From NCBI GenBank assembly GCA_018434355.1, contig JAHDPL010000023.1, positions 1-64,000 of the forward strand: DNA of 64,000 nt, read 5' to 3'. The notes beneath the pieces were generated by a model that saw only the letters and a program-made list of their open reading frames with translations, ran no database searches and was not told the origin of the DNA. The position numbers were made by a program, and so were the translations under genes. Position 1 is the first letter of the stretch, and each line of letters begins with the position of its first letter. Below are positions 1 to 64,000 of this stretch, in pieces. Source of the DNA: Sporomusaceae bacterium. Lineage in GTDB: Bacteria; Bacillota; Negativicutes; UBA1444.

Positions 1-1
1 A

Positions 2-178
2 TTTGCCTCGGATACGGCGATGGAAGTAACGACCAATGCGGTGCAGATCTTCGGCGGCTACGGGTACAGCCGCGAATATCCCGTTGAGAAGATGATGCGC
101 GACGCCAAGATCACCCAGATCTACGAAGGCACCAACCAGGCTCAGTGCATGGTTATCGCCGGTTCGGTCTGCAGGTAA
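2..178 (+). CDS. Acyl-CoA dehydrogenase, C-terminal end (5' truncated by window)
   Basis: Only the last 58 codons are present; the gene runs in from the left edge and stops at TAA 176-178. The translation has the C-terminal signature of the acyl-CoA dehydrogenase family: FGGYGY, then [13 protein letters not shown], then IYEGTNQ, which form the FAD-binding helical domain around the active site. Such enzymes oxidise acyl-CoA to 2-enoyl-CoA with an electron transfer flavoprotein as acceptor. Substrate chain length cannot be judged from this fragment. The family is clear; the exact member is not. Confidence 0.9.
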
Positions 179-270
179 GAGACACCGGCAGGGATTGCAC
201 CTGGAACAATCGCCGTTTATTTGTTATCATAACGAATAAGTGGAATCTCTGTGCGCGTTGAAACAACGAG

Positions 271-308
271 GGAGCCGGTGGATGAAACCTACCGGTTCCT
301 TTGTTATT
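271..308 (+). terminator. Hairpin with T-rich tail between acyl-CoA dehydrogenase and DMT transporter
   Basis: A 9-bp stem (GGAGCCGGT 271-279 with ACCGGTTCC 291-299, one G-T pair) closes an 11-nt loop and is followed by TTTGTTATTT. It most likely ends the acyl-CoA dehydrogenase transcript. It lies only about 25 nt before the transporter start, so it could also act as an attenuator for that gene. Confidence 0.6.
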
Positions 309-332
309 TACAGCGAAAAAAGGAAGGAATGC

Positions 333-1199
333 ATGAACAAATACCTTGGACCGGCGTACCTGACTCTGGCGGCCAGTTTATGGGGCGGCGTCTATGTGGT
401 GAGCAAGGTGGTGCTGGATGTGCTGCCGGCGCTGGAATTGATCTGGCTGCGCTATCTGTTGGCGTTGGTTACATTGGCGGTTTTTGCGGCATTGACCGGT
501 GAATCCTGGCGATTGCCGCGCAAATCGTTGCCGCTGGTGGGACTCATCGGTCTTGTCGGATACTTTCTGTCGATTTGGGCCCAATTTGCCGGTACGCATT
601 TGTCTTCGGCCCAGATGGGGTCGGTCATTACTTCGGCCACACCTGCATTTATGGTCATTTTTGCCAGAATCCTGTTGAAAGAAACTATTACGGTCCGCAA
701 GGCACTTTCTTTAGTGCTGGCGACCATTGGCGTGCTGTGCATTGTTGGTATTGGCGATGCGGGCGAGAGTTTTCGTCTGGGCGGACTGATTCTGGTTTTG
801 GCGGCGCTCACCTGGGCCTTGATGTCGGTGTTGATTAAGAAGGTTCCGCCGGAGGCTTCGCTGATCGTGGTGACTGCCTATGCGATTCTGGTGGCGACCA
901 TTGCCATGACTCCATTGGCTGTGTCACAAATGCAAGCAGCGCATCTGCAGGTATTGTCGCAACCGAAGGTATGGGGCGGCGTGCTCTATATGGGAACAGT
1001 TTCCACCGCCGGCGCATTTTATTTTTGGAACAAGGGCCTGCAACTGGTGGAAGCCGGTAGTGGCAGCCTGTATTTTTTCTTTCAGCCGTTGGTTGGCACG
1101 TTGCTTGGTTGGCTGTTTTTGGGCGAACAGGTGGGTTGGTCGTTCTGGTTGGGGGCCGCACTGATCTTTGCAGGAGTGCTGCTGGTGATTCGGGAATAG
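333..1199 (+). CDS. DMT-superfamily (EamA) transporter
   Basis: A 288-residue, very hydrophobic protein with about ten predicted membrane helices in two EamA repeats, the usual size and layout of drug/metabolite transporters. The start at ATG 333 is chosen because AAGGAAGGAAT lies just upstream and the protein then begins directly with the first helix (MNKYLGPAYLTL). The upstream in-frame extension to 240 runs through the hairpin at 271-308 and is unlikely to be translated. The PxxxxL and GxxL patterns in the second repeat (FFFQPLVGTLLGWLFLGE) are typical of the family. Substrate is unknown; members export amino acids, nucleotides or metabolites. It stands alone between two terminators. Confidence 0.85.
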   Translation: MNKYLGPAYLTLAASLWGGVYVVSKVVLDVLPALELIWLRYLLALVTLAVFAALTGESWRLPRKSLPLVGLIGLVGYFLSIWAQFAGTHLSSAQMGSVITSATPAFMVIFARILLKETITVRKALSLVLATIGVLCIVGIGDAGESFRLGGLILVLAALTWALMSVLIKKVPPEASLIVVTAYAILVATIAMTPLAVSQMQAAHLQVLSQPKVWGGVLYMGTVSTAGAFYFWNKGLQLVEAGSGSLYFFFQPLVGTLLGWLFLGEQVGWSFWLGAALIFAGVLLVIRE

Positions 1200-1225
1200 G
1201 ATTCTCTGATATACCAAATTGTTAA

Positions 1226-1258
1226 GTCTGCCTGAAATAACAGGCAGGCTTTATTTTA
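1226..1258 (+). terminator. Rho-independent terminator after the DMT transporter
   Basis: CTGCCTG (1228-1234) pairs with CAGGCAG (1241-1247) around a 6-nt AAATAA loop, followed by CTTTATTTTATTT. Confidence 0.85.
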
Positions 1259-1298
1259 TTTCTCTCTGTCATATCTTCACGGATAAACTACAAATAAA

Positions 1299-1349
1299 TG
1301 ATATGTATTATCAAAATGTATTGACAGCTGCGATGAAATGACATACCAT
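1299..1349 (+). promoter_or_regulatory. feoAB promoter with Fur-like box
   Basis: TGATATGTATTATCA at 1299-1313 matches the 7-1-7 Fur consensus TGATAATNATTATCA at 12 of 14 defined positions. It sits directly upstream of a promoter with TTGACA at 1321-1326, a 17-bp spacer and TACCAT at 1344-1349. A second perfect 6-1-6 inverted repeat, TTATCA-A-TGATAA, lies at 1368-1380, between promoter and feoA. Placement ahead of a ferrous iron transporter fits repression by Fur-Fe2+ (inference). Confidence 0.7.
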
Positions 1350-1399
1350 TAGTTCAAATGAAATTATTTATCAATGATAATGGAGCGGGAGACGATACG

Positions 1400-1645
1400 A
1401 TGAGCAAAACACTTGACACATTATTGCCGGGAGAAATGGGAGTCATCAGCCATGTAGCAGGGACCGGGCCGATCAAACGTCGTATCGTTGACATGGGTCT
1501 GATTGCCGGGACGGTGGTGCGAGTGCAGAAATATGCGCCGCTTGGGGATCCCATCGAAATCAAGGTGAAAAACTTCAATCTGTCGCTACGTAAAATGGAA
1601 GCGTCGACAATCACCGTTAAACCACTGGAGGGAACTGTGCAATGA
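1400..1645 (+). CDS. feoA: Ferrous iron transport protein A
   Basis: An 81-residue SH3-like FeoA protein, the small cytoplasmic partner of FeoB. The fold signature is visible in LLPGEMG, then RRIVDMGLIAGTVVRV, then DPIEIKVKNFNLSLRK. The ATG at 1400 is preferred over an earlier in-frame ATG at 1358 because GGGAG ends 8 nt upstream and the protein then has normal family length; the earlier start would also run through the inverted repeat at 1368-1380. Its stop overlaps the feoB start (ATGA at 1642-1645), so the two are translationally coupled. Regulation is probably by the Fur-like box upstream. No feoC gene follows. Confidence 0.93.
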   Translation: MSKTLDTLLPGEMGVISHVAGTGPIKRRIVDMGLIAGTVVRVQKYAPLGDPIEIKVKNFNLSLRKMEASTITVKPLEGTVQ

Positions 1646-3774
1646 GTACAGCTTGCATGACCGTTGCCCTAGCGGGAAATCCCAATTCAGGCAAAACGAC
1701 AATCTTTAACAATATAACCGGCGCCAGACAACATGTTGGCAATTATGCCGGTGTGACAGTGGAGCGGCGCGAAGGATTCCGCCGGTTTCAAGGACAAGAT
1801 TTGTTGCTGGTTGATTTGCCGGGAACGTATAGCCTGACTGCCAATTCTTTGGATGAAATCGTTGCCCGCAACGTTATCATCGATGAAAAACCGGATTTGA
1901 TTGTGAATATCCTTGACGCTTCCAATCTGGAACGAAATCTGTATTTGGCGCTGCAGTTGCTGGAACTGGAACGCCCATTGGTTTTGGCGCTCAATATGAC
2001 TGATATGGCCGAAAAAGCCGGCATTAGAATTAATAGTGATGTATTGCGAACCCGTTTAGGCGTGCCGGTGGTAAAACTGATAGGAAATCGCAACCAGGGA
2101 ACGGAAGAATTGTTGCAGACAGTTGTCGAGAGTTCAAAAAAAACAACCTATCGGCCATTTTCGATTGATTATGGAATGAAAATCGAAGCGGCGATCGCTG
2201 AAGTTACAGAGGCTCTGCAAAATCTGACCAATGTAAAGTTTCCGATGCGTTGGTTGGCGATTAAGCTCTTGGAGAATGACGGCGAGGTGGGAGCATCCTT
2301 GCTGAATATCGACGGCGGAAGTGCTGTCGCGATGATCGTGGGCAAAGTACGCAACAAAACTGCGGTCATGCTTGGGGAAGAACTGGAAATTGCGATGGCG
2401 GAAGCGCGTTATCGTGTTGTGGCCGACATTGTCGCAGAGTTTGTCGACTCCAGCGGTCGTCGTGAACAAACGGTATCTGACCGGATTGATCGAGTACTGA
2501 CGCACCGAGTGCTGGGATTGCCCTTGTTTTTTGGCATCATGTGGCTATTGTTCAATATCGTGTTTACCGTTGGGGAAATACCGCAAGGCTGGATCGAAGA
2601 TGCAGTCAAGGGGTTCGGCGACTTGGTCTCGGCGAACCTGGCCGAGGGTGAATTGAGGTCCTTGTTGGTTGATGGGATCATTGGCGGAGTCGGCAGCGTA
2701 CTCACTTTTTTGCCCAGCATTTTGTTGTTGTTCTTCGGCATTGCCCTGTTGGAAGATACGGGGTATATGGCGCGGGCAGCTTTTGTCATGGACCGGATCA
2801 TGCGAGCGGTTGGCTTGCACGGAAAATCCTTTATCCCCTTACTGCTTGGTTTTGGTTGCAGCGTGCCGGCCGTGATGGGATCACGGACGTTGGAGAACAA
2901 AGGCGACCGAATGGTGACGATTTTGGTCTCGCCGCTGATGAGTTGCAGCGCCCGTTTGCCGGTCTACACGCTGTTGATTGCTGCTTTTTTCCATGAAAGC
3001 GTTGCCGGTAGCGTTTTGTTCTCGATTTATTTTCTGGGAATTTCGCTGGCGATCCTGATGGCGCTGGTTTTCCGCAAATGGATGTTTCCCGGCGCCAGTG
3101 AGCCTTTTATAATGGAAATGCCTCCGTATCATTTGCCGACGTTGCGCAGTATCGCAATCCATATGTGGGAACGCAGCATTCTGTATCTGAAGAAGGCCGG
3201 AACCTTGATTCTGGCGGCATCGATTTTGATCTGGTTTATCACTAACTATCCGGCCAATGTCGAGTACAGTAAAGATTATGATGCGGCAAAGGTGCAAATA
3301 ACCGAGCAATATGATGAAGAGGCAGCCAAGCCGTTGCTTGCCCAATTGGATCAGGAACAGGCGGGAGAAAAGTTGGCGCTTAGTTATGCTGGTCAGTTTG
3401 GTCATTTCATTGAACCTGTCATCAAGCCGCTCGGATTTGATTGGAAAATGGGTGTGGGTCTGGTTTCGGCGGTTGCTGCCAAAGAAGTGTTGGTTAGTAC
3501 ACTGGCGACCATCTATAGCGTGGGTGATGCGGAAGAAAATGCGCAATCCCTTCAGGAAGCTCTGGCGGCCGATGCGGCATTCAGCCCACTTGTGGCTTTC
3601 AGTCTAATGGTGTTTACACTTATTTACTCACCGTGCCTGGCAGTATTGGCAGTGGTGCGAAGGGAAACAAATTCTTGGAAATGGCCGGCTTTCAGTTTCG
3701 TTTACTCCACGACGCTGGCCTGGGTAATGTCCTTTGTGGTTTATCAGGGTGGACGGTTGATAGGATTGCAGTAG
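1642..3774 (+). CDS. feoB: Ferrous iron transport protein B
   Basis: A 710-residue FeoB with the standard layout: an N-terminal GTPase (P-loop GNPNSGKT at residues 12-19, DLPG at 58-61, NMTD at 118-121), a helical GDI-like spacer to about residue 280, and a C-terminal membrane part with two Gate repeats. Each Gate region carries a conserved Cys in the membrane (GFGCSVPAVMG and the SPLMSCSARLPVY segment). It imports Fe2+ across the inner membrane and would supply iron for the nitrogenase and hydrogenases encoded in this window. Length is normal and no damage is seen. It is the second gene of feoAB and ends before the strong terminator at 3800-3868. Confidence 0.96.
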   Translation: MSTACMTVALAGNPNSGKTTIFNNITGARQHVGNYAGVTVERREGFRRFQGQDLLLVDLPGTYSLTANSLDEIVARNVIIDEKPDLIVNILDASNLERNLYLALQLLELERPLVLALNMTDMAEKAGIRINSDVLRTRLGVPVVKLIGNRNQGTEELLQTVVESSKKTTYRPFSIDYGMKIEAAIAEVTEALQNLTNVKFPMRWLAIKLLENDGEVGASLLNIDGGSAVAMIVGKVRNKTAVMLGEELEIAMAEARYRVVADIVAEFVDSSGRREQTVSDRIDRVLTHRVLGLPLFFGIMWLLFNIVFTVGEIPQGWIEDAVKGFGDLVSANLAEGELRSLLVDGIIGGVGSVLTFLPSILLLFFGIALLEDTGYMARAAFVMDRIMRAVGLHGKSFIPLLLGFGCSVPAVMGSRTLENKGDRMVTILVSPLMSCSARLPVYTLLIAAFFHESVAGSVLFSIYFLGISLAILMALVFRKWMFPGASEPFIMEMPPYHLPTLRSIAIHMWERSILYLKKAGTLILAASILIWFITNYPANVEYSKDYDAAKVQITEQYDEEAAKPLLAQLDQEQAGEKLALSYAGQFGHFIEPVIKPLGFDWKMGVGLVSAVAAKEVLVSTLATIYSVGDAEENAQSLQEALAADAAFSPLVAFSLMVFTLIYSPCLAVLAVVRRETNSWKWPAFSFVYSTTLAWVMSFVVYQGGRLIGLQ

Positions 3775-3799
3775 GAAACGGTCGACAATTGTTGTCATA

Positions 3800-3868
3800 A
3801 ATAAAAAGAAGAGGCGATCTCAAATAGGTTTTAAATGCCTATTGTTAGAGAAGCCTCTTCTTTTTATT
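3800..3868. terminator. Bidirectional terminator between feoB and the AbgT gene
   Basis: AATAAAAAGAAGAGGC (3800-3815) is a perfect inverted repeat of GCCTCTTCTTTTTATT (3853-3868), with an inner AATAGG/CCTATT stem. It has A-rich and T-rich flanks, so it can stop both the + strand feoAB transcript and the - strand transport operon. The two operons converge here. Confidence 0.93.
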
Positions 3869-3914
3869 GCTTATCACCAAGCTGCTTTGACAGCAAACTC
3901 GAACGATGGTCCTG

Positions 3915-5486
3915 TTACAGGAAAATCTTTGCTCCTGGTCCGAGCGGCAGGTTCAGGAAGTAGAAGACGCCAAGCCAGGCGGTCCAGGAAAGCAGGAAGG
4001 CCAGTGCATAAGGCGTCTGGGTTGCAATTAACGTACCCATGCCGGCTTTGGAACCGGGCTTCATGTATTGGGCCATAATCCCCAACATAACCGGACAATA
4101 ATAGTTAAGCGGCGTAATCGAATTGACGGAGCTTTCGCCGATTCGGTAAGCGGCCTGCGACAGTGCCGGCTCGAAGCCGAGCAGGCCAAACATTGGCACG
4201 AAAATCGGCGCCAGGATCAGCCATTTTGCGGAACCGCTGACAACGAACAAGTCGGTGAACGCTGACAAAAGAATCAAGCCAACGACCAGCGCAAAGCCGG
4301 TGAAGCTCATTGCCTGCAGGAACTCCGCACCTTTGATCGCGATGACGCTAGCCAGATTGGTTTTGTTGAACCACGCGATGAACTGGGCTGCGGAAAAAGC
4401 GGTGACAATGAAACTGACGCCGCCGCCGAGGCCTTTGGTCAAATACTTGGTGACATCGGCTTCGCTCTTGATCAGACCCTTGCCGATACCGAAGGCGACA
4501 CCGGTACTTACGAAGAAGAAGAACAGAATTGGGATGACGCTATTAAGCAAGGGAGAGCGGGGAATCAACGTGTGCGTTTTCGGGTCGCGCAGCAAACCGG
4601 CTTCGGGAATGATAAGAACCGCTAACAGCGCGATGTAAGCTAGCGCTGCAAACCCTGCATACTTCAGGCCTTTCAGTTCTTCCGGCGTCAATGCATGCTC
4701 CTTGGTGTCGCCGGTGATTTCAGTGTTGAGTTCAAGTTTTTCCAAACGCGGCGCAACGACTTTTTCAGCCACGAGCGTACCTACAATGGTCAGGACGAAA
4801 ACAGATGAACTCATCAGATAATAGTTGATAAGGACGTGAACCGGCGAGTTGGCGGTTTGCGGAATGGTTTTAATTGCGGTCTGCGTGATGCCGGCAATCA
4901 GTGCATCGGTGCCGGCGGGGATTACGTTGGCGCTAAACCCGGCGGCTGTTGCTGCATAGGCGATCGACATGCCGAGGATCGGGTTGCGACCCATTCCGGC
5001 GTAAACGGCGGCCGCTGCTGCAGGAACAAAGACCATGGCCGCATCGGAGGCCAGATTGCCGTTGATGCCGATAAAGAAGATTGTGGCGGTTACGGCCCAG
5101 GGCGGAACGCCCAGCAGGGCTTTACGTACCACCGCGCTGACGAAGCCGGTTGATTCAGCAAGGCCCATAGCCAGCATCATTACAACGACAAGGCCGAGCG
5201 GCGGGAAGTTGATGAAGTTTTTTATCATGTCTTCCAATATATAGCGGAATCCGTTTGCGTTGAGCAAGCTGACCACCTTGACGACCACTTTTTTGCCTTC
5301 CTTGCCGACATAAGCGGCGGAAGTGCCTTCCAATAAAAAGGATACAATGAGTACTGCGACGGCGAGCAACGAAAACAATATGAACGGAGTGGGGAATTTG
5401 TTGCCAATGTACTCAATCAGGTCAAGCATGCGCTGAAATAGACCTGAAGTCTCGGGGGCGGAGTGATCTTTAGCTGGTTTGGACAT
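3915..5486 (-). CDS. abgT: AbgT-family transporter (p-aminobenzoyl-glutamate type)
   Basis: A 523-residue membrane protein of the AbgT family, with about 12 helices and family motifs such as NFPPLGLVVVMMLAMGLAE, GINGNLASDAA and SPLNYYCPVML-like SITPLNYYCPVML near the end. E. coli AbgT imports p-aminobenzoyl-glutamate; other members export sulfonamides or carry dipeptides. The start at 5486 (MSKPAKDHS) is chosen because AAGGAGG lies 6-7 nt upstream; an in-frame TTG at 5492 is too close to that site. The upstream gene on the same strand is an M20 amidohydrolase, the same pairing as the abg system, so the likely role is uptake of an N-acylated or aminobenzoyl amino acid for hydrolysis in the cytoplasm. 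Confidence 0.9.
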   Translation of the reverse strand: MSKPAKDHSAPETSGLFQRMLDLIEYIGNKFPTPFILFSLLAVAVLIVSFLLEGTSAAYVGKEGKKVVVKVVSLLNANGFRYILEDMIKNFINFPPLGLVVVMMLAMGLAESTGFVSAVVRKALLGVPPWAVTATIFFIGINGNLASDAAMVFVPAAAAAVYAGMGRNPILGMSIAYAATAAGFSANVIPAGTDALIAGITQTAIKTIPQTANSPVHVLINYYLMSSSVFVLTIVGTLVAEKVVAPRLEKLELNTEITGDTKEHALTPEELKGLKYAGFAALAYIALLAVLIIPEAGLLRDPKTHTLIPRSPLLNSVIPILFFFFVSTGVAFGIGKGLIKSEADVTKYLTKGLGGGVSFIVTAFSAAQFIAWFNKTNLASVIAIKGAEFLQAMSFTGFALVVGLILLSAFTDLFVVSGSAKWLILAPIFVPMFGLLGFEPALSQAAYRIGESSVNSITPLNYYCPVMLGIMAQYMKPGSKAGMGTLIATQTPYALAFLLSWTAWLGVFYFLNLPLGPGAKIFL

Positions 5487-5596
5487 GAGCAACCTCCTTA
5501 ATTAATAGAAATGATTTTACTGACGGAACCTTGCGAAGTTGGCTGAGTTGAGTTGCACCTCCCTTGCTGTGCGTTGATTCAGCAATAATCGAAAAG

Positions 5597-6796
5597 TTAC
5601 AGTGGATATCTATTTTCCAGGAAAGTCAACGCCGCAAGGGCGGTTTCCTCCATGACCTGTGCACCGACAAACAGTGCGCGCTCGTCAAAATCAAAAAAAC
5701 CGCTATGCAACGGTCGTACCGGTTCGTTGGCCTTGCCGCAGCCGACAAAGAAATAGGCGGCTGGGACTTTCTCGGCAAAGAAGGCAAAGTCCTCGGCGCC
5801 CAGCACCGGTTTGTGATCGCCGTGAACATGGTCGGCGCCCAAAAATCGGCTGGCGGCGAGTTGGACAAATCCGGTTTCGTCTGGTGAATTTTGCAGGCTG
5901 GGGTACCCGAACTGGTAGTCCAGTTCAAAGTTTCCGCCGTAACCATCGCAGATTCCCTTTACCATGCGGCGAATTCGTTCGGGAATATCGCGTCGGACCG
6001 ACTCGTTAAGCGTTCTGACGGTTCCTTCGAGAATGACCTCTTTGGCGACTACGTTATAACGTTCGCCGCCATGCACAGTGCCAATATTGATTGTAGCGGT
6101 TTCGCGCGGATCAGTCTGGCGATGGATGATGCGACTGAGCGCCGTAAGTACGTCGGAAGTCATCATAATCGCGTCAATTCCCTGATGCGGAGCTCCCGCA
6201 TGGGCGCCCGCCCCGAACAGCTTCAGCTTGAAACGATCCGAAGACGCCATCATTGTGCCGCGGCAAACTCCGATGTCGCCATAGGGCAGGTCCGGCCATA
6301 GATGCATGCCGAACATCATGTCGACTTTTGGATTATCCAGAACTCCATCCTTGATCATCAGCGGCGCGCCACCGGCCGGCGCCGCTTCTTCAGCTGGTTG
6401 AAACACAAGTTTGACGGTGCCGCGCCAGGAATTGCGGTTGGTCTGCAAAGCGGTGGCAGCACCGAGCAGCATCGCCATATGACCGTCGTGTCCACAGGCG
6501 TGCATCACACCGGGGGTTTTCGATGCATAGGAAAGGCCGGTTTCTTCATTGACCGGCAGGGCGTCCATATCGGCCCGCAGCGCGATCACTCCGCCACCTG
6601 CCCTGCCTTCCAACGTGGCAACGATTCCGGCATGGCTGTCAAATGTCTGGACGGGAATACTAAGTTGTGCAAGTTGTTGTAAAATAAAACTGCGTGTTTG
6701 AAATTCCGAACCGCTGACTTCCGGATTGGCGTGCAAGGCGCGTCTCCACTCGATCATTTGTCCCAATTCTTTCGGCAATATAGGCGTAGCCGTCAT
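5597..6796 (-). CDS. M20D-family amidohydrolase / metallopeptidase
   Basis: A 399-residue M20D amidohydrolase with normal family length. Metal ligand motifs are visible: HACGHDGHMAML (Cys and His ligands), FQPAEE (catalytic Glu pair) and the C-terminal VLGAEDFAFF. A dimerisation domain interrupts the catalytic domain from about residue 180 to 290. Relatives hydrolyse N-acyl amino acids, hippurate, indole-acetyl amino acids or p-aminobenzoyl-glutamate; the substrate cannot be fixed from sequence. The start is supported by GGAGGAG ahead of the ATG. It heads a two-gene unit with the AbgT transporter and faces a divergent regulator across about 270 bp. Confidence 0.9.
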   Translation of the reverse strand: MTATPILPKELGQMIEWRRALHANPEVSGSEFQTRSFILQQLAQLSIPVQTFDSHAGIVATLEGRAGGGVIALRADMDALPVNEETGLSYASKTPGVMHACGHDGHMAMLLGAATALQTNRNSWRGTVKLVFQPAEEAAPAGGAPLMIKDGVLDNPKVDMMFGMHLWPDLPYGDIGVCRGTMMASSDRFKLKLFGAGAHAGAPHQGIDAIMMTSDVLTALSRIIHRQTDPRETATINIGTVHGGERYNVVAKEVILEGTVRTLNESVRRDIPERIRRMVKGICDGYGGNFELDYQFGYPSLQNSPDETGFVQLAASRFLGADHVHGDHKPVLGAEDFAFFAEKVPAAYFFVGCGKANEPVRPLHSGFFDFDERALFVGAQVMEETALAALTFLENRYPL

Positions 6797-6866
6797 TCAC
6801 TGTCTCCTCCCTGATATCCGTGTATTTTTCCAAAAAGAAATGAATTGATAATAGTTTCAATATAGT

Positions 6867-6879
6867 TGCAAACTTTGCA
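6867..6879. promoter_or_regulatory. Perfect inverted repeat in the amidohydrolase/regulator intergenic region
   Basis: TGCAAA-C-TTTGCA is a perfect 6-1-6 palindrome in the 271-bp divergent region 6797-7067. The position, about 70 bp before the amidohydrolase start and 190 bp before the regulator, suits an operator for the divergent regulator (inference). The rest of this region is AT-rich, with a second short repeat GCGC-GTGTT-GCGC near 6980-6992 and no gene. Confidence 0.45.
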
Positions 6880-7067
6880 GTTATTTGAGAAAATACTACC
6901 ATAAATAAAGGTCCAATAAAAGACATTTCCGTATAATTCATGAATATTCGCAATGAGTTAAAATAATATGCAATGTGTAGCGCGTGTTGCGCGGTAGAGG
7001 AAGAATGTCCGTGCAAGAAAAATTAGCGTCTGTCGGCTAAGATTTGGCTGAAATTGAGGTGAAGTAA

Positions 7068-8387
7068 GTGCGGAAAATTAAACTGGCGATTGTCGGGCCA
7101 AGCGATTCTATCGCATTGATTGAAGAAGTCAGCCAAGAATTCGTTGATCGGATTCAGTTAACCAGTTGTATATATAATGATGCTTCGGAAGTTCCCGCTA
7201 TGATCGCCAGATATGATGAGGAGATCGACATCTGGGTTTTTTCCGGCATCGTGCCTTATCGTTACGCGATTGCCGCGGCCAATAGTACGAAACCCAAATT
7301 GTATGTGTCACATACCGGTTCCAGCATTTATCGGGTATTTCTTCATTTGTTCAAGCAGAACCGACCGATCAGCAGCATGAGTTTTGATACGTTCAGCCGC
7401 AAGGACATTGAGGAAACTTTTGCCGATGCAGAAGTGCCGCTACCGCAAATCTATGTAAAGGACTATGTCGGCATTGTATCAGCCGATGAATTGACCGAAT
7501 TCCATCTGGACCTGTGGCAGCGGGGAAAAACGGAAGTGGCGGTGACTTGCTTTCGGGCGACTTATCTGGCGCTGAAGCAACATGGTGTCAATGCATTTCG
7601 CATTTGGCCGACCCGCAGCAATATCCGGTCAATTCTTAACCTGGCGTTGTCAAAAGCCGATGCTTTGTTTTCCAAAGCTGGACAGATTGCAATTCAACAT
7701 ATTGCGATTGATGATTATGACGAATTTTCCCGCGAAGCGGTTTCAGGTTATGCGGTGTTAAAGGTCGAATTGCAGCTGCAGGAAATTTTGGTTCGATTTG
7801 CCGAACAGGTGCAAGGCGCGATGATTTCGCAAGGCAAAGGTCACTTTACCATCTACTCGACGCGTGGTGCGATGGAATCGATTACGCAAGGGTTTAGCAA
7901 TTTGCCGGTCGTTAGCGAAATCAGCCGCCGGCTGTCAGTTGGCGTCAGTGGGGGATTGGGGTTTGGCGATACCGCATATAGTGCGAATGAGAACGCCGGC
8001 ATTGCGTTGGGGATTGCCCGACGCAAAGGAAAAAGCAAATGGATGGTCGTCTTCGATGATAAAACAGTGATCGGGCCTTTAAATTCGGAATTGGCTCTTA
8101 GCTATTCGTTGCGCAGCACGTCGACAGGCGCGATGGATCTGGCGAAGAGTCTGAATGTGAGCGGTACCACGTTAAACCGGTTGCTGTCGGTGTTTCATAA
8201 ACTTGACGGCGCAACCATCGGAGCGGAATCGCTGGCGCAGTATCTTTCGATGACTGAGCGAAATGCCAGACGTTTGCTGGCCAATCTGGCCGCGAACGGG
8301 ATGGCGGTGGAAAGCGGCGAAGAAACCAGCGGCGCCGGACGCCCCCGAAAAATGTACCGAATTGATCTTGCTAAACTGCGAGTTTGA
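7068..8387 (+). CDS. Transcriptional regulator with degenerate GGDEF-like core and C-terminal winged helix
   Basis: A 439-residue cytoplasmic protein starting at GTG 7068 behind TTGAGGTGA. Three parts can be seen. Residues 1 to about 165 look like an alpha/beta sensor domain (IAIVGPSDS-type start, HTGSSIYR). Residues about 225-345 resemble the back half of a nucleotide-cyclase or GGDEF fold: VGVSGGLGFGDTAYSANENAGIALGIARRKGKSKWMVV imitates the late strand-helix-strand of GGDEF proteins, shown here in part only, but no GG(D/E)EF signature is present. Residues about 355-435 contain two helix-turn-helix-like stretches and a GRPRK basic wing. It is divergent from the amidohydrolase-abgT pair and probably controls it. 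I do not recognise a named family. Confidence 0.6.
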   Translation: MRKIKLAIVGPSDSIALIEEVSQEFVDRIQLTSCIYNDASEVPAMIARYDEEIDIWVFSGIVPYRYAIAAANSTKPKLYVSHTGSSIYRVFLHLFKQNRPISSMSFDTFSRKDIEETFADAEVPLPQIYVKDYVGIVSADELTEFHLDLWQRGKTEVAVTCFRATYLALKQHGVNAFRIWPTRSNIRSILNLALSKADALFSKAGQIAIQHIAIDDYDEFSREAVSGYAVLKVELQLQEILVRFAEQVQGAMISQGKGHFTIYSTRGAMESITQGFSNLPVVSEISRRLSVGVSGGLGFGDTAYSANENAGIALGIARRKGKSKWMVVFDDKTVIGPLNSELALSYSLRSTSTGAMDLAKSLNVSGTTLNRLLSVFHKLDGATIGAESLAQYLSMTERNARRLLANLAANGMAVESGEETSGAGRPRKMYRIDLAKLRV

Positions 8388-8471
8388 TTTTCAAGCTGTT
8401 GTTCTTAAAATAAAGGATATCTCTTTGGATTGTCGAACATAAAACAAATACAATTACGCGGGGGTGCAGTG

Positions 8472-8924
8472 GTGATAATTCGCAAGGCGGTTCTGACAGA
8501 CATCGAAGGGATTTACGAGCTGGTCAACTATTATGCGGAGAAAGGCATGATTTTGCCACGATCACTCCATTCCATATTTGAAACCTTGCGTGACTTTACG
8601 ATAGTGGAAGCTGACGGCAAGGTGATTGGCACCGGCGCTTTGACGCTGGCCTGGGACGGTTTGGCGGAGGTGCGGGCGTTGACTGTGGCGCCGGAACATC
8701 TACGCAATGGGGTAGGATTGCAATTGGTGGCTGCGATGACAGTGGAAGCAAAACAATTGGGAATTTCCCGCTTGTTTACCTTGACCTATGAGCCGGAATT
8801 CTTCAAGGCGGCCGGTTTCGCCGAGATTAGCAAGGAGGCCTTGCCGCACAAGGTTTGGCGCGACTGCATCAATTGCAGCAAATTCCCTAACTGCGATGAA
8901 ACGGCGATGTTGATGTCCCTGTAA
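8472..8924 (+). CDS. argA: Short-form N-acetylglutamate synthase-like GNAT acetyltransferase
   Basis: A 150-residue GNAT protein. It has the acetyl-CoA binding stretch VAPEHLRNGVGLQL and an acidic mid-region TEAEVRAL-like AEVRALTV. The end is that of the short bacterial N-acetylglutamate synthases: KVWRDCINCSKFPNCDE, with Cys spaced C-x2-C-x5-C, then a hydrophobic tail. The reaction would be acetyl-CoA plus glutamate to N-acetylglutamate, the first step of arginine synthesis. GTG 8472 is preferred because GGGGGTG precedes it and the protein then begins IIRKA like its relatives; an earlier TTG at 8430 is in frame but lacks a site. No other arg gene is adjacent, so a different amino substrate remains possible. 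Confidence 0.7.
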   Translation: MIIRKAVLTDIEGIYELVNYYAEKGMILPRSLHSIFETLRDFTIVEADGKVIGTGALTLAWDGLAEVRALTVAPEHLRNGVGLQLVAAMTVEAKQLGISRLFTLTYEPEFFKAAGFAEISKEALPHKVWRDCINCSKFPNCDETAMLMSL

Positions 8925-8932
8925 TTTTGGGA

Positions 8933-8961
8933 TTGTTTGCTTGTGCTGATGTGGGTATAAT
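8933..8961 (+). promoter_or_regulatory. Sigma-70-type promoter ahead of the glutamate-synthase-like gene
   Basis: TTGTTT (8933-8938), 17-bp spacer, perfect TATAAT (8956-8961). Transcription should start near 8968, immediately before the hairpin at 8973-9002. Confidence 0.7.
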
Positions 8962-8972
8962 GATAGCGAGAT

Positions 8973-9014
8973 GGCGATGCAAGGGGAAAGCCGGGCATCG
9001 CCTGTTTAATTTTT
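8973..9014 (+). terminator. Leader hairpin with T run (terminator or attenuator)
   Basis: GGCGATGC (8973-8980) pairs perfectly with GCATCGCC (8995-9002), followed by TGTTTAATTTTTT. Because the predicted promoter lies just upstream, the hairpin would be at the very 5' end of the downstream mRNA; it may instead end the acetyltransferase transcript. Confidence 0.6.
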
Positions 9015-9033
9015 TCACGAAAGGATGCTGACC

Positions 9034-10401
9034 TTGCTGATCGATAAGAAAACCGATTTTTCTGTTTCGGAGCTCTCCTTTGATGAAATTGACGCTGGAT
9101 TCACGACGCGGGAGGCGATTGCCGAAGCCAAACGCTGTCTGAATTGCAAAACTCCGCTCTGTCGCAAGGGTTGCCCGATCGGAAATGACATTCCTGGTTT
9201 TATTCATGCTCTGGCTAATGGCAATATCGGCGAAGCCAGCGCGATCATCGCCTTGCGCAGCAATCTGCCTGCGGTTTGCGGCCGGGTCTGTCCGCATGAG
9301 CGGCAATGTGAAGGCGCCTGCGTCTTGCAACGCAAGGACTGCGGTATTCACATCGGTAAACTGGAACGATTCATCGCCGATTTTGACGCGGAAATGGGGA
9401 TACATATCCATAAGAATGAATTGCCTTTGCAAGGGAAAGTCGCTGTCATTGGCTCGGGTCCGGCCGGATTGACGGTCGCCGGCGATTTGGCCAAGCTGGG
9501 GTTTGCCGTGACGATTTTCGAGTCGCAGTCGGAGCCAGGCGGCGTGCTGATGCATGGGATTCCCGAGTTTCGGCTCGGCAAGGACGTTGTGCGGCGGGAG
9601 ATCCGGCGGATTCAGGAATTAGGCGTGGAAATCCGGACCAATATCCTGGTTGGGCCGGATATCACAGTCGATGCGATGTTTGAACAGGGATTCGATGCTA
9701 TTTTTATCGGAACAGGTACGGCGTTGCCAAAGACGCTTGATATCCCCGGCAAAGACTTGCCTGGCGTGGTTCAGGCGACATATTTCCTGGGGATGGTCGC
9801 ACTGGCCCGGGCCGGTTGTCTGGGCACAAAAGAGATTCCGGTCGTGGCGCGGGACCGCGTGGCAATTGTCGGCGCCGGCAATGTGGCGATGGATGCGGCC
9901 AGGACGGCTATTCGGCTCGGTGCGGCAAAGGTGACGGTTGTCTATCGGCGGACCGAACAGGACATTACGGCCGATAAAACCGAGTTTGAAGCGGCGCGGG
10001 CCGAAGGCGTCGATTTTTGCTGGCTGTCCGGACCGGCGGCGATATGTGGCGAAAAACGGGTAAATGGCCTGGAGTGTGACATCTTATCGATTGATGCCGA
10101 GGGAAAAAGTCAACCGACTGGAAAGCGACAGATTATTGCGGCGGATGTGGTTCTGCTGGCGATCGGCCAGCGACCGGCTGCCCGGATCGTATCGACGACA
10201 AAGGGAATTGATGTAGATGATAAAGGCTATGTGGTAACCCGTGAAAGACCCTATGGCATGACCACCCGTCGCGGAGTGTTTGCCGGCGGCGATGTGGTGC
10301 ACGAGCCGGCTACGGTGGTATTGGCAATGAAGGAAGCCAAGAAAGTCGCAGCAGGCATCGCCCAATATATAGAAGCGAAAAAATTGCTGGAGAGTTGTTA
10401 A
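9034..10401 (+). CDS. gltA: NAD(P)-dependent glutamate-synthase-beta-like oxidoreductase
   Basis: About 455 residues. The N-terminal part holds two Cys clusters for [4Fe-4S] centres (CLNCKTPLCRKGCP and CGRVCPHERQCEGAC). Two Rossmann folds follow: FAD site VIGSGPAGLT near residue 140 and NAD(P)H site VGAGNVAMDAAR near residue 290, with a closing GD-type FAD motif FAGGDVVHEP. This is the architecture of the GltD/NfnB/PreT group, which moves electrons from NAD(P)H to a partner. TTG 9034 is favoured since AAAGG lies 9 nt upstream; ATG 9025 overlaps that site. No glutamate synthase large subunit or NfnA gene is next to it, so the electron partner is unknown. It directly precedes the nif cluster, but a promoter and a leader separate them. 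Confidence 0.75.
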   Translation: MLIDKKTDFSVSELSFDEIDAGFTTREAIAEAKRCLNCKTPLCRKGCPIGNDIPGFIHALANGNIGEASAIIALRSNLPAVCGRVCPHERQCEGACVLQRKDCGIHIGKLERFIADFDAEMGIHIHKNELPLQGKVAVIGSGPAGLTVAGDLAKLGFAVTIFESQSEPGGVLMHGIPEFRLGKDVVRREIRRIQELGVEIRTNILVGPDITVDAMFEQGFDAIFIGTGTALPKTLDIPGKDLPGVVQATYFLGMVALARAGCLGTKEIPVVARDRVAIVGAGNVAMDAARTAIRLGAAKVTVVYRRTEQDITADKTEFEAARAEGVDFCWLSGPAAICGEKRVNGLECDILSIDAEGKSQPTGKRQIIAADVVLLAIGQRPAARIVSTTKGIDVDDKGYVVTRERPYGMTTRRGVFAGGDVVHEPATVVLAMKEAKKVAAGIAQYIEAKKLLESC

Positions 10402-10437
10402 GATTTCTTCTAAATTTTCCAACTTTTAGGCAAGTGC

Positions 10438-10466
10438 TTGCACGAACAGATCAGCTGTGCTATATT
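10438..10466 (+). promoter_or_regulatory. Promoter of the nif cluster
   Basis: TTGCAC (10438-10443), 17-bp spacer, TATATT (10461-10466). Transcription would start near 10473, giving a leader of about 340 nt before nifH. I found no -24/-12 sigma-54 element here. Confidence 0.6.
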
Positions 10467-10488
10467 GTGAACAAATATCATACGGCGA

Positions 10489-10604
10489 GTAAAGCAAAGA
10501 GGCTTGCGTAACGGAATCCGTTCGCAAGCCTTGATTACTTTACCGGCAGAGAAAGCAGCGAAGCTTGGGCGCAATGAAAGTTGAGCCAAGCTTTTTCTCG
10601 TTTT
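10489..10604 (+). ncRNA. Structured nif leader RNA with intrinsic terminator (class unknown)
   Basis: Nested helices: GTAAAG 10489-10494 with CTTTAC 10538-10543; AGGCTTGCG 10500-10508 with CGCAAGCCT 10523-10531; AACGG 10510-10514 with CCGTT 10518-10522. A second hairpin follows (AGCTTGGGC 10562-10570 with GCCAAGCT 10585-10592) and runs into TTTTTCTCGTTTT, a terminator. GCTTG of the terminator arm can alternatively pair with CAAGC at 10525-10529, so the two hairpins could exclude each other. This is the layout of a cis-acting attenuator, but it matches no riboswitch class I can recall. Confidence 0.5.
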
Positions 10605-10674
10605 ATCTGCATGACGTCGATGAAACCGAAAAGGAGGTGAAGCGAGCTGGAAAATCGCCAAGAAAAAACAAAAT

Positions 10675-10705
10675 GCTGAATGAGTAGTGCAAGTACTCAT
10701 TCAGC
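10675..10705 (+). promoter_or_regulatory. Perfect 12-bp stem-loop in the nifH leader
   Basis: GCTGAATGAGTA (10675-10686) pairs perfectly with TACTCATTCAGC (10694-10705) around a 7-nt loop. There is no T run behind it, so it is more likely an RNA processing or stability element, or an operator, than a terminator. The stretch 10402-10814 holds this hairpin, the promoter and the upstream structured RNA, but no convincing gene. A GGAGGTGA at 10633-10640 has no normal start codon behind it; a 16-codon GTG frame at 10637-10687 is the only candidate peptide. Confidence 0.5.
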
Positions 10706-10811
10706 GGAGGCAGTCAAAAAACCCTGGCCGGGCTTATTGAACATACCCATTTGCTATTTTAACAGAAATCATCAACGTTGTCTAAACGAAAACGAATCAA
10801 AGGAGTGTTGA

Positions 10812-11633
<822 letters not shown>

Positions 11634-11656
11634 AAAACAAACGGAGGCGAAAACGA

Positions 11657-11983
11657 ATGTATTTGATCAAAGCAGTGGTCAGACCCGAGAAACGTGACGA
11701 GGTGCTGTATGAACTGACATCGGCAGGTTTCAATGCAGCTACCGTTGTCGATGTAGTGGGACGCGGCAAACAAAAGGGTATCAAAATCGGCAATATTGTT
11801 TATGACGAGATTCCCAAAGTTATGATCATCATGGCGGTCAAAGATGCAGATAAGGATGATATTGTCAGCGTGATCATGCGTGCCGCTAAAACCAGTGAGA
11901 AAGGCGCGTTTGGCGATGGAAAAATCTTTGTCAGCCCGTTGGAAGAAGCTTACACGGTATCCACTGGCGCCAAAGAATTGTAG
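11657..11983 (+). CDS. nifI1: Nitrogenase PII-type regulator NifI1
   Basis: A 108-residue PII-family protein (VVRPEKRDEVLYEL start; VVGRGKQKGI as the shortened T-loop region; GAFGDGKIFV as the C-terminal B/C-loop signature). Placement directly between nifH and nifD identifies it as NifI1 rather than GlnB. In methanogens and clostridia NifI1 and NifI2 form a complex that binds NifDK and shuts off nitrogenase; 2-oxoglutarate and ATP relieve it. The ribosome binding site is ACGGAGGCG. It lies 9 bp before nifI2. Confidence 0.95.
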   Translation: MYLIKAVVRPEKRDEVLYELTSAGFNAATVVDVVGRGKQKGIKIGNIVYDEIPKVMIIMAVKDADKDDIVSVIMRAAKTSEKGAFGDGKIFVSPLEEAYTVSTGAKEL

Positions 11984-11992
11984 GAGGCTGCT

Positions 11993-12403
11993 ATGAAAGA
12001 GATAATCGCCGTTGTGAGAATGAACCGGACCAATGCAACAAAGAAGGCGTTAATCGAATCGGGTGCTGCCGGCTTCACCGCGCTAAAGGTCATGGGCCGC
12101 GGCAAGCTGGTGGAAGACAAGGGGGTGATTGCCGCCCGCAAAGCTAACATGATGGAGCTGGCGATCGGTGAAGATGCGAAAGAAGCGGAACAGCTGATCG
12201 ACGGTTTTCTCGATGGACAACGCCTGTTTCCCCGCCGCATGTTTCATGTGATTGCCAAAAATCAGGATGTCGACCAGATCGTGCAGGCGATCATGAATGC
12301 CAATCGGACCGAAAACAAAGTGGGCGACGGAAAAATATTCGTGTTGCCGATTGCGGAAGTGGTGCGGATCCGGACCGCCGAACGCAATGAAGTCGCACTG
12401 TAA
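11993..12403 (+). CDS. nifI2: Nitrogenase PII-type regulator NifI2
   Basis: A 136-residue PII-family protein, longer than NifI1 as usual. The T-loop region is expanded (residues about 37-70, MGRGKLVEDKGVI onward), and the C-terminal signature is KVGDGKIFVLPI. It is the partner of NifI1 in post-translational switch-off of nitrogenase when ammonium rises. The ribosome binding site TAGGAGGCTGCT immediately precedes the ATG, and nifD begins 17 bp after the stop. Confidence 0.95.
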   Translation: MKEIIAVVRMNRTNATKKALIESGAAGFTALKVMGRGKLVEDKGVIAARKANMMELAIGEDAKEAEQLIDGFLDGQRLFPRRMFHVIAKNQDVDQIVQAIMNANRTENKVGDGKIFVLPIAEVVRIRTAERNEVAL

Positions 12404-12420
12404 AACAAGGGGGTGTCAGC

Positions 12421-14034
12421 ATGGCTGTTACTGAAAAAGAACTGGGCGAAATATTGGCTAAACTGCCCAGTAAAGTGCAAAAGAATCGTAGCAAACATAT
12501 TCTGATCAAGGATGACTGCAAGCCGGATCAGGAGATTGAAGCGAATACCCGCACGATTCCGGGAATTATCACCAACCGCGGCTGTGCTTATGCCGGCTGT
12601 AAAGGCGTCGTGCTCGGTCCGCTCAAAGATATGATCCATATCGTACACGGACCGATCGGTTGCAGCTATTATGCCTGGGGGACCCGGCGCAACAAGGCGA
12701 AAACGGCTGACCCGGCCGATAATTTCCTTAACTACTGCTTTTCGACCGATATGCAGGAGAGCGACATCGTGTTTGGCGGCGAAAAAAAATTGGCGGCCAC
12801 GATTGATGAAGTGATGAAAATATTCAACCCCAAAGCGATTACGATTTCCGCCACCTGCCCGGTCGGCTTGATCGGCGATGATATCCAGTCGGTAGCCAAA
12901 GCCGCCGAAGAACGGCACGGCATCCAGGTGATGGCGTTCAACTGCGAAGGGTATAAGGGCGTCAGCCAATCGGCCGGCCACCATATCGCCAATAACATCC
13001 TGATGGATAAAGTCATTGGCAATTCAAGCGAAGAAAAAGCAGCCAAACCGTTTGCGATCAATTTGCTCGGTGAATACAACATCGGCGGTGATGGCTGGGA
13101 AATTGAACGGGTGTTGAAAGAGATCGGCTACCATGTGGTGTCGGTGATGACCGGCGACGGTTCGTATGAAGAATTGCGAGTGGCGCACACCGCGGAGTTG
13201 AATCTGGTCCAATGCCACCGTTCGATCAACTACATCGCCGAAATGTTGGAGGTCAAATACGGCACTCCCTGGTTGAAAGTCAATTTTATCGGCATCCAGT
13301 CCACCATTGAATCGTTGCGCAACATGGCGCTGTATTTTGGCGATGAAGCTCTGCGCAAGAAAACAGAAGAGGTAATCCTGCGCGAAGTCGCTAAAATTCA
13401 GCCGCAAATCGATCAATACCGCAAAATTTGCGACGGAAAACGGGCGTTCTGTTTTGTCGGCGGTTCACGGGGGCATCATTATCAGGGACTGTTCGCCGAA
13501 CTGGGGATTGAAACGGTGTTGGCCGGCTATGAATTCGCTCACCGCGACGACTATGAAGGCCGCAAGGTATTGCCAACAATCAAGACCGATGCCGACAGCA
13601 AAAACATTCCCGAGCTGCATGTTGAGCGCGACACGTCGCGCTACCAGGTGAAACTGCCGCCGGAGATCGCTGCGGAACTGAGCAAAAAAATCCCGCTCAG
13701 CGACTATCCGGGACTGAACGTGGACATGCAGAACGGCAGCATCGTCGTCGATGACCTGAACCACTATGAAACGGAAGAGTTTATCCGTCTGCTGAAACCG
13801 GATATTTTCGCCTCCGGGATCAAAGACAAGTATGTGGTGCAAAAAATGGGGATTCCGGCCAAACAAATCCACTCCTACGATTACAGCGGGCCCTATGCCG
13901 GATTTGGCGGCGCGGTGAATTTCGCCCGCGATGTCAGCATGGCGTTCGCTTCCCCCACATGGAATTTCATCACGCCGCCCTGGCAGGACCAACCGTTGCT
14001 GGACGGACAAATCAATGAAGGAGGCGCCGCCTGA
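12421..14034 (+). CDS. nifD: Nitrogenase molybdenum-iron protein alpha chain
   Basis: A 537-residue NifD. The P-cluster cysteines are C55 (RGCAYAGC), C81 (GPIGCSYYAWG) and C146 (SATCP). The FeMo-cofactor ligands are C265 (VQCHRSINY) and H484 (QIHSYDYSGPY), so this is an active catalytic subunit of the molybdenum type. Length and an insertion at about residues 375-440 match the Clostridium pasteurianum type rather than the shorter Azotobacter type. The ribosome binding site is AAGGGGGTG. The stop TGA overlaps the nifK start by one base (TGATG at 14032-14036). Confidence 0.98.
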   Translation: MAVTEKELGEILAKLPSKVQKNRSKHILIKDDCKPDQEIEANTRTIPGIITNRGCAYAGCKGVVLGPLKDMIHIVHGPIGCSYYAWGTRRNKAKTADPADNFLNYCFSTDMQESDIVFGGEKKLAATIDEVMKIFNPKAITISATCPVGLIGDDIQSVAKAAEERHGIQVMAFNCEGYKGVSQSAGHHIANNILMDKVIGNSSEEKAAKPFAINLLGEYNIGGDGWEIERVLKEIGYHVVSVMTGDGSYEELRVAHTAELNLVQCHRSINYIAEMLEVKYGTPWLKVNFIGIQSTIESLRNMALYFGDEALRKKTEEVILREVAKIQPQIDQYRKICDGKRAFCFVGGSRGHHYQGLFAELGIETVLAGYEFAHRDDYEGRKVLPTIKTDADSKNIPELHVERDTSRYQVKLPPEIAAELSKKIPLSDYPGLNVDMQNGSIVVDDLNHYETEEFIRLLKPDIFASGIKDKYVVQKMGIPAKQIHSYDYSGPYAGFGGAVNFARDVSMAFASPTWNFITPPWQDQPLLDGQINEGGAA

Positions 14035-15422
14035 TGCTTGACGCAACACCAAAAAAACTTGCCGAGCGAACCAGTGGCAGTATGATCAATCCTGCCAAGA
14101 CCTGTCAGCCGATCGGCGCCATGTACGCGGCGCTGGGGATTCATCGCTGCTTGCCGCACAGCCACGGTTCACAGGGCTGTTGCTCCTACCACCGGATGCA
14201 CTTGACCCGGCACTTTCGCGATCCGGTGATGGCCTCCACCAGTAGCTTTACCGAAGGCGCCTCCGTATTTGGCGGCGGCGCCAATCTGAAAACCGCGATC
14301 AAAAATGTGTTTGAAATCTATGATCCCGATATTATGGCAGTACACACAACTTGTCTGTCGGAAACAATCGGCGATGATGTGCCGACGATTATCCGCCAGG
14401 CGGAAGTGCCAGAAGGTAAAGTGGTTTTCCATGCCAATACGCCGAGTTACCAAGGGTCTCACATCACCGGTTTTTCCAACATGACCAAAGCGATGGTGAC
14501 TTATTTTGCCGAAAGCCAACTGGCGGAAAAGGAAGAAAGGGTCAACATTATTCCCGGTTTCATTAATCCCGGCGACATGCGGGAAATCAAACGAATTACC
14601 GCGGCCATGCAGATTCCGTTCACCCTGTTTCCTGATACTTCCGGTGTCGTCGATTCGCCGATGACCGGATCGTTCCAGATGTATCCGCGTGGCGGCGTAA
14701 CATTGCCGGAACTGAAAAAAACCGGCGATGCAAAACTGACCATTGCTTTAGGCCGTTTTGCTTCGTCGGATGCAGCGGAAACACTGGAGAAAAAATGCAA
14801 GGTACGGGCGGCAACGTTGCGTACACCGATCGGCATTAAGGCAACCGATGCATTTGTCATGGCACTGCGCGGTGCGTTTGCCGTCGAGGTCCCCCGTGAA
14901 CTGGAAGAGGAACGCGGTCAGCTTGTCGACATCATGACCGATACCCATTTCCATTTCCATGGCAAGCGGGTGGCAGTGTTTGGCGATCCGGACATCGTGG
15001 CCGCAATGACTGAGTTTTTGCTTAGCCTCGGCATGAAGCCAATCCATGTTTTGACCGGTACGCCGGGCGGTGCGTTGGGTTCAGGCATGGCTGGCTTTGA
15101 AGGAGAAGTTAAGGAAATGTTGTCTGCCGCCGGTATCAGCGGCAATGTCAAATCAGCCGGCGATTTGTTCACCCTGCATCAATGGATTAAGAATGAACCT
15201 GTCGATTTGCTGATCGGCAATACCTACGGCAAGTTTATCGCCAAAGCAGAGGATATTCCTTTTGTCAGACTCGGCTTTCCGGTTCTCGACCGCAGCGTGC
15301 ATTCGTATTTGCCGGTAGTTGGTTATCGCGGCGCCATGCGCCTGATCGAGATGATTAGCGGCGCACTGCTGGACCGACAGGATCGCGACGCGGCCGACGA
15401 AGACTTCGAACTGGTCATGTAA
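14034..15422 (+). CDS. nifK: Nitrogenase molybdenum-iron protein beta chain
   Basis: A 462-residue NifK with the P-cluster cysteines C24 (AKTCQPIGAMYA), C49 (GSQGCCSYHR) and C107 (VHTTCLSETIGDD). The N-terminus lacks the long extension of proteobacterial NifK, as in Clostridium pasteurianum. It forms the alpha2-beta2 MoFe protein with NifD. Translational coupling to nifD through the TGATG overlap ensures equal amounts. A gap of 49 bp separates it from nifE. Confidence 0.98.
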   Translation: MLDATPKKLAERTSGSMINPAKTCQPIGAMYAALGIHRCLPHSHGSQGCCSYHRMHLTRHFRDPVMASTSSFTEGASVFGGGANLKTAIKNVFEIYDPDIMAVHTTCLSETIGDDVPTIIRQAEVPEGKVVFHANTPSYQGSHITGFSNMTKAMVTYFAESQLAEKEERVNIIPGFINPGDMREIKRITAAMQIPFTLFPDTSGVVDSPMTGSFQMYPRGGVTLPELKKTGDAKLTIALGRFASSDAAETLEKKCKVRAATLRTPIGIKATDAFVMALRGAFAVEVPRELEEERGQLVDIMTDTHFHFHGKRVAVFGDPDIVAAMTEFLLSLGMKPIHVLTGTPGGALGSGMAGFEGEVKEMLSAAGISGNVKSAGDLFTLHQWIKNEPVDLLIGNTYGKFIAKAEDIPFVRLGFPVLDRSVHSYLPVVGYRGAMRLIEMISGALLDRQDRDAADEDFELVM

Positions 15423-15471
15423 CAGCAACGGATAGAGCATAAAGCCGGTATAAGCAGAGGAGGTGACAGTC

Positions 15472-16836
15472 ATGGGTGTTCCATCTATTCTGGAGAATCG
15501 TCAACAATCGATCGTGTTCAAAGGGCGGAAAAAACAGGAGATCCGTTGTGAGACCGATAGCGAAGCAGGTTGTGTCAGCCAACGCGCCTGCGTGTATTGT
15601 GGGGCGCGGGTCGTGCTCAATCCCGTGGCTGACGCGCTGCATCTTGTGCATGGGCCGATCGGTTGCGCCAGTTATACCTGGGACATCCGTGGCAGTCTGA
15701 ACAGCGGGGCCGATTTGTATCGCAACAGTTTTTCCACCGATCTAAAGGAGCAGGATATTATCTTTGGCGGTGAAAAGAAGCTGACTGCAGCGCTTGATGA
15801 ATTAATCCCCCAGTTTCAGCCGCCGCTGGTTTTCGTATACTCCACCTGCGTGGTCGGTGTAATCGGCGATGATCTCGATGCTGTCTGCAAAGCGGCTTCC
15901 CTGCGTTATGGAATTCCGGTCAAACCGGTGCAGTCCAGCGGTTTTATCGGCAGCAAATCGGCTGGTTACCGGGCCGCCTGCGATGTATTGTTCCAGTTGA
16001 TCGAGCCGCCGCAGCCGTTGGAAAAAGACACCAAACGGTTTCGGCTCAATTACCTTGGCGACTTCAACCTGGCGGGTGAAGCCTGGATCATCCGCAGCTA
16101 TCTGGAACGAATCGGCGTAACGGTCAATGTGGTGTTTACCGGTGATTCGCGTTACGAACAGATTCGCGGCGCAGCGAATGCCGATCTCAACATTATTCAA
16201 TGCGCCGGTTCCATGCATTATCTGGCCGGCAAATTGCAGGAAGCCTACGGGATTCCCTGTCTGTCCGTTTCCTTTCTCGGTCTTGACGACACTGCGGAAA
16301 CATTGCGGGCGATTGCCAGGCATTTTAACGATCCGTCCATCAGTGAGCAGGCGGAGGCGCTGATCGCCGAGGAGTCGGCGCGGGTGATGCCGGCCATTCT
16401 CAAGTACAAAAGCCGGTTGCAGGGAAAAAAAGCGGCGGTTTATGTTGGCGGTGGCTTCAAGGCGATTTCCCTGATCAAACAGTTTCGTGAAATCGGCATG
16501 GAAGTCGTGATGATCGGCACCCAGACCGGCCGCAAGGAAGAATATGAAAAAATGGACAGTTTGGTAAACGAAGGCGCGGTCATTCTGGATGACGCCAATC
16601 CAGCCGAACTGGAGCGGTTCATGCTGGAACAGGGGGCGGACCTGTTGGTTGGCGGGGTCAAGGAACGTCCGCTGGCCTACAAACTGGGTGTAGCATTTGT
16701 TGACCACAATCATGACCGCAAGCATCCACTCAGCGGGTATGCCGGCGCAGTGAATTTCGCCGCCGAAGTCTACTCCACACTGGGCTCGCCAGTCTGGCAA
16801 GCGGTTCAGGGAGGTGTGCGCCATGGGCGAGTATAA
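15472..16836 (+). CDS. nifE: Nitrogenase FeMo-cofactor scaffold protein NifE
   Basis: A 454-residue NifD paralogue. It has cysteines equivalent to the NifD P-cluster set (ACVYCGARVVLNP, GPIGCASYTWD, YSTCVVGVIGDD) but lacks the catalytic FeMo-co His/Cys surroundings of NifD. With NifN it forms the scaffold on which the NifB product is matured with Mo and homocitrate. ATG 15472 is chosen because the earlier in-frame GTG 15463 lies inside the AGGAGGTG ribosome binding site. It overlaps nifN by 14 bp. Confidence 0.95.
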   Translation: MGVPSILENRQQSIVFKGRKKQEIRCETDSEAGCVSQRACVYCGARVVLNPVADALHLVHGPIGCASYTWDIRGSLNSGADLYRNSFSTDLKEQDIIFGGEKKLTAALDELIPQFQPPLVFVYSTCVVGVIGDDLDAVCKAASLRYGIPVKPVQSSGFIGSKSAGYRAACDVLFQLIEPPQPLEKDTKRFRLNYLGDFNLAGEAWIIRSYLERIGVTVNVVFTGDSRYEQIRGAANADLNIIQCAGSMHYLAGKLQEAYGIPCLSVSFLGLDDTAETLRAIARHFNDPSISEQAEALIAEESARVMPAILKYKSRLQGKKAAVYVGGGFKAISLIKQFREIGMEVVMIGTQTGRKEEYEKMDSLVNEGAVILDDANPAELERFMLEQGADLLVGGVKERPLAYKLGVAFVDHNHDRKHPLSGYAGAVNFAAEVYSTLGSPVWQAVQGGVRHGRV

Positions 16837-18205
16837 CCGGGACTTATCGCAAAACCCTTGCCATATGTGCATGCCAATGGGCGGAATTTTGGCCCTGAAG
16901 GGAATTGAAGGGGCGATGCCGCTGCTGCATGGCTCGCAGGGTTGCAGTACCTACATGCGCCGTCATATTGCCGAGCATTTCAATGAACCGGTCGATGTCG
17001 CTTCTTCGGCGCTGAATGAAAAAGGCACCGTCTATGGCGGTAAAGCCAATCTGAAAAAGGCGATGGATAATGTCCGGCGGGTGTATCAACCGAAGTTGAT
17101 CGGCATTCTCACGACTTGTCTGGCGGAAACGATTGGCGAGGATATCCGGCAGATTTCCAGCGAATATCAGGCGGAAACCGAATGCGATTGCCGGATTGTT
17201 ACGGCGGCGACGCCGGGCTATGGAGGAACGCACACGGAAGGCTACTGGCGCATGTTGCGTGAACTGCTGGTGCAGCTGACTGCACCGGTGGAAAAACACG
17301 AACGAATCAATCTCATCGTGCCGGCGGCGCTCAGTCCGGCAGACTTGCGTCAAATCAAACAAACCTTGGCACTGTTCGGTGCTGAATATACTCTGTTGCC
17401 GGATATCAGCGAGACAATGGATCGTCCTTATGAAGATTGCTACGGTAAAATGGCCGACGGCGGCACTCCGCTCGCTGAGATCGCACAAATGGCCGGAGCG
17501 GTCGCAACACTGGAACTCGGCGGGCCAGTCGACGCGAAATTGTCGCCGGGGCAACTGCTGCAAGATTCTTACGGCGTTCCGCTATATAAGCTGCCAATCC
17601 CGATTGGCCTGGCCAATAGCGACCAATTCATCGAAGCTATTTCCACTGTGCTGAATAAGCCGGTTCCGGCAGCAATTTGCCGGGAACGCGGCTTGCTGAT
17701 GGATGCGATGATCGATGCGCACAAACATTCATTTCAGGTGAGACCGGTGTTGTTCGGCGACCCGGAAATGGTGTTTGCTTTAGCCGGATTTTGCGCTGAA
17801 AACGGTATGTTTCCCGGCGTGGTGGCGACCGGCGGCGGCAGCGCCGGCTGGCGCAAAGCGGTAGCGGAACTGTTGGCGGATAGCATGAATCCGCTGGATG
17901 TGATCGAAGAAACCGACATGTCGATCGTGCGGGCCCGTAGCGAAGCAAACCAGGTGAATCTGGCCGTGGGGCCATCAGTGGGCCGCTATCTGGAAGAACA
18001 GGCCGATATTCCACTGGTGCGGATTGGTTTTCCGATCCAGGACCGGCTGGGCGCGCAGCGCATCCTATCGGTCGGTTATCAGGGAACTGCGTTACTGCTC
18101 GATAAAATGGTCAATTGCCTGTTGGAACGCAAACACAAAACCTATCGCAGCGACTTGTTTCAAGCTTATTATCAGGAAAGAGAGGTGGCGCGCCATGAGT
18201 TGTAG
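16823..18205 (+). CDS. nifN: Nitrogenase FeMo-cofactor scaffold protein NifN
   Basis: A 460-residue NifK paralogue. Family features are NPCHMCMPMGG near the start, LLHGSQGCSTYMRRHI, and TTCLAETIGEDI, matching NifK positions. It pairs with NifE in the NifEN maturation complex. ATG 16823 is used because GGGAGGTG lies just ahead; GTG 16814 is within that site. The start lies inside the end of nifE and the stop overlaps the nifB start by 11 bp, a tightly packed operon. NifN and NifB are separate proteins here, unlike the NifN-B fusions of some clostridia. Confidence 0.93.
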   Translation: MGEYNRDLSQNPCHMCMPMGGILALKGIEGAMPLLHGSQGCSTYMRRHIAEHFNEPVDVASSALNEKGTVYGGKANLKKAMDNVRRVYQPKLIGILTTCLAETIGEDIRQISSEYQAETECDCRIVTAATPGYGGTHTEGYWRMLRELLVQLTAPVEKHERINLIVPAALSPADLRQIKQTLALFGAEYTLLPDISETMDRPYEDCYGKMADGGTPLAEIAQMAGAVATLELGGPVDAKLSPGQLLQDSYGVPLYKLPIPIGLANSDQFIEAISTVLNKPVPAAICRERGLLMDAMIDAHKHSFQVRPVLFGDPEMVFALAGFCAENGMFPGVVATGGGSAGWRKAVAELLADSMNPLDVIEETDMSIVRARSEANQVNLAVGPSVGRYLEEQADIPLVRIGFPIQDRLGAQRILSVGYQGTALLLDKMVNCLLERKHKTYRSDLFQAYYQEREVARHEL

Positions 18206-19067
18206 GCAAGCTGAAATCACTGCTTCAAAGCACCCCTGTTACTCCGCCGAATCGCAGCACAAATTCGCCCGGATGCATCTGCCGGTGGCGCCTGCCTGCA
18301 ATATACAGTGCAATTATTGCAACCGCTTGTATGACTGTGTGAATGAAAGCCGTCCCGGTGTGACCAGTGAAATCCTCTCGCCGGAACAGGCCAATGCCAA
18401 AATTGGCCGGGTGCAGGCCGGTCTGGATAATCTGGCGGTGATCGGCATCGCCGGACCGGGCGATGCGCTGGCAAATTGGCCGCAGACTCGGGCAACATTA
18501 GTAGCGACGCGGCAAAACTATCCCGATTTGATTCTGTGCCTGTCCACCAATGGGCTGATGTTGCCGCAATATGCCGAAGAACTGGTGGAACTGGGAGTAC
18601 GGCATGTGACGGTCACTTTGAATTCAGTTGACCTGGCCATCAGCGAAAAAATATACCGCCATATCGACTGGCAAGGACAGCGACTGACCGGCCAAGCCGG
18701 CGTTCGCATCCTGCTGGAAAATCAATTGGCGGGCATCCGGACTCTCACTGCTCGCGGCGTTTTGGTCAAGATCAACATCGTGATGATTCCCGGGATCAAT
18801 GATGAACATATTCCTGAAGTCGTGAAAGTTGCCCGCGACCTCGGCGCCTGCATGACCAACATCATGCCGCTGATTCCGGCCGGCGGCAGTGCCTTTGGTC
18901 ACTTGCCGCAAACCAGCCACAAGGATGTGGCCGCCATGCGGGAGCGCTGCCAGGAGTTTTTGCCGCAGATGAAACACTGTCAACAATGTCGGGCCGATGC
19001 AATCGGGCTGATATATCAGGACCGGGCGGCCGAGTTCCGCCAATGCAGCATAAAACAGGCAGGATGA
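18195..19067 (+). CDS. nifB: FeMo-cofactor biosynthesis radical SAM protein NifB (short form)
   Basis: A 290-residue radical SAM enzyme that fuses two [4Fe-4S] clusters into the carbide-centred NifB-co. The SAM-cluster motif C-x3-C-x2-C is C35-NIQ-C39-NY-C42. Further conserved cysteines sit near the start (C15) and at the end (CQQCRADAIGL). It ends after the SAM domain and lacks the C-terminal NifX-like domain of proteobacterial NifB; short forms are usual in clostridia and archaea. ATG 18195, with GAGGTG upstream inside nifN, is chosen; an in-frame extension back to 18024 is only nifN read in another frame. Confidence 0.96.
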   Translation: MSCRQAEITASKHPCYSAESQHKFARMHLPVAPACNIQCNYCNRLYDCVNESRPGVTSEILSPEQANAKIGRVQAGLDNLAVIGIAGPGDALANWPQTRATLVATRQNYPDLILCLSTNGLMLPQYAEELVELGVRHVTVTLNSVDLAISEKIYRHIDWQGQRLTGQAGVRILLENQLAGIRTLTARGVLVKINIVMIPGINDEHIPEVVKVARDLGACMTNIMPLIPAGGSAFGHLPQTSHKDVAAMRERCQEFLPQMKHCQQCRADAIGLIYQDRAAEFRQCSIKQAG

Positions 19068-19080
19068 GGAGGAGCAACCA

Positions 19081-19392
19081 GTGAATAAACCGGAACGACA
19101 TATTTTCGTCTGTACCAGTTCGCGGCCCAATGGTCGGCAAAAGGGGTTTTGCCACACCAAGGACGGAGTCGCAGTGATGGGGAAATTTATCGAGGAATTG
19201 GAAGAGCGCGGCCTGTCGGGCGAAGTGATGGTCAGCAACACAGGCTGTTTTGGTCTATGCGAGCAAGGGCCGGTTGTGGTGATTTATCCGGATAATGTCT
19301 GGTACGGCAGTGTCACGCCGGACGACGTGGAAGCGATCATGGAAGAACATATTGAAGGCGGAGGGATCGTGACCCGATTGCAAATCGGCTGA
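19081..19392 (+). CDS. Thioredoxin-like [2Fe-2S] ferredoxin (Shethna type)
   Basis: A 103-residue protein with the four cluster ligands C11, C24, C56 and C60, the same positions as in the Clostridium pasteurianum [2Fe-2S] ferredoxin, whose gene is also nif-linked and which is known to bind the MoFe protein. The fold is thioredoxin-like, not plant-type. The start is GTG 19081 behind GGAGGAG. Its place between nifB and the AnfO-like gene suggests a nitrogenase role, either protective or in cofactor assembly (inference). Confidence 0.9.
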   Translation: MNKPERHIFVCTSSRPNGRQKGFCHTKDGVAVMGKFIEELEERGLSGEVMVSNTGCFGLCEQGPVVVIYPDNVWYGSVTPDDVEAIMEEHIEGGGIVTRLQIG

Positions 19393-19428
19393 TTTGCACG
19401 TAGGGGCCGGAAAAGAGGAGGGGTTGAC

Positions 19429-20052
19429 ATGGCCAGAGAAATTGGCGCATTTGTAGACGAAACCGGCAGGGCCGCGGCGCTTTCACAACCCTGTTCGCTG
19501 CGAATCTTCCGGCGCGACCGGGGCCAATGGCGACTGGATCGATCCGCGCCGCTGAATTTGGCGGATGCGTCAGGCCTGGCGGACTTGCGGCGTCGCATGG
19601 CGGAAATCATCGCCGTGTTTGGCGACTGTAAAACGGCGCTGGCCGCCGCTTTTCAGGGTGCTGCGTTGCATGAACTGGAAAAGGCCGGCATTGAACTGTG
19701 GGAAGTGGAAGGCGATCCGGAAGCTTTGCTTGACACGATCCTGTTCGAAGCAGAGAAGGCGGTGCAGGAAGCGGAAAAAGAAGCGACGCTGCCATTTCCG
19801 GTGTTGGAAAACCTGGGTGAAGGTCGGTATAGCCTGTCGATTGCCGAAGTGCAGCACAGTAGCGGCGGCCTGACCTCCAAACAGGTGTTGCTGCCGATTT
19901 TGCAGCAGGGGTCTTTTCGCGAACTGTCGGTCATCTGCACGCATGTGCCGCCCTGGCTGGAAGCGGAAGCAAATAGCCGCGACTGGCGCCTGCGCACAGA
20001 AAAGACAAGCGGGGCGCAATTTATTGCCACGATCGAGGTGAACGGCAAATGA
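19429..20052 (+). CDS. AnfO-like nitrogenase accessory protein
   Basis: A 207-residue soluble protein starting MAREIGAFVDETG at ATG 19429 behind GAGGAGGGG. The opening strand pattern, the FGDCKTALAA motif near residue 66 and the GIELWEVEGDPEALLD motif near residue 88 are those of the AnfO family, first seen with Fe-only nitrogenase. A charged helix (KAVQEAEKEA) and a variable C-terminal half follow. The biochemical role of AnfO proteins is not settled. Here the host cluster is a molybdenum nif operon with no vnf/anf structural gene in sight. The stop overlaps the next start by 4 bp, so it belongs to the nif transcript. Identification is by motif memory. Confidence 0.65.
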   Translation: MAREIGAFVDETGRAAALSQPCSLRIFRRDRGQWRLDRSAPLNLADASGLADLRRRMAEIIAVFGDCKTALAAAFQGAALHELEKAGIELWEVEGDPEALLDTILFEAEKAVQEAEKEATLPFPVLENLGEGRYSLSIAEVQHSSGGLTSKQVLLPILQQGSFRELSVICTHVPPWLEAEANSRDWRLRTEKTSGAQFIATIEVNGK

Positions 20053-21116
20053 ACTGGACCGATTGCCTGCTGGGAAAAATCGCTGCAGGCGGCAAACCGG
20101 CACAGCTCGTGTCTGTTTACCGGCAGTTGATTGATTTGGGATTTAGTTCTTTTGACGTTTCGCTGCCGGCGGCCAGATCATTGGTGCAAGCGGGGATTCC
20201 CAAAGATTCACTGCGATTTGTCTGCGATGATTTAGTGCAGTTGGATGAATGTATCAATCAAGGTTGGCGGCGAGTCCGTCTGACGCGCTCACTAAGTCGG
20301 TGCTTGCAAGATTGCCAACTGCTGGCAAAGATTCAGCAAAACGCAATGGTCGTGTCAGTCACGATTCATCAACTGTCGGATCTGGAAATCTGGCGGCAGG
20401 CAAGTCGGCAACAGAATGTAATTGACGTAAGCTGGTTCGCTTCGCTGATTTTGCATGATACAGACGGCAGCTGGGATTTTTCGCACGGGGCGCTGGTTGC
20501 TGCCGAGTGCCGCCGGATTTTGCCGGGAATCGAACTGGAGTTTCAGGGGAATTCCACTTATCAGATGGCAACCGCGGCGGCACTCGGTACGATTGGTGGC
20601 GGTGTCACGACGACTATTTGTTCGGTGGGCGGCGCATTTGACGAAATCGCCTGGGAGGAAGTATGGCTGGGCCTCTCCGTTTTGGCGCCGCATCAGTATA
20701 AACCGATCGATCAGTTGGTCGGTAAATGTTGCCAGATACTCGCTGTAGCCGGGTTGACGCCACTGTTGCACAAGCCGCTGCTGGGCGACAATGTGTTTGC
20801 GCATGAATCAGGCATTCATGTGCATGGGGTTATGAGACAGCCGGAAATCTATGAAGCCTATGCACCGGAAGGCATCGGGCAAACGCGGCTGCTGACTATC
20901 GGCGGTTCGTCGGGACGTCTTGCCGTGGAAACGGCGGCAACGTTGCTCGACTATGAATGCCCGGCGGAGGCGGTAAGTCTGGTAAACGCACAGATTAAAA
21001 AAATCAGTGCGGCGCAGGGGCATGGTTTGACCAGGCGGCAATTGCAGTCGCTGTTTTTCAAATACTGCAACCGGCGGCAGGAGGCTAAGTATGCGAGTGT
21101 TGCAGCGGGTTGTTGA
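20049..21116 (+). CDS. nifV: Homocitrate synthase omega subunit (split NifV, C-terminal type)
   Basis: A 355-residue protein of the isopropylmalate/homocitrate synthase family. The first 200 residues look like a degenerate TIM barrel without the TTLRDG catalytic start. After residue about 170 come the conserved C-terminal pieces: LEFQGNSTYQMATAAALG, then HESGIHVHG, the motif that contributes acyl-CoA binding and catalysis in intact enzymes. This matches NifV-omega of Clostridium pasteurianum, which works with a separate alpha subunit to make homocitrate, the organic ligand of FeMo-co. It overlaps the AnfO-like gene by 4 bp and nifV-alpha by 26 bp. Confidence 0.85.
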   Translation: MNWTDCLLGKIAAGGKPAQLVSVYRQLIDLGFSSFDVSLPAARSLVQAGIPKDSLRFVCDDLVQLDECINQGWRRVRLTRSLSRCLQDCQLLAKIQQNAMVVSVTIHQLSDLEIWRQASRQQNVIDVSWFASLILHDTDGSWDFSHGALVAAECRRILPGIELEFQGNSTYQMATAAALGTIGGGVTTTICSVGGAFDEIAWEEVWLGLSVLAPHQYKPIDQLVGKCCQILAVAGLTPLLHKPLLGDNVFAHESGIHVHGVMRQPEIYEAYAPEGIGQTRLLTIGGSSGRLAVETAATLLDYECPAEAVSLVNAQIKKISAAQGHGLTRRQLQSLFFKYCNRRQEAKYASVAAGC

Positions 21117-21945
21117 TACGACTCTGCGAGATGGTGAACAAATGCCGGGACTGACTTTTTTTGACCATGAACGGCTGACGTTGCTGGAATTGTTAAAACA
21201 AGCAGGCGTGGGAGCAATTGAGATTCCCGGTCCGGCGATTGATCCGCGTTCGGCGGCATCCGAATGGAGCCGGCAGCAAGACCTGGCGGTGATTGTCTGG
21301 AACCGGGCCGTGTCTGCCGATATCGAACTGTCGCTGCGGTCCGGTTTTCGTCATATCCATGTTTCGCTACCGGTTTCGGCAGCTCATATTGAGAAAAAGC
21401 TCGGTGTGACTTTTGCCTGGATTCTGTGCCAGTTGGAAAGCTGCATAAAAAAAATCCGGGCGGCCGGTGCTCTGGCCTATGTAGGTGCAGAGGACGCTTC
21501 ACGGGCTTCGGATGATTTTTTCCTGGAATATGCCAGACTGGCGGCGGATACGGGAGCGCAGCGAATTCGTTTTGCCGATACGGTCGGTTGTATGCAGCCA
21601 AACGAGGTAGAGTCGCGATTGCGTCGACTGCAGGCTAAATGTCCGATTCCGCTTGAATTTCATGGGCACAATGATTTTGGCCTGGCGCTGGCTAACCATC
21701 TGGCAGCTGACAAAGCCGGCATCCAATGGCATAGCGGCACGGTGCGGGGAATCGGTGAGCGGGCTGGAAATGCAGATTTGCGAGGATTGCAGCATTGGCT
21801 GGGCAAAAATGTGCAAAAAAACAGCCCGGGCCATAGCCCAGACCACAAGCAGTGCAGTGAAACGATTCTGCTGACAGCGGAGAAGATTGTGACTGCGGCG
21901 ATGCAGAGGGCTAAGCGAGCTGCAAGGTTGTCGTTTCAAGACTAA
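21091..21945 (+). CDS. nifV: Homocitrate synthase alpha subunit (split NifV, catalytic barrel)
   Basis: A 284-residue TIM barrel with the full catalytic opening DTTLRDGEQ at residues 9-17 and the metal-binding HGHND motif (FHGHNDFGLA). The barrel ends without the C-terminal subdomain, which is supplied by the omega gene just upstream. Together they condense acetyl-CoA with 2-oxoglutarate to homocitrate. The ribosome binding site is GCAGGAGGC. This is the last nif gene; its stop overlaps the stop of the convergent diguanylate cyclase gene by 3 bp, and no terminator hairpin is visible between them. Confidence 0.88.
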   Translation: MRVLQRVVDTTLRDGEQMPGLTFFDHERLTLLELLKQAGVGAIEIPGPAIDPRSAASEWSRQQDLAVIVWNRAVSADIELSLRSGFRHIHVSLPVSAAHIEKKLGVTFAWILCQLESCIKKIRAAGALAYVGAEDASRASDDFFLEYARLAADTGAQRIRFADTVGCMQPNEVESRLRRLQAKCPIPLEFHGHNDFGLALANHLAADKAGIQWHSGTVRGIGERAGNADLRGLQHWLGKNVQKNSPGHSPDHKQCSETILLTAEKIVTAAMQRAKRAARLSFQD

Positions 21946-23129
21946 GCGACCTCGACCCGGTCCCGGCCATTGTTTTTCGCCCGGTAAAGCGCTTTGTCGA
22001 CCCTTGATAGGACATCGTCAAAACTGGCGTCTTCGCTGCGCACTTGGGTAACGCCGATGCTTATCGTAATCCGGATGTCGAGGTGTCCCGGCACTGCCAA
22101 GGTATGGCAGCTACGGCGCAAGCGAACAGCAATTTCAGTGGCGCCGGCCAGATTTGTTTCCGGCAATAGCAGGGCGAACTCTTCGCCGCCGAGGCGACCG
22201 AACAGGTCGGAGTCCCTTTTGTGAAGCAAGATGGTACGGGAAAGCTCCTTCAGCACTTTGTCGCCGACGGGATGACCGAATTGGTCGTTGACTTCCTTAA
22301 AGTGATCCAGATCCAGCATTAACAGCGAAAACGTGCGATTATAGCGGGAAAAGCGGCTAAACTCCTCTTCGGCGGCCTGAAAGAAGTGCCGTCGGTTTGC
22401 TACGCCAGTCAACTGATCTACCAGTGCATTGTGAATCAGGTCCTTGCGCAGTTCCTGGGCCCGGGTCTGTGCTTCATACTGTTGCCGCCGGTGTGAGTAA
22501 AACCGAACCGAAGCCCAGATGCCAAGGGCATTGGACAGAATCAATGAAACGATGATGATCGAAAGGACGGGGCCGGAGAGGGAAGCTGCTTGCGAATAAT
22601 GGGATGCAATATTCGCGATGCTGAAAATGAAGCAGGGTAAGATACGGAAACATAAGCGATTTGGGATTAGCATGTAAATGCTGAATAAGAGCAAATAATC
22701 GATGCCTGCGGTATGGGTGTGGATCTGCGGATGCAGTTGATTGGCCTGAAAAACTCCGGCAAGCATGATAAAGCAACCGCCAAGCACAAGGTAATCATAA
22801 AGTTGCGGATTCTTAATCCGCCGCAAAAAAAACAGCGCCAGCGCCAATGAAGCCAGCAGGAACAGCCTGATCGGCAACAGTTGCTGGAAGGGTCCCTGCC
22901 CGGCATGCATGAAATAATCGGTAATGATAAACAGAAAGCTCGGCAGCAACCAGATACTGCCGATCGTTATTGTTTGCGCAATGTCCTGGTGAAGGTAATG
23001 CCGGCGATAACCGTTTTCCAGTTCGCCAAGCGGATATTCCGTAAGCGGGAGTTTAAGCGGAAATCTGCGCCGCAGGGCAATCTCCTCCAATGAAGATCGA
23101 TAAAATCTATGAAAATATTTTGAAAACAT
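21942..23129 (-). CDS. Membrane diguanylate cyclase (GGEEF)
   Basis: Up to 395 residues: about six membrane helices between residues 53 and 212, a short coiled linker (HRRQQYEAQTRAQELRKDL) and a C-terminal GGDEF domain. The active-site signature is GGEEF at 314-318, and a product-inhibition site RDSD (RxxD) is at 305-308, five residues ahead, so it should make c-di-GMP and be feedback-inhibited. The ATG at 23129 is part of a TATAAT sequence and has no ribosome site; a GGAGGAG at codons 14-16 suggests that translation may begin near codon 17-19 (ATT or CTG) instead. The signal sensed by the membrane part is unknown. Confidence 0.88.
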   Translation of the reverse strand: MFSKYFHRFYRSSLEEIALRRRFPLKLPLTEYPLGELENGYRRHYLHQDIAQTITIGSIWLLPSFLFIITDYFMHAGQGPFQQLLPIRLFLLASLALALFFLRRIKNPQLYDYLVLGGCFIMLAGVFQANQLHPQIHTHTAGIDYLLLFSIYMLIPNRLCFRILPCFIFSIANIASHYSQAASLSGPVLSIIIVSLILSNALGIWASVRFYSHRRQQYEAQTRAQELRKDLIHNALVDQLTGVANRRHFFQAAEEEFSRFSRYNRTFSLLMLDLDHFKEVNDQFGHPVGDKVLKELSRTILLHKRDSDLFGRLGGEEFALLLPETNLAGATEIAVRLRRSCHTLAVPGHLDIRITISIGVTQVRSEDASFDDVLSRVDKALYRAKNNGRDRVEVA

Positions 23130-23302
23130 TATAGCATAAATAGTAAATCAAGATGTAATAATATTTATTCCCGTATTCCCCTCAGATTTTTGATTGAATA
23201 GCAATTCCTGTTTCAGGCGGTGGCTATGTTATAATCAATGGTAAAGTCGGTATTGCGTAACGGTGCCGCAGCGATACATTAATGAAAGGAAGGTTATAAC
23301 TG

Positions 23303-24328
23303 ATGCGTTTTCTACAACTCGGCAACACGGGAATGACAGTATCCGAACTTGGTTTTGGCGGCATTCCGATTTTACGCTTGGAAACCGGTGAAGCGGAGAA
23401 AATCGTCCGCCACGCTTTTGACCGGGGAATCAATTTCTTTGACACGGCTTATGCATACCGGGACAGTGAAGAAAAGATCGGTCGCGCTTTTGCCGGCCGT
23501 CGCGACAAAGTGATCATCGCCACCAAGACGATGCGGCGCGATGGCGCCGGGGCGCTCGAACAACTTGAGCAGAGCTTGCAACGCCTGCAAACCGACTATA
23601 TTGATTTGTACCAATTGCATCAAGTGGCCCAGGAAAGCGTCTGGCAAACGATCAGTGCTCCCGGCGGCGCACTGGAAGTGCTGCAAAAAGCAAAAGCGGC
23701 CGGCAAGATTCGTTTTCTTGGCGTGACTTCGCATAGCCGGCCGATGGCGATCAAGTTGATCCAAACCGGACTGTTCAGCACAGTGCAGTTTCCGTTCAAT
23801 TTCATTGAAGTCGATGCTGCTGGCGATCTTCACCCCGAAGCGCGCCGATTGGGTCTGGGGATTCTGGTGATGAAGCCGTTTGCCGGCGGTGTGATTGACA
23901 ACGCCACAGTGGCTTTCAAGTATTTGCGCCAGTTTCCTGATGCGATTCCGCTACCGGGATTTGATTCGGTGGCGGCGGTGGATGAAGTGGTTTCCTTCTA
24001 TGAAATGTCCAATCAGGTTTCGGACGAAGATGAAGCGTTGATGACGACCTATCGAAGCGAACTTGGGCAGCAGTTCTGTCGACGCTGTGAATATTGCCAG
24101 CCTTGTCCGCAAGGGGTGATGATCACTCCGGCAATGGGCTATCAGGTAGTTGCCCGCCGCATGTCGCCGGCCGTCTCGGTTGAATTTTCCCGCGCGGCGA
24201 TGGAGACAGTCCCTCAATGCATCGAATGCGGCATCTGTATTCAGCGCTGTCCCTACAACCTGCCGATACCGACGATGTTAAAGAAGCATTTTGCAATGTG
24301 GGAAGGCCATTGCAGGGAAATCAGATAG
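23303..24328 (+). CDS. Aldo/keto reductase with C-terminal [4Fe-4S] domain
   Basis: A 341-residue protein. Residues 1 to about 260 are an AKR barrel with the catalytic Asp-Tyr-Lys-His set visible (FFDTAYAYRDSE, IATKT, YQLHQV). The C-terminal 80 residues carry two Cys groups, CRRCEYCQPCP and CIECGICIQRCP, a ferredoxin-like two-cluster pattern common in anaerobe AKRs. It could link NADPH or ferredoxin to an aldehyde or ketone; the substrate is unknown. The start ATG 23303 follows AAAGGAAGG. It is a single-gene unit ending at the terminator 24341-24386. Confidence 0.9.
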   Translation: MRFLQLGNTGMTVSELGFGGIPILRLETGEAEKIVRHAFDRGINFFDTAYAYRDSEEKIGRAFAGRRDKVIIATKTMRRDGAGALEQLEQSLQRLQTDYIDLYQLHQVAQESVWQTISAPGGALEVLQKAKAAGKIRFLGVTSHSRPMAIKLIQTGLFSTVQFPFNFIEVDAAGDLHPEARRLGLGILVMKPFAGGVIDNATVAFKYLRQFPDAIPLPGFDSVAAVDEVVSFYEMSNQVSDEDEALMTTYRSELGQQFCRRCEYCQPCPQGVMITPAMGYQVVARRMSPAVSVEFSRAAMETVPQCIECGICIQRCPYNLPIPTMLKKHFAMWEGHCREIR

Positions 24329-24340
24329 TTACAATAATAA

Positions 24341-24386
24341 GGGCTGCAGAGAACCATCTTAAATAGTTCTCCGCAGCCCTTTGCTC
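24341..24386. terminator. Terminator between the aldo/keto reductase and cheX
   Basis: GGGCTGC-A-GAGAAC (24341-24354) pairs with GTTCTC-C-GCAGCCC (24366-24379), followed on the + strand by TTTGCTCCTT. AATAATAA on the left gives a T-rich tail on the - strand, so it may serve both converging genes. Confidence 0.85.
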
Positions 24387-24460
24387 CTTGCTAAGAAACA
24401 AGGCCGTGTATTGGCTGGATGAAAATTGTTTTGCGTGTATAGGGTTGCATTCGCAAAAGT

Positions 24461-24934
24461 TTAGTTTGCCTGAGTGCTTTCCAGGCCGAGATTCAACTGA
24501 ATCAAGTTACCGTCGGCCAACATTTCGATGACCAAAAATTTCTCTTGCAACAGCCGGGCCCGAAAATCACTGCCGACTACCAAAGAAGGCGGTGAAATGT
24601 CGACCTGCATTCCCATTTGCTCGAAGCGAATGGCAGAATTGGCGGTAACCATGTTGACCAGCTCGGAGATGGCGCTTTGCGGCAATTCATCGAACTGAGC
24701 TACCGGCATGCCGCCCATCATGGTGCTGGCGATGGTCATGGCCGTTGCTTCGCTCATATTATACGCGACACTGCCGCGCAAATCTTTGGTCATGCCGATA
24801 ATCACGGTCACGCCGAGGCTTTCGACCGAGTTGCTGCCCATGCTGAGCTTGCCTCGCTGGATGTCGGCAAAGCCAAGCTGCGGTAATATTTCACGAAATG
24901 CATCAATTACAGGATTGATAAACCGGGCGTCCAT
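24461..24934 (-). CDS. cheX: Chemotaxis phosphatase CheX
   Basis: A 157-residue CheX/CheC-type protein. The catalytic E-x2-N motif is in SAISELVNMVTANSA (Glu and Asn about residues 91-94). The N-terminal INPVIDAFREILPQLG and MTIASTMMGGMP stretches are typical. CheX removes phosphate from CheY-P. GGAGGAAT overlaps the end of the upstream response-regulator gene, 3 bp away, so the two are co-translated. It pairs with the CheY-CheX fusion in a two-gene unit; no other che genes are in the window. Confidence 0.9.
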   Translation of the reverse strand: MDARFINPVIDAFREILPQLGFADIQRGKLSMGSNSVESLGVTVIIGMTKDLRGSVAYNMSEATAMTIASTMMGGMPVAQFDELPQSAISELVNMVTANSAIRFEQMGMQVDISPPSLVVGSDFRARLLQEKFLVIEMLADGNLIQLNLGLESTQAN

Positions 24935-24937
24935 GCG

Positions 24938-25783
24938 CTATTCCTCCAGCATTTCCATGCTTAGCAGAAAACTGCCGATCGGAGTTTCGGCGGTTACTGA
25001 CAGTACATGATGATTGGGCAAATTGGAAATCGCCAGCTTTTTTCCTTCCAACAAACTGGCTGGCGTGATACGCAGGTCCATGCCTTTGGCAATCCGGTTG
25101 GCTCGCGAAATGCCGCGTCCGCATACGACATTGGCAATTTCCGCCATGCCGGCCAGCGCGTCATCCGGTGAAGCGGCGCGATCGAGCAATGTTTCGGCAA
25201 ATTTCGCTGCCGTCTGGTGTGTAGCATCCAGGATTACTCTACCGGAATGTGACCCGGTGATTCCGATAATCGCGCAGATTCCCTGTGATTCAAGCGGATC
25301 GGGCGGGACTGTCGAGGTGGAAAATGTACAAGCTTCGGTTGCCAGTGAAGTCTTGATGTATTCTTCAAACGACAGTTGAAGCTGTTCTTGATAGGCTGAC
25401 CACCATTCCAGGGCGACCCGGCTGACTGCCATTTTGATCGTTCGAACAAGCTCTTCGCGAGTCGCCGGTTTTTGCAGGAACCAGCGGATGCCGAGCAAGC
25501 GGGCGCGGGTAGTCAGGGTATCGTCTTTCATCGAACTAAGGATGACGATACGGGCGGTGGAATCGCGCAACAAGATTTGGCGACTGCATTCCAGGCCGTC
25601 CATATCCGGCATCGTGATATCCATGATAACAACATCCGGTTTCAAAACAAAATACTTCTTGATCCCTTCCATGCCGCTGGCGGCAAGTCCGCAAATCTCG
25701 AAGGCGTTGTCCGGCAGGGTTTTTTGTAGCACAGCCTGGCTGAACGGGGAGTCGTCGACAATAAGAATCCGTGTTTTTCGCAT
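24938..25783 (-). CDS. Response regulator with CheY receiver fused to a CheX-like domain
   Basis: A 281-residue fusion. Residues 1-120 are a receiver: acidic pair D10-D11, phospho-acceptor D55 in VIMDITMPDMDG, and LQKP with the conserved Lys near residue 105. Residues about 135-281 form a CheX-like domain with the pattern GMAEIANVVCGRG, where E-x2-N of the phosphatase is preserved. The fusion could therefore dephosphorylate its own receiver or another CheY. A promoter with TTGCCA/TATAAT lies upstream on the minus strand. The ATG follows AGAGGTGGGG. Confidence 0.88.
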   Translation of the reverse strand: MRKTRILIVDDSPFSQAVLQKTLPDNAFEICGLAASGMEGIKKYFVLKPDVVIMDITMPDMDGLECSRQILLRDSTARIVILSSMKDDTLTTRARLLGIRWFLQKPATREELVRTIKMAVSRVALEWWSAYQEQLQLSFEEYIKTSLATEACTFSTSTVPPDPLESQGICAIIGITGSHSGRVILDATHQTAAKFAETLLDRAASPDDALAGMAEIANVVCGRGISRANRIAKGMDLRITPASLLEGKKLAISNLPNHHVLSVTAETPIGSFLLSMEMLEE

Positions 25784-25814
25784 GCCCCCACCTCTTTCTG
25801 ATTGCGATTTTAGT

Positions 25815-25843
25815 ATTATAAACTATTCCGCGTCAGTTGGCAA
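25815..25843 (-). promoter_or_regulatory. Promoter of the CheY-CheX/cheX unit
   Basis: Read on the minus strand: TTGCCA (25843-25838), 17-bp spacer, perfect TATAAT (25820-25815), about 30 bp before the start codon at 25783. Confidence 0.7.
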
Positions 25844-25988
25844 TTTCCTGCAAACTGTGGAAAGATTTGCATTGTTTGACAATTTTGGCTGACCGCTCTT
25901 GCGCACAGCAGGGGAATTAGCCGGTATGTCGAATTCTAACAACCGTTGACACTAAACGTATCTGATTGATTAGACAGGAGAGTAGCCG

Positions 25989-28007
25989 ATGAATTGCCAC
26001 GCTGATAATCAGCAGACCGATATGGCGATATCGAATTCGTTGGAGCTTCAGTTTCGAGATTTATTTGATCTCGACGAAATCCAGCGCATTCAGGATGCGT
26101 TTTCGCTGGCCACCGGCGTCTCCGCGTTGATTACCGATCTTGCTGGAAATCCGATCACTCGGCCAAGCCAGTTTACCCGGTTTTGCCAAATGATCCGCAG
26201 TACTGACAAAGGACAGGCGCAGTGCAGGGAATCGGATGCATTCATCGGATTGTTGAATCCGGCCGGTCCGATCTGTGGTTTGTGTTTGAGCGGCAAGCTG
26301 CTTGACGGCGGGACCGGCATTGCCGTGGGAGAACGCCAAATCGCCAATTGGTTGATCGGCCAGGTCCTTGACGAGCCTGTCGATGAATCGTATTACCGGC
26401 AATATGCTCGGGAACTGGGTTTGGACGAAACGGAGTTTTTGCAGGCGCTGGCTGAAGTTCCCCGCATGTCGCGGCAACGCTTTGAACAGATTTGCCAGGC
26501 GCTGCATCTGATTGCCGCTCAGCTTTCCCGTCTGGCGCTGCGCAATGCTGAGCAACAGCATGTGATCGAACAATATCGGCAAACACAGGCTGCGTTGCAG
26601 GAAAGTGAGGAACGCTACCGGGCGCTGGTGCAAAAATCGTCCGAAGCGATTGTGCTGATCGACCCGGATACCCGTATGGTCGTTGAATCCAACCGGCATT
26701 TCCAGGAGTTGATCGGCTATTCGCAGGCGGAATTGGCTGAAATGCCGATTTATAACTTTGTTCTCGGCAGCAAGCAACAAATTGACCGGTATTATGAAGA
26801 AATTCTGCCATTACAACATGAACTGCCGGTGGAAGCGCGCCAGTTCCGTCATAAAAGCGGCCGTATTGTCGAAGTCGAACGTTCAGGAGCGTTAGTCCAC
26901 CTGCGGGGAAAAACCGTGTACATGGTCACGGCGCGGGATGTCACCGATCGCAAGTATATCGAAGAAAAGATGAATTATCTGAGTTATCACGACATGTTGA
27001 CCGGTCTGCACAACCGAACATATTTCGAAGAAGAAATGTTGCGGCGCGATTGCTCGGGTGAAGTGGAAATCGGCCTGATTATATTCGACCTTGACGGGCT
27101 CAAACTGGTCAATGATTCGTTCGGGCACGAACAGGGCGACGATTTGTTGGTGCGAACCGCCGAACTGATTCGGGGCTGTTTTAATGAATCCGATCTGGTT
27201 GCCCGGATCGGCGGCGATGAAATTGCTGTTTTGATGAGTAGGACTTCTCCGGAAATGATTGAGGCGGCGATGATACGGGTATATGAGGCAGTGGAGTCGG
27301 CTCAGCTGCAACCGCAGCGGATTCCGATCAGTCTGTCGGCGGGGTCGGCGTTTCGCGCTGAGGTCAATGTTTCCATGCGTGAATTGTTTCGTGAGGCCGA
27401 CAATAAGATGTATCGGGGCAAACTTCACCGTAGCCAGAGTACTCGCAGCGCGATCGTCCAGACTGTCATGACGCTATTGGAAGCGAGGGATTTTATCACC
27501 GAAGGTCATGCCGACCGGTTGCAGGAAATGCTGATTCGGTTGGCGAAGGCTGCCGGTTTGCCGGAGAGCCGGATGACCGATCTGCGGCTGTTGGCTCAGT
27601 TTCATGATATCGGCAAAGTGGGGATCCCTGACCGGATTCTGCTTAAACCCGGACCGCTGGAACCGGATGAAGTGATTGAAATGCGCCGGCACTGCGAAAT
27701 CGGTCACCGTATCGCCCAATCCTCGCCGGATTTGTTGCCGGTGGCCGATTGGGTGCTGAAACACCAGGAATGGTGGAATGGTGAAGGGTATCCGCTGGGG
27801 CTGGCCGGCGAACGAATTCCGATTGAATGCCGGATATTATCGATTGCGGATGCTTACGATGCGATGACCAGCGACCGTCCTTATCGCAAGGCGATGAGCC
27901 ATGAGGCGGCGTTGACGGAATTGCGCCGCTGCGCCGGGGTTCAGTTTGACCCGGATCTGGTGGAACTGTTTATTGAAACTTGCTCTGACAAGACAGAATC
28001 AACTTAA
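25989..28007 (+). CDS. PocR-PAS-GGDEF-HD-GYP c-di-GMP signalling protein
   Basis: A 672-residue cytoplasmic protein with four domains in order. First is a PocR sensor (about 22-185; Cys-rich, with C66, C79, C96 and C99). Next is PAS (about 205-320, SEERYRALVQKSSEAI). Then GGDEF (about 330-480) with GGDEI at 408-412, a conservative variant that may still be active. Last is HD-GYP (about 485-660) with HDIGK at 539-543 and GYP at 600-602, a phosphodiesterase signature. It may both make and break c-di-GMP in response to a small ligand; PocR domains are known to bind hydrocarbon-like compounds. ATG follows AGGAGAG. It is a single gene closed by the terminator at 28031. Confidence 0.9.
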   Translation: MNCHADNQQTDMAISNSLELQFRDLFDLDEIQRIQDAFSLATGVSALITDLAGNPITRPSQFTRFCQMIRSTDKGQAQCRESDAFIGLLNPAGPICGLCLSGKLLDGGTGIAVGERQIANWLIGQVLDEPVDESYYRQYARELGLDETEFLQALAEVPRMSRQRFEQICQALHLIAAQLSRLALRNAEQQHVIEQYRQTQAALQESEERYRALVQKSSEAIVLIDPDTRMVVESNRHFQELIGYSQAELAEMPIYNFVLGSKQQIDRYYEEILPLQHELPVEARQFRHKSGRIVEVERSGALVHLRGKTVYMVTARDVTDRKYIEEKMNYLSYHDMLTGLHNRTYFEEEMLRRDCSGEVEIGLIIFDLDGLKLVNDSFGHEQGDDLLVRTAELIRGCFNESDLVARIGGDEIAVLMSRTSPEMIEAAMIRVYEAVESAQLQPQRIPISLSAGSAFRAEVNVSMRELFREADNKMYRGKLHRSQSTRSAIVQTVMTLLEARDFITEGHADRLQEMLIRLAKAAGLPESRMTDLRLLAQFHDIGKVGIPDRILLKPGPLEPDEVIEMRRHCEIGHRIAQSSPDLLPVADWVLKHQEWWNGEGYPLGLAGERIPIECRILSIADAYDAMTSDRPYRKAMSHEAALTELRRCAGVQFDPDLVELFIETCSDKTEST

Positions 28008-28030
28008 ATCCGTCGCTTCCGGAGAAATGC

Positions 28031-28086
28031 AACAGGGATCATGCAGCTGTCGTATACACAGTCCGCAGATCCCTGTTTTTTTATTA
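28031..28086 (+). terminator. Terminator after the PocR-GGDEF-HD-GYP gene
   Basis: AACAGGGATC (28031-28040) is a perfect inverted repeat of GATCCCTGTT (28068-28077), followed by TTTTTTATT. Confidence 0.9.
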
Positions 28087-28110
28087 ACGGTATTTGCTTG
28101 TCGTAAAAGG

Positions 28111-28428
28111 TCAGGCCAGCAAATCGACAACTGATTTTGCGCTGGGCTTGTGGGCGCTTAATACTGATCCGGCAGATTTTTCAGCAGCCGCCCGGATCAG
28201 TTCCAGCTGTTTGCGGGCTTCTTCGGGGTTGGTGACTGCCGGCAGAGGAGAAGCCATCATTGACTGGGCCGTTTCGGATAGCTCCAATTCGTAAGATGTA
28301 TCCAGCTTGCTGCTTTGCTGCGGATCAATCGGTTTATCGCTCTTGGCGGCTTTTTCTTTGCGAAGCAGCGCTTCGGCGGCGCTTTGGCCCTGCAAAGAGG
28401 AAGATTGTTGCGGAATACGCGTGGTCAT
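28111..28428 (-). CDS. Small conserved-looking protein of unknown function
   Basis: A 105-residue hydrophilic protein, MTTRIPQQ at the start, using ATG 28428 behind GGGGAGTGATC rather than an upstream GTG extension. The N-terminal third is rich in Gln, Ser and Ala and looks unstructured; the middle holds a SYELELSETAQSMM stretch and the end an amphipathic helix (EEARKQLELIRAAAEKS). The xELSxxAQ pattern recalls small proteins of flagellar or secretion gene sets such as FlgM, but that link is weak. No signal peptide or membrane segment. I do not recognise the family. Confidence 0.55.
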   Translation of the reverse strand: MTTRIPQQSSSLQGQSAAEALLRKEKAAKSDKPIDPQQSSKLDTSYELELSETAQSMMASPLPAVTNPEEARKQLELIRAAAEKSAGSVLSAHKPSAKSVVDLLA

Positions 28429-28543
28429 GGTGATCACTCCCCACATGATTGTTACGCTAGATTCATCGGGATTATCGGGATTTTCTTAAGTCCTTCTATG
28501 TTCATCATAGCAGACGGAGTGCATTTTGTGAATAACCTCGCGT

Positions 28544-30559
28544 TTATGAAGAGCCGACCAAACGGTCGATCAGGCTGTCGGCGACCAGATGCGGCAGGAT
28601 GACATGGGCTTTGCCGGACTGGTCGCGATTGAACTCACGGATCGTTTCCATCGAATTGGGGTTGCGGGCCCAGCTGCGTCTCGCCACGCCTCCCATCACA
28701 TCCCACAGCATTGCTGAACGGATAATGGCGTCGATTCTCTCGCTGCCATCCAGCACCAAGCCAAATCCGCCGTTGATCGCCTTGCCGATCCCCACGCCGC
28801 CTCCGTTGTGCAATGCGACAAGACTCATGCCGCGGGCTGCGTTGCCGGCGAAACATTGGGTGGCCATATCGGCCATGACATTGCTGCCGTCCTTAATGTT
28901 GGCCGTTTCACGAAACGGAGAATCCGTTCCACTGACGTCGTGGTGGTCGCGTCCCAGCATGATCGGTCCCACCTCGCCGTTACGAACCATTTCGTTGAAC
29001 CGCAGCGCGATGCGAACCCGTCCTTCAGCGTCCTGATAAAGAATCCTCGCCTGCGTGCCAACCACCAATTTGTTTTTGGCCGCGTCGCGAATCCAGACAT
29101 AATTGTCGCGGTCTTGGCCGCGGCGTTCCGGGTTGATGCACTGCATCGCCGCCTGGTCGGTTTTGTCCAGGTCTTCCGGTTTTCCGCTGAGGCAGACCCA
29201 GCGAAACGGGCCGTAGCCGTAATCAAATAGTTCCGGTCCCATGATGTCTTCCACATAGGAAGGAAAAATGAAGCCGTCCTTCTCATCAACGCCGTTCAGC
29301 GACACTTCACTTACTCCGGCGTCAAACACAGCTTTCAGGAAGGCGTTGCCATAATCGAAGAAATAGGTTCCTCGCTGCGTGAGCGTTTTGATCAGTTCAA
29401 ACTGGCGTTTCAGACTCGCATCGACTGCGGCGTGAAATTGTAGCCTGTCCTCAGCCAGCATGCGGGTGCGTTGTTCGAATGTCATGCCTTGCGGGCAATA
29501 GCCGCCGTCATACGGCACATGGCAGGAAGTTTGATCCGACAGTAGCGAGACCGGAATGTTCTGTTTAACTACATACTCCAGCAGATCCACAATATTTCCG
29601 TGATAGGCGATTGCTATCGGTTGTTTGTTTTTCAGAGCTTCATAGGCAAATTGAAACACTTCCGGCAATTGGTCGGACATTCGGCTGATCCAGCCTTGGG
29701 ACAAGCGGGTCTGGATGCGTGAGAGATCGACTTCGGCTATGATGCCGACGCCGCCGGCGATTTCGATCGCTTTGCCTTGGGCGCCGCTCATGCCGCCGAG
29801 ACCGGAGGTGATGAACAGGTGGCCGCGCAGGTCTTCATCCGGCGCCAGGCCCAGTCTCATGCGTCCGGCATTCAAGATGGTGTTGAAAGTGCCGTGCACA
29901 ATGCCCTGCGGCCCGATGTACATCCAGCCGCCGGCGGTCATTTGGCCGTAATTGGCGACCCCGAGCTGTTCAGCGATTTCCCAGTCGTTCTGATTGTCGA
30001 ACATGCCGATCATCAATGCATTGGTGATGATGACCCGCGGCGCGTCAGGACGGGAAGGGAACAGGCCGAGCGGATGCCCCGACTCGATCACCAGCGTCTG
30101 GTCCTGGGTGAGGATTTCCAGGTACTGTTTGATAATCCGGTATTGCAGCCAGTTTTGGCAGACGCTGCCGGTTTCGCCGTAGGTGACCAGCTCATAAGGA
30201 TACAAGGCGACTTCGGGGTTCAGGTTGTTGTCGATCATGACCTGGAACGCCTTGCCTTCGATACAGTTGCCGCGATACTCGTCGATCGGCTTGCCGTAAA
30301 GAGGCTGCTCGGGCATGTACCGATAGGCGTAAATCCGGCCGCGAGTCTTTAACTCCTGTAAAAATTCAGGCGCCAGGGTTTCGTGCAGTGCTTCGGGCAC
30401 ATAGCGCAACGCATTGCGCAGAGCAACTTTGGTTTGCGCCGGCGTCAGTTTGAATCCGCGGTCCGGCGCCCGTCGCAACGCCGGGTTGAAAACCGGCGGC
30501 GGCGGTAGTTCGCTGCCAAGACCGATGATTTTGGGGTTAACAGTATTTGCGGTGTGCAC
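28544..30559 (-). CDS. hutU: Urocanate hydratase (long form)
   Basis: A 671-residue urocanase, which hydrates urocanate to imidazolone propionate in histidine breakdown using tightly bound NAD+. Visible family motifs are YGQMTAGGWMYIGPQGIVHGT, the NAD-binding GLGGMSGAQGKA, and DQTSCHVPYDGGYCP, shown here in pieces. It is the longer type, about 110 residues above the E. coli/Bacillus form. GTG 30559 follows GGGAGGG. It lies 47 bp after mnmA on the same strand, and no hutH, hutI or hutG gene is near; a HutP-family gene sits 15 kb away. Confidence 0.92.
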   Translation of the reverse strand: MHTANTVNPKIIGLGSELPPPPVFNPALRRAPDRGFKLTPAQTKVALRNALRYVPEALHETLAPEFLQELKTRGRIYAYRYMPEQPLYGKPIDEYRGNCIEGKAFQVMIDNNLNPEVALYPYELVTYGETGSVCQNWLQYRIIKQYLEILTQDQTLVIESGHPLGLFPSRPDAPRVIITNALMIGMFDNQNDWEIAEQLGVANYGQMTAGGWMYIGPQGIVHGTFNTILNAGRMRLGLAPDEDLRGHLFITSGLGGMSGAQGKAIEIAGGVGIIAEVDLSRIQTRLSQGWISRMSDQLPEVFQFAYEALKNKQPIAIAYHGNIVDLLEYVVKQNIPVSLLSDQTSCHVPYDGGYCPQGMTFEQRTRMLAEDRLQFHAAVDASLKRQFELIKTLTQRGTYFFDYGNAFLKAVFDAGVSEVSLNGVDEKDGFIFPSYVEDIMGPELFDYGYGPFRWVCLSGKPEDLDKTDQAAMQCINPERRGQDRDNYVWIRDAAKNKLVVGTQARILYQDAEGRVRIALRFNEMVRNGEVGPIMLGRDHHDVSGTDSPFRETANIKDGSNVMADMATQCFAGNAARGMSLVALHNGGGVGIGKAINGGFGLVLDGSERIDAIIRSAMLWDVMGGVARRSWARNPNSMETIREFNRDQSGKAHVILPHLVADSLIDRLVGSS

Positions 30560-30606
30560 GTCAATCCCTCCCGAACAATAATAAAGGAATATAGCAAGAC
30601 AGTTTC

Positions 30607-31689
30607 TTACTCGATGATGCCGCCGCCGAGAACGGTGTCGCCGTCATAGAGGACTACCGATTGCCCCGGCGTGATGGCGCGCTGTTTTTGGGCAAAGCGG
30701 ATTTCCAGTCTCCGATCCGGTAGCGGGACAATCGTTGCCGGCTGTTCGGCCGCCGTAGAACGAATTTTGGCCATAGCCTGGAATGATTCGGTCGGGGTGA
30801 TGCCGGACAACCAATTTACCTCGCGGGCTGTCAGCCGATCAGAAAACACATCGGTTTCGCAGCCGAGCGTGACTCTGTTGGTGAGCGGATCGATCGCTGT
30901 GACGAACATCGGCTGTCCCAAGGCGATTCCCAGTCCTTTGCGTTGACCAATGGTATAGCAGGCAAATCCTTTATGCATGCCGAGAATCGTTCCGTCCTTG
31001 GCAACGTACGGACCGGGCTTGATCAGTCCTGGCGCTCTTTCTTGCAGAAAGCGCCTGTAATTATTGTCAGGAATAAAACAGATTTCCTGGCTTTCCGGTT
31101 TGTTAGCCACGGCAAACCCCAAATCGGCCGCCAACTGACGAGTTTCCGCCTTGGTCAGGCCGCCTAGCGGCAGCAGGAACTGCGACAGGGTTTGTTGATC
31201 AAGATGGTATAGCACATAAGACTGGTCTTTTTTCGCATCTTTGCCTTTGACCAATTGATAACGGTTGTGTTGCTCAGCATAACGGATTTGTGCGTAATGT
31301 CCGGTTGCGACAAAGTCTGCGCCCAGTTCACGGGCCCGTTGCATCAGGGCGCCAAATTTCAAGTGCCGGTTGCAGGCGATGCATGGATTCGGCGTGCGTC
31401 CGGCCAGATATTCCTGCGTGAAATAATCGATGACATCATGGGAAAACGCGGCCTGGAAATTAAACACATAGTGGGGGATATCCAGTTTTTGCGCTACCCG
31501 GCGGGCATCTTCGACCGCAGACAGAGTGCAGCAACTGCGCTCCGGTCCGGTTGCGTCTTCGGAGACGTCCTGCCATAGTTTCATTGTCGCGCCGATCACT
31601 TCATAACCCTGACGCTTTAACAACGCTGCGGCAACCGAACTGTCAACGCCGCCGCTCATTGCAATCAGAACTTTTTTTGTGTTTTTCAT
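30607..31689 (-). CDS. mnmA: tRNA-specific 2-thiouridylase
   Basis: A 360-residue MnmA, which makes 2-thiouridine at the wobble position of Lys, Glu and Gln tRNAs. The ATP-pyrophosphatase loop SGGVDSSV is near residue 12; the catalytic cysteines are in GRTPNPC (about residue 102) and ESQEICF (about residue 200). A TATAAT at 31698-31703 on the minus strand lies only about 8 bp before ATG 31689, and there is no ribosome binding site, so the mRNA may be leaderless. Urocanate hydratase follows on the same strand. The sulfur donor (an IscS/NifS-type desulfurase) is not encoded nearby. Confidence 0.95.
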   Translation of the reverse strand: MKNTKKVLIAMSGGVDSSVAAALLKRQGYEVIGATMKLWQDVSEDATGPERSCCTLSAVEDARRVAQKLDIPHYVFNFQAAFSHDVIDYFTQEYLAGRTPNPCIACNRHLKFGALMQRARELGADFVATGHYAQIRYAEQHNRYQLVKGKDAKKDQSYVLYHLDQQTLSQFLLPLGGLTKAETRQLAADLGFAVANKPESQEICFIPDNNYRRFLQERAPGLIKPGPYVAKDGTILGMHKGFACYTIGQRKGLGIALGQPMFVTAIDPLTNRVTLGCETDVFSDRLTAREVNWLSGITPTESFQAMAKIRSTAAEQPATIVPLPDRRLEIRFAQKQRAITPGQSVVLYDGDTVLGGGIIE

Positions 31690-31734
31690 ACGCAAATTAT
31701 ACCATATTTGAGCGCTTGTTTGCAGGAAGGCATT

Positions 31735-31763
31735 TTGACAGATATTGACCGGTCTGCTATGAT
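31735..31763 (+). promoter_or_regulatory. Promoter of the LplT-like gene
   Basis: Perfect TTGACA (31735-31740), 17-bp spacer and TATGAT (31758-31763). Confidence 0.75.
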
Positions 31764-31865
31764 TTACGCGTACGGACGGATAGTTTATAATGCGAAAAAG
31801 TTTGATTTTACTGACATTTTGACTTGCGCCGACGTACGGACAGAGAAAGGAAGTGGAGCAACCGT

Positions 31866-33062
31866 TTGAATAGATTGTTTTCTCCGTTGGGAGCGCTGCT
31901 TTCCGGACAATTCCTTTCCGCGTTCGTTGACAATACTTTGTTGTTCATCGCGCAAGCGATCATCCTGCGGGATGCGCTGCCCGACTATTATTTGCCGTTA
32001 GTGCAGGGGTTGTATCTAGCCGCCTATATCCTGGCTTCGCCCTGGGTCGGCGGTTTTTCCGATTTCGTTCCCAAGGCGCGGGTGCTGTTTATCGGCAATA
32101 TTGTCAAGGCGTTATGCCTTGTCGGGTTTCTTTTCGGCTTGAATCCGGCTGTCAGTTATGGGATTTTCGGCTTGGGTTCAGTAATTTACAGCCCGGCCAA
32201 ATATGGAATCCTGCCTTTTCTGACAAAAGATGAAGAACAACTCATGAAGGCGAACTCCTGGATGGAAGGCACTACGATTGCAGCGATTCTCAGCGGCGCT
32301 GTCGTAGGCGGTTTTTTATCCGACTATTCGATATCACTGGCCTGTTTGGTTGGGCTGGTACTTTATGCCGTGTCGATCGGCTTCACTTTTTTGATTCCGA
32401 TGAATCCCAGTCGGGGAAAAATGCCGGGCTGGAACGCGATTGGCGAGTTTTTTGGCGATATCCGCTTTTTTCTGCAGCATATCGACGGGCGTTTTTCCGT
32501 GCTTGGTTCCGCATTTTTCTGGACGGTTTCCAACATTCTGCGTCTGGGGATGTTTGTCTGGGTTCCGGTTGCGCTGGGACTTTCAGGCAACAAGCCTGTC
32601 AGTCTGTTGATGGCGGTGATCGGCATCGGCATCGGTATCGGTGCGTTGCTTGCGCCGCGTTTCGTTTCGCTGCGCAGTTACCGCCGGGCGATTATCTTCG
32701 GTGTTTTGATGAGCGCCGTCGTGATGGCGTTGAGTTACGTCCAGACGCTGCCGCTGGCGGTGGGATTGATATTTATGGTAGGAATCCTTAGCGGGATTTA
32801 TATCGTGCCGGTAAACACCCTGAACGAATATCTGGGCGATTGCACCATCGGAACCGGACGGGCCACCACCGTGCAGAATTTCGCTGAAAACACGTTTATG
32901 CTGCTGGGAACCGGCGCTTACTCATTAGCGGAATATGTGGACATTCCCATCGATCATACGATTCGTTGGGCCGGGATTCTGCTGTTGGTCTTCATGGTAT
33001 TTCTGGCCGGCTATCGCAAAGGAGATCCGATCGCAGTCCGGGGTGACGCTGAACGGTGTTAG
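31866..33062 (+). CDS. lplT: LplT-like MFS transporter (lysophospholipid transporter family)
   Basis: A 398-residue MFS protein with about 12 helices. The N-terminal LLSGQFLSAFVDNTLLFIAQ and SPAKYGILPFLTKDEEQLMKANSW segments (shown in part) are characteristic of LplT, which flips lysophospholipids inward in Gram-negative cells. That fits a diderm Firmicute. TTG 31866 is chosen because GGAAGTGGAG precedes it and the protein then starts MNRLFSPLG; an earlier in-frame TTG at 31824 has no site. The usual partner acyltransferase Aas is not next to it. Confidence 0.85.
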   Translation: MNRLFSPLGALLSGQFLSAFVDNTLLFIAQAIILRDALPDYYLPLVQGLYLAAYILASPWVGGFSDFVPKARVLFIGNIVKALCLVGFLFGLNPAVSYGIFGLGSVIYSPAKYGILPFLTKDEEQLMKANSWMEGTTIAAILSGAVVGGFLSDYSISLACLVGLVLYAVSIGFTFLIPMNPSRGKMPGWNAIGEFFGDIRFFLQHIDGRFSVLGSAFFWTVSNILRLGMFVWVPVALGLSGNKPVSLLMAVIGIGIGIGALLAPRFVSLRSYRRAIIFGVLMSAVVMALSYVQTLPLAVGLIFMVGILSGIYIVPVNTLNEYLGDCTIGTGRATTVQNFAENTFMLLGTGAYSLAEYVDIPIDHTIRWAGILLLVFMVFLAGYRKGDPIAVRGDAERC

Positions 33063-33118
33063 CCTCGGTTGGTTAAGCTGTAAGTAATAAGTAAATAGTA
33101 GCGGGAGGTGCAATTAAA

Positions 33119-34144
33119 ATGGAATGGTCGGAATTGAAAGCAAAGGCAAAGGAACGATTCAATGGCGCTTGCAGACTCTGCCCGGTATGCAACGGGGTCG
33201 CTTGCGCCGGTGAAGTTCCTGGCATGGGCGGCGTGGGAACCGGAATGGGGTTTCGCAACAATGTGAGCGCGCTGGCAGATATCAAGCTGAATTTGCGCAC
33301 GGTGCACCGGGTGAATGCGCCGATCATGTCGACAGCCCTGTTCGGGCAGGAAATGAGCATGCCGGTGCTGGCCGCGGCGGTCGGCGGCACGGCGATGAAC
33401 ATGAAATGTACAATGAGCGAAGCCGAGTATTCGGCGGCGGTCATTACCGGTTCGGTGCAGGCCGGTGTGCTGGGAATGACCGGCGACGGGCCAAATCCGG
33501 AAGTGTTTCAGGGTGGATTATCGGCGATCAAGGCTGAACAGGGCAAAGGCATCGCCATTATCAAACCGCGCGAATCGGAACGCATCGTACTGCTGGCCAA
33601 CGAGGCGGCGCAGGCGGGTGCGGTAGCCTTCGGCATCGATATTGACGCGGCGGCGCTGATCAACATGACGCGGGCCGGACAACCGGTCGGACCGAAGAGT
33701 TTTATTGAACTGGAATACATCAAGCGCAATACGCAGATCCCCTTTATTGTTAAGGGCATCATGACGGTTGACGATGCGCTGGCCTGCGCCGAAGCAGGGG
33801 TTGATGCGATTGTGGTCTCCAATCATGGCGGCAGGGCGCTCGATCATACTCCCGGCACGGCGGAAGTGTTGCCGGCGATTGCTCGGGCGGTGCAAGGACG
33901 TTTGGTGGTGATGGTGGACGGCGGAGTCCGCAGCGGCGTCGATGTGCTGAAAATGCTCGCACTGGGCGCAGAATTCGTGTTGGTGGGTCGTCCGGTAATT
34001 GCCGGAGCGGTCGGTGGCGGCGCCGAAGGCGTCAAAATGGTCATGGACCGGCTGGCGGCGGAACTAAGAGCGGCAATGGTCCTGACAGGCGCCAACGATG
34101 TCCGGTCCGTATCGTCGAGGGTCATTTATCCGCCGGCCTGGTAG
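33119..34144 (+). CDS. FMN-dependent alpha-hydroxy-acid dehydrogenase with N-terminal Cys cluster
   Basis: A 341-residue TIM-barrel flavoenzyme of the lactate/glycolate oxidase family. Active-site motifs are IVKGIMTVDDA (the Lys near N1 of FMN), VSNHGGRALDH (catalytic His and substrate Arg) and VMVDGGVRSGVDV (phosphate binding). The N-terminus has CRLCPVCNGVAC at residues 18-29, four cysteines not found in classical oxidases, common in anaerobe homologues and possibly a metal or Fe-S site. In an anaerobe it more likely works as a dehydrogenase than as an H2O2-forming oxidase (inference). ATG follows GGGAGGTG. Confidence 0.88.
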   Translation: MEWSELKAKAKERFNGACRLCPVCNGVACAGEVPGMGGVGTGMGFRNNVSALADIKLNLRTVHRVNAPIMSTALFGQEMSMPVLAAAVGGTAMNMKCTMSEAEYSAAVITGSVQAGVLGMTGDGPNPEVFQGGLSAIKAEQGKGIAIIKPRESERIVLLANEAAQAGAVAFGIDIDAAALINMTRAGQPVGPKSFIELEYIKRNTQIPFIVKGIMTVDDALACAEAGVDAIVVSNHGGRALDHTPGTAEVLPAIARAVQGRLVVMVDGGVRSGVDVLKMLALGAEFVLVGRPVIAGAVGGGAEGVKMVMDRLAAELRAAMVLTGANDVRSVSSRVIYPPAW

Positions 34145-34147
34145 GGC

Positions 34148-34396
34148 CTATTCGCAACGCACCTCTTGAAAGACGACAGCCGGCTGGGTCAGGGGGAGTA
34201 CGGTCGGTGTCAGCCGGGCTAGTTCTTCCGGCAACCAGCCCTGACCGGAGCCAGCCAGCAATTGCAGGGCCTGTTCCGCCGATTCGGCGGCAATGATCGC
34301 CACAGCGTCGGTATACATCGACTGGTGTACGCAAGGTTCGCCAAACATGCTCCAGCTATGGAATTTCCGGTTGTGTCGCCAAATATAGAGTTGCAT
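34148..34396 (-). CDS. Small protein of unknown function
   Basis: An 82-residue protein starting MQLYIWRHNRK behind AAGGGGAT. It appears as a compact alpha/beta protein: an initial strand with Trp, a DAVAIIAAESAEQALQLL helix and a Pro-rich tail ending TQPAVVFQEVRCE. No signal peptide or membrane segment. It fills the space between the hydroxy-acid dehydrogenase (3 bp away, convergent) and the divergent HD-GYP gene. I do not recognise the family; the good ribosome site and start support a real gene. Confidence 0.55.
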   Translation of the reverse strand: MQLYIWRHNRKFHSWSMFGEPCVHQSMYTDAVAIIAAESAEQALQLLAGSGQGWLPEELARLTPTVLPLTQPAVVFQEVRCE

Positions 34397-34458
34397 CGCA
34401 AAATCCCCTTCAGTTTGTTATTTTGGGTTTGATGTTTTGAAAAGGTTGGTGTCATTGA

Positions 34459-35550
34459 TTGCAGCGGGTGCGGGTTTCACAATTGAGTGTGGGAATGATC
34501 ACGGCCAGGAACGTATTCAGCGCTGACGGGCGGATGTTGCTGGCAGCGGACAAGGAAATCACAGAGTCTTATATCCGGCGGTTGCAGGAAATGGAGGTTT
34601 ATGCCATCTATGTCCGCAATCCGTTGTTTGATGACGTGGAAGTTCCGTTGGTCGTTTCCGAAGAAACCCGTATTCAGTCGATGCAAACAGTAAAACGGGC
34701 TTTTGAGGTTCTGCGCAACAAGCGGGAAGATGTTTCTTTCGATGCGATCCAGGGCGTGGCCCGGCGGATTGTGTCGGAGGTGCTGCGAAATCGTCGTGCG
34801 CTGGTACACCTGACTGAAATCAGGACACATGATGACTATACCTTTGCCCACTCAGTCGATGTATGCGGATTGTCGGTCCTGGTCGCGACCCACCTTGGGT
34901 ATAATGAAGTGAGACTGCAGGAACTGGCGGTCGGCGCGCTGCTGCACGATGTCGGCAAGACAAAGGTTGATGCCGCGGTGCTCAACAAGCAGGCGGCGCT
35001 TGATGATGATGAAATGGCGATGATGCGCAGTCATACGATGTTTGGTTTCGACATCCTGCGTTGCAGCAAAGGAAAACTGACATTGCCGTCGATCCACATC
35101 GCCCTGCAGCATCATGAAAAATATGATGGTAGCGGATACCCGCGGGGACTGAGTAAAGAAGAGATCCACGAGTATTCGCGAATTGTTTCGATTGCCGACG
35201 TATATGATGCCATCACTTCCGACCGGCCATACCGAAAGGCGCTGGAACCGCACGAAGCGTATGAATTGATGTTGGTGAACGGAAGTCAGCATTTTGATCC
35301 GCAAATTTTACCGATCTTTCTCAAACGGATCGCAATCTATCCGGTTGGGACGGTTGTAAGGCTGAATACCGGCGATATCGGCGTGGTTGTCAGCGTGCCG
35401 CCGGAGATGCCGTTACGACCGACTTTGCGGTTGATCATGGATAAACAGCGCCGTTTGTATCCCGGTTCGATAGAATATGATATGCAAAACCACCTGACCA
35501 GCTTTGTCGATCAGGTGGTTGATGGTCGTGAATTGTTGAAATTGATTTAG
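34459..35550 (+). CDS. HD-GYP domain c-di-GMP phosphodiesterase
   Basis: A 363-residue protein with a TTG start. The N-terminal 100 residues (SVGMITARNVFSADGRMLL) are the DUF3391-like segment often fused to HD-GYP domains. The phosphodiesterase domain carries HDVGK at about 171-175, HHEKYDGSGYPRG (GYP) at about 220-232, and the RxxxxADVYDAITSDRPYR helix. All metal ligands appear present. Residues 290-363 form a PilZ-like or beta-rich tail. The last 20 codons contain a perfect hairpin that probably serves as terminator for the convergent hydrogenase operon, whose stop overlaps this one by 4 bp. Confidence 0.9.
   Translation: MQRVRVSQLSVGMITARNVFSADGRMLLAADKEITESYIRRLQEMEVYAIYVRNPLFDDVEVPLVVSEETRIQSMQTVKRAFEVLRNKREDVSFDAIQGVARRIVSEVLRNRRALVHLTEIRTHDDYTFAHSVDVCGLSVLVATHLGYNEVRLQELAVGALLHDVGKTKVDAAVLNKQAALDDDEMAMMRSHTMFGFDILRCSKGKLTLPSIHIALQHHEKYDGSGYPRGLSKEEIHEYSRIVSIADVYDAITSDRPYRKALEPHEAYELMLVNGSQHFDPQILPIFLKRIAIYPVGTVVRLNTGDIGVVVSVPPEMPLRPTLRLIMDKQRRLYPGSIEYDMQNHLTSFVDQVVDGRELLKLI
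35488..35520 (-). terminator. Intrinsic terminator of the hydrogenase operon, inside the HD-GYP coding end
   Basis: AACCACCTGA (35488-35497) and TCAGGTGGTT (35511-35520) are perfect inverted repeats with a 13-nt loop. Read on the minus strand the stem ends in GGTGGTTTTGCATATC. It lies 27 bp beyond the stop of the hydrogenase gene. Confidence 0.6.
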
Positions 35551-37064
35551 GAATCGGCTGCGCCGGAAGTTTTGTGGTGTCGGTGCAGTCCCAGGGTTTC
35601 CAGCGGTTCGCTGTTGGGGTTGGTGACTGCTGATTTTTCCGGCGCGGCATTGGCAAAATTCTCGACCAGTTTGGCGGTGACACGCGAATCGGTCAATACG
35701 CCGGGACCGCCGACGCAACCGCCGGTGCAGGCCATTCCCTCGAAAAAGTTGGCAGACCGTTTGCCGGCCTCTATTTCCTGCAGACATTTCTTGCAGTTGC
35801 CCAGTCCTTCACAGCGTTCCGCTGCCACCTGCACATCAGGCGCCAGTTGCGCCAGCACGTTCTCAACCGCCTGCAGCACACCGCCGGCTTTGGCAAAGAT
35901 GTTGCCGTCCTTGGAGCCGGCGGAAGCAAATTCGCTCGCCGTCATTTCCGTGACATTGACCCCGGCGCCGACGATCGTCGTCGCCAGTTCTTCAAAGGTC
36001 AGCACATAGTCGACAATGCCGGGGTAGCGTTCCGCTTCGCTTTTCTTGGCAATACAGGGACCCACGAACACGACGATCCCCTCGGGATCGTTTTTCTTTA
36101 CGTTCATTGCTGCAGCTACCATCGGCGATACCAGGGAAGAGACGTTTTCCTTCATGCTTGGCAGATGCTTTTCGACCATGCCGACAAAGGCAGGGCAGCA
36201 GGAGGTGGTCATCAGGCCGCCTTTCGTTTTGGTCCGTTCGATAAACTCGCGGGCTTCTTCTACTGCAACTGCATCCGCGCCGACCGAGACTTCCAACACG
36301 TCATGGAAGCCTACTTTCAGTAGGCTGGCCCGAACTTGGCCAGGTCTGACCTGAACGCCGAACTGGCCGATAAACGCAGGGGCCAGCAATGCATAGACCC
36401 GTCGTCCGGCTTTGATCCGCTGGATGACCTGCACGATCATCGAACGGTCGGAGATGGCGCCGAAAGGACAGGCGATTTTGCAGGCGCCGCAGTGGACGCA
36501 CTGGTCATAATCGATTACTGCTTTGCGGGCTTTGTCGGCGGTGATGGCGCCCAGTTCGCAGGCGCGTTCACAGGGCCGCGAAATCTCAAGGATCGCGCCA
36601 TAAGGACAGGAGCGCTTGCACAGGCCGCATTCGACGCATTTCGATTTATCAATGAAGGAACGGTTGGCGACAACCGAAATCGCTTTTTTGGGGCAGCTGG
36701 CAATGCAGCTGTGGGCCAGGCAGTTGCGACAGGCGTCGGTCACGATGAAACGGTCCAGCGGGCACTGGTCGCAGGCGACCGGCAGGACTTGGATAATCGG
36801 CGCCGGGGCGATATTGCCGTCCAATGCGGCAGCTGCCGCTTCGGGAATCGTCGAATTCATCGGTTGGCTGAGCGCCGACTTGATCCGGTCCTGCAGCACG
36901 GCCCGTTCTTTGTGGACGCAGCAGCGATAGCGCGGTCCTTCGTCAGTGACGACAGACTGCAGAATGTTTTCCACATCGGTTTGCAGACGACCCTCAAAGG
37001 TCATCTGGGCGATTTCGGTCAGGACCTTGCGGCGGATTTTGGTAATCTCGTTGATTTCAGGCAC
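35547..37064 (-). CDS. [FeFe] hydrogenase, group-B-like, with N-terminal ferredoxin clusters
   Basis: A 505-residue cytoplasmic hydrogenase. The N-terminal half has several [4Fe-4S] motifs (CRNCLAHSCIASCP, CVECGLCKRSCP, CVHCGACKIACP). The catalytic H-cluster motifs are complete: L1 TTSCCPAFV with the proton-transfer Cys, L2 VGPCIAKKSEA and L3 EGMACTGGCVGGPG. L3 ending in GGP rather than GGG and the long N-terminal Cys-rich part fit group B. It should oxidise or evolve H2 with ferredoxin-type partners. It is last in the five-gene operon that begins at 40456, 19 bp after the small [2Fe-2S] protein gene. Confidence 0.88.
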   Translation of the reverse strand: MPEINEITKIRRKVLTEIAQMTFEGRLQTDVENILQSVVTDEGPRYRCCVHKERAVLQDRIKSALSQPMNSTIPEAAAAALDGNIAPAPIIQVLPVACDQCPLDRFIVTDACRNCLAHSCIASCPKKAISVVANRSFIDKSKCVECGLCKRSCPYGAILEISRPCERACELGAITADKARKAVIDYDQCVHCGACKIACPFGAISDRSMIVQVIQRIKAGRRVYALLAPAFIGQFGVQVRPGQVRASLLKVGFHDVLEVSVGADAVAVEEAREFIERTKTKGGLMTTSCCPAFVGMVEKHLPSMKENVSSLVSPMVAAAMNVKKNDPEGIVVFVGPCIAKKSEAERYPGIVDYVLTFEELATTIVGAGVNVTEMTASEFASAGSKDGNIFAKAGGVLQAVENVLAQLAPDVQVAAERCEGLGNCKKCLQEIEAGKRSANFFEGMACTGGCVGGPGVLTDSRVTAKLVENFANAAPEKSAVTNPNSEPLETLGLHRHHKTSGAADS

Positions 37065-37083
37065 TGTTTGTCATTCCCTCCAA

Positions 37084-37314
37084 TTATGCTAGATTCGCCT
37101 GCAGTATTTCCAGCAGGCGGTCCGGAGTAGCGTTGCTGATCAGTTCACCATTGATCCGGATATTGGGGCCTTTGCCGCAGTTCTTGAAACAGGTGACTCC
37201 TTTGATTTCAATCTGCTCGCGTTGTTCGGCCGGCAGTGTTTCCAGTACGGCGACCAGATCCTGGACGCCCATCAGGTGGCAGGAAGTACCCATGCATAGT
37301 TCCACAGTCAACAT
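37084..37314 (-). CDS. Small NuoE-like thioredoxin-fold [2Fe-2S] protein
   Basis: A 76-residue protein with the four-Cys pattern of the 24-kDa/NuoE thioredoxin-like ferredoxins: CMGTSCHLMG near the start (C7 and C12) and CFKNCGKGPNIRING (C42 and C46). It probably carries electrons between the hydrogenase and an acceptor. It resembles the first gene of the same operon, so the operon holds two such carriers, one before each hydrogenase gene. Confidence 0.85.
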   Translation of the reverse strand: MLTVELCMGTSCHLMGVQDLVAVLETLPAEQREQIEIKGVTCFKNCGKGPNIRINGELISNATPDRLLEILQANLA

Positions 37315-37353
37315 GAAGAAGGGATCACTCCTTTTTCTTTTCTGGTTTCCTGT

Positions 37354-38499
37354 CTAGACCCATTCGATATGGACTACTTTGCCCATTGCTTCCAGCTGGG
37401 TGCGCAGTCGCCCGATCACCTGGAGCTTGATGTTCATCGCAGCCGGCAGCAAGGGGTTTTGGTGAGCCGGGTTGACTGCGCCGCCGGCCCAGATATGGAC
37501 ATGATCAGATTCCATCAGCATACGGGCAACTAGGCTTGCTCCATCCATCCGGCCGGGCTGACGGAGTTCTTTGGCGGACCGCAGCCGGTCGACGGCGGCG
37601 TTTAGCGTCAGGACTCCTTCGGTGACCAGGTCGATGCCGTCCAGATGGGCGATTGGCGGAATGCTGGGATCGTGATATTCCAGCGAAACTTTCAGCGGTT
37701 TGCCAAGTACGCGACTGACCAATGTGGCTGTCGTACCGCCGGAAACGATCTTCGGACCGGGGGCGGCGAGTAGCCGACTGACGACAGCGGCATCGTGTTC
37801 CGGTGAGGCGGGCGGTCCCACCATCAGGTTGACACGGCGCGGCCGGCGAATTTTTATCGCGACAATAGTCGTGTCATCGCCGGGCTTGCCCAGATAATAG
37901 CCTTCGCAGCAGTTCAGCAGTGAATTGCATAGTTCATGGGTGTCCGACGCTTTGACGACATCTTCCGATAGACGGGCGGCTACGCCATTCCAGCCGAGCC
38001 CTAGCGGCAACAAGCCGCCGATCCCGGCATGAACCGCACCATCGCTGACCAGCGTGAGCCAGTCATTTTCCTGCAATTCCATTTGTCCGACCAATACAGT
38101 TTTGCCGCCGATGGTCCGATCTTGGGCCGGAAACGGCAGGACATGGCCGGCCCGACACAAAAAGGTGCGGGGGCTGTCAAACTCGACCAACGTGGCTTCG
38201 CCCTGCTGGTCGATCCGCAGGATCTGCAGCGTGGAGTAAGCAATTTTGCGTTCCTTGCAGACAGGCAACGTCTGGGCGATCGTTTCCACCACATCATCCA
38301 GACTGGCGCCGCGCGCCAGCATCGAGGAGGCGATTTTGGTGGTAAGGGTGGCGAGGATATTGGCTTTTACGCCGCTACCCAGACCGTCCGATACGACCAC
38401 GATCACCGAATCGCCGGTGCGGGTGACCTGAACATTGTCGCCGCACAGTTCTTCGCCGTGTTTGCACAATTGGGCAACATTGACTTCGGCATGCAGCAT
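37354..38499 (-). CDS. SpoIIE/PP2C-type serine phosphatase of the hydrogenase operon
   Basis: A 381-residue protein. Residues 1 to about 225 are a SpoIIE-like PP2C domain with metal-binding motifs VVVSDGLGSG (about 35-44), LVSDGAVHAG and KPGDDTTIV. The C-terminal 150 residues form a separate domain (VGPPASPEHDAAVVSRLL onward) of unknown role, as seen in the phosphatases that accompany sensory [FeFe] hydrogenases. Its start overlaps the stop of the PAS hydrogenase gene by one base, so the two are coupled. The likely job is to pass an H2 or redox signal to a phosphoprotein target (inference). Confidence 0.87.
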   Translation of the reverse strand: MLHAEVNVAQLCKHGEELCGDNVQVTRTGDSVIVVVSDGLGSGVKANILATLTTKIASSMLARGASLDDVVETIAQTLPVCKERKIAYSTLQILRIDQQGEATLVEFDSPRTFLCRAGHVLPFPAQDRTIGGKTVLVGQMELQENDWLTLVSDGAVHAGIGGLLPLGLGWNGVAARLSEDVVKASDTHELCNSLLNCCEGYYLGKPGDDTTIVAIKIRRPRRVNLMVGPPASPEHDAAVVSRLLAAPGPKIVSGGTTATLVSRVLGKPLKVSLEYHDPSIPPIAHLDGIDLVTEGVLTLNAAVDRLRSAKELRQPGRMDGASLVARMLMESDHVHIWAGGAVNPAHQNPLLPAAMNIKLQVIGRLRTQLEAMGKVVHIEWV

Positions 38500-40205
38500 C
38501 AGCGGGTATCCCGTTCTTTCAGCAGGCCTACCAAGTCCAGCAGGGCCGATTTGGTCTCGCCAGTGGTTTCGCCAAGCAGTCCGGCGATTTCCTGCGCCAC
38601 ATGCATCTGGCGGTTGATGATTTCCGCCGCTTTATCGATCGTTTCCAGTTTAACTTTTTGCAGATCGCGTTCTTTTTTCTCCCGTTCCGTGATGTCGGTG
38701 ACAATCAGGATGACCATGTTGTGTTCGCGAACAGGCAGAACCATCTGCTCGGTAATCAGCGCCCGCTCAGGGTATTCTACCCGTCGTCCGACATATTTTT
38801 CCTGGGTGCGGACCGCTTGCAGCAAACCACTGCAGTCGATGATTTTCGCCAGGCTTGTTCCCTTGACGAGATCGGCGCTCTGACCGAACATGGTTTCGGC
38901 GGCCGGATTGAACTCCTGGATGACCATGCTTTCGTCGACGACGATAATCGCATTGAGCGAGTTATCGATGACCATGTTGGAAAACGATTCGGCTTTCTTT
39001 TTCATATACGGGATGCACATGTCCACTTCAGCCAGCCCCTGCCAGACAGCAATCGCTTTTTCGCGGCAAGTGCTATAGCCGCAGGCGCCGCAGTTCTTTT
39101 CGTCCGCTTTGCTAAGCTTGGCCGTCTTTGCCAGGATTTCGCGGATTTCAATTTCGCTGGGTTGCATCTCGAGGATCGGCATGGCTGCGTGATTGCGCGA
39201 AAAATCGCCGCAAGTGGCTGGAACGCTTAATTCTGGCTGTAATGACTGCTTTGCGAACTCGACGACCCGGAGCCGACGAACCGGCGTGCCGCCCTGATGC
39301 GGGAAACCAGGCCCGCCGATACAGCCGCCTTCGCAGGCCAGCGCCTCGACAAACCGCGGTGAAATTTGCCATTGGCTCAGACAATCGAATACTTCCATGC
39401 AATTCTTGATTCCGTGGACAGTAATGACATCGGTATCGGTTTCATCATGTTCGAGGAAACTTTTTAAAATACCGCCGGTAATCGGAAAGAATCGGGAAGG
39501 GCCGGGTGTATCCAAGGCGACTTCGTCGGCGACAAGGGTTTCCTGAAAGACTTTTTCTTCACGAAACCAAGTCGCGAGATGTTCGAACGTGAGAACTGCA
39601 TCAATCGACCCAGCAATGTCGCTGTCGCGGCCTTCGGCGATTTTGGCGATACAGGGTCCGACGAAAACAACGAACAGATCCTCGCCGAGTTTTTGCTTGA
39701 GAATTCGGCCATGGGCGATCATCGGCGAGACAACCGGCGCCAGATTGCCGGTGAGCTCGGGGTAATACTTTTCCACCAGGCGGGTGACAACCGGGCAGCA
39801 GGCGGAAATGACCGGCGATTCGGTCGTGGCGACCAGGTCGCTGTAAATTTCGGATACGGCTGCCGCGCCGACCGCTGTTTCTTCGACTGCACAAGCGCCC
39901 AGATGTTTTAAGGCGGTTCGCAGCTGACCGATCGTCAATTCGGGAAATGCGGCGACAAATGAAGGCGCAATACTGAACGCCACCCTGCCGCCGGCGGCAA
40001 GGGCGCGTTGCACGCTATCGAGCTGGTTTTCCACTTTTTTCGCATTTTGCGGACATTCGACCACACATTCGCCGCAGAGGATGCATTTGTCGAGCACGAC
40101 ACTGGCGTGGCCGGCTTCGATGCCGATTGCTTTCACCGGACAGGAACGGACACAGCGGTGGCAATCCTGGCAATTGACTTTTTGCGTGGTGATTGCCTGC
40201 TTCAT
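38499..40205 (-). CDS. Sensory [FeFe] hydrogenase with PAS domain (group C, HydS-like)
   Basis: A 568-residue protein. Two [4Fe-4S] motifs open it (CQDCHRCVRSCP, CILCGECVVECP). The H-cluster domain follows: L1 SACCPVV, L2 VGPCIAKIAEG (second Lys of the PCxxKKxE motif replaced by Ile) and L3 EALACEGGCIGGPG (the usual Met replaced by Leu). A CGACGYSTCREKA Fe-S region comes near residue 370, then a PAS domain (about 425-530) and a helical tail. Changed L2/L3 residues, PAS and the adjacent PP2C phosphatase are hallmarks of group C hydrogenases thought to sense H2 rather than turn it over fast. The stop region overlaps the neighbouring gene by one base. Confidence 0.87.
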   Translation of the reverse strand: MKQAITTQKVNCQDCHRCVRSCPVKAIGIEAGHASVVLDKCILCGECVVECPQNAKKVENQLDSVQRALAAGGRVAFSIAPSFVAAFPELTIGQLRTALKHLGACAVEETAVGAAAVSEIYSDLVATTESPVISACCPVVTRLVEKYYPELTGNLAPVVSPMIAHGRILKQKLGEDLFVVFVGPCIAKIAEGRDSDIAGSIDAVLTFEHLATWFREEKVFQETLVADEVALDTPGPSRFFPITGGILKSFLEHDETDTDVITVHGIKNCMEVFDCLSQWQISPRFVEALACEGGCIGGPGFPHQGGTPVRRLRVVEFAKQSLQPELSVPATCGDFSRNHAAMPILEMQPSEIEIREILAKTAKLSKADEKNCGACGYSTCREKAIAVWQGLAEVDMCIPYMKKKAESFSNMVIDNSLNAIIVVDESMVIQEFNPAAETMFGQSADLVKGTSLAKIIDCSGLLQAVRTQEKYVGRRVEYPERALITEQMVLPVREHNMVILIVTDITEREKKERDLQKVKLETIDKAAEIINRQMHVAQEIAGLLGETTGETKSALLDLVGLLKERDTR

Positions 40206-40456
40206 GTCTTATCTCCGATTTTTAAGATATATTTTAGAAAAATTTCGTGGACCTGGTCGCGAGTCACATTGGTCAACAGGTGGTCGTCAATTTGAACGAC
40301 CACGCCTTCAGTGCAGCGCCCCTGGCAAAAGTTGCCGGCCATTTGCACCGATGCCTGCGCCTGATGTTTTTCAATCAGCGCCAGAAAGGCCTCTAATACT
40401 CCGTTGGCGCCTTTTAAGTGACAGGCGCTGCCCAGACAAACCGAAACCGTGATCAT
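40202..40456 (-). CDS. Small NuoE-like thioredoxin-fold [2Fe-2S] protein, first gene of hydrogenase operon
   Basis: An 84-residue protein starting MITVSVCLGSACHLKG; cluster cysteines are CLGSAC (C7, C12) and CQGRC (about C46, C50). ATG 40456 is chosen for its GGGGTG ribosome site; the longer in-frame start at 40525 would place the predicted promoter and Rex-like box inside the gene. It overlaps the PAS hydrogenase gene by 4 bp. It probably delivers or accepts electrons for the sensory hydrogenase. Confidence 0.85.
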   Translation of the reverse strand: MITVSVCLGSACHLKGANGVLEAFLALIEKHQAQASVQMAGNFCQGRCTEGVVVQIDDHLLTNVTRDQVHEIFLKYILKIGDKT

Positions 40457-40472
40457 CGTCGCACCCCATTGC

Positions 40473-40532
40473 CTGTGAAATTTTTCACTAGAAGTTATTC
40501 CTAATTGTACTAAACGGGTAAACATTTCGCAA
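40473..40532 (-). promoter_or_regulatory. Hydrogenase operon promoter with Rex-like operator
   Basis: On the minus strand: TTGCGA (40532-40527), 17-bp spacer, TACAAT (40509-40504). Between the predicted start site and the first gene lies CTGTGAA-ATTT-TTCACTA at 40473-40490, which matches the Rex consensus TTGTGAA-N4-TTCACAA at 12 of 14 positions. Rex represses fermentative and hydrogenase genes until NADH rises; this position just past the start site suits a repressor. Confidence 0.65.
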
Positions 40533-40649
40533 CCATCCGGTAGAAGGCAGGATTTTCGCCAACCCTGTCAAATTAATCATGATAGGGCTTTGCCTAAATT
40601 AGGATATAATATGAAAGCATAAATTGATTGCTTAAACGGAGGAATGGGT

Positions 40650-42659
40650 TTGAACGGCTACCTGATAGGATTGTTGATCGGCTTGCCAAGTGTGTTGGCC
40701 GGCTTTTTGCTCTTGAACCGAAACCGCTCCCTGCAGAAAACTGCCGTCATTTTAATGGCCATCGTGTTGCTGGGGTCAGGCGGTTTGGCTTTTTCAGTGC
40801 GGACCACTAGCGTTTCAATGCCTGCCGGCCTTGCCGACCTAGGTCTGTCGCTTTCCGTAGTGGCAAACTTGGCTGTATTGGGCGTGCTGGCTTATTTGAG
40901 CGGGGCCTGGAAAAACAGATGGATTGGCGGATTGCAGGCGATTCAGGCAGGCATGCTGATTTGGCTCGCGGTTTCTGGCCGCGGCGTCAGCCAGTCCGGA
41001 TTATTTGTGCTCGACCACCTGGCTGTGCTGATGTTGTTGCTGGTCAATGTAACAGGCGCTCTCGCGCTGCTGTTCGCTCTGAAATACATGGAGCGGCACG
41101 AGCAGCGGCGGGGTATCGATAGTAAACGCAGTGCGCTGTTTATCGCGGCGGCCGCATTCATGACCCCGGCAATGAGCGGGCTGCTGCTTGCCGATCATTT
41201 GCTGTGGCTGCTGTTTTTCTGGCAGAGTTTGATTGTGGCTGGCTTTATCCTGATCTCTCATGACCGGACAACGCTGGCGCTGAAGAACGCTCGCACCTTT
41301 ATTGGTTGGCAACTGTTCGGCGGTGCTGTTTTTCTGGCAGGAGCAATCGGCTTGCAGTCACTGGCCCGAAGCCTGACAATTTCCGAATTGCTGGTATTTA
41401 GCGATGCGAGCCTGATTCTGTTGCCGGTAGCCGTTTTAGTAACTGCCTGCCTAGTGATGGCGGCGCAATTTCCTTTTCAGGCCGGACTGCTGAACTGCGC
41501 AGCCGCACCGACGCCGGCCGCTGTCATGCTTCAGGCAGTGACGCTGGTCAATGCCGGGATCTATCTGATGATCCGGATGTCGCCGCTGCTGATGAACACC
41601 TGGCTGGCCAAAATCGTTGCGGTTATCGGCATGTTTTCCTTTGCTGCTGCGGCGTTACTGGCGCTTATGCAGCACGACAGCAAACGGATTTTCATCTTTT
41701 CAACGATTTCCTGCGCCGGATTGGCGATCGCTTTGGCTTCGCTGGCGAATCTGCAGGCGATTTACGCGGCGGTTCTGTTGACGCTGCTGCATGGCGCCAC
41801 CAAGACCCTGCTGCTACTGGCAACCAGCGGCAATGCAAGTTCGTTCCTGTCGGTGCGACTCGCGCTACTGGCCGCGGTGTCGATGCTGATGCCGCCTTTT
41901 GGCATTCCGCTGATGCAATGGACCGCATTGGAAGCGGTGACGCAAAATCCGGTCGCATTGCTGCTGCTGGTAGCAGGTATCGTTATTTCCATGCTGTACT
42001 GGGCCCGGTTTATTGTCAAGCGGCTGGAAACCATCGGGCAGGCGGGAACAATGAGGCTGGAACCGCTGTATGCAGTTCCGCAAATCGCTGCGGCTGCTGT
42101 CGTTGTTTTGCTGGGCCTGTTTTCCGTTCCATTTACAAACTGGTTGATTGCGCCGGTACTCAGGGAAAACTTCCGTCGCTTCAGCGATATTGCGCAAGCT
42201 GATGCGGCAAGCTTTTTGATCCGCGACTGGGTCGGCGTCAATCCGCTGTTGTTGGTTGCCGCGCTGGCCGGGGTTGTTATTCCGGGTTGGCTGGTTTTGC
42301 GCTGGCTTTGCCTGCGGCAGGCGGCGGCGCCGGCCGTGGCGCCGACCGTGGAAAGTATAGGTGAGGTCGAAGAAGTAACGGCAATAATAGAAGAAGCACA
42401 AGAAACTGAAACCGATGCTGAAAAGACGTCTTTGCAAGATGAGGCGAATTCTGATGTCCCAGGCAATGAGGTTTCGAGTAACAAGGTGACCGATACAGAA
42501 GAGTTGGCGCCACTTGCCGATGAACACCCCGCAGTAGGTTTTCATTTTCCGACCCGAACGGTTCTGTCGATATTTCCTGATGCGCCGAAAACTCATCTCT
42601 ATGTGACAGTCATTGCCGGTGCGCTGATAATCCTGATGTTTGAGGTGGTGATCCGGTGA
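40650..42659 (+). CDS. NuoL/EchA-like antiporter-type membrane subunit with altered channel residues
   Basis: About 669 residues with some 14 membrane helices. TTG 40650 is favoured, 7 nt after GGAGG; ATG 40644 abuts that site. The Mrp/NuoL core is recognisable (LLLADHLLWLLFFWQSL, AAQFPFQAGLL, APTPAAVMLQAVTLVNAGIYL, in pieces). The conserved channel Glu of helix 5 (usual FFWE) is Q192, the helix 7 Lys (usual KSAQFPFH) is M270, and the following His is Q277. K345 (DSKRIFIFSTIS) and the HGATK Lys (K385) remain. An acidic hydrophilic insert of about 80 residues precedes the final helix. TATAAT lies at 40605-40610. It overlaps the NuoH-like gene by 4 bp. Confidence 0.75.
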   Translation: MNGYLIGLLIGLPSVLAGFLLLNRNRSLQKTAVILMAIVLLGSGGLAFSVRTTSVSMPAGLADLGLSLSVVANLAVLGVLAYLSGAWKNRWIGGLQAIQAGMLIWLAVSGRGVSQSGLFVLDHLAVLMLLLVNVTGALALLFALKYMERHEQRRGIDSKRSALFIAAAAFMTPAMSGLLLADHLLWLLFFWQSLIVAGFILISHDRTTLALKNARTFIGWQLFGGAVFLAGAIGLQSLARSLTISELLVFSDASLILLPVAVLVTACLVMAAQFPFQAGLLNCAAAPTPAAVMLQAVTLVNAGIYLMIRMSPLLMNTWLAKIVAVIGMFSFAAAALLALMQHDSKRIFIFSTISCAGLAIALASLANLQAIYAAVLLTLLHGATKTLLLLATSGNASSFLSVRLALLAAVSMLMPPFGIPLMQWTALEAVTQNPVALLLLVAGIVISMLYWARFIVKRLETIGQAGTMRLEPLYAVPQIAAAAVVVLLGLFSVPFTNWLIAPVLRENFRRFSDIAQADAASFLIRDWVGVNPLLLVAALAGVVIPGWLVLRWLCLRQAAAPAVAPTVESIGEVEEVTAIIEEAQETETDAEKTSLQDEANSDVPGNEVSSNKVTDTEELAPLADEHPAVGFHFPTRTVLSIFPDAPKTHLYVTVIAGALIILMFEVVIR

Positions 42660-43486
42660 TGGCGATAATTTCGAACGAATCGGCAAAACTTGTCATGGTA
42701 TTGCTTGTTGTCGTCGCGACCCCCGTGGTGTCCGGTTTGTTTGCCGGCCTGGCCAGGCGGATGCGGTTGCGTAGGGATGGCGGGATGGAAGCGGCGATCA
42801 TGCAGCCGTTTTATGACTTTAACCATTTGATTCGACAGCAAGCGGGACCGGCTGGAAATACCGCCCAGTTTGCCATATTGCTGCAACTGGCCTTTTCTTT
42901 GTTGGCTCTGGCGCTGATCGTGTTGCAACGCAATCTGCTATCCGCTTTGTTGTTGCAGTCTTTCTCCGGCCTGATGGCGATTGCCGCCAACGGCGTCCGT
43001 CCGGTCGGCGAGGATAGTCTGCGACGCACGAACCCGTTGAAACTGTTTCTGACCTATCAGCCGCTGGTGCTGATGGCGGCGGCCGGTTGCGGTCTGGCGA
43101 CCGGCGGATTCGGCATCGATGCGATGCTGGGCCTGTCGCGTCCGTTGATCGTTGAACTGCCGCTGCTTTGGCTGTCGCTGTTATATGTTGCTTACATATC
43201 CAGCCTGCAGGAACCGGATAAAGCCCTGCGCGGACCGTTGCTGGCGGTGGAGCGTCTGGCCGGCTGTTTTCGCATCGCGAACCTGTTGATGTTCGCCGGA
43301 GTGGTGGCGTCCGACAGCCTGATTATGGCCGGTCTGGTCGCAGTGCTACTGGGGTATGGCCTGGTTGTCGCCGAAGACCTGCGCAGTAAGCTGCATTGGC
43401 GGCTGATGGCGGCCTGGGGCTGGGAGTTTGTTTACTTTGCTTGCGCCATCAACCTGTCCTGGTTGTATATCAAGTATCTGCTATAG
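42656..43486 (+). CDS. NuoH/EchB/HycD-like membrane subunit
   Basis: A 276-residue membrane protein with about eight helices. It keeps the loop after helix 1 typical of the family (RRMRLRRDGGMEAAIMQPFYDFNHLIR; compare RxGP...QPYxDLxKLL), shown here in part, although GP has become GG. The acidic loop motif used at the quinone or proton entry (HLELTM-like in HycD/EchB) is not recognisable; SSLQEPDKALRGPLLAVERLAG stands in its place. It is coupled to the NuoL-like gene. No NuoB, C, D or I-type subunit or NiFe hydrogenase gene follows, so a standard Ech or Hyc complex cannot be assembled from this locus. Confidence 0.75.
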   Translation: MMAIISNESAKLVMVLLVVVATPVVSGLFAGLARRMRLRRDGGMEAAIMQPFYDFNHLIRQQAGPAGNTAQFAILLQLAFSLLALALIVLQRNLLSALLLQSFSGLMAIAANGVRPVGEDSLRRTNPLKLFLTYQPLVLMAAAGCGLATGGFGIDAMLGLSRPLIVELPLLWLSLLYVAYISSLQEPDKALRGPLLAVERLAGCFRIANLLMFAGVVASDSLIMAGLVAVLLGYGLVVAEDLRSKLHWRLMAAWGWEFVYFACAINLSWLYIKYLL

Positions 43487-43496
43487 TTGAATCGTC

Positions 43497-44057
43497 TTAA
43501 TAGCGGGGTCCGGGGAATTGACGCGGAAACGCCTTGTCCAGTTGGTTCAATAGATCTTCGAGCGCGGCAAGCGCCAAGGGGACCGGCCCGCTGAATACGC
43601 CGACAATTTCGGTGGCGGAACGGCTGGCGGCTAATTTGCCGTATTGGCCGGTCTGCTTGTTATAATATGACAAGGTGAGTGTCAGGAAAGTCGATTCATA
43701 GGTTTCGTCGTCAAAGAATCCATGATGCAGGCGGTTGGTCAGAACTGTGATTTCCAGGCTGACAACGCCGTCGGCTGCGTTATCGGTCGCAAGTTTTTCC
43801 AGCAACGGCCGGTCGACATCACGATTTAACGCCGCTACCGTTAGGATTTCATACTTTGGAAACCGGAACTGGCTGCGCAGTTTGGTAAGCAATGCGGCGT
43901 TCAGTTCGTTGTTGCGATAGCCGGATTTGTCAGTGATGGCGGGCAATGTGATCTTGACTGAATCAATCGCTTGTGATACCGGCATGTTGAACAGCAACAA
44001 GCTGAAGCTGAACAGCAGGATAGCGGCTACGCTGCGAAGCAAAGCGGCAGGATGCAT
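43497..44057 (-). CDS. Secreted protein of unknown function
   Basis: A 186-residue protein with a clear N-terminal signal peptide: basic start, hydrophobic stretch AAILLFSFSLLLF and a likely cleavage after VSQA near residue 30. There is no lipobox Cys. The mature part is alpha/beta, with repeated beta strands (VVSLEITVLTN, STFLTLTLSYYNK) and a GPVPLALAALEDLLNQLDKAF helix at the end. In a diderm host it would be periplasmic or attached to the outer membrane. I do not recognise a family. It converges on the NuoH-like gene (10 bp apart). Confidence 0.65.
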   Translation of the reverse strand: MHPAALLRSVAAILLFSFSLLLFNMPVSQAIDSVKITLPAITDKSGYRNNELNAALLTKLRSQFRFPKYEILTVAALNRDVDRPLLEKLATDNAADGVVSLEITVLTNRLHHGFFDDETYESTFLTLTLSYYNKQTGQYGKLAASRSATEIVGVFSGPVPLALAALEDLLNQLDKAFPRQFPGPRY

Positions 44058-44167
44058 TGTTAGGGCCCCCTTTCGTTGACGTAATAAAGTTCAAGTTTTT
44101 CTCAAACGTATTGTAATGGAAATGTTCGGCGTTGCCGGCCGTAGGTCCTGCATTTTTTGCCGGGCCG

Positions 44168-44196
44168 TTGACACTGGCAAGCCTGTCTGGTAGGAT
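44168..44196 (+). promoter_or_regulatory. Promoter ahead of the symporter leader
   Basis: Perfect TTGACA (44168-44173), 17-bp spacer, TAGGAT (44191-44196). Transcription would begin near 44203, giving a leader of about 175 nt. Confidence 0.6.
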
Positions 44197-44298
44197 GGAA
44201 AATGTAGGATGGCGGTATTCGCGGCGATTATTGCAGGCTGAGCAGGGTAGGATGGTGAAAAGACTCAACACTCCTTACCCGGGGTGTTTCTTTTTTTT
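44190..44298 (+). promoter_or_regulatory. Attenuator-like leader with NAG-triplet repeats and terminator
   Basis: The 9-mer GTAGGATGG occurs three times (44190-44198, 44204-44212, 44247-44255), with further CAG/GAG/CAG/TAG triplets packed at 44234-44250. A terminator follows: AACACTCC (44267-44274) with GGGGTGTT (44281-44288), loop TTACCC, then TC and eight T. The symporter gene begins 80 bp later. HutP proteins bind NAG triplets in leader RNA to prevent termination, and a HutP-family gene lies just after the symporter. The stretch 44058-44378 holds no gene. Confidence 0.5.
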
Positions 44299-44378
44299 GC
44301 TCAGCGACCGACTGCAAAGAACCGGGATGCAGATAACCCAACAGGAAAGTAGTAGAGTAGAAAGGCAGGAATCAAAAC

Positions 44379-45785
44379 ATGTCCATTCAGTTGACAATCA
44401 TCGTTCTGTACATCGCGGTATTATTTGGCATCAGTTTTTACGCCAAGCGGCTGGCCGCAAACGGTAGCACCAATTTTTTGTTTGCCGGACGCAAGCTGGG
44501 GCCGATCCTGGTAGCGGTCAATGTCGCCGGACTGGCAATCGGCGCAGCTTCAACGATTGGAGTTGCTGAGAACGCATTTTCCACAGGACTGGCGGCAGGG
44601 TGGTACAACGCGGCCTGGGCTGCCGGCGCACTGGTGATGGGATTGGTAGCGGCAGCCAAGTACAGGGAAATGAACTGTACAACCGTACCAGAATTGTTCG
44701 AACGCTATTATGATAAAAAAGGCCGTGTTATCGCGGTTTTTGGCCTGATTATCATTCAGATGGTGATTACGGCGCTGCAATACCTGGCCGGCGGCGCGAT
44801 TCTGTCGTCGCTGTTGCCTGATATCTTTACCTTTCAAAACGGTATGATCATCAGCGCCGTTGTGTTTATCGGCATTACCTTGATTGGTGGATTGTGGTCT
44901 TCCGGTTTGTCCAATATCGTCAGCGTGGTGCTGATTTATATCGGCGTGGTGGTAGGTACTTACATGACGGTGGCCAATCAGGGCGGCGTCGGCGCGATTG
45001 CCGCGAAACTGCCGCCGGGAACCGACTGGTTCGGCGCGGTCGGCGGACTTGGCCTGGCTACGGTCATCGGCTGGTTCGCAGTCATGATTACCCAGACGAT
45101 CACAGCGCAGGGACCGGTGCAAATAGCCTGCGGCGCCCGCGACGGCAAAGCGGCCCGCAACGGATACTTGCTGGGGGCTCTGATCATCTTTCCGATCGGT
45201 TTTCTCTGTGCATTGATGGGGATGGCGGCCAAAGTTGCCTATCCCAATATCAAAGCGACGATGGCGCTGCCGAAAATCATCATGAGTCTGGACCCGATCC
45301 TTTCAGGCACCACGCTGGCGGCGCTTTGGGCGGCCGACGTTTCCACGGCCTGCACATTGCTATTGGGCGCCGGCACTTTGTTTTCGCAGGATATCTATAA
45401 ACGGTTCGTTGACCCGACAATCGCGGAAAACAAATACATGGTCGTCAACCGGATCAGTATTTTGGTCATCGGCATTGTGACCCTGTGGCTGGCTTTCAAT
45501 GCGGTGGGTATTTTGCGCACGCTGCTGATCGGCCTGAGCCTGACGACCGCGTTCACGGTAGTGTTTTTGTTTACCGTGTTCGCGCCGGGACTGTGTCGCC
45601 GCAATTCGGCCTTTTACACCACGTTGGTAGGCATGGCGGCGTTGGCGGCTTGGCAGACGGTACCGGCGGTGCGGGTGTTCGCCCATCCGATATATATGGA
45701 ATGGCTGGTTTGTCTGCTGACATTCCTGGCGGTGTCTGTGATCGACAAGCAAAGGATTCCTGTGGTGACTACCAAACCGGAATGA
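44379..45785 (+). CDS. Sodium:solute symporter family (SSS) transporter
   Basis: A 468-residue membrane protein of the SSS/PutP family with about 13 helices. Family features are FLFAGRKLGPILVAVNVAGLAIGAAST, TVPELFERYYDKKGR and the ALWAADVSTACTLLLGAGTLFSQDIYKRF segment bearing the second sodium-site serines and threonine (each cited in part). Members carry proline, pantothenate, sugars, histidine and other solutes with Na+; the substrate here is not fixed by sequence. A leader with terminator precedes it, and a HutP-family gene follows 27 bp downstream, which hints at histidine or a related imidazole compound (inference). Confidence 0.87.
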   Translation: MSIQLTIIVLYIAVLFGISFYAKRLAANGSTNFLFAGRKLGPILVAVNVAGLAIGAASTIGVAENAFSTGLAAGWYNAAWAAGALVMGLVAAAKYREMNCTTVPELFERYYDKKGRVIAVFGLIIIQMVITALQYLAGGAILSSLLPDIFTFQNGMIISAVVFIGITLIGGLWSSGLSNIVSVVLIYIGVVVGTYMTVANQGGVGAIAAKLPPGTDWFGAVGGLGLATVIGWFAVMITQTITAQGPVQIACGARDGKAARNGYLLGALIIFPIGFLCALMGMAAKVAYPNIKATMALPKIIMSLDPILSGTTLAALWAADVSTACTLLLGAGTLFSQDIYKRFVDPTIAENKYMVVNRISILVIGIVTLWLAFNAVGILRTLLIGLSLTTAFTVVFLFTVFAPGLCRRNSAFYTTLVGMAALAAWQTVPAVRVFAHPIYMEWLVCLLTFLAVSVIDKQRIPVVTTKPE

Positions 45786-45812
45786 CTACGTTGCATAAAA
45801 GGGGGAGAACCA

Positions 45813-46241
45813 ATGGCCCCAATCGAGCTGACCAGTATTGATATCGGTCGGGCGGCGCTGAAAATGGCTGTTACCGAAAGCCGGACCGAAGAGCAGGCAT
45901 TGCGACAGCAACTGATGGAACAGCAAGGGATTCAGACGGTCGCGATCGACTTTGGCGGGGAATTTGTCCCGTCGGTAAAAAAAATAATTGAACGGGCAGT
46001 CGTGGCGGCGCAGCGCCAGGGACTCGTCCCGTCCAATCATGTCGGTGAAGGAGCTGTTGCCGGCGCTGTCCGGGCCGCGCTGGGGCAGATTTCGTCACAG
46101 GCGGTCGGCTTGTCGGTCGGCGGTAAAATCGGTGTCGCCCGTCAAGGAGAGCACCTCTGCGTGGCGATTTATCTGGGAATCGGCGTGCTGAACCTCAATG
46201 AGGTGGCAGTCGGTCTGGCTCACCGGTCACTACCGGCGTAA
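45813..46241 (+). CDS. hutP: HutP-family RNA-binding antiterminator-like protein
   Basis: A 142-residue protein with the HutP fold pattern: SIDIGRAALKMAVTESRTEEQ at the start, an IERAVVAAQRQGL helix, EGAVAGAVRAALGQI, then VGLSVGGKIGVARQGEHLCVAIYLGIGVLNLNEVAVGLAHR (pieces). Bacillus HutP binds histidine and Mg2+ and stops termination in the hut leader. Its metal ligands are H73, H77 and H138; equivalents of the first and last appear here as H76 and H137, while the middle one is missing. Ligand binding may therefore differ. It is co-transcribed with the symporter and may act on the leader upstream of it. Confidence 0.75.
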   Translation: MAPIELTSIDIGRAALKMAVTESRTEEQALRQQLMEQQGIQTVAIDFGGEFVPSVKKIIERAVVAAQRQGLVPSNHVGEGAVAGAVRAALGQISSQAVGLSVGGKIGVARQGEHLCVAIYLGIGVLNLNEVAVGLAHRSLPA

Positions 46242-46253
46242 ATGCCCCTCGTT

Positions 46254-47069
46254 TTATGGTTGCGATTTGCGTTTGGTTTTGCCGCTGACGGGACTTGTTG
46301 CCTGGGCGGCCTGACGGCCAAACCACCAGAAGGCGGCAATGCCGACCGCAATGACTGCCAGGCTGGTCAACTGGGCCGACTTGAGTCCGAATGCCAGCGT
46401 GCCGTAGTCGCCGCGCAAGTATTCGAGAAAGAAGCGGGCGATGGAATAGAGGATCGCGTACAAGGCGAAAATTTGTCCTTTGGCATGCGGCAGATAACGC
46501 GCCAGCAACAACAAAACAAAAATGATGACATCGATCTGTCCTTCCCAGACCTCGGTCGGCCATAGCGGCTGCGTGCCGTAGGTTGCGTGCGCCAATGTGC
46601 CGGGGGGATAGAGCAGGCCGAAATTGCCGCCGGTCGGGCTGCCGAAGGCGTCGCCGTTGAGCAGGTTGGCCATCCGTCCGATCGCCTGCCCCAGAATGAC
46701 GGCGGGAGCGGCGACGATATCGGCGAACTCCCAGGTATCGATATTGTGACGTTTGGTATAGAGATAGCCAACGAGGGTTCCGGCGACCACGCCGCCTTGG
46801 ATGGCCATGCCACCCTGCCAGACGAAGGGGATTTCTAGCAGATGGTTCTGGTAATAGGCCCAGTCGAAAAAGAACACATCCCATAGACGTGCGCCGACAA
46901 TGCCAGCCAGGCCGCAGTACAGGCCCATGTCCGGCACATGTTCGTGCCAGCGGCCATCTTGGCGGGCCAAAAACCAGGCTGTGGCGGTGGCCAGCATGAT
47001 GCTGAGACACATAATCAGGCCGTACATCCGGATTGGGAAATCACCGATATGAAACAAATATTGGTGCAT
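46254..47069 (-). CDS. lgt: Prolipoprotein diacylglyceryl transferase
   Basis: A 271-residue Lgt with about seven membrane helices. The signature GQAIGRMANLLNGDAFG (GRxxNxxN) is near residue 137, and the conserved His of HQY near the start and ARFFLEYLRGDYG near residue 215 are present. It transfers diacylglycerol to the lipobox Cys of lipoproteins such as the TRAP binding protein and DOMON protein in this window. Its ATG follows TAGGAGGA; the CsoR-family gene lies 9 bp upstream on the same strand, so the two may be co-transcribed. Confidence 0.95.
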   Translation of the reverse strand: MHQYLFHIGDFPIRMYGLIMCLSIMLATATAWFLARQDGRWHEHVPDMGLYCGLAGIVGARLWDVFFFDWAYYQNHLLEIPFVWQGGMAIQGGVVAGTLVGYLYTKRHNIDTWEFADIVAAPAVILGQAIGRMANLLNGDAFGSPTGGNFGLLYPPGTLAHATYGTQPLWPTEVWEGQIDVIIFVLLLLARYLPHAKGQIFALYAILYSIARFFLEYLRGDYGTLAFGLKSAQLTSLAVIAVGIAAFWWFGRQAAQATSPVSGKTKRKSQP

Positions 47070-47078
47070 GGCGTCCTC

Positions 47079-47357
47079 CTACTTCTTGACGAACGTGAGC
47101 AGTTGTTTGACGATTTGTTCCACTTTCGGCTTGTTAGTCAACAGTTCAGGCGAACTTTCGCACAGACAGTTGATCGCATTGCTTTCCAACAGGAAAAAGC
47201 CGATTTTGTCAATCGACGACCGGACGGCTGCGATCTGCACAAGCAGGTCAGGGCAGGGCTGGTCTTCATTCATCATCCGCTCGATACCGGCTATATGGCC
47301 GCGAACGTTTTTTAACCGGGCCAGGACTTCGGCCTTGACTGCAGGATCTGTCATCAT
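47079..47357 (-). CDS. CsoR-family repressor with CstR-like Cys-Asn-Cys sensor site
   Basis: A 92-residue all-helical CsoR/RcnR/FrmR/CstR-family DNA-binding protein, starting at ATG 47357 behind AGAGGTGACT. Cu(I)-sensing CsoR uses Cys-His-Cys; here the aligned positions are C35, N60 and C64 (spacing of 29 between the two Cys is kept), with an extra C66. Loss of the His argues against copper sensing and resembles persulfide-responsive CstR. It is divergent from a larA gene and shares with it an intergenic G/C-tract operator. Lgt follows on the same strand. Confidence 0.87.
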   Translation of the reverse strand: MMTDPAVKAEVLARLKNVRGHIAGIERMMNEDQPCPDLLVQIAAVRSSIDKIGFFLLESNAINCLCESSPELLTNKPKVEQIVKQLLTFVKK

Positions 47358-47370
47358 AGTCACCTCTTCC

Positions 47371-47405
47371 TACTCCCCCGTAGGGGTGGGGTATGTGAAT
47401 ATTAT
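47371..47405. promoter_or_regulatory. CsoR-type operator overlapping the larA promoter
   Basis: TACTCCCCC-GTA-GGGGTGGGGTA at 47371-47393 is an imperfect inverted repeat with the TAC-C-tract/G-tract-GTA layout of CsoR-family operators. A -10-like TATTAT lies at 47400-47405 for larA, which places the operator over its -35 region; on the other strand it overlaps the regulator's own 5' region. Confidence 0.65.
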
Positions 47406-47446
47406 AAGCGGAATCAGTGAATTTTGGCAAATGGAGGCGTTCAACA

Positions 47447-48742
47447 ATGAACATGAAAAAATTCAGCTTTGGTTTTGGCAATGGAACGATGGAGATGGAG
47501 TTGCCGGCAGAGCGGATCATCCATGAAATCGAGGGCAGACCAGCAACTGCGCTGACTGATGTGCCGGCTGCGGTGCAGGCCGCATTGCGCAATCCAATCG
47601 GTGCACCGCCGCTGGTGGAGGTAGTGAAACCCGGCGAAACGGTGGCGATCATCGTCAGCGACATCACCCGGGCCTGGATCAAAGCCAGTCAGTTCCTGCC
47701 GACCTTGCTGGACGAACTGAATGCAGCCGGCGTAGCGGACAAGGACATTTTTATCGTTATTTCACTAGGGGCGCACCGACCGCACACCGAAGAAGAAGAT
47801 ATCCAGGTATGCGGCGCTTCGGTCTGCCACCGTGTCCGGATTTACCAACATAACGCACGGGACAAGGAAAACCTGACCTATGTCGGTACGACCAGCCGCG
47901 GCGTGACGGCTTGGATCAACAAACGGGTCATGGACGCAGACCGGGTCATTTTGACCGGCGGGATCGTCTATCACTTGATGGCCGGTTTTGGCGCCGGACG
48001 CAAAGCGGTCATGCCGGGGATCAGCGGTTACGAAACGATTCAGGGCAATCACCGGTTCTGCCTGCATCCGCAGGTCGGCAAGGGAATCAACCCCAACTGC
48101 ATGTCAGGCCGCACCAATGGCAATGAGATGCATGAAGACCAGATGGAAATCACCGCGCTGGTCGATCCCGATTTTCTGCTAAATGTCGTGTTTACGCCGG
48201 AAGGCGCCTTTGCCGGTATTTTTGCCGGTCACTGGCAGTTTGCCTGGGAGGCGGGCTGCCGCAAGGTCGAAGAAATCTTCGGCATACCGATCACGGCTCA
48301 GGCCGACCTGGTGGTTGCTTCCGCCGGTGGTTATCCGAAGGATATCAACCTGTATCAGGGAACCAAGACGCTGGACAATGCCTATATGGCAACAAAGCCG
48401 GGCGGCGTGGCGATCTGTTTCCTGGAGTGTCGCGATATCCTGGAGCCGGCCGAGTTCAGCAACTGGTTCAAGTATCCTGATCCGCTGGCGTTTGAAAATG
48501 CGCTGCGCGGCGCTTTTACGGTGCCGGGATTTGTGGCGTTCAAATGCCTGTCGATCGCTAAGGATATTTCGATGATTATCGTGACCAAGCCGGAAAATGC
48601 GGAGTTCGTCCGGAAAACCGGCATGATTCCTGCGACATCGGCGGCGGAAGCGCTACAGATCGCCCGGGAAAAAATCGGCCGCGACGACTTTACCATCACG
48701 GTAATGGCGCACGCGGCGAATACGGTCCCCTTACTGAAATAG
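47447..48742 (+). CDS. larA: LarA-type nickel-pincer racemase/epimerase (first copy)
   Basis: A 431-residue LarA homologue. The residues that bind the nickel-pincer cofactor and act in catalysis in Lactobacillus LarA (H108, H174, K184, H200) align at H110 (SLGAHRPHTEE), H176 (VYHLMAG), K186 (GRKAVMPGISG) and H202 (QGNHRF), so it should be a true cofactor-dependent racemase or epimerase. The substrate could be lactate or another 2-hydroxy acid. ATG 47447 follows GGAGG. The cofactor makers larB, larC and larE are not in the window. A CsoR-type operator overlaps its promoter. Confidence 0.88.
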   Translation: MNMKKFSFGFGNGTMEMELPAERIIHEIEGRPATALTDVPAAVQAALRNPIGAPPLVEVVKPGETVAIIVSDITRAWIKASQFLPTLLDELNAAGVADKDIFIVISLGAHRPHTEEEDIQVCGASVCHRVRIYQHNARDKENLTYVGTTSRGVTAWINKRVMDADRVILTGGIVYHLMAGFGAGRKAVMPGISGYETIQGNHRFCLHPQVGKGINPNCMSGRTNGNEMHEDQMEITALVDPDFLLNVVFTPEGAFAGIFAGHWQFAWEAGCRKVEEIFGIPITAQADLVVASAGGYPKDINLYQGTKTLDNAYMATKPGGVAICFLECRDILEPAEFSNWFKYPDPLAFENALRGAFTVPGFVAFKCLSIAKDISMIIVTKPENAEFVRKTGMIPATSAAEALQIAREKIGRDDFTITVMAHAANTVPLLK

Positions 48743-48764
48743 ACGCGCTGAAATAAGCGCAGCT

Positions 48765-49469
48765 TTACAGGAGTTTTATCGGTTGAAAGTTCAGGGCGTC
48801 GCAGGCCACCAGATGGCAGGCGGCGCCTTTGATTTTCCCCTGCGGCGCCATATGGGCGCCATCGCCATGAATATGGCCGAAGATGCAAAGTTTGACGGCA
48901 AACTCTTCCAGTAGATCGGTGAATCCGTTGTTGCAGGACTGCAGATAGTCCTGCAGGCAGATCGGCGGGAAATGCAGCATTAAAAGAAGGTTTTCGCAGC
49001 CGGCTTTGCGGGCGGCTTCCAGCGAGGTACGGGTACGGATGACTTCGCGCTGATAGATCGGTTCGTCTTCCGGATGAAACATCGGATCGCCGGGAGTAAC
49101 CCAACCGCGGCTACCGCAGATGCCCCAGCCCTCTGCGACAAAAAAATTATTGTGCAAAAAATTCAGCTTGCCGGCCATGGCCTGGTTCATTTTGCCGACG
49201 GTGGACCACCAGTAATCGTGATTGCCCCGCACCAAGATTTTCTGTCCAGGCAAAGCGGCGATCGCTTCAAGATCGACCGCGGCATCGTGCCATTTCATCG
49301 CCCAGGAAGTATCACCGGCAATCAGCACGGTGTCATGTTCGTTAATTGCCGCCAGCCAGGCGGCGCGAATCTTGTCCCAATGGTTTTCCCAGGCGGGACT
49401 GAACCGATCCATCGGTTTTTGCGGCGGATCGCCGGAAAGATGAAGATCGGCCAGGGCAAAAATAGACAT
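48765..49469 (-). CDS. Calcineurin-like metallophosphoesterase
   Basis: A 234-residue metallophosphoesterase. The two-metal motifs are ALADLHLSG (D-x-H), LIAGDTSWA (GD), LVRGNHDYWW (GNHD), MLHFPP and FGHIHGDGAH (GHxH). Length and Trp-rich active-site edge fit the small YkuE/YmdB-like cytoplasmic type. The phosphodiester substrate is unknown. It is monocistronic and convergent with larA. Confidence 0.88.
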   Translation of the reverse strand: MSIFALADLHLSGDPPQKPMDRFSPAWENHWDKIRAAWLAAINEHDTVLIAGDTSWAMKWHDAAVDLEAIAALPGQKILVRGNHDYWWSTVGKMNQAMAGKLNFLHNNFFVAEGWGICGSRGWVTPGDPMFHPEDEPIYQREVIRTRTSLEAARKAGCENLLLMLHFPPICLQDYLQSCNNGFTDLLEEFAVKLCIFGHIHGDGAHMAPQGKIKGAACHLVACDALNFQPIKLL

Positions 49470-49617
49470 GCGGACTCCTTTATAAGTTATGTAAGTTGCA
49501 ATGATTTTTCCATATGACTATTTCTCGCTGAGGGAGGCAAAAATCCTGCAAAGATTTTGCCCGGCAGCAGGGGAAAAAGTTCTGCATCCGGAATACATAA
49601 CGTCGGGAGGGATCGAT

Positions 49618-51504
49618 TTGACTTTCCGACTGGCAATCATTGCCCCGTATCCCGGACTGCGGGAAACGGCGGCGGAAGTAATCCGGGAGCATGAAACCGA
49701 TTGGACGGCATCAATCGAGCTGTTGACCGGCGATCTGGGCGAAGGGCTGGAGCAGGCAAAAAACGCCGTGGACAAAGGCGCCGAAGTGATCATCAGTCGC
49801 GGTGGCACAGCGTCGTTGATCGCTCGCAGCCTTGACGTCTTACTGGTCGAGATCGAAGTGAACCCGATCGATATCCTGCGGGCTTTGTCGAAAATTGAAA
49901 ATCCGCTGGGGCCGATCGGCGTGATTGGGTTTCGCAATGTGATTTACGGCTGTGAAGAACTGAGCCGGGTGATTGGCGTGCCGCTTCAGGAGATTGCGCT
50001 TGACGATGAACGGGAGGCCGAAGAGAAAATCCGTACGGCAGCCCGGCAAGGCATCCGCAGCGTTGTCGGTGACGCGATTTCGATCAAGTCGGCGGTCCGG
50101 CTGGGCATGGACGCGATCATGATCGAGTCCGGCAAAGAGGCTGTCTACAAGGCGATCCGCGAGGCGCTGAGAATTGCGGCGATCCGGCGACGCGAGCAGG
50201 AACGGGCCGAACTGATCACAACCCTGATTGCTTCGTCAACCGATGCCCTGGTGGCGGTGGACCGCCAATCCTGCATCACGTTGCTCAATCCGCTGGCTGA
50301 AACGATTTTCTCCACCCGAGCTTCGGAAGTGATCGGGCGGCCGATCGGCGATATATTGCCGGACAGCAGGCTGCCGCGTGTACTGGAGAGCCGGCGTCAG
50401 GAATGGGGCGAACTGGAACGGGTGAACGGGCGGGTGCTGGCGTCGAAACTCACGCCGATCCTGATTCGCGGTGAGGTGGCGGGCGCCTTGGCTACCTATC
50501 AGGATGTCACGCAGGTGCAGCGGTTTGAGCAGTCGGTGCGACAGAAACTGTACGCCAAAGGTCTGGTGGCGAGGACTCAGCTGGCTGATTTTATCACGCT
50601 TTCCCGGTCAGGCCTGGCGCTATTGGCGAAAGCCCGCCAATTCGCGGCGGTCGATTCCAATGTGCTGATTACCGGCGAGTCGGGAACCGGCAAGGAGATG
50701 ATCGCCCAGGGGCTGCACAATTTGAGCCGGCGCGCCAAAGGCCCGTTTGTTGCCTTCAACTGCGCCGCCGTACCGGAAAATCTGCTGGAAAGCGAACTGT
50801 TCGGCTATGAGGAAGGCGCGTTCACCGGCGCCCGGCGTGGCGGAAAAATCGGTCTGATGGAACTGGCGCACGGCGGAACCCTGTTTATGGATGAAATCGG
50901 TGAAATGCCGTTGCCGCTGCAGGCGAGAATCTTGCGGGTGATTCAGGAAAAGGAAGTCATGCGGATCGGCGGCGAACGGATCATCCCGGTCGACCTGCGC
51001 CTGTTGTCTGCAACGAATGAGAACCTGATGCAAATGATTGAAACCCGCAGGTTTCGCAAAGACCTTTACTACCGGATCAATGTGCTGCGTTTGCACATTC
51101 CGCCGCTGCGCGAACGCCAGGAAGATATTCCGCTGTTGGTGGAACACATCATGAACAGGCATCAGGCAATGAATCCGGCGATTCGCGGGATTGCCGCCAA
51201 AGCGCTGCAACTGCTCGGTCGGCAGGATTGGCCCGGCAATGTCCGCGAACTGGAATCGACGCTGGAAAGAGCACTGCTGTTGGCACAGGGAAACATGCTG
51301 CAGGAAGCGGACATTCGCGAAGCACTGCAACTGAATGCTGCCGCAGAGGTGCCGGTGGAAGCGGAGGCCGGCGGCGATGCCCTGCTTGATATCGAAAAAT
51401 CGACGATCGACAGGATATTGCGGGAAGAAAAATTCAATTACAGTCGTGCGGCGTCCCGGCTGGGAATCAACCGGACTACCCTATGGCGAAAACTGAAGAA
51501 GTGA
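49618..51504 (+). CDS. Sigma-54-dependent transcriptional activator (PrpR_N-PAS-AAA+-Fis)
   Basis: A 628-residue enhancer-binding protein. Residues 1-185 are a PrpR_N sensor domain ([12 protein letters not shown] at 58-69), as in PrpR and other carboxylic-acid-sensing activators. PAS covers about 200-300. AAA+ covers about 320-560, with Walker A GESGTGKE at 353-360 and the sigma-54 loop GAFTGA at 400-405. A Fis-type HTH ([19 protein letters not shown]) ends it. TTG 49618, 7 nt after GGGAGG, is chosen over a longer in-frame start at 49501 without a site. It sits right before two TTGC-N5-GCAA sites and a -24/-12 promoter and almost certainly activates the operon that follows. Confidence 0.92.
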
Positions 51505-51523
51505 TGCAAAATAGAATGAAATG

Positions 51524-51561
51524 TTGCCGAATGCAACAAAAATAATTATTGCAGTTGGCAA
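51524..51561 (+). promoter_or_regulatory. Two upstream activator sites TTGC-N5-GCAA
   Basis: TTGC-CGAAT-GCAA (51524-51536) and TTGC-AGTTG-GCAA (51549-51561) are identical in half-sites and spacing, with centres 25 bp apart and about 90-115 bp upstream of the -24/-12 promoter, the normal distance for sigma-54 activator sites. Confidence 0.7.
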
Positions 51562-51635
51562 CATCCCGAGCGCGGAAACAATCGCAATGCCTGTAGGATG
51601 GCTTGTGCGGTCTTCGCTGAGCAACCGATTGGCTT

Positions 51636-51651
51636 TGGCATGGAAAATGCA
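51636..51651 (+). promoter_or_regulatory. Sigma-54 (-24/-12) promoter of the acid-sugar operon
   Basis: TGGCATG-GAAA-ATGCA matches the consensus TGGCACG-N4-TTGCA in all but two positions, with the invariant GG and GC correctly spaced. It lies 50 bp before the kinase gene. Confidence 0.82.
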
Positions 51652-51701
51652 AGAATAATATGTGATTTCTTAATCAACGAGAAAGCGGGTGATTATTCCC
51701 T

Positions 51702-53003
51702 ATGCCGAAGCTGGTCATCATCGCCGACGATTTGACAGGCGCCAATGATGCGGGGGTTCAGTTCGCCAAATATGGGATGAAAGTCCAGGTCATGCTCGGA
51801 GATGCGGTGGGTTCATCGGAAGCGGCTGCTGTCGAAGTACTGGTGCGCGACACCGATAGCCGCGCCGTTTCCCCGGAGTTGGCATTTTCACGTGTCCAGG
51901 CCGCCAGCCGGCTGGTAAGGCAAGCGGCTGGAACTGACGCAATGCCGTTGATTTTCAAAAAAGTCGATTCGACGCTGCGCGGCAATCTGGGGCCGGAAAT
52001 CGATGCGGCAATAGCGGAGTTCGGCTTTAATTGGGCGGCGGTAGCTCCGGCGTTTCCGGCCAATGGCAGAATAACCGCCGGCGGTTGGCACCTGCTTCAT
52101 CAGACGCCGATTGCCGAGAGTGAGATCGCCCGCGACCCGAAAGCGCCGGTGCATGATTCGGTGCTGGCTGAGTTGTTGGCAAAACAGTCTTGTCACCCGG
52201 TCGGTCATGTTTTTCTGTCTGCTGTGAGCGCCGGACCGGATGCGATCGGGCGCAGCGTCGCCGAGTTGTTGGCGGCAGGCAAGAAACTGATTTCATTTGA
52301 TGCGACGACCGAAACGCACATGCGCTCGATTGCCCAGGCGATTGCCGCAGCCGGGCAGGCGCCGCTCTGGGTCGGCTGCGCCGGATTGGCGGAAATGATT
52401 CCGGCGGTCATGGGTTGGCCGCAACAACCGGCGTTTTCCGCTGCTGCCGATACCGAGGGGCCGGTGCTGATTGTCGCCGGTAGCGTCAGCAAGGTAACGC
52501 ACCGTCAGATGGAATTTTTTCTGGCTCAGGGACAGGGTGAGCTGGTTTCGCTGCAGGCCGGGCAGCTATTCGTCGAACCGGCTGATGAAATCGCCCGCTG
52601 CATTCTGGCGGCGGAACAAGCCTTGCGCCGGGGGCGCGATGTACTGCTGGCTTCAGCGGTTGAGGCCGGTGCGGTGGATCAGGCCCGCATGGCCGGACAA
52701 ACCAAAGGGATTGATAACCAGAAAGTCAGCGAAGTGATCGCAGAAGCATTGGGGCAGGTAGTGCGAGGCCTGGTCGGGCTGAAACCGGCCGGACTGTTCC
52801 TGACCGGCGGCGACACGGCGATTGCTGTCTGCCGGGCGCTCAACGTAAGTGCGATTGATGTTTTGGCCGAAGTTTCGACAGGGATTCCACTGGGCAAACT
52901 GTCCGGCGGGATCTGTCCGGGCCTGCGGGTCGTGACCAAAGCCGGCGCGTTCGGCAGTGAGCAGGCGATTGTCGATTCAGTGACTGTATTGAAAGGAAGA
53001 TAG
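51702..53003 (+). CDS. Four-carbon acid-sugar kinase (DUF1537 family)
   Basis: A 433-residue kinase with the two-domain DUF1537 layout: the N-terminal substrate domain opens with IIADDLTGANDAGVQFA and carries DTDSRA and KKVDSTLRGNLGPE; the C-terminal nucleotide domain has VAGSVSKVT and FLTGGDTAIAV. Characterised members phosphorylate D-threonate, L-threonate or D-erythronate at O4. The next gene is PdxA-like, the pairing known for D-threonate (DtnK-PdxA2). A good GAAAGCGGGTG site precedes the ATG. It is first in the sigma-54 operon, 3 bp before the PdxA-like gene. Confidence 0.88.
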   Translation: MPKLVIIADDLTGANDAGVQFAKYGMKVQVMLGDAVGSSEAAAVEVLVRDTDSRAVSPELAFSRVQAASRLVRQAAGTDAMPLIFKKVDSTLRGNLGPEIDAAIAEFGFNWAAVAPAFPANGRITAGGWHLLHQTPIAESEIARDPKAPVHDSVLAELLAKQSCHPVGHVFLSAVSAGPDAIGRSVAELLAAGKKLISFDATTETHMRSIAQAIAAAGQAPLWVGCAGLAEMIPAVMGWPQQPAFSAAADTEGPVLIVAGSVSKVTHRQMEFFLAQGQGELVSLQAGQLFVEPADEIARCILAAEQALRRGRDVLLASAVEAGAVDQARMAGQTKGIDNQKVSEVIAEALGQVVRGLVGLKPAGLFLTGGDTAIAVCRALNVSAIDVLAEVSTGIPLGKLSGGICPGLRVVTKAGAFGSEQAIVDSVTVLKGR

Positions 53004-53006
53004 GCG

Positions 53007-54032
53007 ATGAATGTAGAAAAACCTGTGTTAGGAATCACGATGGGCGATGCGACCGGTTGCGGGCCGGAGATTATCGTCAAGTCATTGGCAGAGAAAGAGT
53101 TTTACCAGACAAGCCGCTTGTTTGTCATCGGTGATGCCAAGATCATGCAGCGGGCAGTGGGAATCGTCGGCAGCAACCTGAAGGTCCGCAAGGTCGATTC
53201 GGTTGTCGGAGCAGGCGAGGACCCGGGCGTAATCGATGTGCTTGATTTTGACAACCTGCCGCTAGATCTGCCGTTTGCCACTGTCGACGCCAGGGCAGGC
53301 AAAGCGGCCTACGAATATGTGGCCAAAGGCGTGGAACTGGCCCAGGCCGGTCAGATCGACGCGATCGTGACTGCGCCGCTGCACAAGGAAGCGATGAATC
53401 TGGGCGGCTATCATTACGCCGGGCATACCGAGATCCTCGGCGCTTTGTCAGGCACCAGGGATTACGCGATGATGCTGGTGGGCGGGCCGCTGCGGGTGAT
53501 TCATGTCAGCACTCATGTCTCGCTGCGCGAGGCCTGTAACCGGGTCAAGAAGGCCAGGGTGCTGAAAGTGATCGAACTGGCCGATGAATCCTGCCGGCTG
53601 CTCGGCATTGCCGCGCCGCGGGTGGCGGTGGCCGGGCTGAATCCGCACGCCGGCGAAGCAGGGATGTTCGGCACGGAGGAAATCGAGGAAATCACTCCGG
53701 CGATCGAAGCGGCCAAGGCCAAAGGCATCGACGCTGTCGGGCCGATCGCGCCGGATACGGTGTTTTACCGGGCAGCGATCAAAGGCCATTTTGATATCGT
53801 GGTCTGCATGTACCACGACCAGGGCCATATTCCGATGAAAGTGCTGAGTTTTGAAACCGGAGTCAATGTCACAGTCGGTCTGCCATTTATCCGTACCTCG
53901 GTCGATCATGGAACCGCGTTCGGCAAAGCCGGTAAAGGCACCGCCGACCATCGCAGTCTCAACGAATCGATTTTGCTTGGCGCGAAAATGGCGGAGACCC
54001 GGCGGCTAAATCTGCAAAAAAGAGGTGGCTAG
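53007..54032 (+). CDS. pdxA2: PdxA-family 4-phospho-acid dehydrogenase (PdxA2-like)
   Basis: A 341-residue PdxA-family NAD-dependent oxidative decarboxylase. Metal-binding histidines are H170 (STHVSLREA), H214 (GLNPHAGE) and one in MYHDQGHIP. PdxA proper acts on 4-hydroxythreonine phosphate for vitamin B6; the PdxA2 branch oxidises 4-phospho-D-threonate to dihydroxyacetone phosphate and CO2. Position directly behind a DUF1537 kinase, in a transporter operon and away from pdxJ, favours PdxA2. The ribosome site is GGAAGATAGGCG; the larA-type gene starts 1 bp after its stop. Confidence 0.85.
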   Translation: MNVEKPVLGITMGDATGCGPEIIVKSLAEKEFYQTSRLFVIGDAKIMQRAVGIVGSNLKVRKVDSVVGAGEDPGVIDVLDFDNLPLDLPFATVDARAGKAAYEYVAKGVELAQAGQIDAIVTAPLHKEAMNLGGYHYAGHTEILGALSGTRDYAMMLVGGPLRVIHVSTHVSLREACNRVKKARVLKVIELADESCRLLGIAAPRVAVAGLNPHAGEAGMFGTEEIEEITPAIEAAKAKGIDAVGPIAPDTVFYRAAIKGHFDIVVCMYHDQGHIPMKVLSFETGVNVTVGLPFIRTSVDHGTAFGKAGKGTADHRSLNESILLGAKMAETRRLNLQKRGG

Positions 54033-54033
54033 C

Positions 54034-55308
54034 ATGACACAACACAAGGTAAGCCTGCCCTACGGCAAACAAACCGTCGAAGTGCTTGTTCCTGAAGCGA
54101 ATCTGATTGGCGCGTATTCACCAAAAGACATTCCGCCGGTCGCCGACATCAAGGCGGAGGTTCGACGCGCCCTGGCCAGGCCGATCGGATCTGCATCGTT
54201 GCAGGACCTGGTTCGCGGCAAACAGAAAGTGGTGTTCGTAGCTGATGACAACACCCGCCTGACGCCGACCGACCAGCTGATTCCGATTTTGCTTGACGAA
54301 TGCAATCAAGCCGGGGTGTCTGACGCTCAGATCACGATCGTGATTGCCCTCGGAACGCACCGATTCATGACGCAGGGTGAGATTCTCGCCAAATTCGGCG
54401 CAGAAACTGTCCGGCGGGTGCAGATCAAAAACCATCCATACAAGGATGATTCGGCGATGGTGGATCTGGGGGTCACCGATACCGGCGGCCGGATCCTGAT
54501 CAACAAAGATGTGTATGACGCTGATTTTAAGATCGGCATCGGCAGCATCGTGCCGCATCATATTCCCGGTTACGCCGGCGGATCCAAGATCGTCCAGCCC
54601 GGCGTTTCCGGCGAACAAACCACGGCCTACACGCATCTGCTGTCGGTTCGGGCGCCGCGTTCCTATCTGGGCGTGCTGGAAAACCCGGTGAGAACCGAGC
54701 TGGACCTGATGGCCCGTAAAGTAGGGCTGAACACGATTCTGAACACGGTGCTCAATCGCCATGGTCAGGTCGTTGAAGTGTTCTTCGGCGATGTGGAAGC
54801 GGCTTTCCGCGAGGGGGTCAAGCGGGCTTCGCAGGTCTATGAGGTGGCGATTCCTGAAGAAGCCGATATCGTTTTGTCCAGTTCACATCCCTGCGACCTG
54901 GAATTTTGGCAGGCGCATAAAACGCTATATCCGTCGGACCTGGCGGTGAAGGCCGGCGGCATCATCATCGTGGTTACGCCGTGCTACGAAGGGGTGGCCA
55001 AGACGCATTGCGACATTCTGGAAGTCACTCCCCACTCTTCGTCGGAAATCCGCAATATGGTTTCGGCCGGCCAGTTGCATGACGAAGTCGCGGCCGCGCT
55101 GGCGATCGCCTGGGCCCAGGTCAAGGAACGCGAAACGGTATATATCGTGTCCGACGGGATTTGCGCCGAAGAAGCGGCCCGGTTAGGATTTAAGCATTTT
55201 GCGACCGCGCAGGCTGCATTGGATGCGGCATTGGCGGAGAAAGGCGGCGGGGCGCGCGTTACAGTATTGACGCATGCACCGGATATGTTGCCGGTTATCC
55301 GAAAATAG
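54034..55308 (+). CDS. LarA-type nickel-pincer epimerase (second copy, in acid-sugar operon)
   Basis: A 424-residue LarA homologue. All four key residues are kept: H109 (LGTHRFMT), H175 (VPHHIPGY), K185 (GGSKIVQPG) and H201 (TAYTHLL), so activity with the nickel-pincer cofactor is expected. The protein differs clearly from the first copy, so it is a different subgroup and not a recent duplicate. ATG 54034 follows AGAGGTGG; GTG 54025 overlaps that site. In this operon an epimerase of C2 in a four-carbon sugar acid, for instance between D-erythronate and D-threonate, would feed the kinase (inference). Confidence 0.85.
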   Translation: MTQHKVSLPYGKQTVEVLVPEANLIGAYSPKDIPPVADIKAEVRRALARPIGSASLQDLVRGKQKVVFVADDNTRLTPTDQLIPILLDECNQAGVSDAQITIVIALGTHRFMTQGEILAKFGAETVRRVQIKNHPYKDDSAMVDLGVTDTGGRILINKDVYDADFKIGIGSIVPHHIPGYAGGSKIVQPGVSGEQTTAYTHLLSVRAPRSYLGVLENPVRTELDLMARKVGLNTILNTVLNRHGQVVEVFFGDVEAAFREGVKRASQVYEVAIPEEADIVLSSSHPCDLEFWQAHKTLYPSDLAVKAGGIIIVVTPCYEGVAKTHCDILEVTPHSSSEIRNMVSAGQLHDEVAAALAIAWAQVKERETVYIVSDGICAEEAARLGFKHFATAQAALDAALAEKGGGARVTVLTHAPDMLPVIRK

Positions 55309-55391
55309 ACAAAGGAGGCGGTGCGAAACAGAGATGTGAACATGGGGGATTTTTCAGCAGCGATACAATGAATGAGGAGGATGGTTTGAGG

Positions 55392-56399
55392 ATGAAAAAA
55401 TGGATGGTACTGGTTCTGTGTCTGGCTTTGGTTGTTGCACTAGCCGGTTGCGGCGGCGGGGACAAGAAAGAAGCGCCGAAAACAGAAGCTCCCAAGGCAA
55501 AAGTACTGCGGGTCGGTCATACGTTGACCGATGACTCCCATTACGGCGTCGGTTTGAAAAAGTTTTCCGAACTGGTGAAAGAAAAATCCAAAGGCAGTCT
55601 CGACGTTCAAGTGTTTGGCAACTCAAAGCTAGGCAACGAGCGCGACCTCATTGAAGGCGTATCGCTGGGAACGGTGGAAATGTGCCTGACATCGACCGGT
55701 CCGCTGCCCAGCTTCTCGAAAAAATTCATGGTGTTCGACCTGCCGTTCATCGTGCAGGACCGGGCCAAGTTCTATCCAATCCTTGACGGTGCGGTCGGCC
55801 AGGGGATGCTTGACTCGCTCGGATCTAAGGGAATCAAAGGCCTCGTATTCTTTGAGAATGGGTTCCGTCACATGACAAACTCCAAGCGGCCGATCAACAA
55901 GCCGGAAGATATGGCCGGCCTGAAAATGCGGCTGATGGAAAACCCGGTGCACATGGAAACCTTCAAAGCGCTGGGCGCCAATCCTTCGCCGATGCCGTTC
56001 GGTGAGTTGTTCACCGCAATGCAGCAAAAAACGATGGACGGTCAGGAAAACCCGCTGCTGATCATCAAAACCAGCAAGTTCTATGAAGTGCAGAAGTATC
56101 TGGCGCTGACCGGCCATTTCTATTCACCGGCCGTTCTGATGATCAGCGACAAGATGTTCAAAGGGTTGACAGCAGACCAACAAAAGGCGCTGATGGATGC
56201 AGCCAAGGAAGCTCGCGACTTTGAACGGAATTTCATCATCGAGAGTGAAAAGAAACTGGTCGATGAATTGAAAGCGGCCAAAATGGAAGTGACAACTCCT
56301 GACAAGGCGTTATTCCAAAAAGCAACCGAATCCGTTTACAAGAAATTTGAGGCGGATATCGGCAAAGACCTGATCGATCAGGTTCGCGGCGCGAAATAA
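55392..56399 (+). CDS. dctP: TRAP transporter solute-binding lipoprotein (DctP family)
   Basis: A 335-residue DctP protein with a lipoprotein signal: hydrophobic helix then LAGC lipobox at about residue 19, followed by a Gly/Lys/Glu/Ala-rich linker. The mature part starts VLRVGHTLTDDSHY and holds the family motifs GNSKLGNERDLIEGV, KMRLMENPVH (carboxylate-binding Arg) and MPFGELFTAMQQKTMDGQENP (short pieces). It binds an organic acid in the periplasm and docks with DctQM. ATG 55392 is used; a TTG at 55386 is nearer to the GAGGAGG site and is also possible. The stretch from 55309 to the start has no clear terminator, so it is probably still the same operon. Confidence 0.92.
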   Translation: MKKWMVLVLCLALVVALAGCGGGDKKEAPKTEAPKAKVLRVGHTLTDDSHYGVGLKKFSELVKEKSKGSLDVQVFGNSKLGNERDLIEGVSLGTVEMCLTSTGPLPSFSKKFMVFDLPFIVQDRAKFYPILDGAVGQGMLDSLGSKGIKGLVFFENGFRHMTNSKRPINKPEDMAGLKMRLMENPVHMETFKALGANPSPMPFGELFTAMQQKTMDGQENPLLIIKTSKFYEVQKYLALTGHFYSPAVLMISDKMFKGLTADQQKALMDAAKEARDFERNFIIESEKKLVDELKAAKMEVTTPDKALFQKATESVYKKFEADIGKDLIDQVRGAK

Positions 56400-56486
56400 A
56401 CAGAGCGTCTAAGAAAAAAGCGATGCAGGCAACGGCGGACCACTGCCGTTGCCTGTCCTGCAGCTTGCATTCAGGGGGGATGAACA

Positions 56487-56978
56487 TTGCCGCGCTGGCT
56501 TGACAACATAGAGGAATATATTTTGCTGGTCCTGTTTCCGTTGATGGTTATCGTCGTGTTTGTGGCAACTTGCGTCCGCTACCTGACAGTAATGTCCTTG
56601 CCCTGGGCCGAGGAAGTGGCGCGTTATTCGATGGTTTGGATCGCCTATATCGGCGCCAGTCTTGGCATCAAACGCAATGCCCACCTGGGGGTGGAGGCGG
56701 TGCTACTCATGTTGCCGCAGGGGACGCGAAAATATTTCGACTACCTGCGTTATCTGATCATCATTCTGTTCAATGTCCTGATTGCTTATTATACGTTCCA
56801 GATCATCCAATCCCAGATTTCAACCGAACAAGTCAGTCCTTCGCTGCGGATTCCGATGTGGTTCGCGTATGGCGCGGTTCCGGTCGGGGCGGTATTGATG
56901 GCCTGGCGCTGCATCCAGATGATTGGACAGGTCGGTAAACCGGCGCCTGCGGCGGCTTCGGCCAAGAAGGGGGGCTGA
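56487..56978 (+). CDS. dctQ: TRAP transporter small membrane subunit (DctQ family)
   Basis: A 163-residue protein with four membrane helices and the DctQ motif LPWAEEVARYSMVWIAYIGASLGIKRNAHLGVE (seen in part at residues 35-67). TTG 56487 is chosen because GGGGGGAT precedes it and no other start fits the frame. With DctM it couples solute uptake to a sodium gradient. It is followed after 6 bp by dctM. Confidence 0.92.
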   Translation: MPRWLDNIEEYILLVLFPLMVIVVFVATCVRYLTVMSLPWAEEVARYSMVWIAYIGASLGIKRNAHLGVEAVLLMLPQGTRKYFDYLRYLIIILFNVLIAYYTFQIIQSQISTEQVSPSLRIPMWFAYGAVPVGAVLMAWRCIQMIGQVGKPAPAAASAKKGG

Positions 56979-56984
56979 CGCAAA

Positions 56985-58268
56985 ATGCCGATGGAAGCGA
57001 TTCTGTTTGTTGTGTTTGTCGGATTGGTTGTCATCAATGTGCCGATCGGCGTTGCTCTCGGATTGTCGGGGATTGCCTCGCTGCTGCTCGGTGACATGCC
57101 GACTCCGCCGCTGGTCGTGGCCCAGCGGATGTTTACCTCCGTCGATTCGTTCCCGTTTATGGCGATTCCGTTCTTTATGATCGCCGGCGGCTTCATGGAA
57201 ACCGGCGGCATGTCGCGGCGGCTGGTCGAATTTGCAAAGTCTCTGGTTGGCACGATTCCCGGTGGTCTGGGCATTATCACAGTCATTGCTTCGGCGTTTT
57301 TTGCCGCGTTGTCCGGCTCGAATCCGGCGACGGTCGCGGCAATCGGCTCAATCATGATTCCGGCGATGGTCAAATCAGGCTATCCGCTGGATGTAGCGGC
57401 TGCCTTGGCGGCAGCGGCCGGTACCCTCGGCGTGATTATCCCGCCGAGCATCCCAATGGTGACCTATGGCGTGGTGACCAACTCGTCGATTGGCGATCTG
57501 TTTGTCGCCGGCATCGTGCCGGGATTGCTAATCGCCGTATCGTTGGTCTGCATCGTGTTTTGGCTGGCCAAGAAGTACGATTTGCGAGGCGGCGAGCCGA
57601 CTTCGCTGAAAAAAATTCTCGTCAGCGGCAAAGATGCTTTACTGGCGCTGATGATGCCGATCATTATTTTGGGCGGAATTTATGGCGGCGTATTCACACC
57701 GACTGAAGCGGCGGCGGTGGCCACCGTATATGCGCTGATCGTGGGGATGTTCATTTTCCGCGAAATCACGCTGGCTGATCTGCGCAACGTGATCATGAAG
57801 GCGGCGGTTAGTTCAGCGGTAGTATTGTTTGTGATTGCGACCTCGTCTTCATTCTCCTGGCTGTTGACCTCGCTGCAGATTCCCGAAAAAGTAGCCAGCA
57901 CGATGTTGGCGATCTCCAATAATCCGACCGTAATTTTGCTGCTGCTTAACATCATTTTGTTGTTCTTGGGTTCGTTTTTGGAAACGCAAGCAATTATCCT
58001 TCTCGTGACGCCGATCATCTTCCCGTTGGCGATGAATCTCGGCGTGGATCCGCTGGTGCTGGGCATCATTATCGTGGTCAACACTTCGGCCGGTATGATC
58101 ACACCGCCGATGGCGGTCAACCTGTTCGTGGCCTGCAGCCTGTCGGGACTGTCGATCGAAAAGATCTCGCGGCGCATTCTGCCATTCCTGTTTGCCGAAA
58201 TCGTCGTCTTATTGCTGATCACCAATATTCCCGCTCTGTCGTTGACTTTGGTCAAGCTGCTGAAATAG
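56985..58268 (+). CDS. dctM: TRAP transporter large membrane subunit (DctM family)
   Basis: A 427-residue protein with about 12 helices. DctM hallmarks: FPFMAIPFFMIAGGFMETGG, SAFFAALSGSNPATVAAIGSIMIP, and IIPPSIPMVTYGVVTNSSIGDLF (each cited in part), plus a second half with NTSAGMITPPMAVNLFVAC. It is the translocating subunit of the TRAP system. It ends 20 bp before the cytochrome b/molybdopterin gene. Confidence 0.95.
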   Translation: MPMEAILFVVFVGLVVINVPIGVALGLSGIASLLLGDMPTPPLVVAQRMFTSVDSFPFMAIPFFMIAGGFMETGGMSRRLVEFAKSLVGTIPGGLGIITVIASAFFAALSGSNPATVAAIGSIMIPAMVKSGYPLDVAAALAAAAGTLGVIIPPSIPMVTYGVVTNSSIGDLFVAGIVPGLLIAVSLVCIVFWLAKKYDLRGGEPTSLKKILVSGKDALLALMMPIIILGGIYGGVFTPTEAAAVATVYALIVGMFIFREITLADLRNVIMKAAVSSAVVLFVIATSSSFSWLLTSLQIPEKVASTMLAISNNPTVILLLLNIILLFLGSFLETQAIILLVTPIIFPLAMNLGVDPLVLGIIIVVNTSAGMITPPMAVNLFVACSLSGLSIEKISRRILPFLFAEIVVLLLITNIPALSLTLVKLLK

Positions 58269-58288
58269 CCAGCTAAGGGAGGACGGTC

Positions 58289-59419
58289 GTGCGAAAACTG
58301 CTGCATCATGCGAATGCACTTGTGTTTGGCGTGTTGCTCGTCAGTGGGTTCCTGTTGCATCTATCGATATTGCGAGGACCGCTGTCCGCCTACCGTCTAT
58401 TGCTGATCCGGACGCATTATTTGGCCGGAGAGCTGTTCGGCTTGCTGTTGCTGGTTTATGTCTTGTATTTGCTGGCTCGGATCGGCCAGTGGCGAAAGCG
58501 GACCGTTTACCGTCTGCTTGTGCCGTCGGCATTGCTTGGGCTGGCCGGTTTGTTCGGCAGCGGCTGGATTTTGTTGCAAAAAGCCGTCTGGGGTCCTACG
58601 GTCACAACGTTTTCGTTTGAAATCCACCGCTGGCTGGCATATATTGCCGTGCCTGCGGTGGTTTTTCACATCTGGCTGGCCGGGGCGCAGCCCTCGGTTG
58701 AATCCGGTTCAAATTCACGCCGCCGTTTGCTTGGCTGGATTGCAAAAGGGGCGGTAACCGGCTGGATCGGTTCGCTCGCCTGGCGGTTCTGGCGTGAAAA
58801 GCAACCGCAGGATATCAAAGCAACTGCCAATTGCGACATTTTTTATCCGGCGCCGGAACCTGCGCCTAAATCCTTGCCGCCGACTGGCGGCGGGCGGCAG
58901 GGGAAATTCGGCGAATACAGTGTGGTCAACTTTTTACCCTGCCTGCATCACGATACCTGGCGGTTTACGATGGATGGTCTGGTGGAACGACCGGTGACTT
59001 TTCGCTGGGAAGACTTCGTCCGCTTGCCGCGCACGGTTCAGGTCAGCGATTTTCATTGCGTGGAAGGCTGGTCTGTGACCGATATCACCTATGAAGGGTT
59101 GAAAATTCCTGATTTGCTGAATATCTGCGGTATCCGGCCTGAGGCGAAGTACGTGAAATTTTATTCCGCCGATGGTCAGTATGCAGATGCGTTGTCGCTG
59201 GAACAGGCGTTGCACATGCCTGATGCGATGATCGTCCTGTTGATGGATGGACAGCCGATCCCCCGCGTACTTGGCGGCCCGGCCCGGCTGATCGTGCCGC
59301 AGATGTATGCTTACAAAGCGGTAAAATGGGTCAACCGCATAGAACTGATCGACAAACCGTATCTCGGTTATTGGGAATTCCATGGTTTTGAGACGGATGC
59401 GTGGGTAGGAATCTATTGA
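58289..59419 (+). CDS. Fused cytochrome b561-like / sulfite-oxidase-fold molybdopterin oxidoreductase
   Basis: A 376-residue two-part protein starting at GTG 58289 behind GGGAGGACG. Residues 1 to about 135 form four membrane helices with candidate heme ligands H7, H43, H113 and H127, like a small cytochrome b. SRRRLLGWIAKG at about 143-154 looks like a left-over twin-arginine signal. Residues about 180-376 are a molybdopterin domain of the YedY/MsrP sulfite-oxidase fold, with the Mo-ligand Cys C257 (DFHCVEGWSVTDI). In MsrPQ these are two proteins; here they are one chain. The substrate is unknown. It sits between the TRAP genes and a PanB homologue in the same direction. Confidence 0.8.
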   Translation: MRKLLHHANALVFGVLLVSGFLLHLSILRGPLSAYRLLLIRTHYLAGELFGLLLLVYVLYLLARIGQWRKRTVYRLLVPSALLGLAGLFGSGWILLQKAVWGPTVTTFSFEIHRWLAYIAVPAVVFHIWLAGAQPSVESGSNSRRRLLGWIAKGAVTGWIGSLAWRFWREKQPQDIKATANCDIFYPAPEPAPKSLPPTGGGRQGKFGEYSVVNFLPCLHHDTWRFTMDGLVERPVTFRWEDFVRLPRTVQVSDFHCVEGWSVTDITYEGLKIPDLLNICGIRPEAKYVKFYSADGQYADALSLEQALHMPDAMIVLLMDGQPIPRVLGGPARLIVPQMYAYKAVKWVNRIELIDKPYLGYWEFHGFETDAWVGIY

Positions 59420-59454
59420 TTGAAAATCGAAAAATAGCGAAAGAGGTGTAAACG

Positions 59455-60300
59455 ATGCCGCGAGCCAAAGTGACGATCCCCTATCTGTTCGACAAAAAGG
59501 CAAAGAAAGAACCGATTACCATGTTGACCTGCTATGATTATCCGATGGCTTTATTGGAAGAAAAGGCGGAAATCGATATCATCCTGTGCGGCGATTCTCT
59601 TGGGATGACGGTCTATGGTTACAACGGAACGCTGCCGGTGACGATGGACATGATGATCGTGCATGCCGCTGCAGTGACGAGAGGCGCACCGACCGCCTTC
59701 GTTATCGGCGATATGCCATTTTTGTCCTATCAGGTCAGTAAGGAAGAAGCGGTGCGAAATGCCGGACGATTCATGCAGGAGGCAGGGACCGATGCGGTGA
59801 AGCTGGAAGGCGGCGCAATCATGGCCGAAACGGTGAAGGCGATTGTCAATGCCGGAATCCCGGTCATGGGGCATATCGGCCTGACGCCCCAGTCGATATC
59901 GGCTCTTGGCGGTTTCAAGGCGCAGGGCCGCAGCGCCGAAGCGGCGTATCGCCTGATTAAGGATGCCGAGGCATTGGAAGCGGCCGGCGCGTTCTCGATT
60001 CTGTTGGAAGCGATTCCGCCGGAAATTTCGGCGATCATCACTGAAAAAGCCCGGATTCCGATTATCTCAATCGGCGCCGGTCTGCCATGCGACGGTCAGT
60101 TGCTGATTGTTCATGACATGCTGGGCTTTTTCGACCGGTTCACGCCAAAGTTCGTGAAAAAGTACGCGGACCTGAACGGTCAGATATTCCAGGCGATGTT
60201 GCAGTACAAGGAGGAAGTGCATCAACAGGCATTCCCCGGTAAGGAGCATACCTACGGAATGCCGGCTGAAGAGATGGAAAAACTGCACAAGATGCTGTAA
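59455..60300 (+). CDS. panB: Ketopantoate hydroxymethyltransferase (PanB) homologue
   Basis: A 281-residue TIM-barrel enzyme with PanB motifs: LTCYDYPMALL, ILCGDSLGMTVYGY (Mg ligand Asp), MPFLSYQ, VKLEGGAIMAETV, PVMGHIGLTPQS and LLEAIPPE (catalytic Glu). PanB adds a hydroxymethyl group from methylene-tetrahydrofolate to 2-oxoisovalerate on the way to pantothenate. No panC or panD is adjacent; instead the gene closes a catabolic operon, so it may use another 2-oxo acid. GAAAGAGGTG precedes the ATG. A strong terminator follows at 60327. Confidence 0.85.
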   Translation: MPRAKVTIPYLFDKKAKKEPITMLTCYDYPMALLEEKAEIDIILCGDSLGMTVYGYNGTLPVTMDMMIVHAAAVTRGAPTAFVIGDMPFLSYQVSKEEAVRNAGRFMQEAGTDAVKLEGGAIMAETVKAIVNAGIPVMGHIGLTPQSISALGGFKAQGRSAEAAYRLIKDAEALEAAGAFSILLEAIPPEISAIITEKARIPIISIGAGLPCDGQLLIVHDMLGFFDRFTPKFVKKYADLNGQIFQAMLQYKEEVHQQAFPGKEHTYGMPAEEMEKLHKML

Positions 60301-60326
60301 AGCGAAAATGGCATAAGGCAAAACAG

Positions 60327-60374
60327 AAAACGCAATTCACGTTGCCGGATGGCAACCGTGAATTGCGTTTTTTC
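60327..60374 (+). terminator. Strong terminator closing the acid-sugar operon
   Basis: AACGCAATTCACG (60329-60341) pairs with CGTGAATTGCGTT (60357-60369), with inner TTGCC/GGCAA, an A-rich left flank and a TTTTTT tail. It also stands between the operon and the convergent STAS gene. Confidence 0.93.
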
Positions 60375-60419
60375 ATTCAGGAAAACCGAGCGGCGATGCC
60401 ATGCCGCTTAGCAAAAGAC

Positions 60420-60722
60420 TTATTGAATTTCGAAGACTTTTGTCAGTCTGGTCAATTCAAACAAATCCTTGACCAGACCTTTCAGATTCTTGATGATCAC
60501 GCTGCCGCCGTTTTGCAGGGCGCGCTTCTGAATCGCGACCAAGGTGCCGAGGCCCGAGCTGTCGATATAATCGACATTGCCCAAGTCGACCACAAAGGTT
60601 TTGTGGCCTTTTTCTATATAGCCGATCAGACTTTCCCGGATCTGCGCAGCTTCTTCCACATAGATACTGCCGGAAAGGTTGACGACTACATGGTTATCCG
60701 TGACAGTAATCTCCTGAATCAT
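60420..60722 (-). CDS. STAS-domain anti-sigma-factor antagonist-like protein
   Basis: A 100-residue SpoIIAA/RsbV-type STAS protein. The phosphorylation site motif is DSSGLGTL near residues 54-61 (VDYIDSSGLGTLVAI). In such systems a kinase and a PP2C phosphatase control binding to an anti-sigma factor or a signalling complex. It stands alone, and no kinase or sigma gene is nearby; the SpoIIE-type phosphatase at 37354-38499 is the only possible partner in the window. AGGGGGAT precedes the ATG. Confidence 0.92.
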   Translation of the reverse strand: MIQEITVTDNHVVVNLSGSIYVEEAAQIRESLIGYIEKGHKTFVVDLGNVDYIDSSGLGTLVAIQKRALQNGGSVIIKNLKGLVKDLFELTRLTKVFEIQ

Positions 60723-60897
60723 TCAATATCCCCCTTAACACAAAATCGGTGAACCGAATTGCTTTATACTGATTGTTTCGACGGGCATCGGAGTTTTCCT
60801 CTTTATCTGCAACCAAAAATTAAATAAAATAAAGCAGGATTTATATCAATTACGGATAATTCTTAAGACATGAACATAACGTAAAGGAAGTGGCGAA

Positions 60898-61548
60898 ATG
60901 GCAAACAGACTAAGGCATGCGGGATTGATTGTTTCGTTGGTTTTATTAATCGGCATTGTCACTGGTTGCGGCGGCGCGAAACAGGAACCGGCAAAGACCA
61001 ATCCGCCGGCACCGCCGGCCCAACAGGTTGCCTCACAACCGGCCAAGGTTCCGGCATTGTCGGCTAAACCGGGCGACTGGAAACCGGACGGGGTGATCGC
61101 CGACAATGAATACGCCAAAATGCAGCAATTCGGCGAGTTTGAAGTTTACAGCCGTATTGACGGCGACAAGGTCAGAATGGCGCTTAAGGCCAAAACCAAT
61201 GGTTATGTGGCGATTGGTTTCGAGCCGGCACAGCGGATGCAAGACGCCGATATCATTCTCGGGTTTGTCAAGGACGGCAAGGCGACGGTGGCCGATATGT
61301 TCAGCACCGGTCCGACCGGACCGCATCCGCCGGATGAGCAACAAGGCGGCAAGAATGATGTGACCGTGTTTGGCGGCAGCAATAAGGATGGAGTGACGGT
61401 CATCGAATTCGAACGCAAACTCGACACCGGTGATCCCAAAGACAAAGTGATCAAAATTGGCGATAATAAAATTATCTGGGCGATCAGTGAAGAAGCGGCG
61501 TTTTCCGGCAAACACGCAAAACGCGGTGGTGGCGTATTGAAATTATAA
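60898..61548 (+). CDS. DOMON-domain lipoprotein
   Basis: A 216-residue lipoprotein: signal helix LIVSLVLLIGIVTGC with the lipobox Cys at about residue 23, then a Pro/Ala/Gln-rich linker to about residue 60. The rest is a DOMON beta-sandwich (WKPDGVIADNEYA, then VRMALKAKTNGYVAIGFEPAQRMQDADIILGFVKDGKATVADMFS in pieces). DOMON domains bind heme or sugars; the Met and His pattern of heme-binding members (MQDAD Met, HPPDEQQGG His) is compatible with a heme site. It would face the periplasm and may take part in electron transfer. It forms a single-gene unit closed by the terminator at 61573. Confidence 0.82.
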   Translation: MANRLRHAGLIVSLVLLIGIVTGCGGAKQEPAKTNPPAPPAQQVASQPAKVPALSAKPGDWKPDGVIADNEYAKMQQFGEFEVYSRIDGDKVRMALKAKTNGYVAIGFEPAQRMQDADIILGFVKDGKATVADMFSTGPTGPHPPDEQQGGKNDVTVFGGSNKDGVTVIEFERKLDTGDPKDKVIKIGDNKIIWAISEEAAFSGKHAKRGGGVLKL

Positions 61549-61572
61549 CTGAATTGAGATGGTCTGCAGCTT

Positions 61573-61608
61573 TGACCTGGCCGTATATTGCGGTCAGGTC
61601 ATTTTTCT
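61573..61608 (+). terminator. Terminator after the DOMON lipoprotein
   Basis: TGACCTG-G-CCG (61573-61583) pairs with CGG-T-CAGGTCA (61591-61601) around a 7-nt loop, followed by TTTTTCTTTTC. The rest of the gap up to 61760 has a perfect palindrome GAACTGCAGTTC at 61693-61704 but no gene. Confidence 0.85.
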
Positions 61609-61760
61609 TTTCTGCCATCTGCTTTTTTTATGGGATGTCATAAAAAGACGGTATTATTCGAATTTGTCGGTATATTGTAATATTGCAGATGAGAACTGCA
61701 GTTCCGTAAATCGCAACACGGCAATCGGACAGGCAGTCAAAAGGAAAAGGGGGAACACAT

Positions 61761-63065
61761 GTGTTAGCAATCATTGGTTTTCTTATGGTCGTTGTTATTA
61801 TTTATTGCTTGATGGAGTCAAAAGCCACTCCGGCGCCGATTTTCGTCATAACACCGATTGTCGCGGCTTTTGCTGCCGGTTTTTCGTTTCCGGAAGTTGC
61901 AAAATTTATCCAGTCAGGCGTGGCGATCACTATGCCGATTGCGGTATTGTTCATTTTTTCGATCATCTATTTTTCGGTCATGTCCGATGTAGGATTGTTT
62001 GACCCGTTTGTGAATTTTTTGGTCAAAAAAGCCGGCAACAATGTGGTGGCCATTACCGTGACCACGGCGCTGGTTGCTACCATCGCCCATCTGGACGGCG
62101 CGCTTGCATCCACATTGCTGGTAACGGTCCCGGCAATGCTGCCGCTTTATAAACGGCTCAACATCAGGCCGCTGGTCCTGCTCGTTATCATCGGCGCAGC
62201 GATGAGCATCATGAATTTGCTGCCATGGGGCGGACCGGTAGCCCGGACGGCCGCCATCACCAAGACCGACATTACCGTGCTGTGGCACAGCCTGATCCCC
62301 CTGCAGGTTGTTGGCATGGGGCTGGTCATCGCATTTGCGGCATTTATGGGTGTGGTTGAGAAGAAACGCGGCGCCGGCGTGCAGCTGCTGGAAGGCGAGT
62401 CAGAGGTGGCTGAGGCGGTGATCGATCCCAAGGTGGAAGCGCTTAAGCGGCCGAAACTGTTGTGGTTCAATACGCTGCTGACACTTGGAGTTCTCGGCTT
62501 GCTTTGCTTTACCAAAATTCCGCTTTATGCGGCATTCATGCTCGGCTTATCGTTGGCCTTGATGGTGAACTATCCGAAGATTGAAGACCAAAACGGCCGC
62601 ATCAAAGCCCACTCGGCCAATGCGTTGTCTATGGCGGCGATTTTGTTGGCATCCGGCGTGTTTCTCGGCGTCTTGTCCGGAACCAAAATGCTGGGTGCGA
62701 TGGCCAATGCGATGATCGCAATCATTCCTGGCTTCATGGGTCCCTATATCCATGTTGTGATGGGAGTTCTGGCCGTTCCGGTCGGCATGTTGCTGGGAAC
62801 CGACTCGTATTTCTTCGGTCTGGTTCCGCTTGCGATGGGGGTCGGTGCAAAATATGGCATTGAACCGACTAATATGGCAAACTGGATGTTGATCGGCAAA
62901 AATTTTGGCGTGTTGACAACGCCGCATGCGGCAACGACTTATTTGGCTATCGGCCTAGCCGGCGTGGAATTGAAAGAGCATCTGAAATTCTGTACGCCCT
63001 GGTTATGGCTGTTAAGCATCGGATCGTTGTTGCTGGCGATGATTCTGGGAATCATCAGCATCTGA
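61761..63065 (+). CDS. CitMHS-family transporter (citrate:cation symporter type)
   Basis: A 434-residue membrane protein with about 12 helices, of the CitMHS branch of the ion-transporter superfamily. Features are TPIVAAFAAGFSFPEVAKFIQSG, ALVATIAHLDGALASTLLVTVPAMLPLYKRL and LLPWGGPVARTAAIT (each seen in part), plus GTDSYFFGLVPLAMGVGAKYGIEPT in the second half. Known members import metal-citrate complexes; other organic acids are possible. GTG 61761 follows AAAAGGGGGAA. Its last 54 bp are shared with the antisense end of the LysR gene. Confidence 0.88.
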   Translation: MLAIIGFLMVVVIIYCLMESKATPAPIFVITPIVAAFAAGFSFPEVAKFIQSGVAITMPIAVLFIFSIIYFSVMSDVGLFDPFVNFLVKKAGNNVVAITVTTALVATIAHLDGALASTLLVTVPAMLPLYKRLNIRPLVLLVIIGAAMSIMNLLPWGGPVARTAAITKTDITVLWHSLIPLQVVGMGLVIAFAAFMGVVEKKRGAGVQLLEGESEVAEAVIDPKVEALKRPKLLWFNTLLTLGVLGLLCFTKIPLYAAFMLGLSLALMVNYPKIEDQNGRIKAHSANALSMAAILLASGVFLGVLSGTKMLGAMANAMIAIIPGFMGPYIHVVMGVLAVPVGMLLGTDSYFFGLVPLAMGVGAKYGIEPTNMANWMLIGKNFGVLTTPHAATTYLAIGLAGVELKEHLKFCTPWLWLLSIGSLLLAMILGIISI

Positions 63066-63923
63066 AAAATCATAGGTTTCGACGAAATGGACGAAAGCAG
63101 CCAATGCTTTGATTTCAAGCGATTCCTGCTGATAAAGCAGCCATGACTTGCGCAGTATGGGATAGCCGGTTCGGTCTGTCAGCAAAATGCGACGCAGCTG
63201 CGGTATATCATTGAGAATGCGGCTCGGCATTACGGCATAACCCAAACCGTGCTTGACCATCTCTTTGCAGGTGGCCAGCTTGTCGACCTCCATGGTGACA
63301 TGCGGCGGAACACTGAAGTTATCCCGCCACCAACCATCGATCATCGCTTTGATCAGGCCGTCGCTTTGATAATCGATTCGCGGCAGGTCAGGCAGATTTT
63401 CCAGCTGTATTGCTTCGGCGGACGCGATATAGATCGATTCCTCGAACAATAGATGGCGGCAGTCTGACCAACCATAGTCAGAACTGACAAAGCCCAGATG
63501 CACTTCCTGATTATGCACCCGATTATAAATTTCACGACTCCAGGCCGTCAGCACCTTGAATTCGACCGCGGGGTGCAACTGTTTGAATTGTTTTAACAGT
63601 GGCGGTAGAGAGTACATGGTAAAGTAACTGGAAGCGCCGATACGCAGGGTACCGGAAATCGAATCGCTGAGGTTGGCGACTTGTTCACGGATCCGTTGCA
63701 GGTTTTGCAACACTTGTGTGGCCGATTTTGCCAAATATTCGCCCTGCGGCGTGAACTGAACCCCTTTGCTGCTGCGGTGGACAATTTTTAGTCCGAATTC
63801 TTTTTCAATCTGTTGAAGGCGGGCCGTTAGGGCCGGTTGGGACGTAAAAAGGCTCTGGGCCGTTTTGGTGATGCTCTTTTGTTCGTAGAGGACTTGCAGT
63901 ATCTTCCAGTCCCAGTTTTCCAT
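63012..63923 (-). CDS. LysR-family transcriptional regulator
   Basis: A 303-residue LysR protein. Residues 1-60 form the winged helix (KSITKTAQSLFTSQPALTARLQQIEKEFG, HTH core at about 16-37); residues about 90-290 are the co-inducer domain, with strands such as LRIGASSYFTMYSLPPLL. It converges with the CitMHS gene and their coding ends overlap by 54 bp, an unusual amount for two real genes; the last 18 residues (QNHRQQQRSDA-type, polar) look like a non-conserved tail. It may regulate the citrate-type transporter or an unseen gene to the right. The remaining 77 bp to the window edge show nothing clear. Confidence 0.9.
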   Translation of the reverse strand: MENWDWKILQVLYEQKSITKTAQSLFTSQPALTARLQQIEKEFGLKIVHRSSKGVQFTPQGEYLAKSATQVLQNLQRIREQVANLSDSISGTLRIGASSYFTMYSLPPLLKQFKQLHPAVEFKVLTAWSREIYNRVHNQEVHLGFVSSDYGWSDCRHLLFEESIYIASAEAIQLENLPDLPRIDYQSDGLIKAMIDGWWRDNFSVPPHVTMEVDKLATCKEMVKHGLGYAVMPSRILNDIPQLRRILLTDRTGYPILRKSWLLYQQESLEIKALAAFVHFVETYDFSDADDSQNHRQQQRSDA

Positions 63924-64000
63924 CGGCGGCGCCTCCCATCGGTTGCATCGGGATACGGGGTTCAGGATTTCTATTCGGGGTCGAAGGTGGTTTCTCCTCT

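Follow-up and report, generated by a model that had tools for sequence, protein, structure and literature searches.

Why would a bacterium keep the membrane part of a complex I-type enzyme at a locus with no catalytic genes to go with it? Membrane modules of this type are usually viewed as pumps moving between redox partners, and the stretch of 64,000 nucleotides analysed here (the window) carries a pair of their subunits, encoded by two coupled genes (Table 1). An earlier note had placed this pair at 40650-43486, and the positions of both genes, the TTG start of the first and their overlap were all confirmed. The only other member of the genus that we examined, the MAG Negativicutes bacterium UBA1444 (UBA1444), also has this orphan pair, with the gene order unchanged. 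It was returned, together with one further hfs locus, when genome contigs were queried with an alignment of HydS, the PAS-domain hydrogenase of the neighbouring cluster; the EchA protein alone gave no match as a query of the contigs. Comparisons within the genus draw on these two genomes, and the UBA1444 MAG is 73% complete, with runs of N in both echA and echB; two assembly N are the sole interruptions in the reading frame of its echB. The TTG at 40650 is the better start of echA, as it follows the GGAGG at 7 nt, and UBA1444 has GGAGG-7-TTG and no ATG there. The overlap of the two genes (42656-42659) reads GTGA in the window and ATGA in UBA1444.

Table 1. Features of the EchAB-derived gene pair and of the adjoining hfs-type cluster (positions in the window)
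Feature	Position	Strand	Remarks
Group B1 monomeric [FeFe] hydrogenase, HfsD-like	35547..37064	-	TIGR04105, 573.8 bits (cut-off 450)
Second small [2Fe-2S] thioredoxin-like protein, 76 aa	37084..37314	-	Between phosphatase and group B1 hydrogenase
SpoIIE/PP2C-type phosphatase, HfsC-like	37354..38499	-	PF07228
HydS/HfsB-type [FeFe] hydrogenase with PAS domain	38499..40205	-	
Small [2Fe-2S] thioredoxin-like protein, first gene of the hfs-type cluster	40202..40525	-	PF01257, 1.6e-9; conserved here across hfs loci
echA Shine-Dalgarno sequence, GGAGG	40638..40642	+	7 nt before TTG; spacing identical in UBA1444
EchA-derived protein	40650..42659	+	669 aa, TTG start; NuoL/MrpA-type antiporter-like subunit
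Genus-specific conserved EchA loop, residues 494-531	42131..42244	+	ENFxRFxDIAQxxAxxFLIR; predicted outside-facing
Acidic, sequence-variable EchA segment, residues 551-649	42300..42596	+	At the NuoL lateral helix position
EchA last helix, residues 650-668	42597..42653	+	14/19 identical in the genus pair
EchB-derived protein	42656..43486	+	NuoH-type subunit, 276 aa; its GTG start overlaps the stop codon of echA

EchA matched PF00361, the antiporter-like fold family (1.1e-18), as well as PF00662, and its matches among PDB chains were MrpA, NuoL and NdhF. The window EchB lies below the detection of Pfam and NCBIfam. It is 28% identical to the EchB of the Negativicutes genome G090 (BLAST), its PDB match was the NuoH-type subunit MbhM (6cfw_M), weak (E=0.002) and limited to the N-terminal part, and an EchB profile in which the window sequence is itself one row matched it with E=4e-96. 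AlphaFold models, built from 2-3 sequences only, reached pLDDT values of 39 and 42 for the two proteins, too low to be of use. In a maximum-likelihood tree of EchA the window and UBA1444 proteins group together (100/99), inside the starred group that also holds the full-operon EchA of G090 and of G671, another Bacillota genome. This nesting among full-operon proteins, along with the ech-operon relatives, marks the pair as EchA and EchB rather than generic NuoL and NuoH. With the group 4 Ech [NiFe] hydrogenases (e.g. T. kivui Ech2, PMC9356269) the pair shares homology over the full length, the order echA-echB and the predicted helix pattern.

What it does not share with them is a catalytic arm. 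EchA relatives were present in 24 of the 380 Negativicutes genomes searched, and our comparison set comprised 70 EchA loci outside the genus, 17 from the class and 53 from 398 sampled genomes of the phylum. EchB and EchC were present at all 70, and EchD-F also wherever the contig reached; five of the contigs end before the full ech operon could be read. In the window no EchC-F genes lie 3′ of echB, in agreement with the earlier description of an orphan pair that no catalytic genes follow. That description had left room for Ech catalytic genes elsewhere in the genome, which is rated 100% complete; searching all of it with the EchE of G090 revealed no EchE. It matched the complex I subunit NuoD (C51) and a pair of HyfG-type proteins from a tandem Hyf locus (C33); the other two matches were weak and distant. 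A literature search, which left out most subscription journals, found no report of an orphan echAB.

Within EchA, the charged proton-relay residues have been replaced in both genus members. The columns of the EchA family were assigned by comparison with the NuoL of the same genome, and were equated with E. coli NuoL and Nqo12 numbering by motif and alignment, not by structure. The TM5 Glu, found in 70/70 full-operon EchA, is Q192 in the window and Q in UBA1444; the TM7 Lys (70/70) is M270 and F, the TM7b His (69/70) Q295 and Q, K301 (67/70) N and V, and the TM12 Lys (70/70) Q423 and Q, respectively. H381 and K385 are retained in both proteins; K345 is present in the window, but UBA1444 has Asp at this position. 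The losses at 192 and 270 and the presence of K345 and K385 had been noted before and stand. A third proposed loss, that of a His at 277, was rejected, since this column carries Q, S or C in Ech proteins and Q277 is therefore ordinary; the His really lost is that at 295. E. coli NuoL becomes inactive with E144A or E144Q, or when K229 is mutated (PMC3046159), and Nqo12 no longer conducts protons once its terminal Lys is replaced (PMC11496545). Residues whose mutation is inactivating in NuoL/Nqo12 are naturally replaced in the window EchA.

EchB has changed as well. The NuoH-like protein had been said to lack the usual acidic loop, and indeed 17 of the 19 charged columns that are at least 90% conserved in relatives are changed in it, and the stretch KSPFD...H.HQE...TEYSG, which includes the docking loop, is deleted; neither this loop nor the acidic residues of an Ech EchB were found. 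In complex I-type enzymes the corresponding region of EchB faces the catalytic arm.

Unlike Ech hydrogenase, which has the catalytic genes, relay residues and docking residues missing here, the window EchA has gained an acidic segment and a new conserved loop. The segment of residues 551-649 contains 20 acidic and 6 basic residues; an acidic insert of about 80 residues before the last helix had been noted earlier, and the segment has 99 residues, about 50 more than in ordinary EchA. Based on NuoL parity and topology and on the distribution of basic residues (positive-inside pattern), the loop of residues 494-531 should lie outside and the acidic segment in the cytoplasm. The parts of EchAB presumed to face the cytoplasm are the least conserved ones, which argues against a conserved cytoplasmic partner. 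Between the two genus members EchA is 41% identical in the core (184-391), while the loop is identical at 19 of 38 positions, the loop and last helix together at 58% and the last helix alone at 74%. Among full-operon EchA proteins the C-terminus exceeded the core in 0 of 2390 pairs; the C-terminal regions were chosen after inspecting the alignment, which weakens this test, and still no control pair came close. This shift of conservation to the loop and last helix favours a changed function over simple decay.

We consider it probable that EchA and EchB are an Ech-derived, non-pumping membrane pair that has been retained for another membrane function. In the ancestor of the genus EchC-F, the catalytic and Fe-S subunits on the cytoplasmic side, would have disappeared; next, EchA would have shed its charged proton-relay residues and EchB the loops that seat the catalytic arm. 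Most likely EchA and EchB still associate as a heterodimer in the membrane, with contacts made partly by the conserved last helix of the former and the last helices of the latter; this dimer would have neither redox coupling nor proton pumping. A non-pumping state had been raised as a possibility in the earlier note, and the relay-residue losses support it as a likely outcome. Selection may maintain the pair for a different membrane function, if such a function exists, in which the 494-531 loop, presumably at the outer face, and the last helix of EchA would take part. A broader reading, which we offer tentatively and find slightly easier to doubt than to accept, is that the genus carries a new two-subunit membrane protein family derived from an energy-converting hydrogenase, which shed its catalytic arm and proton relay and came under selection on the outward loop and the last helix of EchA, so that a complex I-type module would have been reused beyond ion pumping.

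The next best explanation is that echAB are a decaying relic, on their way out after the loss of the catalytic genes and merely tolerable as membrane proteins. Evolution of the pair has been very fast, with EchA tree branches of 1.22 changes/site for the stem and of 1.26 and 2.2 for the genus tips, compared with a median of 0.5, and nearly all catalysis-related residues are gone. The dN/dS ratios between the window and UBA1444, rough values as dS is near saturation or saturated, are also raised: EchA has 0.30, and the two halves of EchB that could be read have 0.58 and 0.19, versus 0.07-0.19 for eight neighbouring genes. However, the frames, the start region and the overlap are intact in both species after a dS above 1. 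In 300 runs of a neutral simulation at a divergence of 0.65, about 12 stops were expected in echA and never zero, whereas none is observed. Moreover, conservation is concentrated at new sites and not uniformly relaxed, so that echAB do not have the properties of pseudogenes. The two genes are under moderate purifying selection and not in passive decay, and the relic explanation is unlikely.

The genomic surroundings bear on a second alternative, also put forward in the earlier note, in which the pair would be a non-pumping membrane anchor or regulator for the adjoining hfs-type [FeFe] hydrogenase cluster. As had been stated, the pair is divergent from two [FeFe] hydrogenase genes; echA and the cluster face away from each other across a 125-bp intergenic region in both species, and the acidic segment, presumed to be cytoplasmic, might serve to bind a soluble protein. 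A promoter scan of this intergenic region gave weak matches only, near chance level. The cluster encodes, in one direction, a [2Fe-2S] protein, a PAS [FeFe] hydrogenase, a SpoIIE-type phosphatase and an [FeFe] hydrogenase, an order that agrees with the description of hfsABCD in Thermoanaerobacterium, whose HfsB, HfsC and HfsD its proteins match (PMC11837493). Unlike the window cluster, the known and surveyed hfs-type clusters have no adjoining EchAB. Of 379 Negativicutes genomes, 35 encode HydS (E below 1e-80), and in the neighbourhood survey EchAB was beside 0 of the 21 other hfs-type loci inspected; there, mostly yebC and ruv-type genes follow, as identified by eye from the sequence. Nor did HydS, the SpoIIE-type protein or HydB1 of the genus have a docking insert relative to other hfs loci, the genus-specific differences seen being one inserted residue in HydS and six additional residues at the C-terminus of HydB1, and the presumed cytoplasmic segment is the part of the pair that is least conserved. 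The adjacency in UBA1444 belongs to a longer syntenic block (larA, lgt, symporter, 186-aa gene, EchBA, hfs, HD-GYP) and therefore provides no independent evidence for a link with the hydrogenases. Adjacency is thus the whole basis of the anchor idea, which is not supported, and we regard it as improbable, more so than a relic.

Three observations on this neighbourhood are added here. The hfs-type cluster of the genus (35547-40525) has other neighbours than in most of the other Negativicutes inspected and adjoins an HD-GYP gene and the orphan echAB. Its 76-aa [2Fe-2S] gene (37084-37314) is overlooked by length-limited ORF lists and is kept at this place in many hfs-type clusters. Convergent with echB lies a gene (43497-44057, minus strand) whose 186-aa product has an N-terminus resembling a signal sequence, matches no family significantly and is 54% identical in UBA1444.

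A third alternative sees in the pair a simplified ion channel, leak or antiporter working through the remaining H381/K385 half channel, both residues being retained in the two genus members. A precedent is DabB of DAB2/MpsAB, a NuoL relative outside complex I that has no TM5 Glu and is yet thought to be a proton conduit (PMC13144422); the loss of the TM5 Glu alone is therefore no proof of lost transport. Here the Lys residues of TM7 and TM12 and the TM7b His are gone too, whereas DabB, which is partnered by DabA instead of EchB, retains the TM7 Lys as well as the cytoplasmic half channel. Proteoliposome experiments found proton conduction blocked when the terminal Lys was replaced in Nqo12 or the middle one in Nqo13 (PMC11496545), and the core of the window EchA is less conserved than its C-terminus. 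A channel function is thus very improbable. It is hardly credible that EchAB supply the membrane part of a different group 4 [NiFe] enzyme in the cell: two tandem Hyf-type units and complex I are encoded in the genome, but these have NuoH-type genes of their own, the Hyf-type units also NuoL- and NuoN-type ones, and EchB is without the loops that dock any catalytic arm.

If, as we favour, EchAB are retained for another membrane function and lack a redox partner, a docking surface and a relay, they would reveal a non-pumping capacity of complex I-type membrane modules. The EchA proteins of the window and UBA1444 are natural multi-site variants at residues that laboratory studies of the proton path have targeted by mutation. 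They also call for caution in the annotation of metabolic models, where a NuoL/EchA match is not always a hydrogenase or an ion pump.

Two minor observations concern other loci. The tandem Hyf locus of this genome (L029; G000:C33:148001-168000) comprises two group 4 [NiFe] units, each encoding membrane subunits of its own; their large subunits terminate in ELCYAC, compared with DPCxxC in EchE, and in one unit a ferredoxin is fused to the small subunit. At G422:C5 and G518:C11 (L187 and L189), EchA has a single in-frame stop (TGA and TAA, respectively), from either a sequencing error or decay, inside the profile match, in an ech operon that is otherwise complete.
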